Part shown: in pieces, positions 1 through 64,000 of the stretch
Layout of the letters: every line of letters starts with the position of its first letter
Position numbering within the stretch: position 1 is the first letter of the stretch
Assembly: GCA_031289775.1 (NCBI GenBank)
Contig: JAITOY010000048.1
Span: forward strand, 1 to 64,000
Direction: 5' to 3'
Origin: Synergistaceae bacterium
GTDB lineage: Bacteria > Synergistota > Synergistia > Synergistales > Synergistaceae
DNA length: 64,000 nucleotides
Position numbers and translations under genes: made by a program
Notes under the pieces: generated by a model
What the model saw: only the letters and a program-made list of their open reading frames with translations
Told to the model about the DNA's origin: nothing
Databases searched by the model: none

Positions 1-1
1 C

Positions 2-1744
2 ACCCCAACCCTTCTCGTCCAGCAAACGACGTATTCGAGCTGGACCGTACCGGGAGGGGCAACGCGGGTCTACATCACCGACGGCACGCTCGCCCCCGCG
101 GGCCCGTCCGCCGTGTCGGTGGGCGGCGTTATCTCCCTGTCCTGCGGGAATATTCCGGGCGCGTCGTACCAATGGTATAAGGATGCAACGCCCATAGCGG
201 GAGCGACGGCCAGGACTTATACCAAAAGCGGCGCTCTGCTCACCGACAGCGGCTCTTACACGGTGAGAATTTCTTACCCGCCGGCATTCTTCCTAAAAAG
301 CGGAAGGACGATCACCGTGACCGCGTCGCCGGTTTACACAGTGACCTTCGACTCTCGGGGTGGCTCCGGCGTATCAAACGACACGGCGGTCTCCGGCGGC
401 CTGCTGGCCCGGCCGGCCGATCCGGCCAGGGACGGCTTCGACTTTGGCGGCTGGTACACTGAGGCCGCACTCATCAACGAATGGAACTTCACCAGCGACA
501 CCGTGACGTCGGACATCACGCTGTACGCTAAATGGACGAGCACGGGCGGAGTGACCTCCAACGATATTACCTCCCTGGAAATCACGAAAGGCCCGCTCAA
601 GATCGCTCCGGGTGAGACCTTCGAGATAATACTTTCCTACGGCACGGATAATGGACTGCCTCCCGATCCTCAGCCGACGCTTACGGCGGTTTTCGCCGAC
701 GGCAGCGAATTGGTGAATATAATTGGCTACTGGCCAAACAGCATAAGGATTGCGGCGCGTCCCCGCGATGAGCTGGAGGGGCTGGCCCGGCACGGCGGCT
801 CGGGGGCCAGAGCCTCGGGAGGCAGCAAAATTTACGGCAGCGTCATGCTGACGCTTTTCGCGTCCCAGCCGCTCCTCAGCTCGCCGCAGCAAGCTACCGT
901 GGCTTTCCTGGTCGCCGAGCCGATGGCGACGGAAGTGCTCCTGGACGCCGCCGCCGAGGACGAGTTCGCCAGGGCGAACGCGGATTTGGCGTTTTCTGAC
1001 GTGATGATCCTTCCGGGCAATCCACAGGACCCGATCCCCGGGGGCAACATTGTCGGGGAGTTCGACGACGTCATGATCGATGTCATCGCGCCCAACCCCT
1101 CTGATTTGCCGGAGTGCTTCGAGTCCTCCGGGAGGGAGGCGGCGAGCGTGGACATAGGCATTTTCTCTCACGCGCCGGCTGGAACCAATGGACTGGTTCC
1201 GATGACATACCGCCTCACTCTGAGGGAAGCGGAGCTGACCGAGGTCTTCGGCGTCCAGAGCGCGCAAGCGATGCTGAGTTCTCCCCTCGATCATCTCGAC
1301 GAGATATTTTCCGAGTTCGTGATCCAAAAAGAGATTCGCCAGGGCGATCGCAAAGGCTGGTACACGCGGCTGATCGACGGAATTTTGAAGCCCGCCGAGG
1401 CGTTCGACCTGGGGATAATGGACGTAGAAACCACTGGCAGCGCGCTGATTTTCACGCTCTCGTTTTATCTCTCGGACGACCCGGCGCTCGAGACATACGT
1501 CACCGCCGACGGCTACCTGATCATCCCCGATGGTGACGGCGACGGCCAGATACTCGACCCGATCTGGCTCAACCGCTGGGGCGCCGGCTACTCGCCCGGC
1601 AATTATCCCAACTCGAACCTCAGCCCCGCAAGCGGCAAATCCGGTGGAGGCTGTGCCGGCGGCGCGGGTATCTTAACCATCGGGGCACTGCTGGTTTTAA
1701 CCGCCATAGCTGGCAGGGCAAAACGCCGGCGATCGCGGCACTAG
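2..1744 (+). CDS. Cell-surface protein with Ig-like and InlB-type repeats and a Synerg-CTERM-like tail (5' partial)
   Basis: The reading frame is open back to the first bases of the window, so this is the C-terminal part of a longer protein; the in-frame GTG at 113 is not a convincing start. Near residue 40 of the visible part there is an immunoglobulin-like segment (YQWYKD, then DSGSYTV). It is followed by a Listeria-Bacteroides type repeat (VTFDSRGG, GFDFGGWYTE, ITLYAKW). The long middle part is unrecognised. The C-terminus has SGGGCAGGAG, a hydrophobic helix and an Arg/Lys-rich end, as in the Synerg-CTERM sorting signals of Synergistota. I infer an exported protein processed at the tail and held at the cell surface. 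Ligand and role are unknown. Confidence 0.85.
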   Translation, partial: TPTLLVQQTTYSSWTVPGGATRVYITDGTLAPAGPSAVSVGGVISLSCGNIPGASYQWYKDATPIAGATARTYTKSGALLTDSGSYTVRISYPPAFFLKSGRTITVTASPVYTVTFDSRGGSGVSNDTAVSGGLLARPADPARDGFDFGGWYTEAALINEWNFTSDTVTSDITLYAKWTSTGGVTSNDITSLEITKGPLKIAPGETFEIILSYGTDNGLPPDPQPTLTAVFADGSELVNIIGYWPNSIRIAARPRDELEGLARHGGSGARASGGSKIYGSVMLTLFASQPLLSSPQQATVAFLVAEPMATEVLLDAAAEDEFARANADLAFSDVMILPGNPQDPIPGGNIVGEFDDVMIDVIAPNPSDLPECFESSGREAASVDIGIFSHAPAGTNGLVPMTYRLTLREAELTEVFGVQSAQAMLSSPLDHLDEIFSEFVIQKEIRQGDRKGWYTRLIDGILKPAEAFDLGIMDVETTGSALIFTLSFYLSDDPALETYVTADGYLIIPDGDGDGQILDPIWLNRWGAGYSPGNYPNSNLSPASGKSGGGCAGGAGILTIGALLVLTAIAGRAKRRRSRH

Positions 1745-1749
1745 CCAAG

Positions 1750-1797
1750 CGGGGCCTCCGGCGCGGACAGGCCAGGCCGCCGGGAGGCCCCGTTTCT
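1750..1797 (+). terminator. Rho-independent terminator after the surface protein gene
   Basis: A GC-rich stem of about 14 bp with one bulge (CGGGGCCTCCGGCG at 1750-1763 against 1778-1792) is followed by TTTCTT. It separates this gene from the convergent lysK gene and may also stop minus-strand transcripts. Confidence 0.7.
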
Positions 1798-2831
1798 TAG
1801 GCGACGTTCTCCATTATTCTCGGGAGAGCGAGCTTTAAAACCTCGACGCCGCGCAGGAACTCGGGGATCGGTATCTGTTCGTCCGGGCTGTGGTCGTATT
1901 TCGAGTCGCCGGGGCCGTAGGCGCCCATGGGACAGCCCCAGGGGGAAAGGACGTTGAAGTCGCAGGTGCCGCGTTTCGCCAGTATCCTCGGCCTGGCGCC
2001 GGCGTCGCGGATCGCTGTTCTGAAAGAGCGGATCACTCTGTCCGTCTTCTGCACGCCGTAGGGAGGGTCGTACTCGACGATATTCAAATTGACGCCGAAG
2101 GCTGCCGCTGTCTCCCCCAGCATAAGTTCGAGTTCCTCCTGCTCCGCGCCGAGCGGTATTCTCAGGTCGATCTGTATCCTTCCGTAGCGGGTCCCCGCCT
2201 CCTCTCCGTCCATCTCGACGACGGAGGTCGTGTAGCCGTCGCCCATGTTTTTTGTGATGTCCACGAGAGACGACGTCGCCCTGACGACGTCGGTCATGGG
2301 ACCGGGGCTGCCCGACCTGTGAGCGCCGCCGTCCTCGGCCTCGAACCAGAAGAGGACCCGCCCGCGATAGGAGAGCGCCACGCCGTCGCTGCCGGTCGGC
2401 TCGCCGATGACGCAGGCGGCGGGGGAGTGCAGCGGCATCCTGAACCGCGCTCCGCGTGAGTCGATCTCCTCGCCGACCGCCCCGACGAACGTCACCCTCC
2501 AGCCGGGAAGCACTGGAACGAGGCCCCCGGCGACAGCGAGGGCGCAGCAGGGGCCCTTCGCGTCGACGCTGCCGCGCCCCTGTATTTTCTCTGAGTCGAT
2601 GACGATCTTTGGGCCGCCGGAGACTGTGTCGATATGACTCAGTATGACCAGCTCCTTTTCGCCGGAGCCGCGCGAGGCGATGACATTGCCGACTCCGTCG
2701 AGGTGCGCGCCGGTCCAGCCGAAGCGGGGCAGCTGATTTACGAGAAGCCGCGCCGCGGCCTCCTCGCGGCCCGTCGGGCTAGGTATGGCCACGAGGTCCG
2801 CCAGGAGCCTGGCGGATTCCGGGAGGCTCAT
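1797..2831 (-). CDS. lysK: [LysW]-lysine/ornithine hydrolase (M20 family)
   Basis: This 344-residue M20-family metallopeptidase releases lysine (or ornithine) from the LysW carrier, the last step of the LysW pathway. Metal-ligand motifs are visible: SHIDTV with H66 and D68, GRGSVDAKG with D90, and GEEIDSRG with the catalytic Glu pair near 121. A much longer open frame upstream runs antisense-like through lysJ and was not used. The ATG at 2831 overlaps the lysJ stop as ATGA, which gives the family length and translational coupling. It is the last gene of the set. Whether the product is lysine, ornithine or both cannot be told from this gene alone. Confidence 0.88.
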   Translation of the reverse strand: MSLPESARLLADLVAIPSPTGREEAAARLLVNQLPRFGWTGAHLDGVGNVIASRGSGEKELVILSHIDTVSGGPKIVIDSEKIQGRGSVDAKGPCCALAVAGGLVPVLPGWRVTFVGAVGEEIDSRGARFRMPLHSPAACVIGEPTGSDGVALSYRGRVLFWFEAEDGGAHRSGSPGPMTDVVRATSSLVDITKNMGDGYTTSVVEMDGEEAGTRYGRIQIDLRIPLGAEQEELELMLGETAAAFGVNLNIVEYDPPYGVQKTDRVIRSFRTAIRDAGARPRILAKRGTCDFNVLSPWGCPMGAYGPGDSKYDHSPDEQIPIPEFLRGVEVLKLALPRIMENVA

Positions 2832-3970
2832 CGCGCCGCCGCCACAGCGGCGAGAGCGCCCGCGAAAATTTCGGCCGCCCTCGCCGCGTCCGCCGAGTCT
2901 GCGGCGAACGACGGCAGGAAACGCACGACCCTCGGCCCGGCCTGGAGGGCGAGGAGCCCTCTTCCCTGAAGTTCTCTGACTATGTCCGCGGAGGGCGGCT
3001 CGATCTCGACGCCGTTCAGGAGCCCGAGCCCCCGCACCTCCTTTATCGCGGGAGATCCTATAGCTCTGATGGCCGCCCGCAGCTCCTCTCCGAGCTTTAC
3101 GGCGTGCGCCGCGTAATTTTTTTCGCGGAGGAGTTTGAGAGCGGCGACAGCGACGCGCGCGACGAGGTCGTTTCCCCCGTATGTGGAGCCGTGGGTGTGC
3201 GGCGGGAAGTCGCCGAGGGCGCCCTTCCATATCGCGGCCCCAATGGGCAGCCCCCCGGCGAGGCCCTTTGCCACACATACTATGTCGGGCGCGAGCCCCG
3301 TCAGCTCGCTCGCGAGGAGCGCGCCGCATCTTCCGAGCCCCGTCTGTATCTCGTCGGCCACGAGGAGCGCGCCGCTCTTCGCGCAGGCGTCCGATAGGGC
3401 TCTCCCCGTCACGGGCTCCAGCGGATGGACGCCGCCCTCGCCCTGGACCGGCTCGATGAAGACGGCGGCTGTTCTCTCGTCGATCAGCTCCGGCAGTTCT
3501 TCGGGCTTGAAGTGCCCGACCTCCGGCAGTATCGACTTGAACGGCGTCTTGTACTTTGGGTTGAACGTGAGGGCGAGGGCGCCGCACGTTCGGCCGTGGA
3601 AAGCCCTCCTGCACGCGAAAATTTTGTCCCTTCCGGGCCTGAGGGCGACGGCGAGCTTCAGCGCCGCCTCGATGGCCTCCGCTCCGCTGTTGCAGATGAA
3701 AACCCTTCCGCCCTCTAAAAAAGCGCCAAGGGCGTCGGCGAGCTCCGCGCGCGCCGGTGACTCGAAGCCGGCGCCGCCGCTCCAGATCCCTTGAGCCGCG
3801 TCCTGGAGCGCGGAGACGAGGATCGGGTCGGAGTGGCCGAACAAGGCCGCTCCATGTCCGTTGAAAAAATCGATATACTCGCGCGACTCGCTGTCGCGAA
3901 CGCGGCTGCCCATTCCTGAGACGAGCGCCACGCCCCTTCCCCCGTACAGTGAACTCAGCGAACCAGACAT
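2828..3970 (-). CDS. lysJ: [LysW]-aminoadipate/glutamate semialdehyde aminotransferase
   Basis: A class III PLP aminotransferase of 380 residues, of the ArgD/LysJ type, which transaminates the LysW-bound semialdehyde. The pyridoxal lysine is K235 in VAKGLAGG, with the cofactor aspartate at D206 in VADEIQTG and the phosphate-binding segment NSGAEAIEAALK near 94-105. The ATG at 3970 was chosen because it gives MSGSLSSLY at the normal family N-terminus. It overlaps the end of lysZ by 16 nt. Position between lysZ and lysK supports the LysW-specific role rather than acetylornithine aminotransferase. Confidence 0.88.
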   Translation of the reverse strand: MSGSLSSLYGGRGVALVSGMGSRVRDSESREYIDFFNGHGAALFGHSDPILVSALQDAAQGIWSGGAGFESPARAELADALGAFLEGGRVFICNSGAEAIEAALKLAVALRPGRDKIFACRRAFHGRTCGALALTFNPKYKTPFKSILPEVGHFKPEELPELIDERTAAVFIEPVQGEGGVHPLEPVTGRALSDACAKSGALLVADEIQTGLGRCGALLASELTGLAPDIVCVAKGLAGGLPIGAAIWKGALGDFPPHTHGSTYGGNDLVARVAVAALKLLREKNYAAHAVKLGEELRAAIRAIGSPAIKEVRGLGLLNGVEIEPPSADIVRELQGRGLLALQAGPRVVRFLPSFAADSADAARAAEIFAGALAAVAAAR

Positions 3971-4767
3971 GTCGCGTCCCCCTTCAAAGCTCTCTCTATC
4001 GGCCTCTCTTTTTCGCCGTCGGTCAGATATACCCTCGGCACTCCTCCTTCGAGCGCTTCCCTGCACGCGACGAGCTTGCGCTTCATATTGCCCCGCGCGT
4101 AGTGTTCGAGCGCGTCCCAGTCGCGGAGGCTTCCATTGGCTATCCTCGACTCGGGCGAGGAGACGTTTTTCATGAGGCCCGGCACGTTCGACAGGATTAT
4201 CATGACGTTCGCGGAGACAGCGCTCGCAACCGCCGCTGCCAGCCTGTCGCCGTCGATGTCGATGTCGAGCGACGACTCCCGGTCGAAGCCGAGCGGCGGC
4301 AGAATCGGGACCCGGCCGTCCGTCGCGGCCAATATTTTGGCCCGGTCGACAGAAGTGACAGTTCCGCTGTAGTTTCCCCTGACGATTTTGATCCTGCCGC
4401 CGGCGCTCTCGCGCAGGACGTCCTTTCGTTTTGCCGTTACGCCCGAATCCTCCGGCCTGACCTGTTCGGCTTCCGCGCCGAGCCCGGAGAGGATTTTTTT
4501 AATGGACGCCCCGTAGCTCATGGCGGCTTCCTCGAAGAGAGCGCGCTCCCTCTGGCCGACGAACCTGCTCCTGTAGCCGGACGGGCTCGTTATCATCCTG
4601 ATGTCGACCCCGCGCTCGGCGCATAGCCTGTCCATGACGCCGCTCGCGCCGTGGACGACGATCCATTTTTCCCCGCTCGCGGCCCTTTCAGCTATTTCGC
4701 CCATGAGCGGCTCTATTCTGTTTCCCTCCGCACCGCCGATTTTTACTACCCCGATCATCTCAGCCAT
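3955..4767 (-). CDS. lysZ: [LysW]-aminoadipate/glutamate kinase
   Basis: An amino acid kinase family protein of 270 residues that phosphorylates the side-chain carboxylate of LysW-bound 2-aminoadipate or glutamate. The start VVKIGGAEGN and the segment VVHGASGVMD form the ATP and substrate loops. Its closest recognisable type is LysZ, not acetylglutamate kinase, because the substrate region is followed by the basic segment SGYRSRFVGQRER expected to meet the acidic LysW tail. It starts 12 nt after the lysY stop and overlaps lysJ, so it is part of the same transcript. Confidence 0.85.
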   Translation of the reverse strand: MAEMIGVVKIGGAEGNRIEPLMGEIAERAASGEKWIVVHGASGVMDRLCAERGVDIRMITSPSGYRSRFVGQRERALFEEAAMSYGASIKKILSGLGAEAEQVRPEDSGVTAKRKDVLRESAGGRIKIVRGNYSGTVTSVDRAKILAATDGRVPILPPLGFDRESSLDIDIDGDRLAAAVASAVSANVMIILSNVPGLMKNVSSPESRIANGSLRDWDALEHYARGNMKRKLVACREALEGGVPRVYLTDGEKERPIERALKGDATCLVR

Positions 4768-4779
4768 GTTTGAAACCCT

Positions 4780-5829
4780 CTACGCCGGATAGAGCGGCAT
4801 CATGCCGAGCCCGGCGCCCTCGTCGATCCCCATCATGATGTTGGCGGACTGAACCGCTGAGCCTGCGGCGCCCTTCATGAGGTTGTCGATGGCCGATGCC
4901 GCGAGCGCGCGCCTTCCGTCGTCAGCGAGGACAAAGCCGGTGAGAACCCTGTTGCTCCCCATTACGAACCTCGGGTCGGGGACGCGCAGATGCGCCGGCT
5001 TCGCCGGCGTCGTCGAGACGAAGCGCTCGTCTCTCCACGCCGCCCTGTACAGCTTCCAGATATCGGCCTCCCGCATTTGACGGTTCAGCGTGACGTGCGC
5101 GACGCACTGTATCCCCCTGATGAGCTCCACAGCGGTGACCCCCATCGTGACCCTGTCCTCCGCGAGCCCCAGTTCCTGAGTCAGCTCAGACATGTGTCTG
5201 TGGACGAACGGCGAAACGACGCGGAGGGTCCGGCTGCGGAGCGGATGCGCGCTGCCCTCCCCGGCGTGCGCGCCGGCCTCGGACGAGCCCACCCTGCACT
5301 CGATACGCGCGTCCTCGATCAGTCCTTCGCGGGCGAGCGGCAGGAGAGCGAATATCGCTGACGTCGCGTTGCACCCGACGCCCGATACGAGCCGCGCGCG
5401 GCCGATAGCTTCCCTGTGGAGCTCCGGCAGCCCGTACACCGCGTCGTCGAGCAGCTCGGGGCAGGGGTGTTCGACCCCGTACCAGCGGAGGTACTCGTCC
5501 GCGCTCCTCAGTCTGAAGTCCGCCGAGAGATCGACGACGTTCGTCCCACGCCCGAGAAGGTTTTTAGCCGTCTCCGCCGACGATTTGTGAGGCAGAGCGA
5601 GGAACGCGACTCTCGCCTCCGTCTCGAAGCCCTGCTCTGTGGAGATGAACGCCGCGTCGGGATACGCGTGGCGCAGGTGCGGGTGAATCGCGCCGAGCGG
5701 CGTGCCCGCGCTGCTTCGTGAGATCGCTCCAGCTATCTCCATCTCCGGGTGCGCGGCGAGTATCCTGAGAAGTTCCCCGCCTGTGAAGCCAGTCGCGCCC
5801 CATATTGTCACCGGAATTTTTGACGTCAA
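4780..5829 (-). CDS. lysY: [LysW]-aminoadipyl/glutamyl phosphate reductase (ArgC-like)
   Basis: An NADP-dependent acyl phosphate reductase of 349 residues, homologous to ArgC. The nucleotide-binding start is VTIWGATGFTGGELLR and the catalytic cysteine is C153 in SGVGCNATSA. The start is TTG at 5829, with a GGAG Shine-Dalgarno sequence 8 nt upstream. No ATG is available in this frame nearby. The gene is separated from lysX by 212 nt that hold a short Arg-rich ORF and a strong terminator, so lysY and the three genes after it may be controlled by transcription attenuation. Confidence 0.87.
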   Translation of the reverse strand: MTSKIPVTIWGATGFTGGELLRILAAHPEMEIAGAISRSSAGTPLGAIHPHLRHAYPDAAFISTEQGFETEARVAFLALPHKSSAETAKNLLGRGTNVVDLSADFRLRSADEYLRWYGVEHPCPELLDDAVYGLPELHREAIGRARLVSGVGCNATSAIFALLPLAREGLIEDARIECRVGSSEAGAHAGEGSAHPLRSRTLRVVSPFVHRHMSELTQELGLAEDRVTMGVTAVELIRGIQCVAHVTLNRQMREADIWKLYRAAWRDERFVSTTPAKPAHLRVPDPRFVMGSNRVLTGFVLADDGRRALAASAIDNLMKGAAGSAVQSANIMMGIDEGAGLGMMPLYPA

Positions 5830-5840
5830 ATCAATCGCTC

Positions 5841-5879
5841 CTTTTTTATAAAAAATAAACCCGCTTCTCTCGAAGCGGG
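5841..5879 (-). terminator. Intrinsic terminator upstream of lysY, candidate attenuator
   Basis: On the minus strand CCCGCTTC, loop GAGA and GAAGCGGG form a perfect 8-bp stem, followed by TTTATTTTTTAT. It sits 30 nt before the lysY start, inside a row of genes that otherwise reads as one pathway. Transcripts from lysW-lysX must pass it to reach lysY. A copy of the 3' arm, AAAGCGGGG, lies upstream at 5963-5971 within the short ORF and could pair with the 5' arm as an antiterminator. Confidence 0.75.
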
Positions 5880-5916
5880 CCGTCTGCCTTTCGTCGCGCC
5901 GGAAAAAACTCGATCC

Positions 5917-6045
5917 CTAAACTCGGATCCGACATCGCGTCAAGCCACGGCCCATTATGCGACCCCGCTTTATCCCAGGCTTGCGCTTAGCGCGTTCAGC
6001 GTCGCCGAATTGGACGACAGCCATGTCCACCGCTCGCCCGATCAT
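5917..6045 (-). CDS. Putative Arg/Lys-rich leader peptide
   Basis: A 42-codon ORF whose ATG overlaps the lysX stop as ATGA, so it could be translated by coupled reinitiation. It contains nine Arg and four Lys, clustered as ERAKRK, IKRGR and TRCRIRV. It ends 37 nt before the terminator stem. It resembles no protein I know. I interpret it as a leader peptide whose translation senses charged tRNA-Arg and/or tRNA-Lys. The alternative is that it is a chance ORF in GC-rich DNA. Confidence 0.45.
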   Translation of the reverse strand: MIGRAVDMAVVQFGDAERAKRKPGIKRGRIMGRGLTRCRIRV

Positions 6046-6878
6046 CGTACTCGAGCCTCCCACGCCGCCCGCACGACCGCACCCGGGATGTCTACCCCTG
6101 TCGGCTCGATCGAGTTGCGGAACTCCCCTCCGTCGTTGACCTCGTTGACAAGCCACCGTCCGCCCGAGTTGAACAGATCGACCGCCAGAAATTCGCCGCC
6201 GATGGTGTCGTGAGTCCTCTTCAGAAGCTCCTCCACATCGCCGTCCATCGTGAAATTCGTCGCTCTGCCGCCGCGCGCGGTGTTCGTTATCCAGTGCTCG
6301 CTTGTGCGGTTGATCGCGCATATCGGCTCGCCGTTCACGACGAACGCGCGAACGTCGAACCCCCCTTTTTCGATGTACTCCTGGATGTAAAACACGTTGT
6401 GCATAGCGCCAAGCATGGACTTGTGCTCCAACACAGCCTCGGCCGCCTCCGGGTCGTTCACCTTCGCCAGCAGGCGTCCCCAGCTTCCGAGGATTGGTTT
6501 GCAGACGACGGGGAAGCCGAGCTCCCTCGACGCCTCGAGCGCTGATTCCGGGGTGAACGCTATTCTGAAGTTTGGCTGGGGGATTTTGGCCGTTTGAAGA
6601 GCGAGCGTGGTGGAGAGCTTGTTGCCGCAGAGGCGCATGACGCCCGATGGATTTACGACCCGGACGTTCTCCGACTCCAGCAGAGCCGCCACGGATTCGT
6701 TCTGGTTGTGCGAGACGCATCGAGCGAGAACCACGTCGCCGGGCGCGCAAAAATTGCCGCCGCCATAGTAAAAGTCGGTGACGTTTCGCAGTTCGCAGGG
6801 GATGTTCTCCCTCTTCGCCGCCTCGTTGAGGAGCTTTTCCTCGAGACGGAGCCTAGTGAAGATGATCAAAAGCGCCAA
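6042..6878 (-). CDS. lysX: LysW-aminoadipate/glutamate ligase (ATP-grasp)
   Basis: A RimK-like ATP-grasp enzyme of 278 residues that joins the alpha-amino group of 2-aminoadipate (or glutamate) to the C-terminal Glu of LysW. Visible segments are the N-terminal fold, the ATP-grasp motif FPVVCKPILGSWGR near 122-135, QEYIEKGGFDVRAFVV, and the metal-binding end NEVNDGGEF. The start is TTG at 6878, one base after the lysW stop. Downstream the stop overlaps the short leader ORF. Substrate choice between aminoadipate (lysine) and glutamate (arginine) is not decided here. Confidence 0.88.
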   Translation of the reverse strand: MALLIIFTRLRLEEKLLNEAAKRENIPCELRNVTDFYYGGGNFCAPGDVVLARCVSHNQNESVAALLESENVRVVNPSGVMRLCGNKLSTTLALQTAKIPQPNFRIAFTPESALEASRELGFPVVCKPILGSWGRLLAKVNDPEAAEAVLEHKSMLGAMHNVFYIQEYIEKGGFDVRAFVVNGEPICAINRTSEHWITNTARGGRATNFTMDGDVEELLKRTHDTIGGEFLAVDLFNSGGRWLVNEVNDGGEFRNSIEPTGVDIPGAVVRAAWEARVR

Positions 6879-6879
6879 G

Positions 6880-7050
6880 CTACTCTCCCCAGTCCTCCTG
6901 AACCTGCGGAGCCTCTTCCACCGCGATGGGGTCGAGGTTTATGACCTCCAGCTCAGTCCCGCAGTCCGCGCAGATCAAAAGCTCGCCCTTCGTACAATCA
7001 TCGGGCAATTTGACCTGCGACTCGCAGATAACGCATGTTGCGCTCGCCAT
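6880..7050 (-). CDS. lysW: Amino-group carrier protein LysW
   Basis: A 56-residue acidic protein. It has two cysteine pairs (CVIC at 6-9 and CADC at 27-30) expected to bind zinc, and ends in the diagnostic EDWGE, whose terminal Glu side chain carries the pathway intermediate. The ATG at 7050 follows a strong AGGAGG. It is the first gene after a good promoter at 7092-7120 and is directly followed by lysX. The motif, size and neighbours make this assignment firm although the gene is very short. Confidence 0.95.
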   Translation of the reverse strand: MASATCVICESQVKLPDDCTKGELLICADCGTELEVINLDPIAVEEAPQVQEDWGE

Positions 7051-7091
7051 ACGGACACCTCCTTATAATAGTTTTTATCTCACGAGAGAAG

Positions 7092-7120
7092 ATATTGGCA
7101 TCGTGCTTCCATAATGTCAA
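7092..7120 (-). promoter_or_regulatory. Sigma-70-type promoter for lysW
   Basis: On the minus strand TTGACA (7115-7120), a 17-bp spacer and CAATAT (7092-7097) lie about 40 bp before the lysW ATG. The -35 is perfect and the -10 is weak. Confidence 0.6.
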
Positions 7121-7198
7121 GCGGTAAAAAAACCCTGAGCCGGTATTCGTCCAAGATCCGTCCATGTGTTTCGCCGCGGTTGCGGCGCTGCCGCGCGG

Positions 7199-7630
7199 TC
7201 ATGGGCGAGGCGCGGCGAGCGCTCGGAGAGCGAGGATATAGCTCTCCGAGCCGAAGCCGGCTATTATTCCCGCGCACACTGGGGCGATGACCGAGACGCG
7301 GCGGAACTCCTCGCGGGAGTGGACGTTCGAAATATGTACCTCGACCACGGGCGCGCGGATTGCGGCTATCGCGTCGCGAATGGCTATGCTGTAGTGCGTG
7401 TACGCGCCGGCGTTCAATATAACGCCGGCCGTCTCCGCCGCGCGCTGCACGGCGGAGACGAGTTCCCCCTCGGAGTTGCTCTGGAAAAATTCGCATTTGA
7501 GATCGAGCTCCGCCGCGAGGCGCGCAAGACGCGCGTTTATGCTCTCCAGCGTCTCGAAGCCGTATTTATCTGGCTCCCTCGTCCCCAGAAGGTTCAGGTT
7601 CGGGCCGTTTATCACCGCTATTCGCCTCAT
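7199..7630 (-). CDS. aroQ: Type II 3-dehydroquinate dehydratase
   Basis: A 143-residue enzyme of the type II family that converts 3-dehydroquinate to 3-dehydroshikimate. The catalytic signature is present: NGPNLNLLGTREPDKYG with R18 and Y23, NAGAYTHYS with N73 and H79, and EVHISNVHSREEFR with H99. No clear Shine-Dalgarno sequence precedes the ATG. It lies 76 nt after pheA, and this gap holds a 9-bp hairpin without a T-tract. I read it as the last gene of the aromatic operon. The lysW promoter lies just downstream. Confidence 0.93.
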   Translation of the reverse strand: MRRIAVINGPNLNLLGTREPDKYGFETLESINARLARLAAELDLKCEFFQSNSEGELVSAVQRAAETAGVILNAGAYTHYSIAIRDAIAAIRAPVVEVHISNVHSREEFRRVSVIAPVCAGIIAGFGSESYILALRALAAPRP

Positions 7631-7651
7631 CGTGTGTTTGTCCGCGTTTTT

Positions 7652-7676
7652 ATCGCGCCGCTGGTCACGGCGCGAT
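7652..7676. other. Perfect hairpin between pheA and aroQ
   Basis: ATCGCGCCG and CGGCGCGAT form a 9-bp stem with a 7-nt loop. No T-tract follows on either strand, so it is more likely an RNA-processing or stability element than a terminator. Confidence 0.5.
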
Positions 7677-7706
7677 TCGCCAGCAGGTTTGCGCCGCGCA
7701 TGTGTT

Positions 7707-8831
7707 TCATGAGTTTCTGTAGCATCCGATCACCTCGAAGTATTCGCATGTAGCGGCGGCCTGCCTCAGTGTGCTGAGGATGTCGTCATTCAGGATGCTG
7801 CCCTTCAGCTCGGCGAAGAAGCGGTATTTGTCCGGTGTCGCCGGGCGCGATTCTATCCGCATCAGGTTGACGCCCTGCGCCATGAAGGGCATCAGCGTCT
7901 CGCAGAGCGCGCCTGAGCGGTGCTGCGTCGAGAAAGTTATCGATATGAGGTCGCTCGTCTCGTCGTACTCGGGCTCGGTCGCTATGACGACGAACGATGT
8001 CCTGTTGCCGGAGGAGTCCATTATATCCGGGGCTAGGACGTCGAGGCCGTTGAGCTCCGCGGCTCTTCGCGAGCCGATGGCGGCCGTTCTGGCGTCCTTC
8101 GCTCTCGCCGCTGTTTCGGCCGCCACCGCGGTGTTCCGGCAGGCGGTGAGATCCCACGCGCGGCCATGAAGAAAACGGCCGCACTGCCTGAAGCCCTCGG
8201 GGTGAGAGAGAACCTCGCGCACGTCGGAGAGCGACGTCCCTGGGAGCGCGAGCAGGCACTGGCGGATGTCTATCCAAGTGCGCGCGACTATGAAACAGCC
8301 GTACTTCCTCAGAAGGTCGTATGTCTCGCCGATGGCGCCGGTCTGGGAGTTTTCTATCGGTACGACGCCGCAGTCGGCGCGGTTGTTCTTCACGGCGAGG
8401 AAGACGTCCTCGAAAAACTCGACCGCTGTTCGTGAGGCATCCGGGAAGAGTTTGATGAGCGCCTGCTCGCTCCACGCGCCCGGCACTCCCTGGAAAGCGC
8501 ATCTGACGCCGCTTTTCTTCGGCTCGCGGGGCGGGGGGAGCATCGGCATCTCGCTGTGAAACAACCGGCCTCCCTGGCGCTCGCGCGACAGCGCGAGGAT
8601 GGCGCGCATCAAAAGCGACACCTCGCCCCGCACGTCGCCGCTCGCGAGCGACATGGCGCGGTTCACCACGGTCTGCTCCCTGTCCGCGTCCTGAATGGGC
8701 ATGTTCTCCCCGATCTTCACGTCCGCCACTTTGAGCGAGATATCCATCCTCTCCTCAAAGAGGGCTATCATCTTTTCGTCTATTTCGTCGATGCGCCCGC
8801 GAAGCGTATCGAGTTTCTCCCTGCCGCTCAT
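7707..8831 (-). CDS. pheA: Bifunctional chorismate mutase / prephenate dehydratase
   Basis: A P-protein of 374 residues. Residues 1-85 are an AroQ-type chorismate mutase (LDTLRGRIDEIDEKMIALFEERM). Residues about 103-285 are prephenate dehydratase with GVPGAWSEQA, VPIENSQTGAIGETYDLL and the GNRTSF motif. The C-terminal part is an ACT domain (STQHRSGALCETLMPF, then MRIESRP) expected to bind phenylalanine for feedback control. The ATG at 8831 overlaps the aroF stop as ATGA; the longer frame upstream lies over aroF and was rejected. Confidence 0.93.
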   Translation of the reverse strand: MSGREKLDTLRGRIDEIDEKMIALFEERMDISLKVADVKIGENMPIQDADREQTVVNRAMSLASGDVRGEVSLLMRAILALSRERQGGRLFHSEMPMLPPPREPKKSGVRCAFQGVPGAWSEQALIKLFPDASRTAVEFFEDVFLAVKNNRADCGVVPIENSQTGAIGETYDLLRKYGCFIVARTWIDIRQCLLALPGTSLSDVREVLSHPEGFRQCGRFLHGRAWDLTACRNTAVAAETAARAKDARTAAIGSRRAAELNGLDVLAPDIMDSSGNRTSFVVIATEPEYDETSDLISITFSTQHRSGALCETLMPFMAQGVNLMRIESRPATPDKYRFFAELKGSILNDDILSTLRQAAATCEYFEVIGCYRNS

Positions 8832-9853
8832 GCGCTCTCCTCCTCCGCGATTATTACGCTGTGCAGTTTCTTTATCTTCTGCATCAGTCTGTCGAACAAA
8901 AACGGTGTTATGGACTGCTGGCCGTCGCACAGGGCTTTCTCCGGATGGTTGTGAACCTCTATCATGAGCCCGTCCGCGCCTGAAGCGACGGCGGCCATAG
9001 CCATCGGGAAGACGAGATCCCAGTGTCCCGTCGCGTGGGACGGGTCGACGACGACCGGCAGATGCGACCTCTTCTTCAGCACCGGCACGGCCGATATGTC
9101 GAGCGTGTTGCGCGTCGCCGTCTCGAATGTCCGTATTCCACGCTCGCAGAGGATCACGTTGCTTTTGCCGTCCACGAGCAGGTAGTCGGCGGCCTGAAGC
9201 ATCTCGTCTATCGTGCATGACGATCCGCGCTTCAGGAGGACGGGTTTCCCGAGAGAACCGACCTCCCGCAGGAGCGAGAAGTTCTGCATGTTTCTCGCCC
9301 CTATCTGGATGATATCGACGTCGTTCGCGAAAATTTCACAGTGCTCGGGCGACATCAGCTCCGTCACTATGGGCAGGCCCGTCTTTTCGCGGGCTATCTT
9401 CAAAAGCTCGAGCCCGTCCAGCCCAAGTCCCTGGAAAGCGTAGGGCGAGCTTCTCGGCTTGAACGCGCCGCCGCGCAGGAACGTCGCGCCCGAGAGCTTT
9501 ACCTCCCTCGCTATGGAGAGGATCTGCTCCTCGCTCTCCACTGAACATGGTCCGGCTATGACCGCGAGCCCGCCGCCGCCCACCCTCTGACCGCCCGGCA
9601 GCTCGACTATCGTGTCCTGAGGATGGAAGCGCCGGCTCGCCATTTTGTACGGTTCCGACACCTTCATGACCCGCTCGACGAACTCGTGGCGCGTTATAGT
9701 CTCCGCCGATACCATGGACGTGTCGCCGGCCAGGCCTATCATGCTGGTTGTCTCCCCCCTTATCTCCTGGATGATTAAATTGTGCCCGGTCACCTCCCCC
9801 TTCAACATGTCGATCTGTTCCTCCGTCGCCTCTGGTTTCAGTATGATTATCAT
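8828..9853 (-). CDS. aroF: 3-deoxy-7-phosphoheptulonate synthase (AroA-I-beta type)
   Basis: DAHP synthase of 341 residues, the first enzyme of the shikimate pathway, joining PEP and erythrose 4-phosphate. Residues 1-70 are the ferredoxin-like regulatory domain seen in the Thermotoga-type enzyme ([14 protein letters not shown]). The barrel follows with [35 protein letters not shown] and [10 protein letters not shown]. It overlaps both pheA and the aroK-aroE gene by 4 nt. The N-terminal domain suggests feedback by an aromatic amino acid. Confidence 0.93.
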
Positions 9854-11223
9854 CTCTCCAGCCTCTCTTTTGCCGTTTTATACAGGGTGGGCACGTCGAG
9901 CTCCCTCCCCGAAATCCCAAGAAAAATTTCGTCCGCCAGAATCGCCTGATAAATCAGCATACCAAGGCCGTTTCGCGCGGCGAGCCCGCGCTCTCCCGCC
10001 GCCCGCAGGAGACTCGTGACGGGCGGGTTGTAGACGAGGTCGCAGACGAGCGCGTCCGATGGCATCCCGCTCAAAAAATCGAGCGAGACGAAGTCGTCCG
10101 CGAGGCCGCTCATGCCGAGCGGTGTCGTGTTTATAAGGACATCCGCAGCGCGCGCCTCCCGAGTCATCGCCTCGCCCGACATTTCTCCGGCGCGGACGCG
10201 GCATGAGGCGTGAGGTCTCACAGACGAGGCTATTTCCGCCGCCACCTCGGCGCGGCGGGCGAGGATCGTTATGCCAGCGGCCTCCTCGCGGGCCGCCTTC
10301 AGCGCGACGCCCCTCGAAGCCCCGCCCGCGCCGAGTATCAGGATATTCCTCCCGGCGTAGCCCGAGCCCGCGTCTATCAGGGACGCCAGCAGACCGCCCA
10401 TGTCCGTGTTGTAGCCATAAAACCTTCCCTCCCTGATCGCGACAGTGTTGACGGCCCCGCAGAGCCGCGCCTCCTCCACGACGTCGTCGAGAAGAGGGAT
10501 GATATCGATCTTGTGCGGTATCGTTACGTTGAAGCCTCGCATATTCGAATTTCGGACCCTTTCGACGAAAGCGCCCAACTCCCCGCGAGGAACGCGCAGC
10601 GCGCCGTAACTTACCTTTGAGCCCAGGGCTCCGAATATGGCCCCGTGGATGGCGGGGGAAAGCGTGTGAGCTATCGGGTCGCCGATGACGCAGTACTCGG
10701 GGAGCGGGATTGGCGGCCCGGCCCATAGGGCGCTCAGGAGCTTCACGAGTTCGCCGAGCGACTCCCCGACCACGGCGCCGCCGCTTTGAACGCTGTCTGA
10801 GGCCTCCAAATACAGCGCGCGGCGGTCCCGCTCCATCTCGTACAATTTTCCGGCGTCAGTGAGGAGCGGGCGCTCGCCGTCGCACCGGACGTCCCGCAAA
10901 ATATTCTCCAGCGGACGGTCGAGGAATACCACGAAGCCGCTTTCGCGCATGGCTCGCGCGTTTTCCGGCCTCAGAACTACGCCGCCGCCTGTAGCTATTA
11001 TGGAGGGCACGGGGTTTTTAAGGGCCTCGTCGAGGGCGAGCGACTCCTCGTCGCGAAACCGAGCCTCCCCGTGCAGCGCGAAAATCTCCCGGATCTTCAT
11101 TCCCGTCCGCGCCTCGACGGAATCGTCCAGATCTACGAACGGCAGCCCAAATTCGCACGCGGCCAGCCGTCCGAGGGTGCTTTTGCCGCTGCCGGAGAGA
11201 CCGATGAGCAGCGCGTGTCTCAT
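9850..11223 (-). CDS. aroKE: Fused shikimate kinase - shikimate dehydrogenase
   Basis: One uninterrupted 457-codon frame encodes two enzymes. Residues 1-165 are shikimate kinase with the P-loop GLSGSGKST, LDDSVEARTGM, FRDEES and ATGGGVVLR. From about 173 the chain is shikimate dehydrogenase: YCVIGDPIAHTLSPAIH, NVTIPHK with the catalytic Lys, CGAVNTV, the NADP motif GAGGASRG and the C-terminal GLGMLIYQA. The two steps are consecutive, with AroE making shikimate and AroK phosphorylating it, but the order in the protein is reversed. It overlaps aroC and aroF by 4 nt. All key motifs of both halves are intact. Confidence 0.93.
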   Translation of the reverse strand: MRHALLIGLSGSGKSTLGRLAACEFGLPFVDLDDSVEARTGMKIREIFALHGEARFRDEESLALDEALKNPVPSIIATGGGVVLRPENARAMRESGFVVFLDRPLENILRDVRCDGERPLLTDAGKLYEMERDRRALYLEASDSVQSGGAVVGESLGELVKLLSALWAGPPIPLPEYCVIGDPIAHTLSPAIHGAIFGALGSKVSYGALRVPRGELGAFVERVRNSNMRGFNVTIPHKIDIIPLLDDVVEEARLCGAVNTVAIREGRFYGYNTDMGGLLASLIDAGSGYAGRNILILGAGGASRGVALKAAREEAAGITILARRAEVAAEIASSVRPHASCRVRAGEMSGEAMTREARAADVLINTTPLGMSGLADDFVSLDFLSGMPSDALVCDLVYNPPVTSLLRAAGERGLAARNGLGMLIYQAILADEIFLGISGRELDVPTLYKTAKERLER

Positions 11224-12296
11224 GCGGGAATCCCCCCCGCGGATAGCAGGGCGTCGAGGACGCAGAGCGCCAGGCAGGCCTCCACTACGGGGACGGCGCG
11301 GGGGACGATGCAGGGATCGTGGCGGCCGGCGACCGTTATCGTCGTCCCGCTCATGTCCGAGGCGTCGACGGTCTCCTGAGGGATAGAGACCGAGGCCGTC
11401 GGTTTTATAGCGGCCCTCACGACGAGCGGCATTCCGTTCGTTATGCCGCCGAGGATGCCTCCGTTATGGTTCGTCCGCGACTTTATGACGTCTCCATCCA
11501 TGTATGGCGCGTCGTTCGCCTCGCTTCCGCGCATCGCGGCGAGGCGGAAGCCGTCGCCGAACTCGACGCCCTTGACCGCTGGGACGGAGAAGAGGAGCGA
11601 GGCGACTGAGCTCTCCATCGAGCCGAAGAACGGCTCGCCGAGCCCGCCCCGCACCCCGAAGGCCGCCGCCTCCACGACACCGCCGACTGAGTCGCCCGCG
11701 GCTTTCGCCTCCATTATGGCGGCGCGCATCGCCTCCTCAGCTTCCTCAGAAGCGGGAAAGTCCCGCCCGGAGATCGCGCGGTATCCCAGAGCGCTGGAAT
11801 TGCCCGAAAAAGCCGGGTCGGATACCCTCGCGACGGACGCGGCGCGCGCGAAGACCTCGACGCCGCGCCGGCTCAGGATTTGCTTCGCAAGGCTGCCGGC
11901 GAAGACGAGCGGCGCCGTCAGTCTGCCGGAGAAGTGCCCGCCGCCGCGCATGTCGGCGAACCCGCGATATTTCAGCAACGCGGTCCAGTCCGCGTGCCCC
12001 GGGCGCAGCTTCGTTCCATAGTCCCGCGAGCGCGCGTCAGAGTTGCGTATGACGCCGCATATAGGAAAGCCGGTTGTTCTATCGCCGAGGAGCCCGCTTA
12101 AAATTTCGACTCCGTCCGACTCCCTCCGCGCCGTCGTGACCGCGTCCCTGCCCGGCGCGCGGCGGAGCATGTCGCGGGATACGCCGCCCCGGTCGATAAG
12201 CTCACCGGCCGGCAGTCCGTCAACTACGACGCCTATAGCGTCGCCGTGTGACTCTCCGAATATGGAGAGCCTCAGTTTGTTCCCCCACACGTTCAT
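11220..12296 (-). CDS. aroC: Chorismate synthase
   Basis: A 358-residue chorismate synthase that removes phosphate from EPSP using reduced FMN. Signature segments are WGNKLRLSIFGESHGDAIG at the N-terminus, RPGHADW, the GRLTA region and the C-terminal block GRHDPCIVPRAVPVVEA. It overlaps aroA and the aroK-aroE gene by 4 nt each. It is a normal-length enzyme with no oddities seen. Confidence 0.95.
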   Translation of the reverse strand: MNVWGNKLRLSIFGESHGDAIGVVVDGLPAGELIDRGGVSRDMLRRAPGRDAVTTARRESDGVEILSGLLGDRTTGFPICGVIRNSDARSRDYGTKLRPGHADWTALLKYRGFADMRGGGHFSGRLTAPLVFAGSLAKQILSRRGVEVFARAASVARVSDPAFSGNSSALGYRAISGRDFPASEEAEEAMRAAIMEAKAAGDSVGGVVEAAAFGVRGGLGEPFFGSMESSVASLLFSVPAVKGVEFGDGFRLAAMRGSEANDAPYMDGDVIKSRTNHNGGILGGITNGMPLVVRAAIKPTASVSIPQETVDASDMSGTTITVAGRHDPCIVPRAVPVVEACLALCVLDALLSAGGIPA

Positions 12297-13609
12297 CCGC
12301 GCTCCCCCTCAAAGTCACTCCAGAATCCAGGGTAGGACTTGTTTACGCTCCTCCAGCCCGAGAGCGTCACTGGCCCGTCGCAGCGGATCGCGGCCACCGC
12401 GAGGGCCATCGCTATGCGGTGATCCCCCCAGGCGTCGACCGAACCGCCCCTCAGACGGGACACGCCGGTGATGGAGAGAGAATCCCCCGCCTCCTCTATA
12501 TTGGCGCCGAGCTTTTTCAGCTCGGAGGTGAGCGCGCTAAGCCTGTCGCTCTCCTTTAACCGGAGCCTGCCCGCGTTCACAATGCGGCTCTTCCCCTCGC
12601 AGAAGCAGCAGAGCGCGGCGGTCGGCGGCACGAGGTCCGGGGTCTCCCGCGCGTCTATCGTGACGGCGGATAATTTTCCGGAGCGGCCCGCCGCGCGCGC
12701 AAAGACCACGCCCCCGCTCCATGAAATCTTCGCGCCCATAGCGCCGAGCACATCCAAAATCGCGCGATCGCCCTGGGCGCTTTTTGGGTCGAGCCCAGCG
12801 ACGCCCACGTCCCGCCCGAGGGCGGACGCGGCCAGGAAAAACGCCGCCTGCGAGTAGTCGGCCTCGACGCGGCAGCTGGCGGGATGAAAGCGTCCTCCCC
12901 CGACGCTGTAGAAATTTTCGCCCTCGTCCACCGCCACGCCAAAGCGCCCCATGACGTCGATCGTCAGTCGGACATACTGCCGCGATTCGAGAGGGGTCGA
13001 GAGGCGTATCACGCCGCCGCCCAACAGAGGCAGCGCGAAGAGCAGGCCAGAGACGAACTGGGAGCTGACGTCCCCCGGGAGTTCAAAGGGCTCGGTGGGA
13101 TTTTTCATCATCGGTCCTCTTACCCTGACGCCTTCCGGCGACTGTTCGAACGCGACGCCGGCCCGCGAGAAAATTTTTTCGTAAACGCTCAGAGGGCGGT
13201 TCATCAACCTTCCTCTGCCCGTGAAAAGCGTCTCTCTCCCATCGAGCGCCGCTATCGGCAGCAGGAAGCGCAGCGTCGAGCCCGACTCGCCGCAATCGAC
13301 GACTCTCACGCCGTTCCCCGGGTTTTTTGCCGGGCCGGGCGCGTCGGAAGAGCCGCCGCTTCCGACGTAAAGCGCCCCGTTTTCCACACGGGTCTTCGTC
13401 CCCAGGAGTGAGCAGACCCCGGTCGTGGTGGCGTCGAGGTCATCGGAGCCGCCGAAGTTCAGGATGACGCTCTCGCCTCCGGCTAGCGCGGCGCAGATCA
13501 CGGCGCGGTGTGAGATGCTCTTCGACGGCGGAGGAGTCACGAGACCCCCGGGGAAGCTCTCTATGATTTTTGTTTCGTTTATTTTGTTCGTCTCGTCCGC
13601 TTTATTCAT
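12293..13609 (-). CDS. aroA: 3-phosphoshikimate 1-carboxyvinyltransferase (EPSP synthase)
   Basis: A 438-residue EPSP synthase. The substrate motifs are PPSKSISHRAVICAALAGG near 26-44, GESGSTLRFLLPI, GRGRLMNRP, PGDVSSQFVSGLLFALPLL, ADYSQAAFFLAA and RLRLKESDRLSAL. The start ATG at 13609 gives a hydrophilic 20-residue extension (NKADETNKINETK) before the enzyme proper, so translation could begin slightly later. It lies 13 nt after aroB and overlaps aroC. Confidence 0.93.
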   Translation of the reverse strand: MNKADETNKINETKIIESFPGGLVTPPPSKSISHRAVICAALAGGESVILNFGGSDDLDATTTGVCSLLGTKTRVENGALYVGSGGSSDAPGPAKNPGNGVRVVDCGESGSTLRFLLPIAALDGRETLFTGRGRLMNRPLSVYEKIFSRAGVAFEQSPEGVRVRGPMMKNPTEPFELPGDVSSQFVSGLLFALPLLGGGVIRLSTPLESRQYVRLTIDVMGRFGVAVDEGENFYSVGGGRFHPASCRVEADYSQAAFFLAASALGRDVGVAGLDPKSAQGDRAILDVLGAMGAKISWSGGVVFARAAGRSGKLSAVTIDARETPDLVPPTAALCCFCEGKSRIVNAGRLRLKESDRLSALTSELKKLGANIEEAGDSLSITGVSRLRGGSVDAWGDHRIAMALAVAAIRCDGPVTLSGWRSVNKSYPGFWSDFEGERG

Positions 13610-13622
13610 TTTGCCCGCTTTC

Positions 13623-14699
13623 TCATGCGTTGGCCAGGAATTTTTTTATCTCATCGAAGCCGACGCGCTGGACGAAGGCCTCGCCTATGCGCCGCAGCAT
13701 TATCATGCGGACGCCGCCTGATCCGCTCTTTTTGTCCATGCTGAGGGCAGGAAGGAGTGCCGGGAGTTCGCCTTTGTAGTCCGCGTCGAGCCCGTGCAGT
13801 GAAAGGGCACGTCTGAGGGAGTCGGCCGTGCCGGGCTCCGTGAGACCCATCCTCTCGCCCAGCCCCGCGGCCAGGACCATTCCGAAAGAGACGGCCTCGC
13901 CGTGGCGGCAGGGCGCGAAACCGGATTGTTTTTCGATGGCGTGTCCGAAAGTGTGGCCGAAGTTGAGCAGCATGCGCTCGCCGAAGTCGTGCTCATCGCG
14001 GGAGACTATTTCGCTCTTTATGCGGCAGCAGTCGCCTATGACGTCGGCGAGCGCCGCTCCCGTCTCTTCGGTGGGTTCCGGCGAGGCGGACGGGGCAAGT
14101 GAGGCAAAAAGCCCGGTTGAGCGGATGGCGCCGTATTTTATGACCTCCGCCATGCCGCACCTGACCTCCCGTTCGGGCAGAGAGTCGAGCGTCGACGGAT
14201 CTATGACGACGATCTTCGGCTGATAGAAGGCGCCGACGAGGTTCTTGCCGTGTACGAGGTTTATGGCGGTTTTGCCGCCTACGCTCGAATCCACCTGTGC
14301 CAGGAGAGTCGTCGGAACCTGCGCAAAGCCGACGCCGCGCATCCAGGTGGCGGCGGCGAGGCCGCAGAGGTCGCCTACGACGCCGCCGCCGAAGGCGGCG
14401 ACTAGCCCGTCCCGTGGGAGCGATAGCCGGGCGAATGTGTCATAGAGGCCGGACAGGCCGTCGAGAGATTTGCTCGCCTCGCCCGCCGGGAGGACAATGG
14501 CCTCGAATGCGACCTCCGCGCGCGACAGCGACGAGAAAAATCTCTCCCGATACAGCCCCCAGACGTTCTCGTCCGTTACGACCGCAATCACACCGTCTTG
14601 GCAGAACGGGGCGAGCAGCTCCCCGAGCTTGTCGAGCAGCCCTTCGCCGATCAGGATGTCATACTTTTTCTCCTTGAGCTCCACAGTCAAATTTTTCAT
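13623..14699 (-). CDS. aroB: 3-dehydroquinate synthase
   Basis: A 358-residue NAD-dependent enzyme that cyclises DAHP. It has AFGGGVVGDLCGLAAATWMRG, QVPTTLLAQVDSSVGGKTAIN and HGKNLVGAFYQP, and the zinc ligands lie in the GMAEVIKYG and GHTFGHAIE segments. The ATG overlaps the tyrA stop as ATGA. Second gene of the aromatic operon. Confidence 0.95.
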   Translation of the reverse strand: MKNLTVELKEKKYDILIGEGLLDKLGELLAPFCQDGVIAVVTDENVWGLYRERFFSSLSRAEVAFEAIVLPAGEASKSLDGLSGLYDTFARLSLPRDGLVAAFGGGVVGDLCGLAAATWMRGVGFAQVPTTLLAQVDSSVGGKTAINLVHGKNLVGAFYQPKIVVIDPSTLDSLPEREVRCGMAEVIKYGAIRSTGLFASLAPSASPEPTEETGAALADVIGDCCRIKSEIVSRDEHDFGERMLLNFGHTFGHAIEKQSGFAPCRHGEAVSFGMVLAAGLGERMGLTEPGTADSLRRALSLHGLDADYKGELPALLPALSMDKKSGSGGVRMIMLRRIGEAFVQRVGFDEIKKFLANA

Positions 14700-15541
14700 T
14701 TCCTCAAAATCTCCCTCTTATTCTCCCCCGCCCGCTCGAGCAGCTCGTAAAGCCGCGCCGTGTCGCAGTCCGCGAGTGCCCCGCGCATCCTCCGCAGCAC
14801 GTCGATGTAGCTGTCGAGCCTCGCCATCGTGTGCGCCCGGTTGTCCATCAGAAGTTCCGTCCACGCTCCGGCGTTTATATCGGCCACCCTCGTGCTGTCC
14901 CGGAACGCACCCGCCGTAAACGCGGACGTCATCTCCGGGTGATACTCGACGCAGAGCGCTGCCGACGCGATGTGCATGAGATCACTCGTATAAGCGATTA
15001 TCGCGTCGTGCCGGTCGGGGGTGGACACCGCGACACGCGCCGCCCCGATGTGTCCGGCCAGTTCACGCATCAGTTCGATGCTCTCACTGCCGCTCGACGG
15101 AAGCGGACAGATTATGAAGCCGGAGTTTTTGTAGATCGCCGGGTCCGCGTTGTCGAAGCCGTCGCGCTCCTTGCCGGCCATCGGGTGGACTCCGACGTAG
15201 TCGACTCCGTCCGGCAGGAGCCCGGCCAGCCTCGCGTAAAGCCCGCTCTTGACACCGCAGATGTCCGAGACGACGGCGCCCGGTTTGAAAGCGGACACGT
15301 TCGCCGCGATCATGTCCGGTATGTTGTGGGCGTAGACGCAGAAAATCACGAGATCGGCGTCCCTGATGCCCTCTCCCGCATCCGCGAAAACTTCGTCCAC
15401 TATGCCCGAGAGCTTCGCTTTCGCGCGGACGGCGCCGAGCGTATCGACGCCGACGATCCCGGCTTCGCGAAAGCCGCGCAGCGCTCCGGCGAGGGAGGCG
15501 CCCATCAAACCCAGTCCTATGACGCATACGCGATAAGCCAT
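14696..15541 (-). CDS. tyrA: Prephenate dehydrogenase
   Basis: A 281-residue NAD(P)-dependent dehydrogenase without a chorismate mutase domain. It has the dinucleotide motif VIGLGLMGASLAGALR, the catalytic region VGVHPMAGKERDGFDNA, and a helical dimerisation C-terminus. Whether it prefers prephenate or arogenate is not clear. The ATG at 15541 follows AGAGGA at suitable spacing; an upstream in-frame start at 15577 lies in the terminator T-tract region and was not used. It is the first structural gene after the aromatic leader and attenuator. Confidence 0.9.
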   Translation of the reverse strand: MAYRVCVIGLGLMGASLAGALRGFREAGIVGVDTLGAVRAKAKLSGIVDEVFADAGEGIRDADLVIFCVYAHNIPDMIAANVSAFKPGAVVSDICGVKSGLYARLAGLLPDGVDYVGVHPMAGKERDGFDNADPAIYKNSGFIICPLPSSGSESIELMRELAGHIGAARVAVSTPDRHDAIIAYTSDLMHIASAALCVEYHPEMTSAFTAGAFRDSTRVADINAGAWTELLMDNRAHTMARLDSYIDVLRRMRGALADCDTARLYELLERAGENKREILRK

Positions 15542-15577
15542 TTTTATCCTCTCAGCCCTCACTGCGCTCAAAAGCAC

Positions 15578-15608
15578 AAAAAAACCGGGATCCGCTCGCG
15601 GACCCCGG
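15578..15608 (-). terminator. Attenuator terminator in the tyrA leader
   Basis: On the minus strand CCGGGGTCCGC (15598-15608) pairs with GCGGATCCCGG (15585-15595), about 10 bp, followed by seven T. It lies between the leader peptide stop and tyrA. The upstream segment ACGGATCCCGC near 15685-15695 duplicates the 3' arm and could pair with the 5' arm instead. Confidence 0.8.
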
Positions 15609-15644
15609 CTCTACATGCTGATATGCGCTTTGTCGTATTTTTTT

Positions 15645-15761
15645 CTAACCGCCTGAAACACGACAAGCACACATCCCACGCAAAGCGGGATCCGTGCTGA
15701 TAAAGGAGAACCACGCGGTATAAGAGTAAACCGGCCCACAATCTGCCCGATAAGACTTCAT
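15645..15761 (-). CDS. Aromatic-rich leader peptide of the aro/tyrA operon
   Basis: A 38-codon ORF preceded by a purine-rich GGGAGGGGG. It has Tyr at 4, 12 and 14, Trp at 17 and Phe at 18 and 20; the core reads VYSYTAWFSF. It stops 37 nt before the terminator stem. Directly after the aromatic codons come the codons that carry the alternative pairing arm. It is not a known protein by my recognition, but its composition and position fit a trpL/pheL-like leader peptide that measures Tyr/Trp/Phe supply for the operon. Confidence 0.7.
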   Translation of the reverse strand: MKSYRADCGPVYSYTAWFSFISTDPALRGMCACRVSGG

Positions 15762-15820
15762 ATCCCTGTGCCCCCTCCCTGTCGCGAACCGACAATTAAA
15801 ACTAATATGCAATGGGTGAA

Positions 15821-15849
15821 TTTATAAACCACAAAACCCGTTTTGTCAA
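15821..15849 (-). promoter_or_regulatory. Promoter of the aromatic operon
   Basis: TTGACA (15844-15849), a 17-bp spacer and TATAAA (15821-15826) on the minus strand, about 60 bp before the leader peptide ATG. The edge of the insertion sequence lies 15 bp upstream of the -35 box. Confidence 0.75.
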
Positions 15850-15864
15850 GTATTTTGTCGGCGG
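15849..15864. repeat. Left copy of 16-bp direct repeat flanking the IS
   Basis: AGTATTTTGTCGGCGG is identical to 17347-17362 on the other side of the element. It is best explained as part of a target-site duplication made on insertion. Confidence 0.7.
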
Positions 15865-15919
15865 TGTGTCATTCGTCTGTGATAATGTCCGCTCATAAAT
15901 CGTCTGAGAAAATGTCCGC

Positions 15920-17239
15920 ATGAGACAGGAGCGAGTGACATTGAGCAGGGAAGAATTAAAGCGCGTGAAGGTGTTGGAACGGATGGCGTCCGGCAGCATG
16001 AGCAAAGCGGAGTCAGCATCCAGTCTTGGGATAACGCCCCGTCAATTGAGAAGGTTGAAGGCAAAATACGAGAGGGAAGGAGATGCCGGGCTGATTCACG
16101 GTAATCGAGGCCGCAAGCCTCAACACGCGTTGCCCGATGAGTTAAAGTCCAAAGTTTTGCGTCTGTACAACGATAAATACTATGACAGCAATTTCTGCCA
16201 CTATTCTGAACTATTGGAGGAACACGAAAATATACGGTTAAGCCCGTCAAGCATAGGCAGGATATTAAAGTCGTCAGGCGAGGAGAGCAAAAGGCACAGG
16301 AGACGCAAGGCGAAAAAGCACCAGCCCAGGGAACGCCGGGCACAAGCCGGCAGTCTGTGGCAGACAGACGCGACGCCATACGAATGGCTTGGGAAAGAGA
16401 TCGGTCGTTTCGCCCTCCACGCCGTTATCGACGACGCGACCGGCATTGTCACAGGCGCTGTCTTTACGCGGAACGAATGCGCTGAAGGCTACAGTATAGC
16501 GATGCGGGAGGGCATTGAGAAGTATGGCATCCCGTTGGGGTTATATAGCGACCGGCATACGATCTTCCGCTCTCCTAAAGAAAAGCAGACTATAGACGCC
16601 GAACTTGACGGCGAACAAATACCATTATCGAATTTCGGCAAAGCAATGGCGGAGCTTCATATACAGCACATAAAAGCCAATACCCCGCAAGCCAAGGGCA
16701 GGATAGAACGCTTGTGGGAGACGCTTCAGGATCGATTGCCGGTAGAGTTTAGGCTGCTTGGCATAAAAAGTATCGAGGAAGCCAATGAAGTGTTGCCTCA
16801 GCTCATTGAGAAACACAACACAAAATATTCCGTCTCTCCCGCGGAGAGCGGCAGTTCATATATGCCTCCCGATAAAACAGTTTGCCTGGAACATGTGTTT
16901 GCCCTGCGAACGGCGAGAAAAATAGGCGGAGGCAACAGCGTATCTTATAAAAATGCCATATACGTTCCTGTAAACGGCAGCATTTGTTGCCTTGATTCAA
17001 AAACGGCTGTCGAAATTAGGGAAACATACTCAGGCGAGGTCTTTATCTGGCGCAACGGCCAACCGATCCCACTTAAAAAAATTGAGCGCCGCCCGCGACT
17101 TTCCGCGATTGAGGAAACAGTTGATGAGAGTCCCGAGCCCAAAACAAAATATAAGCCATCACTAAATCATCCATGGAACTCCCACTTTAGAAAATTGAAC
17201 CTGAACAATTCAAATGCAAGAGTCACAGCTGCGAATTAA
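15920..17239 (+). CDS. DDE transposase of the IS1202/ISNCY type
   Basis: A 439-residue transposase. The N-terminal helix-turn-helix region (MSKAESASSLGITPRQLRRLKAKY) is followed by a basic stretch and an rve-like catalytic core. The likely acidic triad is D150 (WQTDATPYEW), D211 (LYSDRHTIF) and E263 (GRIERLWE). The C-terminal part (YKNAIYVP, TAVEIRETYSGEVFIW) is typical for this group. The ATG at 15920 touches the inner repeat; a TTG at 15941 with AGGAG upstream is another possible start. The A+T content is higher than that of the neighbouring genes, consistent with recent transfer. Confidence 0.85.
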   Translation: MRQERVTLSREELKRVKVLERMASGSMSKAESASSLGITPRQLRRLKAKYEREGDAGLIHGNRGRKPQHALPDELKSKVLRLYNDKYYDSNFCHYSELLEEHENIRLSPSSIGRILKSSGEESKRHRRRKAKKHQPRERRAQAGSLWQTDATPYEWLGKEIGRFALHAVIDDATGIVTGAVFTRNECAEGYSIAMREGIEKYGIPLGLYSDRHTIFRSPKEKQTIDAELDGEQIPLSNFGKAMAELHIQHIKANTPQAKGRIERLWETLQDRLPVEFRLLGIKSIEEANEVLPQLIEKHNTKYSVSPAESGSSYMPPDKTVCLEHVFALRTARKIGGGNSVSYKNAIYVPVNGSICCLDSKTAVEIRETYSGEVFIWRNGQPIPLKKIERRPRLSAIEETVDESPEPKTKYKPSLNHPWNSHFRKLNLNNSNARVTAAN

Positions 17240-17240
17240 A

Positions 17241-17284
17241 AAACTCCCGATGTATGTCCTGAAACATCATTGGGAGTTTTTATA
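17241..17284 (+). terminator. Terminator inside the right end of the IS
   Basis: ACTCCC pairs with GGGAGT, helped by an inner ATGT/ACAT match, and is followed by TTTTTATAT. It lies directly after the transposase stop. Confidence 0.65.
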
Positions 17285-17346
17285 TAACGGACATTTTCTC
17301 AGACGAGTTAGCTCTCTTTTGGCGGACATTTTCTCAGATGCTTGAC

Positions 17347-17362
17347 AGTATTTTGTCGGCGG
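17347..17362. repeat. Right copy of 16-bp direct repeat flanking the IS
   Basis: AGTATTTTGTCGGCGG, identical to 15849-15864. Sequence after it differs from the left side, as expected for a target duplication. Confidence 0.7.
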
Positions 17363-17383
17363 ACAAGGAATTCGTTGTATAAT
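17353..17383 (+). promoter_or_regulatory. Possible promoter of the PstS-like gene
   Basis: A perfect TATAAT (17378-17383) lies 24 bp before the ATG, with a weak TTGTCG 19 bp upstream that falls in the duplicated target. The native -35 may have been altered by the insertion. Confidence 0.4.
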
Positions 17384-17406
17384 TACGGCAGGAATGGGGG
17401 TTTCTC

Positions 17407-18909
17407 ATGAGCTACTTGCGTTACGTGCTCACGACCGTTTTAGCCGAATTCATCGCAGTTGTTTTAGGCATAATGCCGGCGATGATGTTAATAGGGCCGC
17501 GCCCAACAAATTTTCCCTTTGCGTTACTGACTGGCTCGATCATTGGCTGGCGTCACGCGAAAAAGAGCGTTCTCCCGACCGAAAGTTTTTCATTGCTCTT
17601 CTGGCCTCTCATCGCCCTGAACTTGTGCGTGCTCACGCTGGCGATATGCGGTAATTTCTACACTGCAAACGCGAACTTCAGATTCAATATGATATTACTT
17701 TCGGGTTTCACTTACGGCTGTGTGCCGTTTGTCATAGCGTTTATCGCCTCTGCCGCAAGCAGGGGAAAACCGATGAAGAACGTCAAATTCATCATCCCGC
17801 CATGCGCGCTGATCGCTGTTTTGCTAGCTGTGTTCTGGTTGCAGGCAAAACAGAACAATGATGTGACTTTTACGGATCCATATGCCGGCTCGACTGTCGC
17901 CGATGACGTGAACCTATATGCCTATAGCCCGGCGAATGAGGACAACAGGCTCGCGTCGCTTGACGTCCGCCCGTCGCTGCGAATAAACGAAAATTACCCG
18001 ACAGCCGACGGCGCGACAGCTTTCTTCCCCATCTATGCCGCGATACTGAACGAAGTATACGAGACCGGAGACAAGCGGGAAATCCTGAATTTTCTGGCCT
18101 GCTCCAGAACTCCAGAAGCTTACGACAGGCTGATTGCTGGCAAGGTCGACGTCATATTCGCGCTCCAGCCCTCGGACGGACAGCTGGCGGCGGCTCGAAA
18201 AGCTGGAGTTGAGATGAGCTTTACCCCGATTGCCAAAGACGCTTTCGTTTTTTTCGTCAACAATGTCAACCCGGTTTCTGATTTATCGGTCGATTGGATT
18301 CAGGATATCTACACAAAAAAAATCACAAATTGGGGGCAGATCGGCGGGAATGACATCAAAATCCTGCCGTTTCAACGTCCCGACGGCTCCGGCAGCCAGA
18401 CAACGATGCTGAAGGAGGTCATGCGGGGCAAGGCCATTGCGCCGCCCCTGAGGGACGAATATCAGGGACATATGGGCGGCATGGTGCGCGGCGTCGCTGA
18501 ATACAGGGATTACGCCGAGTCGATCGGTTATTCTTTCCGGTTTTTCACGAATAAAATGGTTTATTTCACACCGTACATCGATTACCAACGCAAAAGGCAG
18601 GAAAGATTGACATGGAATTCATTCAGGCAATTGTTGGACATTTACGAGAGAATTGAGAGAATTGAGGGAGACGACCGGGAGCGGTGGCGGAGAAACGAGA
18701 GCGCAATAAAAATCCTGTCGGTGGACGGAGTCGCTCCTACAAATAAAAACATTCTAAACGGAACGTACCCCTTCGCTGTCGAAATATACGCCGTGACCGC
18801 CGGCACGGAAAACCCCAATGTCCAGGAGCTCATAGACTGGATCATCTCGCCCGAAGGCCAGGAGCTTGTGGAAAAAACGGGGTATGTCGGCGTCGGAGGT
18901 AAATTTTAG
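17407..18909 (+). CDS. Membrane-anchored PstS-like phosphate-binding protein
   Basis: A 500-residue protein. Residues 1-150 contain about four membrane helices (VLAEFIAVVLGIMPAMMLI, FWPLIALNLCVLTLAI, YGCVPFVIAFIASAA, CALIAVLLAVFWLQA). The remainder is a PBP-like domain of the PstS type (YPTADGATAFFPIYAA, IFALQPSDGQLAAARKAG, IYTKKITNWGQIGG, FQRPDGSGSQTTM, INGTYPF-like NILNGTYPF). The phosphate-loop motif DGSGS is intact. No ABC transporter genes follow, so a sensing or anchored scavenging role is more likely than classical uptake. Its 3' end is repeated at 20172-20335. Confidence 0.75.
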   Translation: MSYLRYVLTTVLAEFIAVVLGIMPAMMLIGPRPTNFPFALLTGSIIGWRHAKKSVLPTESFSLLFWPLIALNLCVLTLAICGNFYTANANFRFNMILLSGFTYGCVPFVIAFIASAASRGKPMKNVKFIIPPCALIAVLLAVFWLQAKQNNDVTFTDPYAGSTVADDVNLYAYSPANEDNRLASLDVRPSLRINENYPTADGATAFFPIYAAILNEVYETGDKREILNFLACSRTPEAYDRLIAGKVDVIFALQPSDGQLAAARKAGVEMSFTPIAKDAFVFFVNNVNPVSDLSVDWIQDIYTKKITNWGQIGGNDIKILPFQRPDGSGSQTTMLKEVMRGKAIAPPLRDEYQGHMGGMVRGVAEYRDYAESIGYSFRFFTNKMVYFTPYIDYQRKRQERLTWNSFRQLLDIYERIERIEGDDRERWRRNESAIKILSVDGVAPTNKNILNGTYPFAVEIYAVTAGTENPNVQELIDWIISPEGQELVEKTGYVGVGGKF

Positions 18910-18924
18910 TTGACGTACACACAG
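18767..18924 (+). repeat. Copy A of a segment duplicated at 20172-20350
   Basis: This is the 3' end of the PstS-like gene and the following TTGACGTACACACAG. It matches 20172-20350 nearly perfectly except for two gaps: 12 nt extra here near 18786, and about 37 nt present only in the second copy before the stop codon. Confidence 0.8.
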
Positions 18925-18926
18925 CA

Positions 18927-19030
18927 AGCGGGCAACAAGGTCATTGGCGAGCACTCTGGAGATGAGTTTGTCATTAAAAAGCCGCTGGATTTTTTTTCGC
19001 TCAAGGGGCGTTTTAGCGGGCACATACCAG
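18927..19030 (+). pseudogene. Internal fragment of the AbrB-type antitoxin gene
   Basis: These 104 nt match 20509-20612 of the intact antitoxin gene with only a few differences. They encode KVIGEHSGDEFVIKKPLDFF and the following residues, but lack the start and the DNA-binding N-terminus. It is a non-functional remnant left by a local duplication. Confidence 0.8.
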
Positions 19031-19088
19031 GCGCCGATGGTTGATTTTGGATCATGGAGGAAATTCATTCACGTGGGGGAAGTAGGAG

Positions 19089-20150
19089 ATGAATCCAGAA
19101 CCTCGTAAGTTTAAATTTTTTTTGTTCTGCCTGTTCGCGCTTTTCCTAGCATTTGTCCTCCTTTTTAACATGGGTGTCGGCGTACAAAAACGCAAGGATT
19201 CAGTCTATAAGTACGAATACCTTCTTGATCCATCTAAATACAAAGGTTCGCTTCAATCATTTGCGCCGTACGTCGCTACAAACGTGATGAGGGATCCGCT
19301 GGAATTTTCTCTGCCTTCCGTCAAATCCAGAGAAAAAGGCGGGCCACTTTCAAAAAATGGGGGGACGATCATAAAAATCCCAGTATACATGTCCGGGAAA
19401 TTCGGCCATTACATTACAAAAAGAGATTTCATCGTAAACAGCAGCATCCGTTCTATGACTGTCAGCTTCGGAGCCACGCTTGATATCCCAGATTTTGATA
19501 TGAAGCTGACGAGACCGGATGGAACGATCGCTCCATATACTGTTTCGATGAGTTTTCCATCTCCAGGACGGGGATGGAGTTCGTCAAAATATGTCGACGT
19601 GGAAGTCAGAGATCGCGACGCTGGCAAATGGACAATGGAGCTCGTAAACAACACCGAGAATGAGGACTGTATCGTAACAGCCAAGCTGATTGGAAGAGCC
19701 GGTGGTGTCGACAACACATATTTCAACAGTATCTCCTGCCCGTATTGGGACATAGATAAATCCAAGAGCGGAGAATACGTGACTGTGGAGGTGTCGCTCA
19801 GCAGAGGAAATTATGTTTACACTGGCATAAAACAGGAGTTGGAGGTAAACGGCCCGGATGGGAACATCTCCACCCTGTCGTTAAAGGACGACGGCATGGG
19901 CGATGACTTGGTGGCAGGCGACAGTTCGTATACCGGCACAATAAAACTGGGATCACTTGGACGGTATTATTTGCGGGCGAAAGCCAGCAATGGAGAGGGG
20001 AAGCCAATTCTTCTGCCGAAGAGAAGAGAGTATGAATTCTTCGGCAAGCCTCCAGAGAATCAACCGGAGAAGATCGAAAGTGACGAATGTATCGATACCC
20101 TTTCCGACAGATGGATAAATTTCGTCGACTCCTCAGTCGTTGAGGAGTAA
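19089..20150 (+). CDS. Secreted or membrane-anchored protein with a beta-rich repeat domain
   Basis: A 353-residue protein with an N-terminal signal or anchor helix (FFLFCLFALFLAFVLLF). I do not recognise the whole protein. The C-terminal third holds VNGPDGNISTLSLKDDGMGDD-like sequence and AGDSSYTGTIKL, a pattern seen in extracellular beta-sandwich modules with a DDG...GD motif. The middle region (FDMKLTRPDGTI, KWTMELVNNTENEDCIV) also resembles extracellular pre-peptidase-like beta domains. It starts after TAGGAG and lies exactly between the two copies of the duplicated segment, so it was probably inserted into, or replaced most of, a second PstS-like gene. Confidence 0.65.
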   Translation: MNPEPRKFKFFLFCLFALFLAFVLLFNMGVGVQKRKDSVYKYEYLLDPSKYKGSLQSFAPYVATNVMRDPLEFSLPSVKSREKGGPLSKNGGTIIKIPVYMSGKFGHYITKRDFIVNSSIRSMTVSFGATLDIPDFDMKLTRPDGTIAPYTVSMSFPSPGRGWSSSKYVDVEVRDRDAGKWTMELVNNTENEDCIVTAKLIGRAGGVDNTYFNSISCPYWDIDKSKSGEYVTVEVSLSRGNYVYTGIKQELEVNGPDGNISTLSLKDDGMGDDLVAGDSSYTGTIKLGSLGRYYLRAKASNGEGKPILLPKRREYEFFGKPPENQPEKIESDECIDTLSDRWINFVDSSVVEE

Positions 20151-20171
20151 AGTCCGGGAGCCGCGTCCCCG

Positions 20172-20335
20172 TAGCTGTCGTGACCGCCGGCACGGAAAAC
20201 CCCAATGTCCAGGAGTTCATAGACTGGATCATCTCGCCCGAAGGCCAGGAGCTTGTGGAAAAAACGGGGTATGTCGGCGTCGGAGGTAAACAGACCGGGG
20301 CGACACGTCCAAGTTGCTATTCTTCCAAATTTTAG
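20172..20335 (+). pseudogene. 3' remnant of a second PstS-like gene
   Basis: The sequence repeats the last 40-odd codons of the gene ending at 18909 (TAGTENPNVQEFIDWIISPE and on to GYVGVGG). The start and nearly all of the coding part are missing. The stop of this copy comes about 12 codons later than in copy A. Confidence 0.8.
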
Positions 20336-20364
20336 TTGACGTACACACAGTAAGATGTCATACT
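20336..20364 (+). promoter_or_regulatory. Likely promoter of the toxin-antitoxin pair
   Basis: TTGACG (20336-20341), a 17-bp spacer and CATACT (20359-20364) lie about 70 bp before the antitoxin ATG. The -35 sequence is also present in copy A at 18911, where the -10 has been lost. Confidence 0.5.
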
Positions 20365-20431
20365 TTTATCATGAAGTAGGTGGTATTGTCTTTAACCTAC
20401 GATGTAATGGATGTTGGAGGAGGCGCCGATC

Positions 20432-20671
20432 ATGAGCGAAATAATGATTGTATCGACAAAGGGACAAATCACGATTCCCGCGAGTGTCAGAGCGAAATAC
20501 GGGATCAAAGCGGGAGACAAGGTCATTGGCGAGCACTCTGGAGATGGGTTTGTCATTAAAAAGCCGCTGGATTTTTTTTCGCTCAAGGGACGTTTTAGCG
20601 GGCACATACCAGATAATGAGGAAGACTTGCTGACCATGGAAATGGGAAGGCAAATCATGGAGCGAGAGTAA
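20432..20671 (+). CDS. AbrB/SpoVT-type antitoxin
   Basis: A 79-residue protein. Residues 1-45 form a swapped-hairpin AbrB domain (VSTKGQITIPASVRAKYGIKAGD) that should bind its own promoter. The C-terminal tail (FSLKGRFSGHIPDNEED) should wrap the PIN toxin. The ATG at 20432 follows GGAGGAGG; an earlier in-frame ATG at 20411 lacks such a site. The toxin gene begins 1 nt after the stop. Confidence 0.88.
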   Translation: MSEIMIVSTKGQITIPASVRAKYGIKAGDKVIGEHSGDGFVIKKPLDFFSLKGRFSGHIPDNEEDLLTMEMGRQIMERE

Positions 20672-20672
20672 T

Positions 20673-21080
20673 ATGGAGCGGTATTTCGTGGACAGCAATA
20701 TATTTTTGCGATATTACAGCAAAGATGATGAGGTGCAGAGCGCTGCTGCGGAAGCTTTTTTTCTCAGAGCGAAGCGTGGGGAAATCGAACTGTTCTGCGG
20801 TCCGCCCGTTTTTTTTGAAACGGGGTGGGTTTTGAAGACATTTTATAAATTGCCCGACTCATACATCCTAGATATTTTGGAGTCCATGCTCTCGATCCCC
20901 AATCTCACGGTTTTCGATGTCGAATACGTCACGTCCGCGATATCAATTGCGCGCCAAAATTCCATCGGTTTCGCGGACAGCTACATAGCGGCGGTGGCGT
21001 TGGATAAAAACATTGGCGTCTCGTCCTTCAATACCAAGCATTTCAAAAAAGTGGGGGTTGCGCTGTATTCTTTTTCGTGA
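20673..21080 (+). CDS. PIN-domain toxin (VapC-like ribonuclease)
   Basis: A 135-residue PIN nuclease. Acidic metal ligands expected for the family are visible: D7 in VDSNIFLRYY, E49 in FFETGWVLK, D102 in GFADSYIAA and possibly D111. The partner antitoxin ends one base before it. VapC toxins cleave tRNA or rRNA; the target here cannot be deduced. Confidence 0.88.
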   Translation: MERYFVDSNIFLRYYSKDDEVQSAAAEAFFLRAKRGEIELFCGPPVFFETGWVLKTFYKLPDSYILDILESMLSIPNLTVFDVEYVTSAISIARQNSIGFADSYIAAVALDKNIGVSSFNTKHFKKVGVALYSFS

Positions 21081-21111
21081 AAATACCAAATCCATGGAGA
21101 ACCGCGCCGTA

Positions 21112-21139
21112 TTGACAACGTTTATCGTCCGTTTATACT
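21112..21139 (+). promoter_or_regulatory. Promoter of the Fe-ADH gene, giving a leaderless transcript
   Basis: TTGACA (21112-21117), a 16-bp spacer and TATACT (21134-21139). The ATG at 21147 is 8 bp after the -10 box, so transcription would start at or next to the start codon. Confidence 0.65.
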
Positions 21140-21146
21140 GATTTGC

Positions 21147-22307
21147 ATGGACATCATGAAGAACTTCAGCTTTATTCTTCCAACGCGAATAGAGTTCGGC
21201 GTCGGCGCCATTGTGTGTCTGCCGAAGGAACTCGGCGTGCTTGGCTCCAGAAAGCCGCTGATAGTCACGGACTCCGGCATCGCTTCGTCCGGGCTGCTGG
21301 CGAAAGTCACCGCGCTTCTGAAGGGCGCGGGCTGCGAATATGGCGTGTTCGACGGAGTCGCGCCGAACCCGAGGGACGATAACGTCGGCAGCTGTGCCGA
21401 AGCGGCCCGCACGGCAGGGAGCGACTGTTTGATAGCCCTCGGGGGGGGCAGTTCCATAGACTGCGCTAAGGGGGCGAGCGTCGTCGCCGTCCAGGGTGGC
21501 AGTATCTGGGATTATCGCGGCGTCGAGCGCGTGCCAGGGGCGGCGATACCGCTGATATCCGTCCCGACGACGGCGGGCAGCGGCTCCGAGGTGACGTTCA
21601 GCGCCGTTATAACTGACCGCGCGAGGAGGACTAAGTTCTCTCTCCGCAGCGTGAAAATAGCCCCCCGCGTAGCGATATGCGACCCGGAGCTCACGTTGAC
21701 TATGCCGGGCGCCATAACCGCTTCGACCGGCATGGACGCCCTCACGCACGCCATCGAAGGCTACACGGCGACGTGCGCGGAGCCCATCGGCAATGCCGCC
21801 GCCCTTCACTCCGTCACGCTCGTCTCTAAATTCCTGAGAAGGGCCGCCGAGGACGGGAGCGACGTCGAGGCGAGGGCAGGCATGCTCATGGGCAGCCTGC
21901 TGGGCGCGATATCGTTCAGCCACTCCGACGTGGCGGCCGTGCATTGCATCGCCGAGTCCCTCGGCGGAATGTACGACAAGCCGCACGGCGTCTGCAACGC
22001 CGTCTGTCTCCCGGAGGTCATGAACTACAGCAGGGACTTCTGCGTCAGAAAGTACGCGGACGTGGGGAGGGCGATGGGACTGTCGTTCTCCTCGGACGAG
22101 CAGGGCGCGGATGCCGCTGTGGCCGCTGTGCGCGAGCTGTCTGACGATGTCGGGATACCTCCGTTTTCGGCATTCGGCATAGCGGAGTCAGAGTTCCCTG
22201 AGATAGCGGAGAAGTCGTTCGAAAACCTGAGCAGTGCCAGCAACCCGAGGCCGCTCGGCGTCACTGACTACATGGAGATACTGAGGCGCCTAGACTCTAG
22301 GAGATAA
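21147..22307 (+). CDS. Iron-containing alcohol dehydrogenase
   Basis: A 386-residue group III NAD(P)-dependent alcohol dehydrogenase. It shows the nucleotide motif IALGGGSSIDCAKG, VPTTAGSGSEVT and the metal-binding segments GMDALTHAIEGY, HCIAESLGG and KPHGVCNAV. The substrate is unknown. It is followed 42 nt later by an aminotransferase gene, perhaps in one transcript. No Shine-Dalgarno sequence precedes the ATG, which agrees with the promoter position described above. Confidence 0.85.
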   Translation: MDIMKNFSFILPTRIEFGVGAIVCLPKELGVLGSRKPLIVTDSGIASSGLLAKVTALLKGAGCEYGVFDGVAPNPRDDNVGSCAEAARTAGSDCLIALGGGSSIDCAKGASVVAVQGGSIWDYRGVERVPGAAIPLISVPTTAGSGSEVTFSAVITDRARRTKFSLRSVKIAPRVAICDPELTLTMPGAITASTGMDALTHAIEGYTATCAEPIGNAAALHSVTLVSKFLRRAAEDGSDVEARAGMLMGSLLGAISFSHSDVAAVHCIAESLGGMYDKPHGVCNAVCLPEVMNYSRDFCVRKYADVGRAMGLSFSSDEQGADAAVAAVRELSDDVGIPPFSAFGIAESEFPEIAEKSFENLSSASNPRPLGVTDYMEILRRLDSRR

Positions 22308-22349
22308 GGGCGCAATGAACAATAAGAGCGCACAGGAGGTTTTTGGGAA

Positions 22350-23546
22350 ATGGACTACAGAATGCCCAATAAAAGCATGAGCGAAATATCCTACGGCGGA
22401 GGGATACGCGAGATACTTGCCCGCGCCGACGAGTTGCAGCGCTCCGGGCGCGACATACTCCACATGGAGATAGGCCGCCCCGATTTCGACTCCCCGGAGC
22501 CCGCGAAGCGCGCCGCGATTCGAGCGATCGAATCCGGCGACGTGCACTACACGGATATGTCAGGGACGCCGGAACTGAGGGGCGAGATCGCGGCCAAGTA
22601 CAAGCGAGACGCCGGCATGGATGTTGACCCCGACAGGGAGATAGTGGTGACGTCGGGAGCCATAGAGGCGCTGATGTCCGTATTCTTGACTGTGCTGAAC
22701 CAGGGCGACGAGGTCATAACGCCCTCTCCGTTCTTCCCGGTGTACGACGATATCATAAAGATGAACGGCGGAGTCGTGCGAAAGGTCCCCAGCCGGATCG
22801 AAAAAGGCTTCCGTCCTCAGCCCGGCGACATCGAAGCCGCAGTGACCCCGAAGACGAGGGCCATAATTATAAACTCCCCGAACAACCCGACCGGGGCTAC
22901 GTCAACGAGGGAAGAACTCGTCGGCATCGCGGAAACGGCCCAAAAGCACGATTTGCTGGTAGTGTCGGACGAATGTTACGAGAAATTCGCGTACGACGTC
23001 CAAACGCCCCACATAAGCATGGCGACACTTCCTGGAATGAGGGAGCGCACGTTCACTCTCTCCGCGGCGTCGAAGACGTTCTCCATGACAGGCTGGCGCG
23101 TCGGCTGGCTGCTTGTCCCGCCCGAGACGAAGATGTACATAATGAAGGGCCACCAGGGAATCGCGACCTGCGCAAACTCTTTCGCCCAGGCTGGCGTGGC
23201 CGAGGCGCTGAGGAGCTGCCAACCGGACGTCGACCGCATGATAGAGGAGTACAAGAGGAGACGCGACCTGATGGTCGGGATGCTGTCGGAGATGAAGGGC
23301 ATAGAGACGCCCACTCCGAGAGGCGCCTTTTACGTCTTCCCCAGCATAAAGGCGCTCGGCATCCCCTCGTTCGAGTTCTGCGCGCGCCTGCTGGAGGAGA
23401 AGGGCGTCTCCACCGTTCCTGGCCAGCCCTTCGGCAGCGAGGACGGCTACATGCGCATCACATACTGCCGTCCCGAAAACGAGATAAGAGAAGCCATGAC
23501 CCGCATGGCCGATTTTGTGGCCGGGCTGGGGAAGCAGACGCTATAA
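22350..23546 (+). CDS. Class I/II aminotransferase
   Basis: A 398-residue fold-type I PLP enzyme. It has EIGRPDFDSPEP near the N-terminus, HYTDMSGTPELRGEIA, the NSPNNPTGAT motif, SDECYEKFAYD, and the PLP lysine in SAASKTFSMTGWRVGW. The GDVHYTDMSG and YMRITYCR segments fit aspartate/aromatic-type aminotransferases. It could supply the transamination step for tyrosine and phenylalanine, which the aromatic operon lacks, but it is not linked to that operon. Good AGGAGG before the ATG. Confidence 0.85.
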   Translation: MDYRMPNKSMSEISYGGGIREILARADELQRSGRDILHMEIGRPDFDSPEPAKRAAIRAIESGDVHYTDMSGTPELRGEIAAKYKRDAGMDVDPDREIVVTSGAIEALMSVFLTVLNQGDEVITPSPFFPVYDDIIKMNGGVVRKVPSRIEKGFRPQPGDIEAAVTPKTRAIIINSPNNPTGATSTREELVGIAETAQKHDLLVVSDECYEKFAYDVQTPHISMATLPGMRERTFTLSAASKTFSMTGWRVGWLLVPPETKMYIMKGHQGIATCANSFAQAGVAEALRSCQPDVDRMIEEYKRRRDLMVGMLSEMKGIETPTPRGAFYVFPSIKALGIPSFEFCARLLEEKGVSTVPGQPFGSEDGYMRITYCRPENEIREAMTRMADFVAGLGKQTL

Positions 23547-23570
23547 TAAACGGAAGGGCCGCGAGCCCGC

Positions 23571-24167
23571 TCAAATTGCCGGGCGCGCGGCTGTGGCGAA
23601 TACAGGCGGGCCGGCCGCGATTTTACCGGCTGAGAGTCTGATCAGGCAGGATTCGCCTTGGCCGGTTTCCACGGCGAGCAGGTCGCCGTCGCCCAGTTCC
23701 TCGGTGAATTTTTCATCGCCTTTTTTTATTTCGAGGATCGCGCCGTGCCGCGCGTAGACTATTGTGAAGCCGGATTGGGGGCATCTCAGCTCGCCGCTGT
23801 GCGCGAGGGTTCCGATGCGGCCCATCCACTCTGGCCTGTGGATCAGATTGAAATCGGTGCATTTTCCGAAGGAGCGCGTCGCCCAGCTTCCGTCGAATAT
23901 GTCGACTGAAGCTGGGCGCAGAGTCGCGGCGTAGCGCCCGCCGTGGATGAGCTTCATCCCGCCGGCGAGCGGAGTTATGTGGCGGACGTAGCCGGGGAAG
24001 CGGGAGAATATCGACTCCTCCTGCTCGACTGTGGCCGTCGAAACACGGAAGTAAAAATTACGCTCCTCCAGCTTCGCCGTCTCAGGGTAAATAAACAGCT
24101 CTGTCGTCCGGCCGCCAGACCAGACACAGGCGGTGTGGTCGCTGTTTTTCTTGATTTCGAGCCTCAG
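23571..24167 (-). CDS. HutD/Ves family cupin protein
   Basis: About 198 residues of the HutD family, a small double-cupin fold often linked to histidine use. Conserved segments are VWSGGRTTELFIYP, FYFRVSTATVEQEESIFSRFPGYVRHITPL and GGRYAATL. The best start is unclear. No ATG, GTG or TTG fits the family N-terminus. A CTG at 24167 overlaps the stop of the upstream pseudogene, and this gives the normal length. The frame stays open further upstream only because it crosses the iron-sulphur gene in another phase. No other hut genes are in the window. Confidence 0.7.
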   Translation of the reverse strand: MRLEIKKNSDHTACVWSGGRTTELFIYPETAKLEERNFYFRVSTATVEQEESIFSRFPGYVRHITPLAGGMKLIHGGRYAATLRPASVDIFDGSWATRSFGKCTDFNLIHRPEWMGRIGTLAHSGELRCPQSGFTIVYARHGAILEIKKGDEKFTEELGDGDLLAVETGQGESCLIRLSAGKIAAGPPVFATAARPAI

Positions 24168-24421
24168 GCGCCCTTCGCCTCTTTTCTTCGACCCACGGCG
24201 GATGTCACGGCGTTCAGGATGTTCTCGCAGCCAGTGCACCGGCAGAGGTGGCCGCTCAGGAGCTTTTTCAGTTCCTCGCGGGTGTAGTCTTTTTTGGTTT
24301 CGAGTATCTCCATGGCCGTCATTATATACCCTGGTGCGCAGAACCCGCACTCTCCCCCCTCGCAGCCTTGAAGATTTATGCGATTGTAAGCGTTGACAGC
24401 GGGAGAATCAGCGAATCCGTT
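24164..24421 (-). pseudogene. Remnant of a [2Fe-2S] subunit of a xanthine dehydrogenase-type hydroxylase
   Basis: The frame encodes GCEGGECGFCAPGYIMTAM, then LSGHLCRCTGCENILNAV. The last block is the second iron-sulphur motif of the small subunit of molybdenum hydroxylases. Upstream, GCEGGECG looks like the first cluster motif, joined directly to FCAPG of the second. The roughly 50-60 residues normally between them are absent, as if deleted by recombination at the similar CGxC sequences. The normal N-terminal ferredoxin part is also missing and the frame meets a stop at 24422. No large or FAD subunit is nearby. Confidence 0.75.
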
Positions 24422-24560
24422 TCACTGCCAAACGACTCTTCACTCCAACCGACAGCAATATTGCCAATCGACTGCCGCAAGCGATAGCAAAGCGATTACA
24501 AGCGATTAAACAGCAAGTCTCTCTCCCTCTCTCTCCTGTTTACCGCGGAATATTTTGCCA
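24422..24560. other. Non-coding stretch, no feature recognised
   Basis: A lower-GC stretch between the pseudogene and the capA-like gene. It has repeated GCGATTNNAAGCG-like words near 24380 and 24490 but no gene, terminator or RNA that I recognise. Confidence 0.4.
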
Positions 24561-24588
24561 TTTACAATTGACGTTTAAATGCTATGCT
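24561..24588 (+). promoter_or_regulatory. Possible promoter of the CapA-like gene
   Basis: TTTACA (24561-24566), a 16-bp spacer and TATGCT (24583-24588), about 95 bp before the chosen ATG. Confidence 0.4.
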
Positions 24589-24683
24589 CTCCGGAGAAAC
24601 GGGCCGTTAGCACGGTTTTTCAAAACGTAAGACGCGCCGGCGCGTCAGCTTGGCAGACGGCGCTGTGCGAATGGAGGTGCGGA

Positions 24684-25850
24684 ATGAGGGCTAAATTTTC
24701 CCTTTTGTTTTCTATTGTTTTTTTGATTTTTGCGCTGGCGCCAGCTTTTTGTGCGGATGCCGAGGAGACCGGCGCCCGTGTGATATTCATCGGAGATGTG
24801 ATGGCCCATCAAGAACAGATCAACGCCGCCAAAAGAGACGGGGCGTGGGATTTCGCGCCGCAGTTTCGGCGCGTGAAGCCGTTGCTGGAGGACTCGCTTG
24901 TCGTGGCCAACCTCGAGACCGTCTTTGCGGGGAAGGATCGCGGCTTCGCCGGGTACCCTTCGTTCAACACGCCGGACGAACTAGCCGGCGAGCTCGTTGA
25001 TTTTGGGGTGGACGTTGTGACGCTGGCTAACAACCACATCCTCGACAGGGGTTTCGCCGGAGCGGCCCGCACGATAGAGACGCTCGACGGCGTCGGCATA
25101 ATGTGGACCGGGCTCGGCAATGGGGACATTGGGCCAGGTGAGCCGCTGATTTTTGAGCGCGCCGGGTTCAGGTGGGCGTTCGTCAACTACACCTACGGGA
25201 GCAACAACCCCATTCCATCCTCGGGGGACATAAGCTTGAACGTTATATCGGACAAGGCCGTCACAGAGGGGCTAAGGAGAGCCAGACTCGCGAGTCCGGA
25301 CGTGATAGCCGCGTTTTTTCACTGGGGGAACGAGTATCAGCTCGTCCCGACGAAACGGCAGAGGGATCTGGCTGAGTTGAGCGTGAGAGAGGGGGCGGAC
25401 ATCGTCATCGGGACCCACCCGCACGTACTCCAACCGCTGGAGGTTACGAGTTCGGACCGCGGTTTCGCTCTCGTCGCCTACTCGCTTGGCAACTTCGTGT
25501 CGAACCAGCGGACGCTTCCCCGCGAAAGGAGCGTCATACTCGCCGTCGATGTCGAGAGGGCGCCCGGAGGGGGGGCGCGTCTCTCCCGCGTCTCCGTCGC
25601 GCCGACGCAGGTGTTGAGCGCTATGCGCGGAGGAAGGCGCTTCATAGAGGTCGTCTACGCTGGAGAGAGTCAGCGCTTCAACCATTCCGGCGTCACGAAA
25701 GCGGAGATTAAGAAAACGCGCCTCGCCGGAAGAGCCGTACTCGACTTTCTGGGCGCGGCGAGCAGCCCGGACGACGAGGGGTTCTACACGCTATGGAACG
25801 CTGATTTCCCTGATATCCTGCCGGTGAAAAGGAGGGAGTCGCCCCAATGA
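24684..25850 (+). CDS. CapA/PgsA-like metallophosphatase, exported
   Basis: A 388-residue protein with a signal peptide (LLFSIVFLIFALAPAFCADA). The CapA fold follows: FIGDVMAHQEQ, VVANLETVFAG, YPSFNTPDE, VTLANNHILDRG, FFHWGNEYQLVPT and VIGTHPHVLQPLE. These motifs are the metallophosphoesterase-like core found in poly-gamma-glutamate and capsule proteins. The ATG at 24684 follows GGAGG by 6 nt and puts the signal peptide at the N-terminus. No other capsule genes lie next to it. Role at the cell envelope is inferred. Confidence 0.85.
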   Translation: MRAKFSLLFSIVFLIFALAPAFCADAEETGARVIFIGDVMAHQEQINAAKRDGAWDFAPQFRRVKPLLEDSLVVANLETVFAGKDRGFAGYPSFNTPDELAGELVDFGVDVVTLANNHILDRGFAGAARTIETLDGVGIMWTGLGNGDIGPGEPLIFERAGFRWAFVNYTYGSNNPIPSSGDISLNVISDKAVTEGLRRARLASPDVIAAFFHWGNEYQLVPTKRQRDLAELSVREGADIVIGTHPHVLQPLEVTSSDRGFALVAYSLGNFVSNQRTLPRERSVILAVDVERAPGGGARLSRVSVAPTQVLSAMRGGRRFIEVVYAGESQRFNHSGVTKAEIKKTRLAGRAVLDFLGAASSPDDEGFYTLWNADFPDILPVKRRESPQ

Positions 25851-25856
25851 TAGATC

Positions 25857-27137
25857 TCACTTGCCGACAGAGAAGCGGGCGCTCGCGGCCAGCGTCGAAT
25901 CAGTGCAGACGCTGCCATTCGTGTAGCCCCTTACCTCGTATTCGCCGTCCTCGGACGGGGCCGGGAGCTTGACGCCGTCCTCGCCGTCGATGTACTCGCT
26001 CGAAATATACTCGTCCCCTCCGGCGCCGCTCCTGTAAATGCCAACGAACGCCCCGTCATCGGCCATCTTTCGGGGTACGTCATTTATTTTTACGGTGATC
26101 TCTTCGTCTGGGGCGTATCTGGATTTTTCGACCGCTATGGAGTAAGCGCCCCATGAATTTCCCTCTACCGAAAAGCGGACAATGGACGCTAAAATAGATT
26201 CATCCAAATCCCCTCCGTCGGCGTATCCTCTGATCTCGTACAATCCGGCGTTCGCAGGAGCGCGTAGTCTTATGTCTGCCACGGGGCTGTGGATGTATTC
26301 GTAGGACAAGTACTCGCCGTGATCCGCGCCCTTTTCATAAATTCCTACTATTGCCTCGTCGATCATCTCCTGCGGCACGCTCGCGACGCTTACTGTCACT
26401 GTCTCGCCTGGGGCGTAGACGGATTTATCCAGGGAGACGACATAGCCGCCCGTCACGGGTATTTCCCGCTCGTCCAGCTCCGCCGGCTCGCCTGGCTCGA
26501 ACACGCCGGAGCGGCTTACGGCGCGCGCCGCCGCTGGTGGCAGAGATGCTCCCTTCCAAAATTTCCACCCGGCCGTGCCCGTCGCTATTACGAGCATGGC
26601 TGCGAGCGCAATGGGCAGAAATCTTATGCGGTTGCTGCGGCGCGCGTTCCCGTATTTTTTATATCTGATCCTCGAGCCCTTTATGCCGCTCCGTCTGACC
26701 ACGTCATTATAGGATGCGGCTTCACAAATTTGCGAGACGAGCCTTTCGGCGTCGATTGCGCCGCCCGGGCATTCTATCGCGTCCGGCCACGCTTCTGGGC
26801 TGGGAGCGGAGGACTCCGTCCCGTTGATGAAGATCGGTATTATCTTCACCCGCGCCTTCTGAGCCATTTCGATCTCCGATGCGACTCGAAGGGAAGACGT
26901 CGAGTTTTTCGAGATAAAAACGAAGAAGAGTCTGCAGCGTGCTATCGCCGCCGCGGCCTTTTCCTCCTCGCCGCCCTGCCGGTCCTGCCTGTCGTAGCAA
27001 ATGGGGTAGCCGCTCGCGTCGATTCCCTCCATTATGGGAAACACCACATCCGAATCCTCACGCGCGTAGCAAATAAACGCGAACGACTCGTCCTGCCCGA
27101 GCGGAGCGGTGTTGAAGTTTGTATCCTGCTCCTGCAT
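25857..27137 (-). CDS. TIR-domain protein with a transmembrane helix and two extracytoplasmic beta repeats
   Basis: A 426-residue protein. Residues about 15-150 form a TIR domain: SFAFICYAREDSD, ICYDRQDRQGGEEEK, FFVFISKNSTSSLRVASEIE with a candidate catalytic Glu, and KIIPIFING. A basic segment (RIRYKKYGNARRSNRIRF) precedes one membrane helix (LPIALAAMLVIATGTAGW). The outer part holds two similar beta-rich repeats: SLDKSVYAPGETVTVSV / EAIVGIYEKGADHGEY and AVEKSRYAPDEEITVKI / GAFVGIYRSGAGGDEY. The ATG at 27137 follows GGGGAGAG. I infer an inside TIR and an outside sensor; whether the TIR is an NADase or only a scaffold is unknown. Confidence 0.82.
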   Translation of the reverse strand: MQEQDTNFNTAPLGQDESFAFICYAREDSDVVFPIMEGIDASGYPICYDRQDRQGGEEEKAAAAIARCRLFFVFISKNSTSSLRVASEIEMAQKARVKIIPIFINGTESSAPSPEAWPDAIECPGGAIDAERLVSQICEAASYNDVVRRSGIKGSRIRYKKYGNARRSNRIRFLPIALAAMLVIATGTAGWKFWKGASLPPAAARAVSRSGVFEPGEPAELDEREIPVTGGYVVSLDKSVYAPGETVTVSVASVPQEMIDEAIVGIYEKGADHGEYLSYEYIHSPVADIRLRAPANAGLYEIRGYADGGDLDESILASIVRFSVEGNSWGAYSIAVEKSRYAPDEEITVKINDVPRKMADDGAFVGIYRSGAGGDEYISSEYIDGEDGVKLPAPSEDGEYEVRGYTNGSVCTDSTLAASARFSVGK

Positions 27138-27200
27138 CCATCTCTCCCCTTCCGCGAGTTTCGGAAAAATTTGACTGCCCCGGCGCTTCAAAACGGAGTA

Positions 27201-27206
27201 ATTATA
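27201..27206 (-). promoter_or_regulatory. -10 box for the TIR protein gene
   Basis: A perfect TATAAT on the minus strand 63 bp before the ATG. No good -35 is seen. Confidence 0.35.
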
Positions 27207-27336
27207 TCATCAGCCGATTTGGAAAATCCGTGCCCGCGCATGCGTGTTTTAGGCGAATTTCGCCCCTCCTTCATGTATTACGCGCTCCAGGGCGAGATTA
27301 TTATATTCACGATATGGCGGCAGCCGCCAGTATGTA

Positions 27337-27365
27337 TTCACTTTTTTCCGGCAAAAAGCTATACT
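27337..27365 (+). promoter_or_regulatory. Promoter for the methyltransferase gene
   Basis: TTCACT (27337-27342), a 17-bp spacer and TATACT (27360-27365), 28 bp before the ATG at 27394. A small 6-bp hairpin (27315-27329) lies just upstream. Confidence 0.55.
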
Positions 27366-27393
27366 TATCAGCGTGGCGCGAGGAGGAGTGCGT

Positions 27394-28293
27394 ATGAAGC
27401 GGATAGTGGATATACTTAAAACGGGCAAAATACTCGTCTCCGACGGCGCGTGGGGCACGTTTCTGTTTGAGAAGGGAATGAAGCGCGGGGAGAGCCCCGA
27501 CGCATGGTCGATCAACCGATTCTCCGACGTGGCCGACATCGCCAGAAGCTATGCGGAGGCCGGAGCTGACATGGTCGAGACCAACAGTTTTGGGGCGAGC
27601 CGATGCAAACTGGAGCACTTCAACCTCGGCGATAGGACGGCGGAGATAAACGAATGGGCTGCCATGGCGTCGAGGAAGGGCGCGGGAGACAAATATGTGA
27701 TAGCCTCCATAGGGCCTACCGGTAAGATGCTGATCACCGAAGAGATCACGGAGGAGGATTTGTACGAGGTCTTCAGGGAACAGGCAGTCGCCCTCGACAA
27801 GGGGGGCGCGAACGCGATATGCGTCGAGACTATGAGTGACATCGGCGAGGCCTGCTGCGCCGTCAGGGCCGCGAAGGAGAACACCGGTCTCGAGATCATG
27901 GCCACGTTTACGTTCGACAAAACAGTCCAGGGGACTTACAGGACGATGTTCGGAGTCTCCCCGGCGGAGGCGGTCGAGGCGGTGCTGGATGCCGGGGCCG
28001 ATATCGCCGGCGCGAACTGCGGCAACGGGATGGAACAGATGATAGATATAGTCCGCGAGATGAAAAGAGCGAGGCCTGACGCTTATATTCTCGTGCACGC
28101 CAACGCCGGCCTCCCCCAGAACATTGACGGCAAGGATGTTTTCCCGGAGACGCCGGAGATGATGGCCGGCAGGGTTGGGGAACTCATAAAAGCCGGGGCC
28201 AACATAATCGGCGGCTGCTGCGGGACGACTCCCGCGCACATCGCGGCAATCAGAAGGGCCGTGGACACGCACAACCACGGAACTGCCGCCTGA
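27394..28293 (+). CDS. Homocysteine S-methyltransferase family protein
   Basis: A 299-residue barrel of the BHMT/MetH N-terminal type. The zinc cysteines are in GANCGNGMEQM and in GGCCGTTPAHI. The N-terminal SDGAWGTFLFEKGM and VETNSFGASRCKL segments are the substrate loops. It transfers a methyl group to a thiol or corrinoid protein; without cobalamin or folate domains it is a stand-alone subunit. The ATG at 27394 follows AGGAGGAG; an earlier in-frame start at 27373 lies before this site. The next gene begins 17 nt later. Confidence 0.82.
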   Translation: MKRIVDILKTGKILVSDGAWGTFLFEKGMKRGESPDAWSINRFSDVADIARSYAEAGADMVETNSFGASRCKLEHFNLGDRTAEINEWAAMASRKGAGDKYVIASIGPTGKMLITEEITEEDLYEVFREQAVALDKGGANAICVETMSDIGEACCAVRAAKENTGLEIMATFTFDKTVQGTYRTMFGVSPAEAVEAVLDAGADIAGANCGNGMEQMIDIVREMKRARPDAYILVHANAGLPQNIDGKDVFPETPEMMAGRVGELIKAGANIIGGCCGTTPAHIAAIRRAVDTHNHGTAA

Positions 28294-28309
28294 CGGCAGG
28301 ATTACAGTC

Positions 28310-29257
28310 ATGAATCGCGAAGGCAGTGAGTTCCTGTCCCCCGACGAAATGCCAGATGATCTGTATTTGATCGATCTTCCGCAGCCCCGGACCGGGTTTC
28401 GGCATTTCATCTCCTCGTGGTTTTTCAAGGATTCATTGGGGCGGAGGATTTTGGTCGACCCAGGCCCAGCCAACACCATTCCGGAGCTGCTCGAGAGGCT
28501 CGCCGAGATCACCGACGGCGTGGATTTGGTTCTGCTGACGCACATTCACCTCGACCACTCCGGCGGCATTGGGCAGTTTTGCGAGAGGCACCGCGGAGCT
28601 AAGGTTCTCGTGCACCCAAAAGCCGTGCGGCACCTGATCGACCCTGGGAAACTATGGAGGTCGTCGCTCGGCGTACTCGGCGAGGTCGCTGAGATGTACG
28701 GCGAGCCGCTTCCCCTGTCCGCCGGCTTTCTGGCGAGCGGCGGCGTGTCCGGCATAACGATCCTTGAAACCCCTGGGCACTCGCCCCATCACCTTTCCTT
28801 CGTCGCCGGCCTTGGGGACGAACGGCTCGTATTCGTTGGCGAGGCCGCGGGGCTCCGTCTGCCGGTGAAATCGATCTCGGGATGTCCCTACCTCCGCCTT
28901 ACCACTCCCCCGAAATTCGACGGAGGCGCGGCCCGCGAATCCCTGGAGAAGATCGCTCGGAGCCTCCGGGGGGACGAGCTGCTCTGCTACTCGCACTGGG
29001 GAGCGTCGGGAAATTCGAGGGAGAAGATATCCTTAGCACTGCGGCAGCTCGACGAGTGGATGTCCATAATATCCGGCGTTCTCAGCCGGTCTGAGGGGTC
29101 CGGCGGGGTAGAGGAATCCATAGCCGATATCCTGATCGAGCGGGACCCGCTCGTGGGCGTGTACTCGGAGCTGCCCGCCGATATTCAGGAGCGGGAGCGT
29201 TTATTTATAACGAACAGCGTCAAAGGGATCATCGGATATTTATCCGCGCCTAACTGA
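28310..29257 (+). CDS. Metallo-beta-lactamase fold hydrolase
   Basis: A 315-residue MBL-fold protein. Metal motifs are THIHLDHSGGIG, ETPGHSPHHLSFV and VGEAAG, with a further His in CYSHWG. The fold usually hydrolyses thioesters, lactones or phosphoesters. The long C-terminal helical part is as in hydrolases of the glyoxalase II-like group. It is probably co-transcribed with the methyltransferase gene. Confidence 0.8.
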   Translation: MNREGSEFLSPDEMPDDLYLIDLPQPRTGFRHFISSWFFKDSLGRRILVDPGPANTIPELLERLAEITDGVDLVLLTHIHLDHSGGIGQFCERHRGAKVLVHPKAVRHLIDPGKLWRSSLGVLGEVAEMYGEPLPLSAGFLASGGVSGITILETPGHSPHHLSFVAGLGDERLVFVGEAAGLRLPVKSISGCPYLRLTTPPKFDGGAARESLEKIARSLRGDELLCYSHWGASGNSREKISLALRQLDEWMSIISGVLSRSEGSGGVEESIADILIERDPLVGVYSELPADIQERERLFITNSVKGIIGYLSAPN

Positions 29258-29278
29258 GTGTGGCGCGGGCATGAAAGA

Positions 29279-30199
29279 TCAGTACTCGATGAACTGGCTC
29301 AGGTAGCGCTTCGAAAGGCGAAGGCTCTGCAGGATGCGCTCCCTGCTGCCCTCGTAGGCGCGATCCTCGACCTCGATGCAGGCCGGGCCGTCGTAGCCGA
29401 TGTCGTTGAGCGCGCTCACGAAAGCGCCCCAGTTGACGTCTCCGAGGCCGGGGAGCTTATGGCTCATGAATTCGAGCGGGTACGCTGTGATCCCCGCGTC
29501 TCTAAGACGGTCGGGGTAGAGCCTGGCGTCTTTGAGGTGCACGTGGAATATGCGGTGCCGGAACTCGTACAGCGGGAGAAGATAGTCCATCATCTGCCAC
29601 ACGAAGTGGCTTGGATCGTAGTTGATGCCGAAGTTTCTGCTCGGGATGATGTCGAAGAGCTTCCGCCATATTTTAGGCGTTGTGAACATGTTCTGCCCGC
29701 CTGGCCACTGGTCGGGGCCGAAGAGCACCGGGCAGTTCTCGACCGCAATCCGCACCCCCAGCTTTTCGGCTTTCGCTATAATGGGCGGCCAGATGTCCCT
29801 GAAGAGCTCCAGATTTTCGTCGATGTTCCGCCTCTGGTCTCTGCCTACGAATGTCGTAACCATGTTCACGCCTAGTTTGGCGCTTGCCCGCATGACCTTC
29901 TCCAGATGAAGGACTGCCGAAGTCCTTCTCTCCGCGTCCGAGTCCATCGGGTTAGAATAGAACGCGAGCGCGGATATGCTGATGCCCCTCTTTTCGCACA
30001 GAGCCCGGATGGCCGCGGCGCGCTCGTCTGTGAGGCCGTCCACGTTGATGTGGCTCACGCCGGCGTACCGGCGCTCGGTCCTGCCGGCAGGCCAGCACGC
30101 GATTTCCACGCACGAGAAACCGTATTTCGACGCAACCTCGATAGTTTCCTCGAAGCTCGATCCGTCGAGGATGGCGCTGACAAAACCGATCTTCATCAT
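29279..30199 (-). CDS. Sugar phosphate isomerase/epimerase family protein (xylose isomerase-like barrel)
   Basis: A 306-residue AP-endonuclease-2-like TIM barrel. It has FSCVEIACWP, LGVRIAVENCP, FGINYDPSHFVWQMMD, IFHVHLKDAR and the closing ACIEVEDRA. These contain the conserved metal-binding Glu, Asp and His. Such enzymes isomerise or epimerise sugars and cyclitols; the substrate is unknown. The ATG at 30199 follows GGGAG by 5 nt, and a GTG at 30205 is also in frame. It converges with the MBL gene. Confidence 0.8.
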   Translation of the reverse strand: MMKIGFVSAILDGSSFEETIEVASKYGFSCVEIACWPAGRTERRYAGVSHINVDGLTDERAAAIRALCEKRGISISALAFYSNPMDSDAERRTSAVLHLEKVMRASAKLGVNMVTTFVGRDQRRNIDENLELFRDIWPPIIAKAEKLGVRIAVENCPVLFGPDQWPGGQNMFTTPKIWRKLFDIIPSRNFGINYDPSHFVWQMMDYLLPLYEFRHRIFHVHLKDARLYPDRLRDAGITAYPLEFMSHKLPGLGDVNWGAFVSALNDIGYDGPACIEVEDRAYEGSRERILQSLRLSKRYLSQFIEY

Positions 30200-30330
30200 G
30201 ACCACTCCCTATCAGAAATTTAAAGCGTGTGAACCCTCAATTTATGCGCAAAGTATATCGCTTTTCGGGCTGCCGCATGCAATTTTTTTGCCGATATATT
30301 TTCTTGTTTTCGTCCTCAGCATGTGGGCCG

Positions 30331-30357
30331 TTGCAAAACAGGTTTTTGATATATAAT
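30331..30357 (+). promoter_or_regulatory. Promoter upstream of the Pro-rich TPR protein
   Basis: In the 311-nt gap 30200-30510, TTGCAA (30331-30336) is followed by a 15-bp spacer and a perfect TATAAT (30352-30357). The remaining 150 nt would be a 5' leader. I see no riboswitch in it. A TATACT at 30252-30257 on the other strand may serve the isomerase gene. Confidence 0.5.
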
Positions 30358-30510
30358 GGCACCGACAAAGCCGCTTGGCCGCGGGGGAGAGAAAAGCCAA
30401 AAACCCGAAAAAGCGACCGAGCCTGGTTCTGCGGAGTCGGACTGGCGGCGATTGAAAAAACGAGAGAAACACGAAAATTTCAAGAGACATTCAATAGGAG
30501 GAGAGTGCAG

Positions 30511-31818
30511 ATGAAACAGCTGATGAGAGTTTTTCCAGCGTTGTTGTTGTTTTGCCTGTTTGGCGCGAGGGGTGAGGCGTCCACCGAATGGGTCAGGCTC
30601 GTGACCAACGACGCGGATGGCTACGTACTGTCCGTCGACGGCAACAGCGTTATGATAGACGCCAGCATATCGAGGGGCGCGAGGAAGGGCGGGCTCTATC
30701 TCGTCTACTCCGACGCGGGCGATATCTACGACGTCAACGGCGCATACATTGGCAAGGGCAAGACGCCGCTCGCCGTGCTCAAGGTGCGCGAGCCGTCCAC
30801 CACGCACAGCTTCAGCGTGATCATGCCTCCGAGCAATGGGCTGCTCGTCCAGCCCGGCGACAGAATAGAACCGATATCAGCGACGCGGGCTAAGCGCGTC
30901 AGGTTCGCCAAGTATCGCACAAATTCAGAGCCGGCTTACGGCGGTGATATTGAGGGCTATATTTCACAGTCGCCGTACTCCGATGAGCTGATTGCGATAA
31001 CCCCGGTGGCCGTCGCGGTTCCGACCGCGCCGCCCGCTCAGATCGTCATTCCTGCGGCTACGCCGGTTCCGGCTGCCGCTCCGGTGCGCTACGCTCCGCC
31101 GGTTCAAACCGCTGCGCCTATCCGTGTTCCGGCCGCGACGCCGGTTCAGTCCGCGGCCCAGCTTCCGCTTCCTCCGGTGACGACCGTACAGGTTCCGGCT
31201 CCGCCGCGGTCTCTGCCGGCGCCGGTGACTACGGCTCAGATCGTTGTGCCGGCCGCTCCGGGATATTATTACGTGGATTCTCCCTCATACAACGTGGTCC
31301 CAGTCAGGAGCGCCGCGCAGCCAATCATTCAGGGGTCTTATCCGCCGCCGCCCGCGGTGAGGCCGGAGCCCCCTCACCCGCCGGCGCCCTCCAACCCGGC
31401 TAACTACGATGTCATGCTGGATTACGACGCGAATAAAATCGCCGACGCGAGGCTCATCAGGACGTTTCCGCTCGCGCAGGTGGAGATGAACACGCTCGAA
31501 ATTCAACACAGGAGCGCGTGGGATCTGTACTCGAAGCAGCGCTATCTCGAAGCGTTCGAGTCTTTCGCGAACCAGTCCGTCCAGTTCAAGGGCAACTACC
31601 TCTCGCCATACTGGGCCGGGATATGCTCGCTCAAATTGAAAAATCTCGAGGTGGCCGACGCCTGGTTCAACAGGGCACTTGAGATTAACCCCTACTACGA
31701 GCCGGCGAGGAACGCGAAGCAAAACGCGGCGCAGTACGTCATGAAGAGCTCGCAGCCGAAGGAATCAGCCAAAAAACCGGTCCCGCAAAGGCGCACAAGG
31801 ACTCGGAGAGCGAAGTAG
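30511..31818 (+). CDS. Exported protein with a Pro/Ala/Val-rich linker and C-terminal TPR-like region
   Basis: A 435-residue protein with a signal peptide (LLLFCLFGARGEAS). Residues about 30-150 form a beta-rich domain (GYVLSVDGNSVMIDASISRG, LYLVYSDAGDIYD, LLVQPGDRIEP). Residues about 165-300 are a low-complexity linker built on units such as VPAAAPVRYAPPVQTAAP. The C-terminal part resembles TPR helices (WDLYSKQRYLEAFESFANQ, PYWAGICSLKLKNLEVADAWF) and ends very basic. I do not recognise a named family. The role may be a periplasmic scaffold. The ATG at 30511 follows AGGAGGAG. Confidence 0.7.
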   Translation: MKQLMRVFPALLLFCLFGARGEASTEWVRLVTNDADGYVLSVDGNSVMIDASISRGARKGGLYLVYSDAGDIYDVNGAYIGKGKTPLAVLKVREPSTTHSFSVIMPPSNGLLVQPGDRIEPISATRAKRVRFAKYRTNSEPAYGGDIEGYISQSPYSDELIAITPVAVAVPTAPPAQIVIPAATPVPAAAPVRYAPPVQTAAPIRVPAATPVQSAAQLPLPPVTTVQVPAPPRSLPAPVTTAQIVVPAAPGYYYVDSPSYNVVPVRSAAQPIIQGSYPPPPAVRPEPPHPPAPSNPANYDVMLDYDANKIADARLIRTFPLAQVEMNTLEIQHRSAWDLYSKQRYLEAFESFANQSVQFKGNYLSPYWAGICSLKLKNLEVADAWFNRALEINPYYEPARNAKQNAAQYVMKSSQPKESAKKPVPQRRTRTRRAK

Positions 31819-31861
31819 CGCGCTTCTGTAACCGCGTCCACAAATAGGAGGGGGAACTTGT

Positions 31862-32965
31862 ATGAAAAAAGCTCTTTTACTGCCGCGCAAGTATGTTCAG
31901 GGCCGTGGCGTGATCTCCGAAATTGGAAGCTACGCCGCGATGCTTGGCAAGAAGGCTGTAGTCGCGTGGGGCAGCCGCACCAAGGCGGCTGTTGGCGACG
32001 CCGTTCTGAGTTCGTTGAAGGAGGCCGGAGTCGAGTACACGGACGTCCACTTCAATGGCGAGTGCACGAAAGCCGAGGCCAACCGCATCGCCGATATAGC
32101 GCGCGGCTCGGGCATGGTCATAGGCATCGGTGGTGGGAAAGTGATAGACACTGCCAAGGGCGCCGCGATCTACGCGAACCTGCCGCACATCATTGTCCCA
32201 ACTGTGGCTAGCAACGACTCCCCTACGAGCGCATGCTCGGTGTGGTACGACGATCACGGTGTGTGCGTCGGCTTCGACCTCTGGCCGAGCAACCCGGACT
32301 ACATCATCGTGGACACTGAAGTAATAGCTAAGGCCCCGCTCCGGCTCTTTGTCGCCGGCATTGGCGACGCCATGTCCACGTGGTTCGAGGCCGAGGCGTC
32401 ATACGCCTCGCGCGCCGTGACTTGCTCCGGCGGCGTACCGACGCTGACCGTTATGGCTATGGCGAGGCTCTGTTATGACACGCTGACCGAGTTCGGCCTG
32501 TCCGCCGTCGATGCCGTGAAAATTCACGCCGTCACCCCGGCCGTCGAAAAAGTTGTGGAAGCCGCGACGCTGCTCTCGGGCATCGGCTGGGAGTCTGGCG
32601 GGCTCGCCACGGCGCACGCGATGGGTAACGGGCTGCCGGCGCTGACGGAGACCCACGAGTTCCTCCATGGCGAGAAGGTATCCTTCGGTCTGATGACTCA
32701 GCTTTGCATCGACGATTCCCTGAGCTCGGAGCTCATTGAGAACACGGCGATATTCCTCGCCGAGGTCGGCCTGCCAGTGACGTTCGCCGATATCAACATC
32801 GACAAGATACCGGACGATCGCCTGCGCTCGTTCGCGAACGACATCACCGGCGAAGGCTCGTTCGTTCACAACCACAATTTCAAAGTGACCGGCGCCGACC
32901 TCTACGACGCCATGAAAGCCGCCGACTCCCTCGGCAAGAGGGCGAAGTCGCTGCTCGGCAAGTAA
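31862..32965 (+). CDS. gldA: Glycerol dehydrogenase-like (GldA family) enzyme
   Basis: A 367-residue member of the iron/zinc-type GldA family. Segments seen are VIGIGGGKVIDTAKG, PTVASNDSPTSACSVWYDD, the first metal site FVAGIGDAMSTWFEAEA, and the His sites GLATAHAMGNGL and HEFLHGEKVSFG. It oxidises glycerol or a related polyol with NAD. A paralogue lies at 42139-43233. GGAGGGGG precedes the ATG. Confidence 0.85.
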   Translation: MKKALLLPRKYVQGRGVISEIGSYAAMLGKKAVVAWGSRTKAAVGDAVLSSLKEAGVEYTDVHFNGECTKAEANRIADIARGSGMVIGIGGGKVIDTAKGAAIYANLPHIIVPTVASNDSPTSACSVWYDDHGVCVGFDLWPSNPDYIIVDTEVIAKAPLRLFVAGIGDAMSTWFEAEASYASRAVTCSGGVPTLTVMAMARLCYDTLTEFGLSAVDAVKIHAVTPAVEKVVEAATLLSGIGWESGGLATAHAMGNGLPALTETHEFLHGEKVSFGLMTQLCIDDSLSSELIENTAIFLAEVGLPVTFADINIDKIPDDRLRSFANDITGEGSFVHNHNFKVTGADLYDAMKAADSLGKRAKSLLGK

Positions 32966-33000
32966 ACCAGCGCAGCGGTTTATTAAAGAAGTTCGATACA

Positions 33001-33025
33001 GGGTCGCCCGTCATTGGGGCGGCCC
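33001..33025 (+). terminator. Hairpin after gldA, weak terminator
   Basis: GGGTCGCCC and GGGCGGCCC form a 9-bp stem with a 7-nt loop. Only GTTCGCTTC follows, so termination would be weak or Rho-assisted. Confidence 0.45.
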
Positions 33026-33099
33026 GTTCGCTTCACTCACATAAATATGATATGCTGGACATGTTTTGGGGCACAGAATAAAACGTTGGGAGAATGTCG

Positions 33100-34023
33100 A
33101 TGGGAAAACAAATTCGCGGGATGGGACTGCTCACGCTTACGGCTTTTATATGGGGAACGGCGTTTGTGGCGCAGAGCGTCGGGACGGGTTATATCAGTCC
33201 GTTCACGTTCAACGCCGTCAGATTTTTCATAGGCGGAGCTTCGCTGCTGCCGGTGATGCTCATCATGTCGATCCTCTCGAGGGGAAAGCCTGACGCGGCG
33301 CGGGCGCCTGACGCCGATATACCTCACGCGCTCATGAAGGGCGGGCTTTACTGCGGCGTGATACTTTTCATCGCGGCGTTCATGCAGCAGAGCGGCATCA
33401 GTTACACAACAGCCGGGAAGGCGGGGTTCATCACCGCGCTTTATATCATAATCGTGCCGATACTGGGGATATCCCTCGGCAGGAGAGTTCCCCTCTATAT
33501 GTGGGTATGCGCGGCGGCGGCGGTCGCTGGAATGTATCTTCTCTGCATAAAGGAGTCGCTTTCGCTGAACAAGGGGGACGCCTATATACTGGTTTGCGCG
33601 TTTTTATACGCCGGTCATATTTTGGTCATCGACCGCTTTTCGCCTCTTGTGGATGGAGTAAAGATGTCCTGCGTCCAGTTTTTCTCCTGCGGCGCTCTGA
33701 GCTTGATCTGCTCGTTCATCTTCGAGCACCCCGAGCTCTCGGCGGTATGGGATGCGCGGATGCCGCTGCTCTACACCGGCGTGCTCTCGAGCGGAGTCGC
33801 GTACACGCTCCAGATAGTGGCCCAGAAGGACGTGAACCCGGTGATCGCGACGCTCATCATGAGTCTCGAATCCGTGTTCGCCGCGCTGGCTGGATGGGTC
33901 GCGCTGAGCGAGACGCTGTCACTTCGGGAGATAACAGGGTGCGTTGTCATGTTCGCGGCCATCATCGCGGCTCAGACATTGGGTGTTCTGAAGAGCGAGC
34001 CGGTCGCCTCCGCCGGGGCGTGA
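33100..34023 (+). CDS. DMT family transporter (EamA domains)
   Basis: A 307-residue inner-membrane protein with about ten helices and two EamA halves. Typical segments are LTLTAFIWGTAFVAQSVG, FTFNAVRFFIGG, GISYTTAGKAGFITALYIIIVPILG and, in the second half, GVAYTLQIVAQKDVNPVIATLIMSLESVFAALAGW. It probably exports a small metabolite or amino acid. The ATG at 33100 has GGGAG about 9 nt upstream; the one at 33094 is too close to it. Confidence 0.88.
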   Translation: MGKQIRGMGLLTLTAFIWGTAFVAQSVGTGYISPFTFNAVRFFIGGASLLPVMLIMSILSRGKPDAARAPDADIPHALMKGGLYCGVILFIAAFMQQSGISYTTAGKAGFITALYIIIVPILGISLGRRVPLYMWVCAAAAVAGMYLLCIKESLSLNKGDAYILVCAFLYAGHILVIDRFSPLVDGVKMSCVQFFSCGALSLICSFIFEHPELSAVWDARMPLLYTGVLSSGVAYTLQIVAQKDVNPVIATLIMSLESVFAALAGWVALSETLSLREITGCVVMFAAIIAAQTLGVLKSEPVASAGA

Positions 34024-34032
34024 GGCTCCTTC

Positions 34033-34737
34033 ATGAACGCGCTGAAGACCATCGCCGGATTGTTTCGCGCGATCGCGGCGCTGCTCCTGGCCGCGGCGTT
34101 CTTTGCGCTTTTCGCGCCGACCTGGCGGGCCGGAGCGGCGCAGCTGGACGCGGGCGAGGCGTCCGCCCTGATATCGGAATCTGTTCGCAGACTCGACCTT
34201 CAGACCGAGATCGGCGAGAGGTCCCAGGGCTGGTGGGCGAATTTTCGCCTGAGAATCCCGCGCGAGGTGGCGTCCTTCATATTTTATGGGTCGCTTTTCG
34301 TGATATTTGCAGTCGTCATATTCTGTCTGCGCGACAATCTCTGGAGCCTCAGCCGCACGAGAAGGCTCACGCGCGGCGGCGATTGCGGGGAGGGGGCGTC
34401 CGTATCGGTTGCGTCGCGCATGGAGATGGCGCAGGTCGAGGCCGACGACTTGGCGCGCCAGGGTAACTTCGCGGAGGCTATGCACGTCCTGCTGCTTCGG
34501 AGCGTCAGTGAGATGCGCGGACGCCTCCCGTCGTCCATATCGGCCTCTATGACGAGCAGGGAGATCCTGAGGCGCGTCGAGCTCTCATCCGAGGGGCGCG
34601 CCGTATTCGCCGACATTGTCTCTCGCGTGGAGGTCTCGTACTTCGGGACGCATCTTCCTGGGGCCGTGGAGTACACTTCCTGCCGGGAGAGCTTCGATAC
34701 CCTGACCGGCCTTCTGCGCAGGGAACTGATTCAGTGA
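34033..34737 (+). CDS. DUF4129-domain membrane protein
   Basis: A 234-residue protein with an N-terminal helix, a periplasmic stretch and a second helix (FIFYGSLFVIFAVVIFCL). The cytoplasmic C-terminal part (DLARQGNFAEAMHVLLLRSVSEMRGR, TSREILRRV, FGTHLPGAVEYTSCRESFD) matches DUF4129. These proteins occur in MoxR-DUF58 clusters of unknown function. Its stop overlaps the GTG start of the next gene. Confidence 0.75.
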   Translation: MNALKTIAGLFRAIAALLLAAAFFALFAPTWRAGAAQLDAGEASALISESVRRLDLQTEIGERSQGWWANFRLRIPREVASFIFYGSLFVIFAVVIFCLRDNLWSLSRTRRLTRGGDCGEGASVSVASRMEMAQVEADDLARQGNFAEAMHVLLLRSVSEMRGRLPSSISASMTSREILRRVELSSEGRAVFADIVSRVEVSYFGTHLPGAVEYTSCRESFDTLTGLLRRELIQ

Positions 34738-36011
34738 CCTCGCCGCTCTTCTCCCGCTCGGCGCTTACGCTTTTCCTCGCCTGCGCCGCGGCGCTCTTTG
34801 CCTCATCAGTTCTGCTAAGCACACTCGATGAAGACCCAATCACCGCCGATATCAGCGGGCCTGGGACATATTCGGCCTCGGCCGTCGGGTACGCCGGTAT
34901 CCATGACCTCCTGCGCCAGACGGGACATAACGCCGAGAGAAGCGCAGGCGGCGTTCTCGCGGCGGTCGGAGCGCGAGGTACGCTCGTGCTCGCCGAGCCG
35001 GATTTTGCGCGTATGAACGGCATCGGATTCCTCCAGGCACTGTCGGCTCCGAGGATACTGCTCGTTCTGCCGAAGTGGGACTGGACGAGAGACAAGAACC
35101 GGCCTTCATGGGTGTCGCGGGTCGAGCTGCGGCAGATTTACTGGCCTACGAATACACTCTCGCTCGTCGCGGCCGGAAACAGCGTTCCTTTAGAGGTCGT
35201 CAGGGCGGACTGGCCCGACGAGTGGCCAGTGAACGAGCTCGGGCACTCTCCAGCCGGTTCTGGGACGGTTCAGCTGATGAAAGTCCAGAATATGCGCACC
35301 ATCATTGGCAGCGGCGAGGGGGCGCTCGTCGGAGAAATCACTGAGGACGACAAAAGAATACTGATCATCGCGGATCCTGACATCATGTCAAATCACGGCA
35401 TCGTCAGAGGAGAGAACGCGGCCCTGATGCTCGATATAATCGACAGCATCGGACTTCCGGGCGCTCCGGTCGTTTTCGACGAAACGATACACGGTTTTCG
35501 GGGGGCGCGGAGTTCGCCAGCCAAAATTTTCTTCCGTCTGCCCTTCGCGATAGTGACGATTCTCCTCTGCTGCTCGGCGGCACTCCTTGCGCTGGCCGGG
35601 ACAGGACGCTTCGGTGCGCCCCAAGCGTGGACGCCGGCGCTCGGGTTCGGCAGAGAGAAGCTGATTGACAACAGCGCGCGATTATTGGATTATGGCGGGC
35701 ATCATGCTGTTATCCTCGACCGCTACGCCATGATGACAGTGCGGTCAGTTGCCCGCAGTCTGCACGCGCCCGGCGGGCTCGACGGAGATGCGCTCGTAGG
35801 GTGGCTGGACAGGTTGGGCAGAGCGCGCGGCGTCAGCAGGTCGTGCGCCGAAATTTTGCGGAATACGGACATCGGCCACGGCGAAACCGCCGGGGTGGAT
35901 AAAACAGGTAAAAAGCGCCGACTCGCGGGGCTCTTCAGGTGCGCGGGCGAGATATACAAATGGAAGGGAGAAATTCTAATTGGATCTGCAACTGATCGGA
36001 GACATCGTTAA
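34734..36011 (+). CDS. DUF4350-domain membrane protein
   Basis: A 425-residue protein with an N-terminal helix ([18 protein letters not shown]) and a second helix near residue 270 ([21 protein letters not shown]). The region between resembles DUF4350 ([35 protein letters not shown]). The start is GTG at 34734, coupled to the previous stop. Its 3' end overlaps the moxR start by about 30 nt, an unusually long overlap within this cluster. Confidence 0.72.
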
Positions 36012-36936
36012 GGCCGTAAAATCCGAGATCGGCAAGGTGATCATCGGGCAGGAGGAGGCTATAGAGCTCATGCTCGCCAGTCTGCTGTGCGGCGGACACG
36101 TGCTCCTCGAAGGCGCGCCTGGCACGGGCAAGACCTTTTTGGTTCAGTCATTCGCCGCGTGCCTGTCCCTCCGCTTCGGGCGCATTCAGTTCACTCCGGA
36201 TATGATGCCGGGCGACATAATCGGTTCGAACCTGTTCGACTTCCGCACGAACGCTTTCGTCCTCACGAAAGGGCCCGTCTTCACCCAGATACTTCTGGCG
36301 GACGAGATAAACCGCACCCCGCCTAAGACACAGGCGTCGCTCCTCCAGGCGATGAACGAGCGGCAGGTCAGTATCGACAATCAGACGTATGACCTCGGCG
36401 ACGAGTTCATGGTAGCGGCCACCCAGAACCCAATAGAGCAGCAGGGGACATATCCGCTGCCGGAGGCGCAGCTCGACCGCTTTTTGTTCAAGCTCGTCAT
36501 CGACTATCCGAATCTGGAGGAGGAACGCGAAATAGTCCGTCGTCACGGGCATTACTCGGCCATGCCCAAAATTTCCGACTTCGGCGTGAATCCAGTTATA
36601 AGCCCCGAGCATCTCGCCGCCGCCAGAGGGTTCGCCGCGAGCGTCCGCCTCTCGGACGCGCTCGTCAACTACATAGTCGACATCATTAGGGGAACACGGC
36701 GCCACCAGGCGATCGAAACCGGCGCCTCGACCCGCGCGGCAAATATGATGGCCGCGGCCTCGCGCGCCTACGCGGTGGCGAGCGGGCGGGACTTCGTCAT
36801 CCCGGACGACATAAAACGCCTCGCCGTTCCGCTCCTGCGTCACCGCATCGTCATGACCGCCGCGTCCGACATCGAGGGCGTCACAGGCGATGGGGCACTG
36901 CGCGACATCGTGGATCAGACGGAAGCGCCGCGATGA
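35980..36936 (+). CDS. MoxR family AAA+ ATPase
   Basis: A 318-residue AAA+ protein with the Walker A motif EGAPGTGKT near 44-52, Walker [16 protein letters not shown], sensor 1 [24 protein letters not shown], and a C-terminal helical lid. MoxR proteins act as chaperones for VWA or DUF58 partner proteins. The start is TTG at 35980 with GGGAG upstream. It overlaps the DUF58 gene by 4 nt, which is the usual gene pair. Confidence 0.9.
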
Positions 36937-38234
36937 TCCGCCCAACGCTGAGGGCGGTGCTCCTCTTCTCGCTCTCGGTCCCTATTGCCCTCCTGATCGT
37001 CTCAGTGCGCGGCGAGCTCTGGTATTTTTCACTTTATTTTCCCTCCGCCGTGCTTGTTTTGATAGCGGCCGACCTTATCAACGCGCTGCCCGACCGCCTG
37101 CTTCGCGCCGACCTGCGCGCGCCGGATCAGCTTTTCACAGGGCGCCCCGGTGTCGTCGAGGTGAACCTCGCCGCGCCGCGCCCAATCGTAGTTCACGCCC
37201 TCCTGGAGCAGAGGGGGGACGCCGATCCTCCAGAGGCCGTCTCAGGGACGCTCGCGGACGGCGGGCTCTCACTGAATCTGCTGATTCTTCCGCGCCGCAG
37301 GGGCCGTGTTGTTATCGACGCTCTCTGGCTGCGTTGGCACGGTTCCCTCGGTCTCGTAGAGCTAAGACGCAGACAGGCGGCGGGCCTTGGTATCGACGTC
37401 GTCCCGAATGTGAAGGGTATCAGGGAGGAGGCGCTGCGATTTTTCTCCAGGGAGGCCGAGTACGGGGTTAAGCCTCAGTGGACGAACGGCGATGGCTCGG
37501 AATTCGAGAACCTTCGCGACTACGCCCCCGGCATGGACCATCGCCTAATAGACTGGAAGAGCTCTGCGAGGCGCCGCAAAATTCTATGCAAGGAATTCCG
37601 CCAGGAGAGAAACCACCATATTGTGCTCGGCTTCGACACGGGCCGGCTTATGACTGAGCCGGTCGACGGCATTCCGAAGATAGACCACTCGATAAGGGCG
37701 GCTCTGCTGCTGGGCTGGATATCGCTGCGCGGGGGGGACCTGCTCGGTGGGTGCGGCTTCGACGTCAAATTTCGCAGCTTTATAAAGCCGGGCCGGGGCA
37801 TGCGGTACTTCGCGCGTTTCCAGCGATTCACAGCGGAACTCGCCTACCGGACGGAGGAGACGAACTTCACGCTCGGGTTGGCCGAGCTGAATTCAAGGCT
37901 CAAGCACCGCGCCCTGGTCGTCCTCTTCACGGAGTTCGTAGACGTCATCTCCGCCGAACTCCTGATCGAGGGGCTGCGGTGGATGACGCGGAAACATGTG
38001 ATCATATTCGTCACGATGCGCGACCCCATGCTGACGCGCCTCCAGTCGGCCCCGCCGGACGATTTTTCGAGCATCGCCGGCGCCGTAATCGCGGACGATT
38101 TTCTGCGGGAGCGCTCCGTCGTTCTGGAGCGCATCGCGAGACTCGGCGTCCACTGCCTCGACCTCCCCGCCGCTAAGATATCCGCCGCGCTTCTCAACCG
38201 CTATTTGATGATAAAAGGAAAGGGGCTGTTGTGA
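36933..38234 (+). CDS. DUF58 (VWA-like) protein
   Basis: A 433-residue protein with two N-terminal helices. The DUF58 core reads [28 protein letters not shown] in the middle, with the later VVLFTEFVD segment of a VWA-like fold. It is the expected partner of the MoxR ATPase just upstream. It overlaps the genes on both sides by 4 nt. Confidence 0.85.
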
Positions 38235-39262
38235 GCGCGGCGCCGGACTCCTCGATGACCATCACGCTCCGCAGCGCCGAGTTCCGCAGGGCGCGCGAGG
38301 GAAGCTGGCGCAGACTGGACGAGATGGTCGCCCTGGCGGAGAAAAAAGGCATCGGGGCGTTGTCCGCCGATGAGGCGGAGGAACTGCCCCTGCTCTATCA
38401 GGCGGCGGTATCGTCGCTCTCAGTAGCTCGCAATATAGCCCTCGACCGCGCCCTTCTGCTCTATCTGGAGAACCTGACGCTCCGCGCCTACCTCGTCGTC
38501 TATGGGCCGCGCGCTGGCGTCATGCGCAATCTGGCGCTCTTTTTCACGCGTGGCTTCCCCAGAGGTGTGAGAGCCATCCGCCGGCACCTGGCCATAGTTT
38601 TTGCCGTCATGGCAGCTGGGATCGCCGCCGGATTTTTGCTCGTCCGCTCGGACGTCTCCTACTTCTCGCTGCTGATGCCAGAGATGCTCGTCGGCGACAG
38701 GGGGCCGGACAGCACTGCCTCCGACCTCCTGGAGAACGAAATTTTCGCGCCGTGGGGCGGCTTCGTCAGCGCTTTTATCGTCTTCGCAAACTCGCTCTTC
38801 CGCCACAACGCCATAATAGGCATCTTCTCCTTCGGCCTCGGCTTCGCGCTTGGCGTCCCGACGCTCGCGCTGATCGCGTACAACGGCGTCATAATAGGCG
38901 CGTTCATCGCGCTCCACGCAAGGGCAGGACTCACAGCCGACTTCATAGGATGGCTGTCGATCCACGGCGTTACCGAGATACTTGCTATTCTCCTGTGCGG
39001 GGCCTCCGGGCTCGTCGTTGCGGAAAAAATACTCTTTCCGGGCCCCATCTCGCGGATAGAGAGCCTCGCGCTCCACGGCAGGAGGGCGGCCAGCGTTGTC
39101 GCCGGCGCGGTCGTGCTATTTTTCATCGCTGGGATCATCGAAGGCGGTTTTAGACAGCTTGTGGCGAACACCCCAGCGCGCTGCGCTTTCGCCCTCGCAA
39201 CCGGGATTCTCTGGGCGCTTTATTTTATACTGGCAGGGGCAGGGGGTGGTGGCTCTGACTGA
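38231..39262 (+). CDS. SpoIIM family (stage II sporulation protein M-like) membrane protein
   Basis: A 343-residue protein: a soluble helical N-terminal part, then about six helices with the SpoIIM core (FVSAFIVFANSLFRHNAIIGIFSFGLG, SIHGVTEILAILLCGASGL). Despite the family name it occurs in non-sporulating bacteria in MoxR clusters next to RDD proteins. A GTG start is used (the codon after the DUF58 stop overlap). There is no evidence of sporulation here. Confidence 0.82.
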   Translation: MSAAPDSSMTITLRSAEFRRAREGSWRRLDEMVALAEKKGIGALSADEAEELPLLYQAAVSSLSVARNIALDRALLLYLENLTLRAYLVVYGPRAGVMRNLALFFTRGFPRGVRAIRRHLAIVFAVMAAGIAAGFLLVRSDVSYFSLLMPEMLVGDRGPDSTASDLLENEIFAPWGGFVSAFIVFANSLFRHNAIIGIFSFGLGFALGVPTLALIAYNGVIIGAFIALHARAGLTADFIGWLSIHGVTEILAILLCGASGLVVAEKILFPGPISRIESLALHGRRAASVVAGAVVLFFIAGIIEGGFRQLVANTPARCAFALATGILWALYFILAGAGGGGSD

Positions 39263-40181
39263 CCGGGTAAATCAGGTAAATAGGGTCGGAGAGCTGATAG
39301 AGGGTGTAAAACGCAAAAGACGCGTCCTCGTCAGCCCGGAGGGGGCAAATCTCGACGTCATGCTCGCCAGCCGGGGCGAGCGGCTTGCCGCGTTTTTGCT
39401 CGACATGCTGTTTTTAATATGCGCGATAATCCTGTTGTACCTGCTTTCGATCCCGCTTTTTTTCTCGCGGGCGAACATTCCGGTCGGCATAACGCTGATA
39501 CTGTTCATAGCCTTTGTTGTCCGCAATATGTACTTCCTGCACTTCGAGCTCGCCTGGCAGGGGCAGACGCCGGGCAAGAAGATATGCAAGCTCAGGGTCA
39601 TAAACCGCTACGGCGGCGCCCTCGCTCCGTCAGCCGTCTTCGCCCGCAACCTGACGCGCGAGGTCGAGGTCTTTCTGCCGCTTGGGCTCTTCATGAGCCT
39701 CGACCCGGGCGGCGGTGCTCTCAGACAGCTTGCGCTCCTTGGATGGGCTGCCGCCATCACGTCCCTGCCCTTCTTCAATCGCGATCACATGAGGGCTGGC
39801 GACCTCATCGGAGGAACCTGGGTGATATTCATGCCCCGCCGCGCGCTCCTGGACGACCTGAGCGCCGGACATGAGGACAGGCCCAAGGGCTACGCTTTCA
39901 CACGCGAACAGCTCACCGTCTACGGCGCGTTCGAGCTTCAGGTGCTAGAGGAGCTTTTGCGGCGTCCCCCGTCGGAGTCGGCAGACCGCCTCCTCGCCAA
40001 CGTCTGCGGGAAGATACGCAACAAAACAGGCCGCGAGGAAGCGATCCCCCAGTCCGACATCCGCCGCTTCCTGAACGATTTTTATGCCGCACAGCGCGCG
40101 GAGCTGGAGCGCGGACAGCTCTTCGGGCGATACAGGGCCGACAAGACCGACGCCGGGGAAAATATCTCCGGAAAACCCTGA
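39249..40181 (+). CDS. RDD family membrane protein
   Basis: About 310 residues. The RDD core has RLAAFLLDMLFLICAI, FELAWQGQTPGKKICKLRVI and ARNLTREVE, with the Arg-Asp-Asp positions represented by R, D and the later RDHMRAGDLIGGTWVI. The C-terminal 100 residues are soluble. The start is one of two GTG codons at 39246 and 39249 that overlap the end of the SpoIIM gene. It is the last gene of the MoxR cluster and converges with the next gene. Confidence 0.8.
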   Translation: MALTDRVNQVNRVGELIEGVKRKRRVLVSPEGANLDVMLASRGERLAAFLLDMLFLICAIILLYLLSIPLFFSRANIPVGITLILFIAFVVRNMYFLHFELAWQGQTPGKKICKLRVINRYGGALAPSAVFARNLTREVEVFLPLGLFMSLDPGGGALRQLALLGWAAAITSLPFFNRDHMRAGDLIGGTWVIFMPRRALLDDLSAGHEDRPKGYAFTREQLTVYGAFELQVLEELLRRPPSESADRLLANVCGKIRNKTGREEAIPQSDIRRFLNDFYAAQRAELERGQLFGRYRADKTDAGENISGKP

Positions 40182-40192
40182 GGTCCCCAGAC

Positions 40193-40966
40193 TCAGTCGA
40201 ATACGTTCGACAGATTGTCGATCGTGAGGCCTTCTTTAACGGACCTGAGGTCGTAGTATACGACGCAGGGCAGGACACTGCAAAAAGCGTTGGGGACGAG
40301 GAGCGCTATGATTAGGATAAGCCTCGTCGAGATTGCCCCGAAGTTGAGGCGGTCCAGGACGAACGCTATGAGGATGTTTATGACGTAGACGCTGAGGTAT
40401 GAGATGCTCAGGAGCGCCAGGATTTTCCAGCGATGTCCCTTCGTCAGGTACGCGCTGCGCCCGAGGCTTTTCAGGGGTCCGAGTCTCTCGACGACACAGG
40501 CTTGGGCTGAGATGGCCCAGCGGCACATCAGCATAATTCCGGGAATCAGGAACAAAATGAGCGCGAGCGAGAAGCAGGTGACATAAATCAGCGAGAGCAA
40601 AATCAGGGGAAAGAAGCGCGCTAATCCGCGCACGACTGCTTCCATGACCGACGGTTTGCCGTCCGTGAGGCCCCTGTATACGGCGTGCGCCGTCGCGCCC
40701 TGGATCACGATATAACAGATCAAGTAGATGACGAGCGCGGCGATTCCAAACAGCGCGTTGGCGACAAGAACAGACGCCTCGGGCGAAGTTCCGGAAGCCG
40801 GAGGCTCAGGCACCATGAACCCAAACGCGGCCGCGGTCAGCAGGGAGATAGCCGACAGCCCGAGAAAGACCGCGGGCTTTTGGAATATCGTCGAGCCCGT
40901 CTTGCTGAGGACACCGCCGACTGTAAAGCGCGATTCGAAAACTACGTCACGCTGATTTGCGTCCAT
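40193..40966 (-). CDS. Polytopic membrane protein (YciC/UPF0259-like)
   Basis: A 257-residue protein with about six helices (VFLGLSAISLLTAAAFGF, LFGIAALVIYLICYIVIQG, FPLILLSLIYVTCFSLALILFLIPGIMLMCRW). The segment IPGIMLMCRWAISAQACVVERLGPLKSLGRSAYLTKG resembles membrane proteins of the glycerophosphodiesterase membrane-domain and YciC group. Function unknown. Confidence 0.65.
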   Translation of the reverse strand: MDANQRDVVFESRFTVGGVLSKTGSTIFQKPAVFLGLSAISLLTAAAFGFMVPEPPASGTSPEASVLVANALFGIAALVIYLICYIVIQGATAHAVYRGLTDGKPSVMEAVVRGLARFFPLILLSLIYVTCFSLALILFLIPGIMLMCRWAISAQACVVERLGPLKSLGRSAYLTKGHRWKILALLSISYLSVYVINILIAFVLDRLNFGAISTRLILIIALLVPNAFCSVLPCVVYYDLRSVKEGLTIDNLSNVFD

Positions 40967-41036
40967 TAAAATATTTATCGTCCCTTCATGTGAAATATTA
41001 TCCGCCTTTTGCGTTTAAAATGCCCAGTGACAGCCG

Positions 41037-41768
41037 TCACGAATTGTTGTCGTACTCGAAGCGCAGCTTGATCTTGTCCCCTCTGAACAGGACTTTAGAG
41101 TACTCGAATATTTTTCCGGAGGCTGTTTTATTCACGTCCTCCAGCATGAGCAGGGGAAACCTCCTGTCTATTTTCAACAGATCGGCCTCCTTGTCGTTCG
41201 CCAGCACGGATTCGAGCGTCTCTGAGACGGAGGCCGGATCCAGCCCGAACTGCCGCTTCAGTATCACGCAGAGCTGTTCGCTCTCCAGATTTTCGTCGGT
41301 GAGGCCTGGCGCCAGCGATTGCGGTATGTAGCTGGTGTGCAGACTGATGTGTTTGCCGTCCGCGAACCTGACGCGCCGTATGTAATAGAGCGCGTCCCCC
41401 GCGCTGACCTCCAGAATGTCGGAGACCCTCGCGTCCGCCTTGGTCTCGCTGAAGTCCACGAGCTTCGTCTCTATCTGATAGCCCATGCGCTCCAGCTGCT
41501 CCCTCACGCCCATGTACGCCAGTGATTGCGTCGTGATCTTCGGCTCGGCGACGAAAGTCCCCTTGCCCTGAACACGGTAAAGCAGCCCCTCATTCACGAG
41601 CTGCGTCACGACGGAGCGGGTTGTCATACGGCTCACGTCGTAGAGGCGGCTCAGCTCGATCTCCGACGGTATGGCATGATTCGGCTCCCACTCACCGTTA
41701 TGTATGGACGTCCTGAGAATTTCCTCCAATTGTAAATAAAGCGGCTTTGGGCTGCTCTTATCCAGCAA
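41037..41768 (-). CDS. GntR/HutC family transcriptional regulator
   Basis: A 243-residue repressor-type protein. Residues 1-70 are the winged helix (PLYLQLEEILRTSIHNGEW, IPSEIELSRLYDVSRMTTRSVV, QGKGTFVAEP). Residues about 85-235 are a UTRA effector domain (DILEVSAGDALYYIRRVRFADG, SYIPQSLAPGL, IFEYSKVLFRGDK). The start is TTG at 41768, 7 nt after GGAGG; a frame extension to 41840 lies upstream of that site. It is divergent from a GldA-like gene with a HutC-type operator between them, so it probably controls that gene and the operon at 50767. Confidence 0.87.
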   Translation of the reverse strand: MLDKSSPKPLYLQLEEILRTSIHNGEWEPNHAIPSEIELSRLYDVSRMTTRSVVTQLVNEGLLYRVQGKGTFVAEPKITTQSLAYMGVREQLERMGYQIETKLVDFSETKADARVSDILEVSAGDALYYIRRVRFADGKHISLHTSYIPQSLAPGLTDENLESEQLCVILKRQFGLDPASVSETLESVLANDKEADLLKIDRRFPLLMLEDVNKTASGKIFEYSKVLFRGDKIKLRFEYDNNS

Positions 41769-41798
41769 AGCGATTCCTCCTGTTATTTCGTGTCGCTT

Positions 41799-41804
41799 AT
41801 TATA
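41799..41804 (-). promoter_or_regulatory. -10 box of the gntR-type regulator gene
   Basis: TATAAT on the minus strand, 30 bp before the TTG start. The -35 region is T-rich and weak. The intergenic region 41769-42138 otherwise holds the operator and promoter of the divergent gene listed next. Confidence 0.45.
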
Positions 41805-41914
41805 CGCATATTTTACCCCTAAAAAAGGGCTCATGCGCACAAGCGTAACACGGACGGCGAATTTTAAAACAAATTTTAACCGGCTCTGTCAGAATTAGTC
41901 GAAATCGTCTGAGT

Positions 41915-41930
41915 TATACAGGTATATACA
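41915..41930 (+). promoter_or_regulatory. Operator of the GntR/HutC regulator (site 1)
   Basis: ATACAGGTATATACA (41916-41930) includes the 8-bp palindrome GTATATAC, which matches the HutC-type consensus GT-N-TA-N-AC. The same 15 bases occur at 50446-50460. Here the site ends 4 bp before a -35 box. Confidence 0.7.
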
Positions 41931-41934
41931 CAGA

Positions 41935-41963
41935 TTGACAAGACTTTAATTACATGGTATTTT
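41935..41963 (+). promoter_or_regulatory. Promoter of the GldA-like gene
   Basis: TTGACA (41935-41940), a 17-bp spacer and TATTTT (41958-41963). The start codon is 175 bp downstream, which leaves a long 5' leader in which I see no riboswitch. Confidence 0.6.
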
Positions 41964-42134
41964 CATCGTAATTTAAAACCCTTCTCAATTTTTATAAATT
42001 TAGTGCTGGCAGTGTGATGTGTCTTTTTGCACGCGTCTGTTTCGGCGTCCGCGCCAAACAGCGGCACTGCTTCCGACCTTGTTGTCTCGGCGCGATCAGG
42101 CGCCAGTCAAAAGTCAAAACATATAGGAGGAAAA

Positions 42135-42146
42135 ATGAGTGAGTGA
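42135..42146 (+). other. Three-codon mini-ORF overlapping the start of the GldA-like gene
   Basis: After AGGAGG the sequence reads ATG AGT GAG TGA. The real frame begins one base later in another phase with GTG AGT GAA. It looks as if a tandem duplication of 4 bases moved the original ATG out of frame, leaving GTG as start. Confidence 0.5.
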
Positions 42147-43233
42147 ATTGAAGGATATGAAGATCATGCTCTTCCCAAGTCGCTATATCCAGGGCGACGG
42201 CGCTATCAGCTTCCTTCCGGAGGTCATGGCGAGATACGGCGGGAAGCCGTTCGTCGTGGCGACGAAATCCATGCTGTCCAGGGCTGAGTCCCTGATGTCA
42301 GGCAAGGGGACTGTAGTACGCTTCGGCGGGGAGTGCTCGCGCAACGAGATCGACAGACTCAAGGGTCTGGCGAAGAACGCCGGCGCCACGGCAATCGCGG
42401 GCATTGGCGGGGGCAAGCCTATCGACGCATGCAAGGTCGTGGCGGACGAGATGGGCTTGCCGGTGATCATCGCCGCCACCATCCCGGCGACCGACGCCCC
42501 CTGCTCGGGATGCGCGGTTATTTACACAGACGATGGGGTATATGTCGAGGTGCTGTACCAGAAAAAGAACCCCGACGTTGTCCTCATCGATACCGACATA
42601 ATCCTCAAGGCGCCGGTTCGCTTCCTCATCTCCGGGATGGGCGACGCCCTCGCCACATACTTCGAGGCCGCGTCCTGCGAAAAGTCCCACTCGCTCAGCG
42701 AGTGCTTCGGGCTCCGCACCAAGACGGCTCTGAGTCTCTCGAAGCTCTGCCTGGACATATTGCTCCAGCACGGCCGTGACGCGGCTAAGGACGCCGCGAA
42801 CGGCGTCCTGTCCGAGGCCGTCGAGGCCATCATCGAGGCGAACACCCTGCTTTCAGGCATCGGCTTCGAGAGCGGCGGCCTCGGCTCCGCCCACTCGGTC
42901 CACAACGGACTGACCGTGCTTGAGGCGACCCACCATCTCTATCACGGTGAAAAGGTAGCGTTCGGCACACTCGCCGGCCTCGAACTTTACGACGAGCTCG
43001 GGATCAAGGACAAAATCTACAAATTCTGCGTCGATGTCGGTCTGCCGGTCTGTTTCGCCGACCTCAACATCCCGAACGTGACGGACGCGGAGCTCAAGCA
43101 GGTCGCGGAGTCGGCCTACAAGCACAACTTCATGTCTCACGAGCCGGCCGAGCTGTCGACGGAGAAGGTCTTAGAGGCGATGAAGACGGCTGACAGGAAG
43201 GGCCGCGAACTCAAGGCCGCGAAGGGCAAATAA
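42139..43233 (+). CDS. GldA-like polyol dehydrogenase of the GntR regulon
   Basis: A 364-residue iron/zinc-type dehydrogenase, paralogous to the protein at 31862. It has IAGIGGGKPIDACKVV, TIPATDAPCSGCAVIYTDDG, the metal site ISGMGDALATYFEA, and GLGSAHSVHNGL and HHLYHGEKVAFG. The start is GTG at 42139, 8 nt after AGGAGG. It is under the first GntR operator, divergent from the regulator gene. I infer that it oxidises a polyol to a ketose that the kinase/aldolase operon then uses. Confidence 0.82.
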   Translation: MSELKDMKIMLFPSRYIQGDGAISFLPEVMARYGGKPFVVATKSMLSRAESLMSGKGTVVRFGGECSRNEIDRLKGLAKNAGATAIAGIGGGKPIDACKVVADEMGLPVIIAATIPATDAPCSGCAVIYTDDGVYVEVLYQKKNPDVVLIDTDIILKAPVRFLISGMGDALATYFEAASCEKSHSLSECFGLRTKTALSLSKLCLDILLQHGRDAAKDAANGVLSEAVEAIIEANTLLSGIGFESGGLGSAHSVHNGLTVLEATHHLYHGEKVAFGTLAGLELYDELGIKDKIYKFCVDVGLPVCFADLNIPNVTDAELKQVAESAYKHNFMSHEPAELSTEKVLEAMKTADRKGRELKAAKGK

Positions 43234-43304
43234 CGAGCCTGTAAAAAGCGGGATTTCTATCCCCAATAATTCCGCGCAAACGGTCACAGATCGGCAATAT
43301 AGGG

Positions 43305-43325
43305 GCCTCCCATCAGTCGGGAGGC
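43305..43325 (+). terminator. Terminator after the GldA-like gene
   Basis: GCCTCCC and GGGAGGC form a 7-bp stem with a 7-nt loop, followed by TTTCATATTGT. It may also act on the convergent cobW-like transcript. Confidence 0.6.
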
Positions 43326-43372
43326 TTTCATATTGTGCTCCCCCAAAAAAATGTGGAAATTTGCGCGTCGCG

Positions 43373-44410
43373 TTACTCGAACGGATTGAGGTTGATCTCC
43401 TGAATTTTTGGTTCTGCCCCTATAAGATTTTGGAAAGCTGTCAACGAGTCCATTATTTGAAACGGTTCTATGTCGCGCATGATAAAGACTATTTGCGAAT
43501 TGCGAGCTTCGTAATCCCTCCAATCCTCCAAATGCCTTGGCGGATGAATGATATGCTGAACCCCGTTTATAACTATTGGACCATCTTCTCCGACGTCCAC
43601 GATTCCCTTTATGCGGAAAATTTTCTCTCCGTGCTTCTGCAAGAGCATACTCAACCAGATTCCAAACGCAAGCCAGTCCAGAGGCTCCTCGAACTGGACG
43701 GCCATGCTCCTGATGTTTGTCGCGTGGCCTGAGTCCCACGAGCTTCCCGCTTGCTCCAATTTATCCAAGATATCTGACGCGGACGGTAAAGTCATCGAGT
43801 CATCGGGGTCGAAGAGCCGCTCGGAGACATGCCCGTTAGCCGATGTAAGCACGCGCGCCGACGGGTTAATGTGGCGAATGTGATGTATCAGGTGATGCGT
43901 GGCCTCATGCTGGCTGATATCCGTCTTGGTTATTATGATTTTGTCAGCCGTCGCAACCTGTTTGATCGACTCCGGATTATTTGCGAGGTGCATTCCGCCG
44001 TTTATCGCATCCAGACAGGTCACAACCATATCTACACTGTAGTGATGGGTCAGCACTGGGTGAGTCGTTATGGAGAACAGGATCGGCGCCGGATCCGCAA
44101 GGCCAGTTGTCTCCACTATCACTCTATCCAGCGGCAGATTTCCGGACTGATGCGAGTTCAGCATGTCAAGCAGTTCCGAGATAAGATCGTCCCTCCTGTT
44201 GCAACACACACATCCTCCCGAGAGCAGGGTCGTTCGCTCCTCGATACGCCTTATCAGACGATGATCCAGGCCGACTTGCCCGTATTCGTTTATGATAACC
44301 GAGACGTTTTCCAGCAGCCCTCCCCTCAGCATGTTGCCCAGCAGCGTAGTCTTTCCGCTGCCGAGAAAGCCCGTTACAATCGTGATGGGGCACTTATTGC
44401 CATTCTTCAA
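43373..44410 (-). CDS. CobW/COG0523 family GTPase, putative metal chaperone
   Basis: A 345-residue G3E GTPase. The P-loop is TGFLGSGKTT at 13-22, the metal-binding motif GGCVCC is at 65-70, VETTGLADPAP is the Walker B region, and TKTD is the guanine motif. The C-terminal CobW domain is present (FRIKGIVDVGEDGPIVINGVQHIIHPP). Such proteins insert zinc or another metal into a client enzyme. Here the client may be the deacetylase-fold hydrolase of the same operon. Last gene of the sigma-54 operon. Confidence 0.85.
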   Translation of the reverse strand: MKNGNKCPITIVTGFLGSGKTTLLGNMLRGGLLENVSVIINEYGQVGLDHRLIRRIEERTTLLSGGCVCCNRRDDLISELLDMLNSHQSGNLPLDRVIVETTGLADPAPILFSITTHPVLTHHYSVDMVVTCLDAINGGMHLANNPESIKQVATADKIIITKTDISQHEATHHLIHHIRHINPSARVLTSANGHVSERLFDPDDSMTLPSASDILDKLEQAGSSWDSGHATNIRSMAVQFEEPLDWLAFGIWLSMLLQKHGEKIFRIKGIVDVGEDGPIVINGVQHIIHPPRHLEDWRDYEARNSQIVFIMRDIEPFQIMDSLTAFQNLIGAEPKIQEINLNPFE

Positions 44411-44422
44411 GGCTGTCTCCCG

Positions 44423-44755
44423 TCAAACCCGAAGGTGGGACAGCAATCCAGGATCGAGAGGATCCAGCCTGTTGTCAGTCAGTTTTTGAGCCTCCTGCCA
44501 CATATCCCCCAGGTCGTTCACTACTTTGCTGCTGCCCTTCTTGTCGGATAGTATGTATTTGCTTCCGCCCCAGTCCCTGAGATCGAGGCCGTAGAACGAC
44601 AGTATCCTGTTGACGAAGGAAACACGGCGCAATCTGTCGCGCACCCTGTCCCTCTGAGACTCGCCAGCTACGACGATATTGCCGTACTCCCTGTCGTGAT
44701 TTTTCTGGTCGGTCCAGTGAACGTTGATTACGAGCTCTCCGCACAATATGCACAT
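44423..44755 (-). CDS. Small conserved CxxC protein linked to CobW
   Basis: A 110-residue protein starting MCILCGE, with a following HW pair, a basic segment (SQRDRVRDRLRRVSFVNRIL) and FYGLDLRDWGGSKYILSDKKG near the middle. I know similar small proteins beside CobW genes but no experimentally defined function. The CxxC and His could bind a metal handled by the GTPase, whose start is 12 nt downstream. Confidence 0.7.
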   Translation of the reverse strand: MCILCGELVINVHWTDQKNHDREYGNIVVAGESQRDRVRDRLRRVSFVNRILSFYGLDLRDWGGSKYILSDKKGSSKVVNDLGDMWQEAQKLTDNRLDPLDPGLLSHLRV

Positions 44756-44797
44756 GGAGCGTTCCTCCTATCCAGTTTTATCTCGATATTCAACCGG

Positions 44798-44829
44798 CAA
44801 GCACCCCCAAGTATAACGGGGGATGCTTG
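44798..44829 (-). other. Long hairpin between the deacetylase and CxxC genes
   Basis: CAAGCA-T-CCCCC pairs with GGGGG-TGCTTG, about 11 bp with a single bulge. No T-tract follows. It could stabilise the upstream mRNA or reduce read-through to the last two genes. Confidence 0.55.
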
Positions 44830-44859
44830 CCGAATCGGTTATCGATATTTAAGTTTCAC

Positions 44860-45744
44860 TTATTTCTTTCTGGGACAGCGTTTCAGAAAGTCGTCGGCTA
44901 TCTCGTTGAACGTGCACCAACGAATGCCATCGTGGGTGTTGATGTGGCTGATCAGCCTTTCGTGCGCCATGATGCACTGTGGGCGGCCGCTCACGTCCGG
45001 GTGTATCGTCATGCCGAACACGGCGTAGTCGTACTCCCTGTAGCAGTAGTCGAACGTGTCCTGCCACATGCCGAAGATGTCCCTCGGATTTGCGAACCCG
45101 TAGCTGTTGGGGCTCTTTTTGACGAACATCATTGGAGGCAGGTCGTCGAGGTACCAGTTGGCTGGAATTTCCACGAGATCCGTCTCCTTGCCGCGGATCA
45201 ACGGTTTCATCCAATCCTTGGCCTCAGCGGAATAATCGATCTTCGTCCACGAATCACCGACTCGCACGTAATAAGGCTGCAAGTCATTATGCATGAGGCT
45301 GTGGTCGTATTTGACCCCATGTTTGACCAGCAGTTCGTTCGTGACGTTTGAGAACTCCCACCATGGCGCCACGTAGCCGGTCGGTTTTTTGCCCGTGAGA
45401 CCGACAATCAAATCAACGCACCGCAGAAGTATGTCCTCTTCCTGTTTCGGCGTCATGGCTATTGGATTCTCATGGGAGTATCCATGAAGGCCTATCTCAT
45501 GTCCGGCATCCACTATCATTTTCATCTGTTCCGGGAACGTCTCAATAGAGTGCCCCGGCGAGAAGAACGTGGAAGTGATGTTGAATTTCTTGAACAATTT
45601 CAGAAGGCGGGGAACTCCTATTTCTCCTGCAAACAAACCCCTGGAAATATCGTCCGGCGAATCCTCCCCGGCGTAGGAACCCAGCCAGCCTCCAACCGCG
45701 TCGATATCTACGCCGTACGCAACCAAAATCTCTTTCTTTGCCAT
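44860..45744 (-). CDS. Polysaccharide deacetylase-fold amidohydrolase
   Basis: A 294-residue NodB-fold enzyme of the imidase/allantoinase-like branch. It has the metal triad D15 in [11 protein letters not shown], and H87 and H91 in [10 protein letters not shown]. There is no signal peptide, so it acts in the cytoplasm on a small amide or imide rather than on peptidoglycan. Its neighbour upstream is a nitrilase-family amidase, which could open the half-amide product. The substrate is inferred, not shown. Confidence 0.82.
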
Positions 45745-45804
45745 AATCCGTACCTCCTCACAGTGTGTGGTTTTATGCGAAATAACTGCCGGTCGCAGTT
45801 ATTC

Positions 45805-46602
45805 TCAGATGTGGTCGGCGATTAAATCTCTCCTCAGGTCCTTCAGATATGGAAGCTCCTCTCTTTGCTGTTTCACCGTCCTCGTGTCGATTTCCGCGAC
45901 GATGACTACGTCGTTCTCAGTGCCGGCGGACACCAAAATCTCGCCCCTCGGGTCGACGATACGGCTGTTCGCGGCGAATATCATATCCGGCCCGTCGTTT
46001 CCCGACCTGTTGCAGGCGATGACGTAAATGCCGTTTTCAAGCGCCCTCGCACGGGAAGCCAAGTCCCAGGCGTACAGTCTGGGCATCCCGAACGCGGACG
46101 GGCACGCTATCACCTCCGCGCCCAGCAGAGCCAGTATCCGCGCCCCTTCTGAAAATCCCACCTCATAGCATATCTGCAGGCCCAGCTTGCAAAAACCCAC
46201 ATCGAACACGGCGTAGTCCTTCCCCATGCTGAAACGCTCCTTCTCAGAGCCCCATAGGTAGTTTTTGCGATAAGTCCCCACGACGCCCTTCGGCCCGGTC
46301 AAAAACGCCGTGTCGTATATCGATTCTCCGTCCTTCTCGATAATCGAGCCTGCGATGAATATTCCCCTGTCGCGGCAAAGGGCAGTCAGCCGGTCGGTCG
46401 TCGGCCCCGGTATCGCGCTCGCTAGTTCGCGGTCCTTCTCGCCGACCTTGTAGCCAGTGTCGAAGAGTTCCGGCAGGACCACGAGCGCGGCGCCTTTCTC
46501 CGACGCGAGCTCCGCAAGATCCTCCGCCAGTCTGAGATTTCGGGAAACGTCGAATGGAACGCAGTTCATCTGTACCGCCGCAACTTTAAATGAATTTGCC
46601 AT
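45805..46602 (-). CDS. Carbon-nitrogen hydrolase (nitrilase superfamily amidase)
   Basis: A 265-residue enzyme with the nitrilase catalytic triad: E45 in LPELFDTGY, K113 in YRKNYLW and C145 in LQICYEVGF. The family hydrolyses amides, half-amides or carbamoyl groups. It is the first full gene after a sigma-54 promoter at 46746-46761 and lies 60 nt from the deacetylase gene. Confidence 0.87.
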   Translation of the reverse strand: MANSFKVAAVQMNCVPFDVSRNLRLAEDLAELASEKGAALVVLPELFDTGYKVGEKDRELASAIPGPTTDRLTALCRDRGIFIAGSIIEKDGESIYDTAFLTGPKGVVGTYRKNYLWGSEKERFSMGKDYAVFDVGFCKLGLQICYEVGFSEGARILALLGAEVIACPSAFGMPRLYAWDLASRARALENGIYVIACNRSGNDGPDMIFAANSRIVDPRGEILVSAGTENDVVIVAEIDTRTVKQQREELPYLKDLRRDLIADHI

Positions 46603-46612
46603 GGGAACACCT

Positions 46613-46732
46613 CTATTCTTTATTTTTGAATTTGCGCTTTCTTTGACGATACATCGACGCCTGGAGTGTACAAATCATAACTGCACGCCATACCCGCAAC
46701 GTTCCGACGAATTGTTTTGCAGCTTTCTCCAT
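46613..46732 (-). CDS. Possible 39-residue leader ORF of the amidohydrolase operon
   Basis: The ORF begins only a few bases after the predicted sigma-54 transcription start (about 46735) and stops 10 nt before the amidase ATG, overlapping its AGAGGTG ribosome site. The C-terminus is strongly basic (YRQRKRKFKNKE). It could be translated from a near-leaderless mRNA, or be chance. Confidence 0.3.
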   Translation of the reverse strand: MEKAAKQFVGTLRVWRAVMICTLQASMYRQRKRKFKNKE

Positions 46733-46745
46733 AATACTTTTAAAC

Positions 46746-46761
46746 AGCAATTATCGTGCCA
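46746..46761 (-). promoter_or_regulatory. Sigma-54 promoter of the amidohydrolase operon
   Basis: On the minus strand TGGCACG-ATAA-TTGCT, with GG and GC at the required 10-bp spacing. It matches the -24/-12 consensus YTGGCACGrNNNTTGCW at every defined position. Confidence 0.88.
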
Positions 46762-46843
46762 AAAAGAATGAACTGTAAAACCAGGTTATAATCGTTCAAG
46801 TCGGCTCAAAATCGCCGTTAGAACGCGGCCTGTTTTTAGGAGC

Positions 46844-46859
46844 TATGCATCAATGCATA
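46844..46859. promoter_or_regulatory. Candidate upstream activator site
   Basis: TATGCAT-CA-ATGCATA is a perfect inverted repeat about 85-100 bp upstream of the sigma-54 promoter, a normal place for an enhancer-binding protein. A second inverted repeat, ATCGC-GA-GCGAT, lies at 46887-46898. The rest of the gap 46603-46951 holds the promoter and leader described above. Confidence 0.5.
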
Positions 46860-46951
46860 ATGCTCATGCTCATTTGCAAAAGATTTATCGCGAGCGATCT
46901 GAGTGGCTGGGGTTTAAAACATTGCTGAGGGTCAAGCGGCGCTTCCCTGGA

Positions 46952-48427
46952 TCATACCTTCCTCAGTTTGCGGCTTATTGTGCTCTGGTCCACGCCAAGC
47001 GCCTCGGCGGCTCTCGTAGTGGTGCCGTATTTTTCCATCGCCATGAGGACGAGCTGGCGTTCCACCATGTTCACAGCGTCCTTCATAGGCATTATGCGGT
47101 TGACGGCCACGGCCCTCTCGCTCTCGTCGCCCGCGATGCAGGGGGGGAGGTCGGGGACGCTTATCAAATCGCCATCGGTCAAAATGACAAGACGCTCCAC
47201 TATGTTCTGCAGTTCTCGGATGTTTCCGCGCCATTCATGTTTCTGGAAGCACTTGATGGTCTTCGCGTCGAAGATTTTATTTTTGTCGTATCGCTCGTTA
47301 TAGCGCTTGAGAAAGAAGAGGGCGAGGAGCGGTATGTCGTCTGGTCGTTGCCTCAGCGGTGGTATGTGGAAGGGGATGACGTTTAGCCTGTAGAAGAGGT
47401 CCTCCCGGAATCGCCCGTGGCGCATTTCGGCCTCGAGATCCTTGTTGCTGGCGGCTATTATCCTGACGTCGGCGCGTGACGGCTTTACTCCGCCCACCCG
47501 CATGAAGGTTCCGTCCTGAAGCACCCGCAGAAGCTTCACCTGTATGTTCGGCGCCGTCTCCGATATCTCGTCCAGAAGCAGAGTCCCTTTTTCGGCCAGC
47601 TCGAAGACGCCCGGCTTCCCGTCTTTGTTCGCGCCGGTGAACGCACCCCTTTCGTAGCCGAAAAATTCGGATTCCATCAGAGACTCCGGGATTGCGGCGC
47701 AGTTGACCTTGATGAAAGGCTTCCTGCTGCGCTCACTGTTAGAGTGGATGAAGGAGGCTATTACTTCCTTGCCCACGCCGGATTCGCCTGTGATGAGCAC
47801 AGTGGAGTCGACGCGGCTCATCTTGAGCGCCATGTGGGCCACCTTTGCCATCGATTCGCTGGCGTATACGAACCCGTTCAGCTCGTTCCTCCCAGAGAAA
47901 GCGTCGCATAGCACCCTGCCGCAGGTGTCGAAAAGCCGGCCGGCGTTTTGCCCCTCGGTTTCGGGACCAGCGTCATCCGTTATGTTCCACGACAGATTGA
48001 CGACCTGGATTATCCTGCCCCGGCCGTCCTTGATCGGAGTCCCCACAACGAGGAGTTTTCTGCCGGTCCTCGTTATCTGTAGCGACTGGATCCTCCTGCC
48101 GGATTCGAGCACCATGCGGGTGACAGAGGGCTGATATATGCCATCGCGCTCGAGTTCGAACACGCTCTTGCCGACCAGGTCGCAGGGTTTTAAGCCCCAT
48201 AATTCCTTGCACGCCTCGCCGACCTTCCGGGTCACACCGTCGGCGTCGGACGAGTAGAGGACGTCGTAGTTCGAGCCGAGTATCACCTTGAAATCCAACT
48301 CGTATTCGTCGAACGAGCCCGATGTCGCGACATCCAGTGCCCGACTGGCCGATTGAACCGTGTCGAACGCTTCCGTCTCCATGACTCCTGCCTCTCGAGG
48401 GGTTGAAATATCGTCGAGGTGACGCAT
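46952..48427 (-). CDS. Sigma-54-dependent activator with a PAS domain
   Basis: A 491-residue enhancer-binding protein. A PAS domain (about 40-150: DFKVILGSNYDVLYSSDADG, LVGKSVFELERDGI) is followed by the AAA+ domain with Walker A GESGVGKE, the sigma-54 contact loop RGAFTGA, Walker B GTLLLDEI, and a C-terminal Fis-type helix-turn-helix (TTRAAEALGVDQSTISRKL). The ATG at 48427 lies 9 nt after AAAGGG; the in-frame ATGs at 48433-48436 are too close to it. It probably activates the two -24/-12 promoters on either side of it and senses a small ligand through PAS. Confidence 0.9.
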   Translation of the reverse strand: MRHLDDISTPREAGVMETEAFDTVQSASRALDVATSGSFDEYELDFKVILGSNYDVLYSSDADGVTRKVGEACKELWGLKPCDLVGKSVFELERDGIYQPSVTRMVLESGRRIQSLQITRTGRKLLVVGTPIKDGRGRIIQVVNLSWNITDDAGPETEGQNAGRLFDTCGRVLCDAFSGRNELNGFVYASESMAKVAHMALKMSRVDSTVLITGESGVGKEVIASFIHSNSERSRKPFIKVNCAAIPESLMESEFFGYERGAFTGANKDGKPGVFELAEKGTLLLDEISETAPNIQVKLLRVLQDGTFMRVGGVKPSRADVRIIAASNKDLEAEMRHGRFREDLFYRLNVIPFHIPPLRQRPDDIPLLALFFLKRYNERYDKNKIFDAKTIKCFQKHEWRGNIRELQNIVERLVILTDGDLISVPDLPPCIAGDESERAVAVNRIMPMKDAVNMVERQLVLMAMEKYGTTTRAAEALGVDQSTISRKLRKV

Positions 48428-48526
48428 GATCATCATCCCTTTCTGAGACGAACTTGCGATTGCGCGGCCGCCGGGTGTCTCCTGTGAAAAGGCCTATTTA
48501 TCGCTGGAGACCAGGTAATCAAATCG

Positions 48527-48982
48527 TCATGATTTGTTTTTCGTCGTGCCGGCGGAGATATATTTTGCCAAGTAGTCTGATGCGAGCCCTAACGCAATCC
48601 CGCACAAAAGCCCGATTATCGTGTCGCTCCAATTGTTTCCGTTGGCGTAGAAGCAGGCGTTCCCTATGAACGTTCCCGGTATGAATGACAACAGTGGAAA
48701 ATTCGCCTGCCAGCACATTATACCAGCCAATATCGCGATGATGACGACCCCGAACTGCGCCGGCACAAACGGGGAAAGCCACACGAAGACCACTCCCCAC
48801 AATACGCCGCTCAAATTACTGCAGAGCGCTTTCGTGGCGCCGTCCTTCCCGCATCCCGCCGCAAAATAACTGGCCCATCCCAGAAAACCGGCGAAAGCGC
48901 TGACACCGGCCAATCCGCTTGCGTATGCCCAAGCCCCGGCCAGCAGACCGACAGTGATGCCTACAGCGGAGATATAACTCAT
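48527..48982 (-). CDS. DUF1097 family membrane protein
   Basis: A 151-residue protein with about five membrane helices (AVGITVGLLAGAWAYASGL, VLWGVVFVWLSPFVPAQFG, VVIIAILAGIMCWQANF, DTIIGLLCGIALGLASDYL). It matches the DUF1097 pattern; function unknown, possibly transport. It is directly behind a sigma-54 promoter and upstream of the activator gene. GGGGG precedes the ATG. Confidence 0.82.
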   Translation of the reverse strand: MSYISAVGITVGLLAGAWAYASGLAGVSAFAGFLGWASYFAAGCGKDGATKALCSNLSGVLWGVVFVWLSPFVPAQFGVVIIAILAGIMCWQANFPLLSFIPGTFIGNACFYANGNNWSDTIIGLLCGIALGLASDYLAKYISAGTTKNKS

Positions 48983-49024
48983 TTTAACGCCCCCTCGTAT
49001 TTTGTACTATAATATCTTGTAGGG

Positions 49025-49040
49025 AGCAATTTTTGTGCCA
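49025..49040 (-). promoter_or_regulatory. Sigma-54 promoter of the DUF1097-activator operon
   Basis: TGGCACA-AAAA-TTGCT on the minus strand, with the same spacing as the site at 46746 and one change (A for G) from consensus. It lies in the 164-nt gap divergent to rpoN, 43 bp before the DUF1097 ATG. Confidence 0.82.
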
Positions 49041-49146
49041 AATTGCCGAGCCGGAATTTCAGGAGACACTCATAAAAACTATACATATTGCGATGTTTTG
49101 CGAAGAGTTATTTTACGTATAAATTACGAGGGAGAATTAAAATTAA

Positions 49147-50442
49147 ATGGATCTAGGAAACGCGCTTGTCCAGGAGCAACGGCAGGTTTTATCTCCGCGA
49201 CAAATAGAGTCGATAAACATCCTCGCTATGGACGCGCAGGATCTGTACGAATTTGCGTTGAAGGAGCAGGAGGAAAACCCGATCATCGTCCCCATCTCCG
49301 GCGAGCCCTTTCGCACTGTCGGAATCGACAGCGGGCATGACGATTTTATTATGAGCATTCCGGCGCCGGAGGCTAATACTGCCCGCGACCTGCTTTTGCC
49401 TCAGATAAACCTGAACGATTACAGCGAGGAGGAGTGCGCCGCGTTCCAGCTCATCGCCGACTCGCTCGACGAATCCGGACGGCTGCCCGAGACGCCGCTG
49501 GAATTGTCGGGTTTCTCAGGAATACCGGTTGGAGTCTTGCAAAAATGCATAGCGGTTATGAAGAAGCTCGAACCAATCGGCGTGTGCGCCTCCTCTCTGG
49601 CGGAGTGTCTCGAACTCCAGCTCGACGCGCTGGGCCGCGATGACGAACTGCTTCTGGAGATCATAAGGCGCCACCTTCAGGACGTGGCGGACGGCGCCGT
49701 AAATCGCATAGTCACCGCGACGGGGCAGAGCGCTTGTAAGGTGAAGGAGTGCATAAAAATAATTCGCTCCTTGAATCCGCTGCCGCTCAACGGGTTAATA
49801 GGGGAGGGAGCGCGCAATATAACGCCAGACATCATTCTGACACAGGACGGTGATTCGTGGAGCGCAGAGCTCAACAACGGAGGATTTCGCGCGTTCGAAG
49901 TCTGCGATTATTACGTGAGGATGGCGCGGGAGACTAGTGACGAGGACCTGCGGGAGTATTTCAGGCAGAAGATACAGCGAGTGAATTTTCTCAACGAAGC
50001 CATCGAGAAGAGGCGCGATACCCTGACGAGGATCGCTCGGATGGCCGCGCTGCGCCAGTCGGATTTTCTCCTGCGCGGCGGCGCTCCAGTCGCGCTGACC
50101 ATGAATACCGCGGCCGGCGAGCTTGGGCTTCACCCGTCCACCGTGGGCAGAGCCGTGAGGGGAAAATACGTCCAGCACCCCGGCGGGGTCTGCGAACTGC
50201 GCGCCCTGTTCGCGAGGGGCGCCGAGAGCGCCGCCTCAGTCCAGACTGCGGACAGCGGGGTGAGCAGGGAGGGCGTGAAACGGATGATACGAGAGCTCGT
50301 CGCGTCCGAGGACAAAGAAGCGCCTCTGAGTGATGACCGCATCGTGACGATGCTGATGGCGTCCGGCGTTGATATCTCCCGGAGAACGGCCGCGAAATAC
50401 AGGGGCGAAATGGGAATAAGCGGAATGCACAACAGAATCTGA
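49147..50442 (+). CDS. rpoN: RNA polymerase sigma-54 factor
   Basis: A 431-residue sigma-54. Region I is short (VLSPRQIESINILAMDAQDLYEF), followed by the core-binding domain (YSEEECAAFQLIADSLDESGRL, LEPIGVCASSLAECLELQL), the central DNA-binding part (GLHPSTVGRAVRGKYVQ) and the C-terminal RpoN box SRRTAAKYRG, which keeps the RRT and KYR positions of the consensus. It recruits polymerase to -24/-12 promoters, two of which lie next door. The gene is divergent from the DUF1097-activator operon. Confidence 0.92.
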   Translation: MDLGNALVQEQRQVLSPRQIESINILAMDAQDLYEFALKEQEENPIIVPISGEPFRTVGIDSGHDDFIMSIPAPEANTARDLLLPQINLNDYSEEECAAFQLIADSLDESGRLPETPLELSGFSGIPVGVLQKCIAVMKKLEPIGVCASSLAECLELQLDALGRDDELLLEIIRRHLQDVADGAVNRIVTATGQSACKVKECIKIIRSLNPLPLNGLIGEGARNITPDIILTQDGDSWSAELNNGGFRAFEVCDYYVRMARETSDEDLREYFRQKIQRVNFLNEAIEKRRDTLTRIARMAALRQSDFLLRGGAPVALTMNTAAGELGLHPSTVGRAVRGKYVQHPGGVCELRALFARGAESAASVQTADSGVSREGVKRMIRELVASEDKEAPLSDDRIVTMLMASGVDISRRTAAKYRGEMGISGMHNRI

Positions 50443-50445
50443 ATC

Positions 50446-50460
50446 ATACAGGTATATACA
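50446..50460 (+). promoter_or_regulatory. Operator of the GntR/HutC regulator (site 2)
   Basis: ATACAGGTATATACA, identical to 41916-41930, with the palindrome GTATATAC at 50452-50459. The -35 box of the kinase operon begins 10 bp downstream. Confidence 0.7.
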
Positions 50461-50469
50461 GATATAATC

Positions 50470-50498
50470 TTGACATAAAATACATAAAATGTTAGACT
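50470..50498 (+). promoter_or_regulatory. Promoter of the kinase-aldolase operon
   Basis: TTGACA (50470-50475), a 17-bp spacer and TAGACT (50493-50498), 268 bp before the first gene. The rest of the gap 50443-50766 is the leader with one terminator-like hairpin. Confidence 0.55.
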
Positions 50499-50567
50499 CC
50501 CTAATATCTCCACTTTTGAGGAAAATTTGCTTTCTCAACACTCGTCTTTTCCAGTTTATATACGGGC

Positions 50568-50599
50568 AATCAGGCACTTACGCCTGATTAATGCTTTTT
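50568..50599 (+). terminator. Terminator-like hairpin in the kinase operon leader
   Basis: AATCAGGC and GCCTGATT form a perfect 8-bp stem with a 6-nt loop, then AATGCTTTTT. It may end rpoN transcripts, or attenuate transcripts from the promoter at 50470. Confidence 0.5.
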
Positions 50600-50766
50600 G
50601 CCTGCTGAGGGGATCGTGCACTGCGGTCTGTCTATATTTTGTGTCCGCATGTTCGGAGGAGGGATCGCTGGGGGAAAATAATTTGCAATCTGTGCCGTTC
50701 TGGAAGCGATTCAAATATTTTAATAAGCTTCATCAAATAAATGCGTGGCTGGAAAGGATGATATGA

Positions 50767-52344
50767 ATGTCGCAATATTTTGTCGCTATCGATCTTGGCA
50801 CGACCGGAACAAAAGCTGTTGTTTTCGACGCTAAAGGCAATATAGTGGGAAGCGGAACATTCAACACGCCGACTTATTTCCCGGCGCCGGGACGCGTTGA
50901 ACAGGACCCGAAGGAAGTCGTCGCGCTGCTTTACAGCTCCGTCAAGGCGGCTGTGGCCGATTCGGGCGTGGACCCCAAGGACATCGCCGGAATCGCTTTC
51001 TCGCACATGTGCTGTACGTTCGTGCCAGTCGACAAAGACGGCAATTTCCTGCACAGGATCATTTTGTGGAACGACTTCCGCGGCGCTGAGATGTTCCCCT
51101 ATATGAGGGAGCGCCTCGCGACAAAGGGAATCTCCGATTTGGAAGATTACAACTACACGGGCTATCCGTTCGGCCCGCTGGCGACTACTCCTAAATTTCT
51201 CTGGATCAAGAAAAATTTGCCGGATGTGTACGAAAAGACATATAAATTCGTCGGCATGGAGGCGCTGATGATCAGCTCCTTCACTGGCAATATCAAAGAG
51301 TACTACGACGACCGCCCCGGCGTCATCTACACTAAAATCTCAAACGGCAGCACATTCAAACTGGACCCGGACAGGGCGAAACTCTACGATATCGACATCA
51401 ACAAATACGCCGACCGCAAAGATCCCGGAGAGTTCGTCGGCAAAGTGACGGCGAAAGTGGCCGAGCTGAGCGGCCTCGCTGAGGGGACCCCAGTTTACGT
51501 CGGCGTCGGTGATCAGCGGTGCGCGGCGGTCGGCGCCGGCGTCGCGAAAGACGGAATGATCTCCGGAGTGCTTGGGACGGCTGGCGTCATCCACGCTTAC
51601 GCCTCGAAGCCGGTGCGCCACGCCGAGGGCAAAATTTCGATAATGGGGCACGCCGGGACGGGCCACTGGCAGGTCGAAGGAAGCTCGAGCTCCGGCGCCA
51701 GCAGCCTTCGCTGGTACCGTGACCTCTTCAGCCAGACCGAACTGATGTACTCCAACCTGATGTCCGAGGACATCTACGACATCCTGTCGCGCCTGGCCGA
51801 GAAGTCGCCGGTTGGCTCGAACGGTATCATTTACACGCCATGGCTCGCCGGCTGCGACTGCCCGCGCTTCGACGAAAACGGAAGGGCGACGTTCACCGGC
51901 CTTTCGTTTTCGCACAATAAGGCGGACATCTGCCGCTCCATTATGGAGGGCGTCTGCTACGAGATGCGCAGTATGATCGACGACGCGGATAAGACGCTCG
52001 GCTTCAAGACGCAGATTTTGCGCTCCGTCGGAGGAGGCGCCAGGAGCCGCCTGTGGAACCAGATACAGGCCGATGTCTATAACAAGAGCATTGAGACCGT
52101 ACGCTGCGAGGAGGCCACGGCCCTTGGCGCGGCCATGTTCGCCGCCATCGGCGCGGGCGTGTACAAGGATGTCCACGAGGCCATAGACAACATGGTTCAG
52201 GTGAAGTACCGCCTCGACCCAATTCCTGAGAACGTCGCGGTCTACGAGGAACTCTACGAGATATACTGCAAGCTCTACGAGGATCTCTCAAAGAACGTCT
52301 TCCCGGCGCTCAAGAAATTTCAGGACAAACACTTCAAAAAATAA
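50767..52344 (+). CDS. FGGY family carbohydrate kinase 1
   Basis: A 525-residue kinase of the xylulokinase/glycerol kinase family. Seen are the N-terminal phosphate loop AIDLGTTGTKAVVFD, IILWNDFRGAEMF, GVGDQRCAAVGAGV, and the C-terminal motif RSVGGGARSRLWNQIQAD with EATALGAAM. The sugar is unknown. It is about half identical by eye to kinase 2 at the other end of the operon, so the pair probably arose by duplication and may act on two related ketoses. First gene under GntR site 2. Confidence 0.87.
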   Translation: MSQYFVAIDLGTTGTKAVVFDAKGNIVGSGTFNTPTYFPAPGRVEQDPKEVVALLYSSVKAAVADSGVDPKDIAGIAFSHMCCTFVPVDKDGNFLHRIILWNDFRGAEMFPYMRERLATKGISDLEDYNYTGYPFGPLATTPKFLWIKKNLPDVYEKTYKFVGMEALMISSFTGNIKEYYDDRPGVIYTKISNGSTFKLDPDRAKLYDIDINKYADRKDPGEFVGKVTAKVAELSGLAEGTPVYVGVGDQRCAAVGAGVAKDGMISGVLGTAGVIHAYASKPVRHAEGKISIMGHAGTGHWQVEGSSSSGASSLRWYRDLFSQTELMYSNLMSEDIYDILSRLAEKSPVGSNGIIYTPWLAGCDCPRFDENGRATFTGLSFSHNKADICRSIMEGVCYEMRSMIDDADKTLGFKTQILRSVGGGARSRLWNQIQADVYNKSIETVRCEEATALGAAMFAAIGAGVYKDVHEAIDNMVQVKYRLDPIPENVAVYEELYEIYCKLYEDLSKNVFPALKKFQDKHFKK

Positions 52345-52365
52345 AACATAAAAGGGGACACAGCA

Positions 52366-53058
52366 ATGCTATCAGTCGAACAATTCGCGAAACATTTCGA
52401 CCTGGCGCTTCTGGCGCCGGACGCCCGGGAGGCCGACATCGTCGACGCCTGTAAGACCGCCGCGAAGTACAAGGTAAACTCAGTAAACGTGAACTCCTGC
52501 TGGGTGGAGGTGGCCAAAAAGGAGCTCGCCGGAAGCGGCGTAGGCCCAAGCGCTGTCATAGGCTTTCCGTACGGCGCCTGCGCCTCGAGGGTGAAGTTCT
52601 TCGAGCTCGAGGAGATGGTCAAGGCCGGCTGCACCGCGTGCGACATGGTCGTCAACATCGGCGCCGTCAAGGACAAAAACTACGCGCTCGTGACTGAGGA
52701 GATAAAGCGCTTCGTGGAGATATGCGGCAAGGGGTGTGACACGAAGCTGATTTTCGAGGTGGGTTTTCTCTCCGACGATGACATCGCGGCGCTGACGAAG
52801 ATCTGCTGCGAGCATGGCGTCACATACGTGAAGACCGCCACGGGATCTCAGGCGTTCCCGGACGTCAAGCACGTCAAGATCATGAAAACAAACCTCTCGG
52901 GCAACACGAAGATCAAAGTCTCCGGCGTGCCCCGGACATTCACCCTTCCGGCGGCCATCTACCTTTTCGAGCACCTTGGCGTCTCTCTCATAGGCACGAG
53001 AAGCGCGGGCGCGCTGGTACAGCAGTACTCCGAGTACCTGGGGGAGATTAAAAAATAG
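52366..53058 (+). CDS. DeoC-like class I aldolase 1
   Basis: A 230-residue barrel of the deoxyribose-phosphate aldolase family. The Schiff-base lysine is in TYVKTATGS and the second active-site lysine in KIKVSGVPRT; the aspartate is in CDMVVNIGAVKD. The usual end (GG-containing phosphate site) is changed to GVPRTFTLPAAIYLFEHLGVSLIGTRS. It may therefore act on a phosphate substrate other than deoxyribose 5-phosphate. A second copy follows 71 nt later. Confidence 0.82.
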   Translation: MLSVEQFAKHFDLALLAPDAREADIVDACKTAAKYKVNSVNVNSCWVEVAKKELAGSGVGPSAVIGFPYGACASRVKFFELEEMVKAGCTACDMVVNIGAVKDKNYALVTEEIKRFVEICGKGCDTKLIFEVGFLSDDDIAALTKICCEHGVTYVKTATGSQAFPDVKHVKIMKTNLSGNTKIKVSGVPRTFTLPAAIYLFEHLGVSLIGTRSAGALVQQYSEYLGEIKK

Positions 53059-53129
53059 CGTTTCGCCGCGGGACTCAAACTAACAGGCAACATACGTCAA
53101 AATAAACCAAACACAAGGAGAGATACTTG

Positions 53130-53852
53130 ATGGCTGTGGATTTCACAAAGATCAACGAGAACAACATCGGCAAACTTTTTGACCCCTCGGTGCTTCCCAA
53201 AAACAGCACGAAGGAGGAAATCATCTCAGGCGCCAAAGACGCGGTGAAATACAATACCATGTCCTTCGTTGTCTCCTCGCCCTACTACGTCCCTGAAATA
53301 GTCCCGATACTCGCCGGCTCAACCGTCATCCCGTGCAGTTGCATCGCTTTTCCGTTCGGCGCCACGACGGCGAAGGTGAAAGCTCTCGAGACCGAGGAGG
53401 CTTACAAGCTCGGAGCAAGGGCGTTCGACCTCGTCATGAACATCGGCGCGCTTCAGGACGGCAACTTCAAGGTCGTCCAGCAGGAGCTGAAGGACTTCAA
53501 GACGGCGGCGCAGGGCGCTGTGACGAAGGTCATAATGGACATCGAGTTCCTGACGGACAAACAGATCGCCGATGGCACGAAGATGATCGTCGAGGCCGGG
53601 ATCGACTACGCGAAAACTTCGTCCGGCCAGTTCACCGGCCCGACCCTCGAACAGTTCATAGTCATGCGCGACGTCTGCAAGGGCACGAAGACAAAGACGA
53701 AGGTCGCCGGCGTCAAGTTCCCGCGCCCGCAGAACGCCTACGTCTTCCTCATGGCCGGAGCGGACCTTATCGGCACGAGGGCGGCCGTCCCCATGATCAA
53801 CGCTCTGCCGCAGATGCGCGAGCTCGGGCTCGTCCCGCAGTACAAGGGCTGA
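53130..53852 (+). CDS. DeoC-like class I aldolase 2
   Basis: A 240-residue homologue of the preceding protein. Catalytic positions are kept: FDLVMNIGALQDG, DYAKTSSGQF with the Schiff-base lysine, and TKVAGVKFPRPQ with the second lysine. The two copies differ widely in the N-terminal half, so they may form a hetero-oligomer or have separate substrates. The ATG at 53130 follows AGGAGAG; a TTG just upstream is also in frame. Confidence 0.82.
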   Translation: MAVDFTKINENNIGKLFDPSVLPKNSTKEEIISGAKDAVKYNTMSFVVSSPYYVPEIVPILAGSTVIPCSCIAFPFGATTAKVKALETEEAYKLGARAFDLVMNIGALQDGNFKVVQQELKDFKTAAQGAVTKVIMDIEFLTDKQIADGTKMIVEAGIDYAKTSSGQFTGPTLEQFIVMRDVCKGTKTKTKVAGVKFPRPQNAYVFLMAGADLIGTRAAVPMINALPQMRELGLVPQYKG

Positions 53853-53960
53853 TCGCCTGCGGGACATTTTTTAAAAAATTCAACCGACAGGCGCAGAGTT
53901 TTTCATGCGCCAGTCGGTTGGTCGATGCAGATATTTCATTCGCGGGAAAGGAGGAACACT

Positions 53961-55112
53961 ATGGAATTTAACTTTATCGCTCCCAGTAAGACCGTTTTCA
54001 AGTCAGGCGCCCTCGAGGAGATCGGCAAATACATAGACGGTTACGGCAAACGCTTCCTTATTGTAATCGACCCGGCTTTCGAGCAGAACGGTACGCTCGG
54101 CGTTGTCAAATCGCGCCTCGACGAACTCGGCCTGGCTTACACATGTTATCTGGGGGTGGTCGGGGAGCCCGATGTCTCCTACGTTGACGACGCATCCCTC
54201 CAGGCTCAGGAGTTTGGCTGCGACGTCGTCCTCTCCATAGGGGGCGGGAGTTGCATAGACGTCGGCAAAGCCTCTGCTGGAGTCATCACAAATGGTCTGC
54301 CGATCAAGGATTATCTCGAATATGTCGGCACGGGCCGCAAGGTCGAGAAACCCCCCCTTCCTTTCATAGCCATGCCGACAACGGCTGGCACGGGAGCCGA
54401 GGTCACGAAACTGGCAGTCATAGGCTCCAAGAAGGAGAAGTTCAAGAGGAGCATCCGCGACGATCAACTCATCGCCAACCTCTGCATAATAGACCCGAAG
54501 CTCTGCGCGAGCGCCCCTCCGAAGGTCACGGCCATCGCGGGAATCGACGCAATGGCCCACAATATGGAGGCCTACACCAGCGTGAAGGCGACCCCGCTCA
54601 CAAAGAACATGGCACTCTCCGGCATCGCTCTCGCGGGAAAATACCTGAAGCGGGCCTATGACAACGGGTCGGACCTCGAGGCGCGCGAAGGCATGTCGAT
54701 GTCCGCCTACACAGGAGGGCTCTCGTTCTCGAACTCCGGCCTCGGGGCGGCGCACGGCATGGGCATGGCCATAAACATCTACTACCCTGTCCCGCACGGC
54801 TTCGGCGTCGGGGTGACGCTGCCGTACGTCATGGAGGTCAACGCGAACGCCAACCCGACGCTCTACGACGAGGTCGGCGAGCTTTTCGCCGGCAGGCGTT
54901 TTGGCAAGCCAGGCGACGGTTCGGCGTACGCTATCGAATTCATCAGGAAACTGAACGCCGGCATCGGCATCCCGGTCAATCTCAAGGAGCTCGGCGCCGA
55001 CAGGGAGACAGCGCTTCTGATGGGCGAGAAGTGTTTTGGCACAAGCATGTCCGGCAACCCGGTACAACTCGATGGAAAAGCTTGGGGCGAAGTGTTTTTG
55101 AAGATGATTTAA
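53961..55112 (+). CDS. Iron-containing alcohol dehydrogenase of the kinase operon
   Basis: A 383-residue group III dehydrogenase. Nucleotide motif SIGGGSCIDVGKA, MPTTAGTGAEVTKLAVI, metal segments GIDAMAHNMEAYTS, GLGAAHGMGMAI and VPHGFGVGV. It could reduce the aldehyde released by the aldolases, or oxidise the first alcohol. The ATG at 53961 follows AAAGGAGG. 20 nt separate its stop from kinase 2. Confidence 0.85.
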   Translation: MEFNFIAPSKTVFKSGALEEIGKYIDGYGKRFLIVIDPAFEQNGTLGVVKSRLDELGLAYTCYLGVVGEPDVSYVDDASLQAQEFGCDVVLSIGGGSCIDVGKASAGVITNGLPIKDYLEYVGTGRKVEKPPLPFIAMPTTAGTGAEVTKLAVIGSKKEKFKRSIRDDQLIANLCIIDPKLCASAPPKVTAIAGIDAMAHNMEAYTSVKATPLTKNMALSGIALAGKYLKRAYDNGSDLEAREGMSMSAYTGGLSFSNSGLGAAHGMGMAINIYYPVPHGFGVGVTLPYVMEVNANANPTLYDEVGELFAGRRFGKPGDGSAYAIEFIRKLNAGIGIPVNLKELGADRETALLMGEKCFGTSMSGNPVQLDGKAWGEVFLKMI

Positions 55113-55132
55113 ATTATGGAGGAGGTCAAGTT

Positions 55133-56698
55133 ATGAGCAAGTACATAGCAAGTATTGACGGTGGCACCACCGGTGTTCGTTGCGTTATCATCGATCCGCA
55201 GGGGCGCGACATCTGCAGCGCTTATTTCGAAACCCCGACGCAATATCCCCGTCCCGGTTGGGTGGAGCAAAACGCGGAGGACTTCATGTCCCTGGCGCTT
55301 CAGGCTGTTGCGGGCGCTATAAAGAAGGGGAACATAAACCCCGGCGACATCGCCTGCGTGACGTTCACGAACATGCGCTCGACGTTCGTGCCGGTTGATA
55401 AGGACGGAAACTTCCTCCATCCCATCTTCATCTGGCAGGACCTTCGCGGGACCGAGATGTTCCCCTGGATGGAGGAGCGCCTTGCGAAATACAATATGGA
55501 CTGGGCTGAACTCTACAAGATAACGGGCTTCCCCAAAGGCGCCGTCGCGCCATCCAGCAAGCTGTACTGGTTCAAAAAACACTTCCCCGACCGCTACGAG
55601 AAGACTTACAAATTCGTCACCCCGCAGGCTCTTCTGATAAAGGCTTTCACGAATGACCCGGAGTGGTACGATGACGACACGGACGCGAACTGGTGGCAGA
55701 TATGCGACGCCGACACGTTTGAATATCTCCCAAAGCTCGCTGAGGTATTTGAAGTCGATGTGAACAAATATCCCAAGAACTACAAACCCTCGACCCGCGT
55801 CGGTTCCGTGCCTCAGAAAGTGGCGGACGCCACCGGCCTCAAAGTCGGCACGCCAGTCATCATGGGCAGCGGCGACCAGCAGTGCGGTGCGATCGGAGTC
55901 GGCAACGCGACCTCCGGGCTCGCCTCCGTCTGTCTCGGCACGGCGGGACTTTGCATAGGCTACTCCGACATCCCGGTCCGACATCCGACCGCGGCGTGTC
56001 ACGTGCTCGGCCACCCCGGCACGGGCCACTGGACGATGGAGGGGCACGCTAGCGCGGCGGCTTCAGCTTTCCGCTGGGTGAAGAACACGATCAGCGACAC
56101 GGAGATATCCACGGCGCGCCTGCTCGATCAGGACGTCTACGAGATTATCTCCCAGGTTGCGGCCAAATCCCCAGTGGGCGCGAGGGGGGCCGTCTTCATG
56201 CCCTGGCTCGCCGGCGAGGCCTGCCCCCACTACGAGTCGAACGCGCGCGCCGCGTTCCTCGGCATGACATTTGCCCACACTAAGGCTGACCTCTACCGCG
56301 CCGCCATGGAGGGCATCTGCTTCGAGATGAAGCAGATGCTGGACGCGCTCAAGGCCGCCAACTTCAAGCCGTTCGAATTGTTGCGTGTAACGGGCGGCGC
56401 GGCCCGCTCCTCGCTCTGGAATCAGATCCAGGCCGATATCTACGGCAGCCCCGTCGAGACAGTCGAGGTGAGTGAGGCAACGGCCCTCGGCGCCGCGATG
56501 CTCGGCGCCGTCGGAGTCGGCATGTACAAGGACATCCACGAGGCCATCGCGAACATGGTGCACGTCGACAAGCGCTGGGAACCGATTCCGGCCAACGTCA
56601 AGACTTACCAGGAGCTCTTCGAGATATTCGAGGACGGCTTCCAGGCCCTGCGCCCGAAGTTCTTCCCAGGAATAGTGGAGTTCCAGAACAAATTCTGA
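55133..56698 (+). CDS. FGGY family carbohydrate kinase 2
   Basis: A 521-residue kinase homologous to kinase 1 over its whole length. Motifs are SIDGGTTGVRCVIID, FIWQDLRGTEMFPWM, GSGDQQCGAIGVGN, RVTGGAARSSLWNQIQAD and EATALGAAM. The first motif has DGGTTG in place of the usual DLGTTG. The ATG at 55133 follows GGAGGAGG. It ends the operon, followed by a strong terminator. Confidence 0.87.
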   Translation: MSKYIASIDGGTTGVRCVIIDPQGRDICSAYFETPTQYPRPGWVEQNAEDFMSLALQAVAGAIKKGNINPGDIACVTFTNMRSTFVPVDKDGNFLHPIFIWQDLRGTEMFPWMEERLAKYNMDWAELYKITGFPKGAVAPSSKLYWFKKHFPDRYEKTYKFVTPQALLIKAFTNDPEWYDDDTDANWWQICDADTFEYLPKLAEVFEVDVNKYPKNYKPSTRVGSVPQKVADATGLKVGTPVIMGSGDQQCGAIGVGNATSGLASVCLGTAGLCIGYSDIPVRHPTAACHVLGHPGTGHWTMEGHASAAASAFRWVKNTISDTEISTARLLDQDVYEIISQVAAKSPVGARGAVFMPWLAGEACPHYESNARAAFLGMTFAHTKADLYRAAMEGICFEMKQMLDALKAANFKPFELLRVTGGAARSSLWNQIQADIYGSPVETVEVSEATALGAAMLGAVGVGMYKDIHEAIANMVHVDKRWEPIPANVKTYQELFEIFEDGFQALRPKFFPGIVEFQNKF

Positions 56699-56738
56699 GC
56701 CGGATAAAGTCGATCATTAATTAGCAGATAAAACCCGC

Positions 56739-56776
56739 AATCCGTCCGGCCACGCTCTTCGCCGGACGGATTTTTA
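56739..56776 (+). terminator. Strong terminator of the kinase-aldolase operon
   Basis: AATCCGTCCGGC pairs perfectly with GCCGGACGGATT (12 bp, 10-nt loop), followed by TTTT. Confidence 0.9.
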
Positions 56777-56839
56777 GCGGGCGGCTTTTGCCGCCCAGCC
56801 CGCGCGATCAGGTCATATATGAACATGGGGGAATAAGTC

Positions 56840-57775
56840 ATGATGCGGCTTCAGTTTCATTGTCTCGCGAACTGCCTCACGAGCATCGTGCTGAGGGTTC
56901 TTGAGATTAAAAAAATCCCGCCGGAGAGACAGCTCGAGATCATAGCCGAGTACAACAGGATGATCTGCGAGCAGCCGCTCGACTGCCATATTTGCATAGG
57001 CATGAGCGAAATGTACCTGCTGCTGCGCAGATGCCTGGGGATCGAGGATCCACTTGAGGATATAAAGCGATTGCAGAACGCTCAGGCGATGGAACTCCTA
57101 CCTCTGGCGAAAGAGTTGATCGCGCGCCAAGAAGACAAGCTTCTGGGCGCGCTCAAAATGTCCTGCGTCGGCAACATGATAGACTTCGCGTTCGGCAACA
57201 GCTTCGAAGTGGCCCCGGCCATGAGCGAATATATGAATAGCGATTTTGCGCTCTCCAGCTACCCGGAATTTCTGGAGGCGCTGTCGTGCGCACGCACAAT
57301 AACCCTCGCCTGCGACAACGCCGGGGAGATCATCTTCGACAGGCTGCTCGCGGACGAAATCATCGACTGGAGAAAGCGTCATGGAATAGCCCCGGCAAAG
57401 ATGCGGGTAATCGTGAAGGGTTCACCTATCCTGAACGACGCGATGAGACAGGACGCCGAAGCGGCGGGATTACATGAGGTCGCCGAAATTTTCGACACCG
57501 GGAGCGAGTACATAGGCATTTTTGTCCAAAAAATTTCCCCGGCGGCGCTCGAATTGCTCAGGTCGTCCGACATGATAATATCGAAAGGGCTCGCTAACTA
57601 CGAGTCCATCTGTCAGGAGGAAGAGTTCGCGGGCCGGATTTTTTTCCTCTTCAAGGCGAAGTGTAAACCGGCCTCCGACAGGATAAACGTCCCCCGCCAC
57701 AGCCTCGTCTTCGCGACGGATCGGATTTTGCGCCACACAAACGCCGCACTGGAACCCCTGAATATGCTAAAGTGA
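56840..57775 (+). CDS. DUF89/ARMT1-like damage-control phosphatase
   Basis: A 311-residue member of the DUF89 family. It has the substrate and metal motifs GNMIDFAFGN, LACDNAGEIIFDRLLADE, VKGSPILNDAM, FDTGSEY and ISKGLANYESI. The family hydrolyses phosphate from damaged metabolites such as sugar phosphates, which fits a place behind the sugar-phosphate operon, although a terminator separates them. The start is one of two adjacent ATGs. Confidence 0.85.
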   Translation: MMRLQFHCLANCLTSIVLRVLEIKKIPPERQLEIIAEYNRMICEQPLDCHICIGMSEMYLLLRRCLGIEDPLEDIKRLQNAQAMELLPLAKELIARQEDKLLGALKMSCVGNMIDFAFGNSFEVAPAMSEYMNSDFALSSYPEFLEALSCARTITLACDNAGEIIFDRLLADEIIDWRKRHGIAPAKMRVIVKGSPILNDAMRQDAEAAGLHEVAEIFDTGSEYIGIFVQKISPAALELLRSSDMIISKGLANYESICQEEEFAGRIFFLFKAKCKPASDRINVPRHSLVFATDRILRHTNAALEPLNMLK

Positions 57776-57797
57776 TGGCATGAACGGAGGCGCTGTC

Positions 57798-58955
57798 ATG
57801 ACTGAAAATAGATCCCTTCAGAGCGTTTTGGAGGAGCACTTCAAATGGTTTCACCGCCATCCCGAGCTTTCGCTCGAGGAGCGCGCCACAACGGATCACA
57901 TAGGTGAGATTCTGCGGAGTGCGGACGTGGAGATACTCGACACTGGGCTCGACACCGGGCTCGTTGCGCAGGTGCGGGGCGGTCCTGGCAAAGACGGGCC
58001 GACCGTCGCGCTGCGGGCTGACATCGACGCGCTCCCGATACTGGAGGATAGCGGACTGCCGTACTCGTCCGAAAACGAGGGCAGGATGCATGCTTGCGGG
58101 CATGATTTCCATGTCGCGGCGCTCATAGGGGCGTCCATCCTTCTCAAGGAAAGGACTCCCCGACTGGCTGGAAACGTCAGGCTTATATTCCAGCCCGCCG
58201 AAGAGGGCGCTGGTGGCGCGGCTCTCGTGATTGGACACGGTGCGCTCGACGGCGTCCGTGAAATATACGGCCTGCACGTCTCCGCCGATCTGGAGCCAGG
58301 GGTCGTAGCCATACGGGCCGGAGCTGACCACTCGGCAGTCGACAGCTTTACCGTTTACCTGAGGGGCAAAGGCGGGCACGCGGCGCTCCCCCACAGGTGC
58401 GCCGACACTATCACGGCCCTGGCGCAGTTCGTGAGCACAGCCCAGAGCGTGGTCTCCAGAAATGTCGACCCGTTCGACAACGCCGTGCTCAGCGTGACGC
58501 ACGTCTGCTCAGGCAACACGTGGAACGTCATCCCTGACGAGGCGTTCGCCGAGGGCACGATACGCACCCTTAACCGCGCGACTCGCGAGCTGGTGCTGGC
58601 GCGCCTTTCGGAGATAGCGGCGGGCGTAGCTGGGGCCGCGGGCGTCGAGGCCACTGTTGAGACAAAGAACCGCTGCCCCGCCACCGACAACGCGCCGGAG
58701 TTGGTCGAATTCGTGACTCGCGTGGCTGAAGCGCTCGGGATGCCCGTTGTCCCATGCGTCCCTGACATGAGCGGCGAGGACTTTGCCCTCTACCAGGAGC
58801 GGGTGCGGGGTATTTTCTTCAGCCTTGGTGTCGGCAGCCCTCGCCCGATCCACAACTCCGCTTTTATAGCCAACCCGGCCCCGCTCGAAAGCGCGGCGAA
58901 CCTCATGGCGACGCTGGCGGAAAAATCTCTCGAAAGGCTCTCGGGGCAAAACTGA
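57798..58955 (+). CDS. M20 family amidohydrolase (aminoacylase/carboxypeptidase type)
   Basis: A 385-residue metallohydrolase. Motifs are the start FHRHPELSLEE, ALRADIDALPI, MHACGHDFHVAALIGAS with the metal Cys and His, FQPAEEGAGGA with the catalytic Glu pair, and DMSGEDFALYQ near the C-terminus. It cleaves N-acyl amino acids or similar amides. The ATG at 57798 has GGAGG 8 nt upstream; a further in-frame ATG at 57780 lacks a site. Confidence 0.88.
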   Translation: MTENRSLQSVLEEHFKWFHRHPELSLEERATTDHIGEILRSADVEILDTGLDTGLVAQVRGGPGKDGPTVALRADIDALPILEDSGLPYSSENEGRMHACGHDFHVAALIGASILLKERTPRLAGNVRLIFQPAEEGAGGAALVIGHGALDGVREIYGLHVSADLEPGVVAIRAGADHSAVDSFTVYLRGKGGHAALPHRCADTITALAQFVSTAQSVVSRNVDPFDNAVLSVTHVCSGNTWNVIPDEAFAEGTIRTLNRATRELVLARLSEIAAGVAGAAGVEATVETKNRCPATDNAPELVEFVTRVAEALGMPVVPCVPDMSGEDFALYQERVRGIFFSLGVGSPRPIHNSAFIANPAPLESAANLMATLAEKSLERLSGQN

Positions 58956-58984
58956 GGCGGGTTTATAAAAGGCAGGCAGTTTTC

Positions 58985-61900
58985 TCAGGTTCGATCACCA
59001 TAGCGTTCGCCGGTCCCGGTCTGTAGGCGCTCTTTGATTTCGTCGTACTCGAGCTCGTCCAGTTTTTTCCTCAGCCACTCCACGAACTCGCCGCCGGACT
59101 CGTAATCGTAGCTCTCCAACTCGGTCAATATTGCCTCCATGCCAGTCGAGTCATAGTGCCCGCAGCGTTCCAGGAGACTGTCGAACAGCGCCGCGTTGGG
59201 CATTGGCATCTTAATCCGAGCGTGGCACGCAGACGCTATGTCCATCTCCTTCAGTATGGAGCCAAGGTCTGAGATGAGTTTCTCGAGAGCCATGACGAAC
59301 TCGACGTTCTTCGACCTGGTTATCTCGTACTCCCCCCGCTTAGCGTAAAATTCGAGCTCCTCGGCCATCTCGCCGACCTTCACGGCGCATATCCCGAAGC
59401 TCGAGCCCTTTATTCCATGGACTGTCACAGCGTACTCCGGCAAATTTCCCCTCTCGAGTCCGCGCACGTCCCTCAGGAGGGTTGGCGTGTGACCGACGTA
59501 CGAGCGAATCACTTTCAGATAGACATCCTCGTCGCCGAAGCGGGATATCCCGGACTCTATGTCCAGCCCGTCGATAAACCACATCGACTCCGGCAGGCGC
59601 CGCTTGCCCGCGGACCCAGGCGCCGCACCGGGATCAAGGACATCCGACGCGCTCGGGACGCTCGCCAAACTCGCGATATAAGCACGCTCCGCGTCCTCGC
59701 TGCGCACAAACCTGTTCAAGAGCGCGTCCAGCTTTATTATGTCTATCGGCTTAGACAGGTACGCCTGAAAACCATTAGAGAGGAACATTTCCTCGTTGCC
59801 GACAAGCGCGTTCGCGGTGAGCGCTATTATCGGAACGGTCCTCGCGTACTCCGTTCCTATCTCGCCCCTTATAATTCGGACCGCCTCCACGCCATCCATT
59901 TCAGGCATCATGTGGTCCATGAAAATTACGTCGTAACGAACTTTGGCCTCCCGCACTATGTCTATCGCCCTGGCTCCGCTCGACGCGCAGTGTATCGTCA
60001 TGCCGTACGGAAGCATCAGACCCTTCGCGACGTCCAGATTTGTTATGACATCGTCCACCACGAGAATTCTCGCGTACGGCATAGGCGCGCGGATGAGGTT
60101 CTTGGCACGCCTGTTGTCCATCAGCCGAAATGTCTTCAGATTTCTCGCTATCTCGACCCCTATCGGCGTAGGGTCGGATATGCCCTGCCAGATTCTCACA
60201 GTGAAGATCGACCCGGCGCCGTACTCGCTCTCCACCCCTATCGTCCCGTTCATCATATCCACGAGGCTCTTGCAGATCGAAAGGCCGAGACCGGTGCCCT
60301 CTATCTTGCGGTTCGCGTGAATGTCGAGCTGCACGTACTCGGAGAAGAGTTGTCCTATATCCTCTTTTTTTATACCCACGCCGGTGTCGCTCACAACGAA
60401 CTTCATCAAAACACCGTTATCGGAGCGCTCGCAGGTGACGGAGAGCGCAACGACGCCCTCCAGCGTGTATTTGAACGCGTTGGAGAGAAGATTGTTCAGT
60501 ATCTGCTTTATCCTGATCTCGTCGCCGAACAGTCTCATAGGTATATCCTCGTCTATCCGGGGCTCGAATTTTATCGGCTTCGAGGCAATGCGGACGACGT
60601 TCAGGTGCATGGCGTCGCTGATCAGGTTCGGAAAGTCATACTGGACAGGTACTATCTCGAACCTCCCGGACTCTATTTTCGATATGTCGAGGACATCGTT
60701 TATTATGCCTAGCAGCGTCGCGCCTGAGGTGTATATCTTCTCGACATTGGCTCGCGTCTCGTCGGGAAGATCGCTGCGAAGTTCTATCTCGCTGAGCCCT
60801 ATCACAGCGTTCAGCGGTGTACGAATCTCGTGGCTGATGTTTGCGAGAAACGCGCTTTTCGCCTGGGAAGCGGCCTCGGCCCTCTGTGCCTTGATAAGGT
60901 CCGTGAGGTCGTGAAATATCGCCATGCCTCCTATCATTCCGTCGTCGCTGAACATCGGCGTGAAGCGCACCATGTAACTGCTCAGACTGCCCTCGCCGCT
61001 GAAATCTATCGCGATGTCGAACGACGTGTTTTTGCCCTCGGCCATGGAACTGGAGAATATGCCGCTCAGCCGGAACACCTCCGAGTCGTCGAGAAAATTC
61101 CCCAGCACATCGCTGAAAAGCCTGCCGCTGATCTCTGAGAAGTTCTCGACGCCGGTCTTCCGCAGAAAATCGTCCGTGCAGTGGATGAATCTTCCCTCGT
61201 TGTCGAACATGAGAATCGTGTCAGGACTGTTTTGCATGAGAAGGTTCAAGAAGAACTCCTGCTGTGTCTTCTCGGTCGCGAGCTTCGATATTGTTCTCGC
61301 AAAGACGTACGACGCGCAGAGGGCCAGAAGCACAAAGACGGCAGCCCCCACGAGGACGCGGTGCATGGCGTTGTCGACCGCGTCATCGAGGAATGATGTC
61401 GGGACGCCGGCGGAGAGCATCCCTATCCTGTTTCCGTCTAAAACAAACGGCTTGTAGAGGGTGCGAAACATATGGCCGTCCGCGAGGCGCAGCTCGCCGT
61501 ACAAAGACTCGCCTTTCCCTATGACGGTCTCGGCAACCGAGGGGTCGGCCTTCGTGTCGAGGATGCGTCCATTGTCGTCCTTAAAGGTCGTACTCATCCT
61601 CGTGTCGCCGTAAAAAACGGTCATCTCCGCCCTGTACATCCCGGACAGCCGATCGAGTATATCGTTATTTCCGAGGTTCACGCCAGCTATGATGGAGCCC
61701 ACCACCCTGGGGCCTCTTTTCACAGGCGTGCCGTAGAAGAGCCAGAGGCCGTTCATCCCGATGATCTTGGCCGGTTCTACGGCGATGACGCTCTCACCAT
61801 TCAGGGCGGCCTCGACGTACGTTTTCTCCGAGGCGTCGTCCCCGACGAAGTTCTTCGCGTGAGGACGGCTCAAAACCATGCCGGCGGCGTCCGTGACCAT

Positions 61901-62212
61901 TATGCTGTCGAAACCCGACACATTCAGATAGGACAGCATGAGCTTGTTCAGCTCGTATGTGCTCTCCATCTCGATGAGCCGGACAATCTCGCCCATGTCC
62001 GCAAAAACGCGGCCGAACACTTTCATCCGGTCAATAGTGGAGTTTATCTCCCGCCCAAGCCCGTCGACGGCGGTGAGCACCGCGTCATCAACCTCGGCAC
62101 GCATGGCGTCGACAAACACGAAACTGCTGATCGTGGATGTCACGGTCACTCCTGCCAGCACGAGAAAGAAGCTCACCAGAAAAACTATGCTGCGTACCCT
62201 TAATTTAGCCAT
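58985..62212 (-). CDS. Hybrid sensor histidine kinase with Cache, PAS, REC and HPt domains
   Basis: A 1075-residue membrane kinase. In order: helix near 10-35, a periplasmic Cache sensor (about 40-290; MVTDAAGMVLSRPHAKNFVG, SEKTYVEAALNGESVIA), a second helix, a PAS domain (SPDTILMFDNEGRFIHCTDDF), HisKA with ANISHEIRTPLNAVIG, HATPase with NNLLSNAFKYT and GTGLGLSICKSLV, a receiver domain (RILVVDDVITNLDVA, IFMDHMMPEMDG, LSKPID) and an HPt domain with VHGIKGSS. It is divergent from two response regulators that could be its partners. The ATG at 62212 has AGAAGG upstream. Confidence 0.92.
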   Translation of the reverse strand: MAKLRVRSIVFLVSFFLVLAGVTVTSTISSFVFVDAMRAEVDDAVLTAVDGLGREINSTIDRMKVFGRVFADMGEIVRLIEMESTYELNKLMLSYLNVSGFDSIMVTDAAGMVLSRPHAKNFVGDDASEKTYVEAALNGESVIAVEPAKIIGMNGLWLFYGTPVKRGPRVVGSIIAGVNLGNNDILDRLSGMYRAEMTVFYGDTRMSTTFKDDNGRILDTKADPSVAETVIGKGESLYGELRLADGHMFRTLYKPFVLDGNRIGMLSAGVPTSFLDDAVDNAMHRVLVGAAVFVLLALCASYVFARTISKLATEKTQQEFFLNLLMQNSPDTILMFDNEGRFIHCTDDFLRKTGVENFSEISGRLFSDVLGNFLDDSEVFRLSGIFSSSMAEGKNTSFDIAIDFSGEGSLSSYMVRFTPMFSDDGMIGGMAIFHDLTDLIKAQRAEAASQAKSAFLANISHEIRTPLNAVIGLSEIELRSDLPDETRANVEKIYTSGATLLGIINDVLDISKIESGRFEIVPVQYDFPNLISDAMHLNVVRIASKPIKFEPRIDEDIPMRLFGDEIRIKQILNNLLSNAFKYTLEGVVALSVTCERSDNGVLMKFVVSDTGVGIKKEDIGQLFSEYVQLDIHANRKIEGTGLGLSICKSLVDMMNGTIGVESEYGAGSIFTVRIWQGISDPTPIGVEIARNLKTFRLMDNRRAKNLIRAPMPYARILVVDDVITNLDVAKGLMLPYGMTIHCASSGARAIDIVREAKVRYDVIFMDHMMPEMDGVEAVRIIRGEIGTEYARTVPIIALTANALVGNEEMFLSNGFQAYLSKPIDIIKLDALLNRFVRSEDAERAYIASLASVPSASDVLDPGAAPGSAGKRRLPESMWFIDGLDIESGISRFGDEDVYLKVIRSYVGHTPTLLRDVRGLERGNLPEYAVTVHGIKGSSFGICAVKVGEMAEELEFYAKRGEYEITRSKNVEFVMALEKLISDLGSILKEMDIASACHARIKMPMPNAALFDSLLERCGHYDSTGMEAILTELESYDYESGGEFVEWLRKKLDELEYDEIKERLQTGTGERYGDRT

Positions 62213-62439
62213 TTTATACCTTCTCAATCAACCGCTATAGCACGGCCCTTGGTGGGTGACTGGGATTATTAATTTTTATACAACAATTGTACATCTATAT
62301 AATTATTATAGCCAATAAAATAATACGACGTGATATTTTTTGTAATGCGGAAAACAAATTTTCGGACTTTGTAGTATCATAATAAAGGCAGGTATAAACA
62401 AAATCCGGCTTGTGGTCGCGGCGGAGGGTTGCACTGATT

Positions 62440-63498
62440 ATGAAGCAGATACTGATCGTGGACGACAACTTGATTATACTGCAGCAAATAGGCGTATGCC
62501 TCGAGGGCAAATACAACGTAATGCTGGCGAAATCCGGCGCTCAGGCTCTGTCGATCTGTGAGCGGGAGATACCCGACCTCATACTCCTCGATATCGAGAT
62601 GCCCGTAATGGACGGTTTTGAAACTATAGAATGCCTCAAATGCAACGGCATCTTAAGACATATACCTGTCATCTTCCTCACAGCCAGCCACGACATCACG
62701 ACAGAGACCCGCGCTCTGCGGATGGGCGCGGTCGATTTTATCACAAAGCCCGTCGAAAAAAGCATCCTGCTGCACAGAATAGAGCTCCATTTAGAATTGA
62801 ACGACTACCAACTGAACCTCAAAAAATCCATCAAGGATCTCGAGGACAACATCGTTCTCTCCTTCGCTGACTTGGTCGAGTGCAAGGACAGCAATGCGGG
62901 CGGCCATGTGCTGCGCACCAGCAGATACCTTGGTGTGCTCGGCCGCGAGATGATAGACCGCGGCATGTTTCCGGAGGAACTCACGGAGGATGCGCTGAAG
63001 CTGATGGTGCAAGCCGCGCCGTTTCACGATATCGGGAAAATCGGCATCAGCGACGTCATTCTTCTCAAACCCGGGGAACTCAGCGATGATGAGTACAGGG
63101 TGGTAAAACAGCACACCGTGATAGGCTCGCGCGTCCTTTCGAAGATATACGAACGCACAATGTCGCAAAATTATCTCAAATACGCCTCGTTGATGGCGGA
63201 GGGACACCACGAAAGATACGACGGCACTGGATACCCCTATGGGCTGAAGGGGAACGAAATACCGCTCTGCTGCAGGATAATATCAGTGGTCAACGTATAC
63301 GACGCTTGCAAGACTGACAGGGTTTACCGCAGGGCGATGGACCATAAAGGGGCGATAAACGTCATAAGCATGGGGCGGGGCACCGAGTTCGACCCGCTGA
63401 TAGCGGAGGTGGCCGAGTCGATTGCCGGCACTCTGGCGGCGATCGATATAAAACAGGGAACCCTGCTGGGAAGTTGGGCAAAGGTCGGAGCGCGATGA
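62440..63498 (+). CDS. Response regulator with HD-GYP c-di-GMP phosphodiesterase domain 1
   Basis: A 352-residue protein. The receiver domain (ILIVDDNLIILQQIG, LILLDIEMPVMDGF, FITKPVEK) is followed by a helix and an HD-GYP domain (GHVLRTSRYLGV, FHDIGKIGISDVILLKPGEL, AEGHHERYDGTGYPYGL). It probably cleaves cyclic di-GMP when phosphorylated. The ATG at 62440 was chosen because it starts directly at the receiver domain. The stop overlaps the next ATG as ATGA. Confidence 0.9.
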   Translation: MKQILIVDDNLIILQQIGVCLEGKYNVMLAKSGAQALSICEREIPDLILLDIEMPVMDGFETIECLKCNGILRHIPVIFLTASHDITTETRALRMGAVDFITKPVEKSILLHRIELHLELNDYQLNLKKSIKDLEDNIVLSFADLVECKDSNAGGHVLRTSRYLGVLGREMIDRGMFPEELTEDALKLMVQAAPFHDIGKIGISDVILLKPGELSDDEYRVVKQHTVIGSRVLSKIYERTMSQNYLKYASLMAEGHHERYDGTGYPYGLKGNEIPLCCRIISVVNVYDACKTDRVYRRAMDHKGAINVISMGRGTEFDPLIAEVAESIAGTLAAIDIKQGTLLGSWAKVGAR

Positions 63499-64000
63499 AA
63501 GAGATCCTGGTGGTGGACGACAATATAGCGAATCTGCGGCAGATAAGCGCGCAGCTCGAGGGCAGCTACAACGTCACCCTGGTCAAATCCGGCGCGCAGG
63601 CCCTCGTCGTCTGCGCTCAGGAGCGCCCGGATCTCATATTGCTTGACGTGGAAATGCCTGATTTGGACGGTTTCGAGACGATCGAAAGGATGAGAATGAA
63701 CCTGGCTCTGCGCAGCATACCTGTCATATTCATCACAGCCAATCATGACTCTGCGACAGAGGTCAGGGGCCTCAAATCCGGGGCGAGGGATTTCATCACG
63801 AAGCCTGTGGAGAAAAGCATCCTTCTCCACAGGATAGAACTTCACCTGAGCATCTCCTCTTATCAGTCCTACTTGGAGAACACCGTCACGGAGATGACCG
63901 ACAGCATCGCGACGTCCTTGGCGGAACTGATAGAGTGCAGGGACGAGGAAACCGGCGGACACGTCCTCCGCACGAGCAAATATGTCGAGACGCTCGCGTA
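63495..64000 (+). CDS. Response regulator, REC plus start of HD-GYP domain 2 (3' partial)
   Basis: The frame runs off the window after 168 codons. It is a close paralogue of the preceding protein: ILVVDDNIANLRQIS, LILLDVEMPDLDGFETIE, FITKPVEKSILLHRIELHLS, then the beginning of an HD-GYP domain (GGHVLRTSKYVETLA). The phosphorylated Asp and Lys are present. The ATG overlaps the preceding stop, so the two are translated together. Confidence 0.88.
   Translation, partial: MKEILVVDDNIANLRQISAQLEGSYNVTLVKSGAQALVVCAQERPDLILLDVEMPDLDGFETIERMRMNLALRSIPVIFITANHDSATEVRGLKSGARDFITKPVEKSILLHRIELHLSISSYQSYLENTVTEMTDSIATSLAELIECRDEETGGHVLRTSKYVETLA

Follow-up and report, generated by a model that had tools for sequence, protein, structure and literature searches.

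A probable leader-peptide attenuator before the aromatic amino acid operon of a Synergistaceae bacterium appears to be one copy of a module with exchangeable sensor codons in Synergistota

The complete shikimate, phenylalanine and tyrosine operon of a Synergistaceae bacterium lies behind a leader that comparative sequence analysis and folding models identify, with a probability we put at about 0.88, as a ribosome-mediated transcription attenuator in which the charging of Tyr-tRNA and Phe-tRNA would be sensed for the whole operon, and as one member of a Synergistota-wide module. What appears to be new is a single attenuator module that can be recycled by exchange of its sensor codons. Leader-peptide attenuation itself is textbook knowledge from proteobacterial amino-acid leaders of the trp, his and phe type, and an earlier note on this DNA had proposed it for the present operon. 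The leader features described in that note are real. Throughout, "the window" is the whole stretch analyzed, 64,000 nucleotides of contig JAITOY010000048.1 (assembly GCA_031289775.1).

Results

The leader and its operon

The minus strand of the window carries a 38-codon open reading frame (ORF) followed by a terminator with seven T before tyrA, as the earlier note had described (Table 1). Folding assigns this terminator, which lies between the leader ORF and tyrA, -21.5 kcal/mol. The promoter hexamers TTGACA and TATAAA are present in most of eight aligned homologous leaders; a strict promoter scan of the window did not list the TTGACA-17-TATAAA arrangement, in which TATAAA is without the terminal T. 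Behind the leader, tyrA-aroB-aroA-aroC-aroKE-aroF-pheA-aroQ make up the complete shikimate, Phe and Tyr operon, the pheA product being a chorismate mutase/prephenate dehydratase. An IS-like element occupies window positions 15867-17347, with terminal inverted repeats flanking a transposase-like ORF (15920-17239; HTH_28/HTH_29), and ends approximately 18 nt upstream of the -35 element of the aro operon promoter.

Table 1. Features of the aro operon leader and downstream genes in the window
Feature	Position	Strand	Details
Promoter	15821..15849	-	TTGACA 15849-15844, 17 nt spacer, TATAAA 15826-15821; read from sequence
Shine-Dalgarno-like GGGAGGGGG, just 5' of leader ORF	~15779-15771	-	
Leader ORF, 38 codons + TAG (MKSYRADCGPVYSYTAWFSFISTDPALRGMCACRVSGG)	15645..15761 (15761-15645)	-	Homologous ORFs at 73 loci
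Sensor codons	15702..15728	-	Tyr11 15728-15726, Tyr13 15722-15720, Trp16 15713-15711 (not conserved), Phe17-Ser18-Phe19 15710-15702
Arm A (GCACGGATCCC), switch strand	15687..15697	-	Covariation, swap test
Segment ACGGATCCCGC	15695-15685	-	Complementary to terminator 5' arm
Arm B (GGGATGTGTGC), partner of arm A in terminating state	15667..15677	-	Covariation
Arm B' (ACGACAAAGCGCA)	15624..15636	-	Antiterminator partner of the end of B and the next bases (TGTGCTTGTCGT)
Arm C + 5' flank (CATGTAGAGCCGGGGTCCG)	15599..15617	-	Antiterminator partner of arm A, and terminator 5' arm; swap test
Intrinsic terminator, arms C and D, seven T	15578..15609	-	Stem 15609-15584, TTTTTTT 15584-15578
tyrA, prephenate dehydrogenase, first gene of operon	14696..15541	-	Start 15541
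aroB, aroA, aroC, aroK-aroE fusion, DAHP synthase (aroF), pheA, aroQ	7199..14699	-	

T-boxes often supply antitermination before amino-acid operons in other phyla, and the leader could in principle be a T-box, a known riboswitch or a protein-dependent antiterminator with a fortuitous ORF. We regard this explanation as scarcely credible, given that an Rfam covariance-model scan of the whole window returned no family at the gathering score (leader, T-box and riboswitch families included) and that the ORF, its Shine-Dalgarno sequence and the sensor codons are conserved and swapped among homologues.

A family of leaders in Synergistota

A DNA search with the leader returned a second locus in the window genome and matches in many Synergistaceae genomes; repeatedly, the match lay in a short ORF with a terminator behind it, and the genes downstream differed. 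Of 188 Synergistota genomes, 43 contained the core pattern TTCTCCTTTAYCRGCRCGGRTCC, and the reversed control gave zero matches. Across 84,980 species, the exact Phe-type pattern was present on 21 contigs, 20 of them titled Synergistaceae and one Candidatus Caccocola faecipullorum. Two covariance models were run on the 188 genomes: R1, built on the core, matched 83 of them, and R2, restricted to the hairpin and free of sensor codons, matched 86, at E limits of 0.1 and 0.3, respectively, where the weakest matches are chance; the window itself scored 3.0e-12 (R1) and 6.2e-10 (R2). The named genomes are mostly metagenome assemblies. We assembled 73 Synergistota leaders, 63 of them non-redundant with a shared core, and found a terminator in every one (73/73; median -24 kcal/mol).

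A search with the TyrA protein, in which the leader was not part of the query, placed the leader before all close orthologues (66-71% identity, six genomes), for example as MSFDGTFYYWSVYSYYSYTALFSFTSM... and MKSDRNVCNLPVYYYTTLFSFTCEN.... At these orthologues the codons, the terminator and the alternative pairings are all kept, which supports the attenuation reading. Two more distant tyrA genes, from another genus, have an unrelated aromatic-rich leader and a terminator (MATNLKSSYFYFTGWNWDYYFSRSQFVMA). The tyrA leaders L112 and L113 (genus g15) are rich in all three aromatic residues (YFYF, WNW and YYF), are followed by a terminator, and are without the shared hairpin core. Still more distant tyrA genes that we read had no leader and followed immediately on other coding sequence. 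The paaK gene of the window genome is without this leader, and the module is therefore not universal. By sequence comparison, the aro operon leader is a member of a phylum-wide family and not a one-off.

Predicted sensor codons differ between target genes

We counted codon offsets from the second Phe of the FSF segment (offset 0). Among 18 aro-type leaders, which precede the aro operon or aro/phe genes, 12 have Tyr at offset -8 and 15 have it at -6, and these Tyr codons stood outside the core pattern and the models. Phe is found at -2 in 18/18 and at 0 in 17/18, figures that are inflated because the first leader sets were retrieved with FSF in the query. Aromatic residues are scarce 3' of the core (5/320). 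The earlier note had proposed sensing of Tyr, Trp and Phe; the conserved codons support Tyr and Phe, and sensing of Trp was rejected because homologous leaders do not conserve Trp16.

Leaders before other genes carry other codons at the same site. Before paaK, the runs are FSF, FFFFF, FFFSF, FYFYYF or similar; five genomes have a second paaK preceded by YSY, with TAC TCT TAT in place of TTC TCC TTT. At L171 and L177-L180, tandem paaK genes have separate leaders, FSF before the first and YSY before the second, suggesting specificities for phenylacetate versus 4-hydroxyphenylacetate. The R2 model reached IIIII leaders before genes for a 2-oxoacid:ferredoxin oxidoreductase of the pyruvate/2-ketoisovalerate family; in the window genome, one such Ile-run leader (MRKKYSSTPNSIIIIISNAAPPRGIGV; L199, G000:C74:29381-29420) stands with a terminator before a 2-oxoacid:ferredoxin oxidoreductase operon. 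The oxidoreductase subunits are nearest to pyruvate synthase models, but the general PorC/KorC family is the only one whose cut-off was reached. IIII occurs before ilvA-like dehydratase genes, and an Ile/Leu run before ilvHB. An aromatic or Ile run occupies the sensor site in all 20 of the R2-only loci that we read, and in essentially every leader read the run sits at one fixed place directly 5' of arm A. The codons at this site track the target gene, and this is the strongest evidence that the codons are the sensor.

Several further loci were observed. In the window genome, the FSF-type leader L002/L104 (G000:C16, ~20290) precedes a gene for an ELFV-family dehydrogenase that is closest to the tryptophan dehydrogenase ScyB, and a transporter of the sodium:neurotransmitter symporter family comes next. 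L195 and L215 (FFYFYF and FFYYWF) precede an uncharacterized hydrophobic protein and an aminotransferase-like gene; the hydrophobic protein downstream of L195 had no Pfam match, and an aromatic amino acid transporter is possibly encoded here. FSF-type leaders also precede a major facilitator transporter at L054, L090 and L091, a candidate carrier of aryl acids or aromatic amino acids. L056 and L169 are family leaders before unrelated-looking genes (one acylphosphatase-like, the other for a large protein whose N-terminal region contains FRIPDYQRGY), perhaps placed there by rearrangement.

The codons TTC TCC TTT are near-invariant (45 of 63 non-redundant leaders), which suggests an additional constraint at the nucleotide level, part of the invariance coming from the search pattern. 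The nucleotides of TTCTCCTTTA (window 15710-15701 and homologues) are nearly invariant in FSF-type leaders and are complementary to the typical leader's own Shine-Dalgarno sequence, and this segment may limit re-initiation. A role of TTCTCCTTT as primarily an anti-Shine-Dalgarno element, complementary to the AAAGGAG-like Shine-Dalgarno sequence of the leader, was considered and dropped as not general, since Ile-type and YSY-type leaders are without TTCTCCTTT.

Near-invariant FSF codons would also fit a nascent-peptide arrest, in which the ribosome would be halted by a conserved FSF[TI]GxxP..GIC peptide upon a small-molecule signal, as in TnaC; the peptide 3' of FSF does look conserved, with Pro at +5 in 43 of 45 paaK-type and other leaders. 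However, FFF, YSY, FYF or III takes the place of FSF as the target changes, and the leaders L158 and L106 shift frame or spacing after the core while their hairpin arms are still recognizable. Moreover, the conservation after the core tracks the hairpin arms, with compensatory changes. We rejected peptide arrest on the frame and spacing changes and the codon swaps, and consider it very unlikely.

Mutually exclusive RNA folds

Folding of the whole leader against shuffled sequence gave z = -4.8. The segment ACGGATCCCGC has two alternative partners, a hairpin strand inside the ORF and, in an extended hairpin, the terminator 5' arm. Pairing with the terminator 5' arm had been noted before and holds, but its size, given as about 9 bp, does not: the antiterminator of the window is a 30-bp extended hairpin of 18 + 12 bp (-55.8 kcal/mol). 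The competing, less stable fold consists of the arm A/arm B hairpin (-21.2 kcal/mol) plus the terminator (-21.5 kcal/mol).

The A/B hairpin, which the earlier note had listed as a second hairpin, is real (15698-15687 with 15677-15666). Among 35 diverse sequences, 92.7% of its cells are paired and 9 of 11 pairs are compensated, although kinship among leader sequences can inflate this and the compensated-pair counts given below; slid controls reached at most 54% paired. Arm A pairs with arm C and its 5' flank using loop bases too. When arms A and C were swapped between leaders, own partners gave -24.3 versus -17.5 kcal/mol for swapped ones (0/5000 permutations), and the reversed control was flat. 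Within 16 aro-type leaders, the antiterminator (A/C + B/B', 30 pairs) is 89% paired with nine pairs compensated, its B/B' part (12 pairs) is 88% paired, and the terminating fold (A/B + C/D) is 93.5% paired with ten pairs compensated. The swap test and these pairing counts show antiterminator and terminator to be mutually exclusive. Values obtained by shuffling should not be taken as probabilities. In the aligned sequences, the leader pairings are in excess of chance.

Ribosome position and the predicted switch

We modeled the window RNA with a ribosome masked at successive codons. With the A site at any codon between Asp6 and Ser18, a range that covers Tyr11, Tyr13, Trp16 and Phe17, the predicted probability of the terminator was 0.05-0.20, with a few early codons rising to 0.34; from Phe19 onward it was approximately 0.98. 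In this two-state fold, which the earlier note had proposed to carry out, masking flips the predicted structure precisely at the FSF codons. Across five footprint sizes the flip shifted by no more than one codon, and single upstream codons reached 0.35-0.50; with a 12-nt upstream footprint and the ribosome at the stop codon, the terminator formed at only ~20%. The computed masking effect is clear in the window and weaker for the aro-type average.

Ribosome-free window RNA gave a terminator probability of 0.06, a predicted readthrough, so the operon would open whenever translation failed. This result would be expected if the leader gauged translation in general and its aromatic codons were incidental. 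That explanation is improbable in our judgment, because in essentially all leaders read the runs match the pathway (Tyr/Phe, Phe, Tyr or Ile) at a fixed site directly 5' of arm A.

For paaK-type and Ile-type leaders, the terminator is favored at equilibrium for nearly all ribosome positions, and L199, the Ile-type leader of the window genome, shows no switch at equilibrium folding. A simple model in which a free arm A means antiterminator and equilibrium decides fits the window but fails on paaK-type leaders. We therefore used a truncated-transcript calculation, which covered the 73 leaders (L190 being their only Ile-run leader). With the transcript cut before arm D, the upstream RNA of paaK-type leaders holds arm C for ribosome positions up to offset 0 and frees it beyond, as a co-transcriptional switch would require; no other calculation yielded the anticipated switch for these leaders. 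For the models of paaK-type and Ile-type leaders, a kinetic (co-transcriptional) folding order must be assumed.

Discussion

We propose that attenuation at these leaders would proceed as follows. The leader ORF would be translated, and starvation for Tyr or Phe would stall the ribosome on a Tyr codon or on the first of the two FSF Phe codons. A ribosome stalled there would leave arm A free to form A/C, extended by B/B', which would keep C out of the terminator, and RNA polymerase would read through into the operon. A ribosome that has moved past FSF would cover arm A, C would pair with D, and transcription would terminate. The amino acid sensed would differ by target: leaders of the aro operon and of aro/phe genes would sense Tyr and Phe, those of paaK either Phe or Tyr, and those of the 2-oxoacid oxidoreductase, the ilvA-like gene and ilvHB would sense Ile.

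This arrangement would resemble proteobacterial leaders such as pheL-pheA (pheL is annotated in E. coli) in its runs of codons for the product amino acid in a translated leader, its mutually exclusive antiterminator and terminator, and termination when the amino acid is plentiful. Unlike in those leaders, the ribosome would cover the switch strand A itself, the other possible partner of A, arm B, is located further 3' in the ORF, one extended hairpin forms the antiterminator, and the hairpin sequence is common to leaders of different specificity. T-boxes read uncharged tRNA directly, without translation. Like them, the module would serve many amino acids with a single RNA architecture through a changed codon-like specifier; unlike them, its predicted sensor is a translated ORF with a ribosome, and the window has no Rfam T-box match.

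Attenuators have been computationally predicted for trp and leuS leaders of Actinobacteria (PMC1262725) and for His leaders of Bacillota (PMC9413887). They share with the present family a predicted leader, terminator and antiterminator, and sensor codons upstream of the attenuator hairpin, but they were described per amino acid and lineage, whereas here one module carries Phe, Tyr or Ile codons within one phylum. The placement of such a leader ahead of paaK and of a 2-oxoacid oxidoreductase is a further difference. In the open-access literature we found no description of leader-peptide attenuation in Synergistota, nor any example of a single conserved hairpin module fitted with different sensor codons for different pathways.

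We lean slightly towards a common origin, in which one ancestral module, present in ~40% of the 188 sampled genomes, was copied before different operons and its sensor codons rewritten (Tyr+Phe, Phe, Tyr or Ile). Since the module would open genes on starvation, paaK and the Ile-tagged 2-oxoacid:ferredoxin oxidoreductase are predicted, with the same slight preference, to run in the biosynthetic direction. If this is true, aryl and branched-chain acids would be assimilated into Phe, Tyr and Ile by these amino-acid fermenters. Conversion of phenylacetate to Phe and of 2-methylbutyrate to Ile has been discussed for rumen microbes (PMC7356843), and routes of this kind for aryl acids have been discussed for Methanococcus (cited in PMC4162585). 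The module would serve as a label of amino-acid specificity, indicating which product a neighboring enzyme serves and in which direction, and it makes testable the assimilation of phenylacetate, 4-hydroxyphenylacetate and 2-methylbutyrate by PaaK and 2-oxoacid oxidoreductase in protein-fermenting Synergistota.
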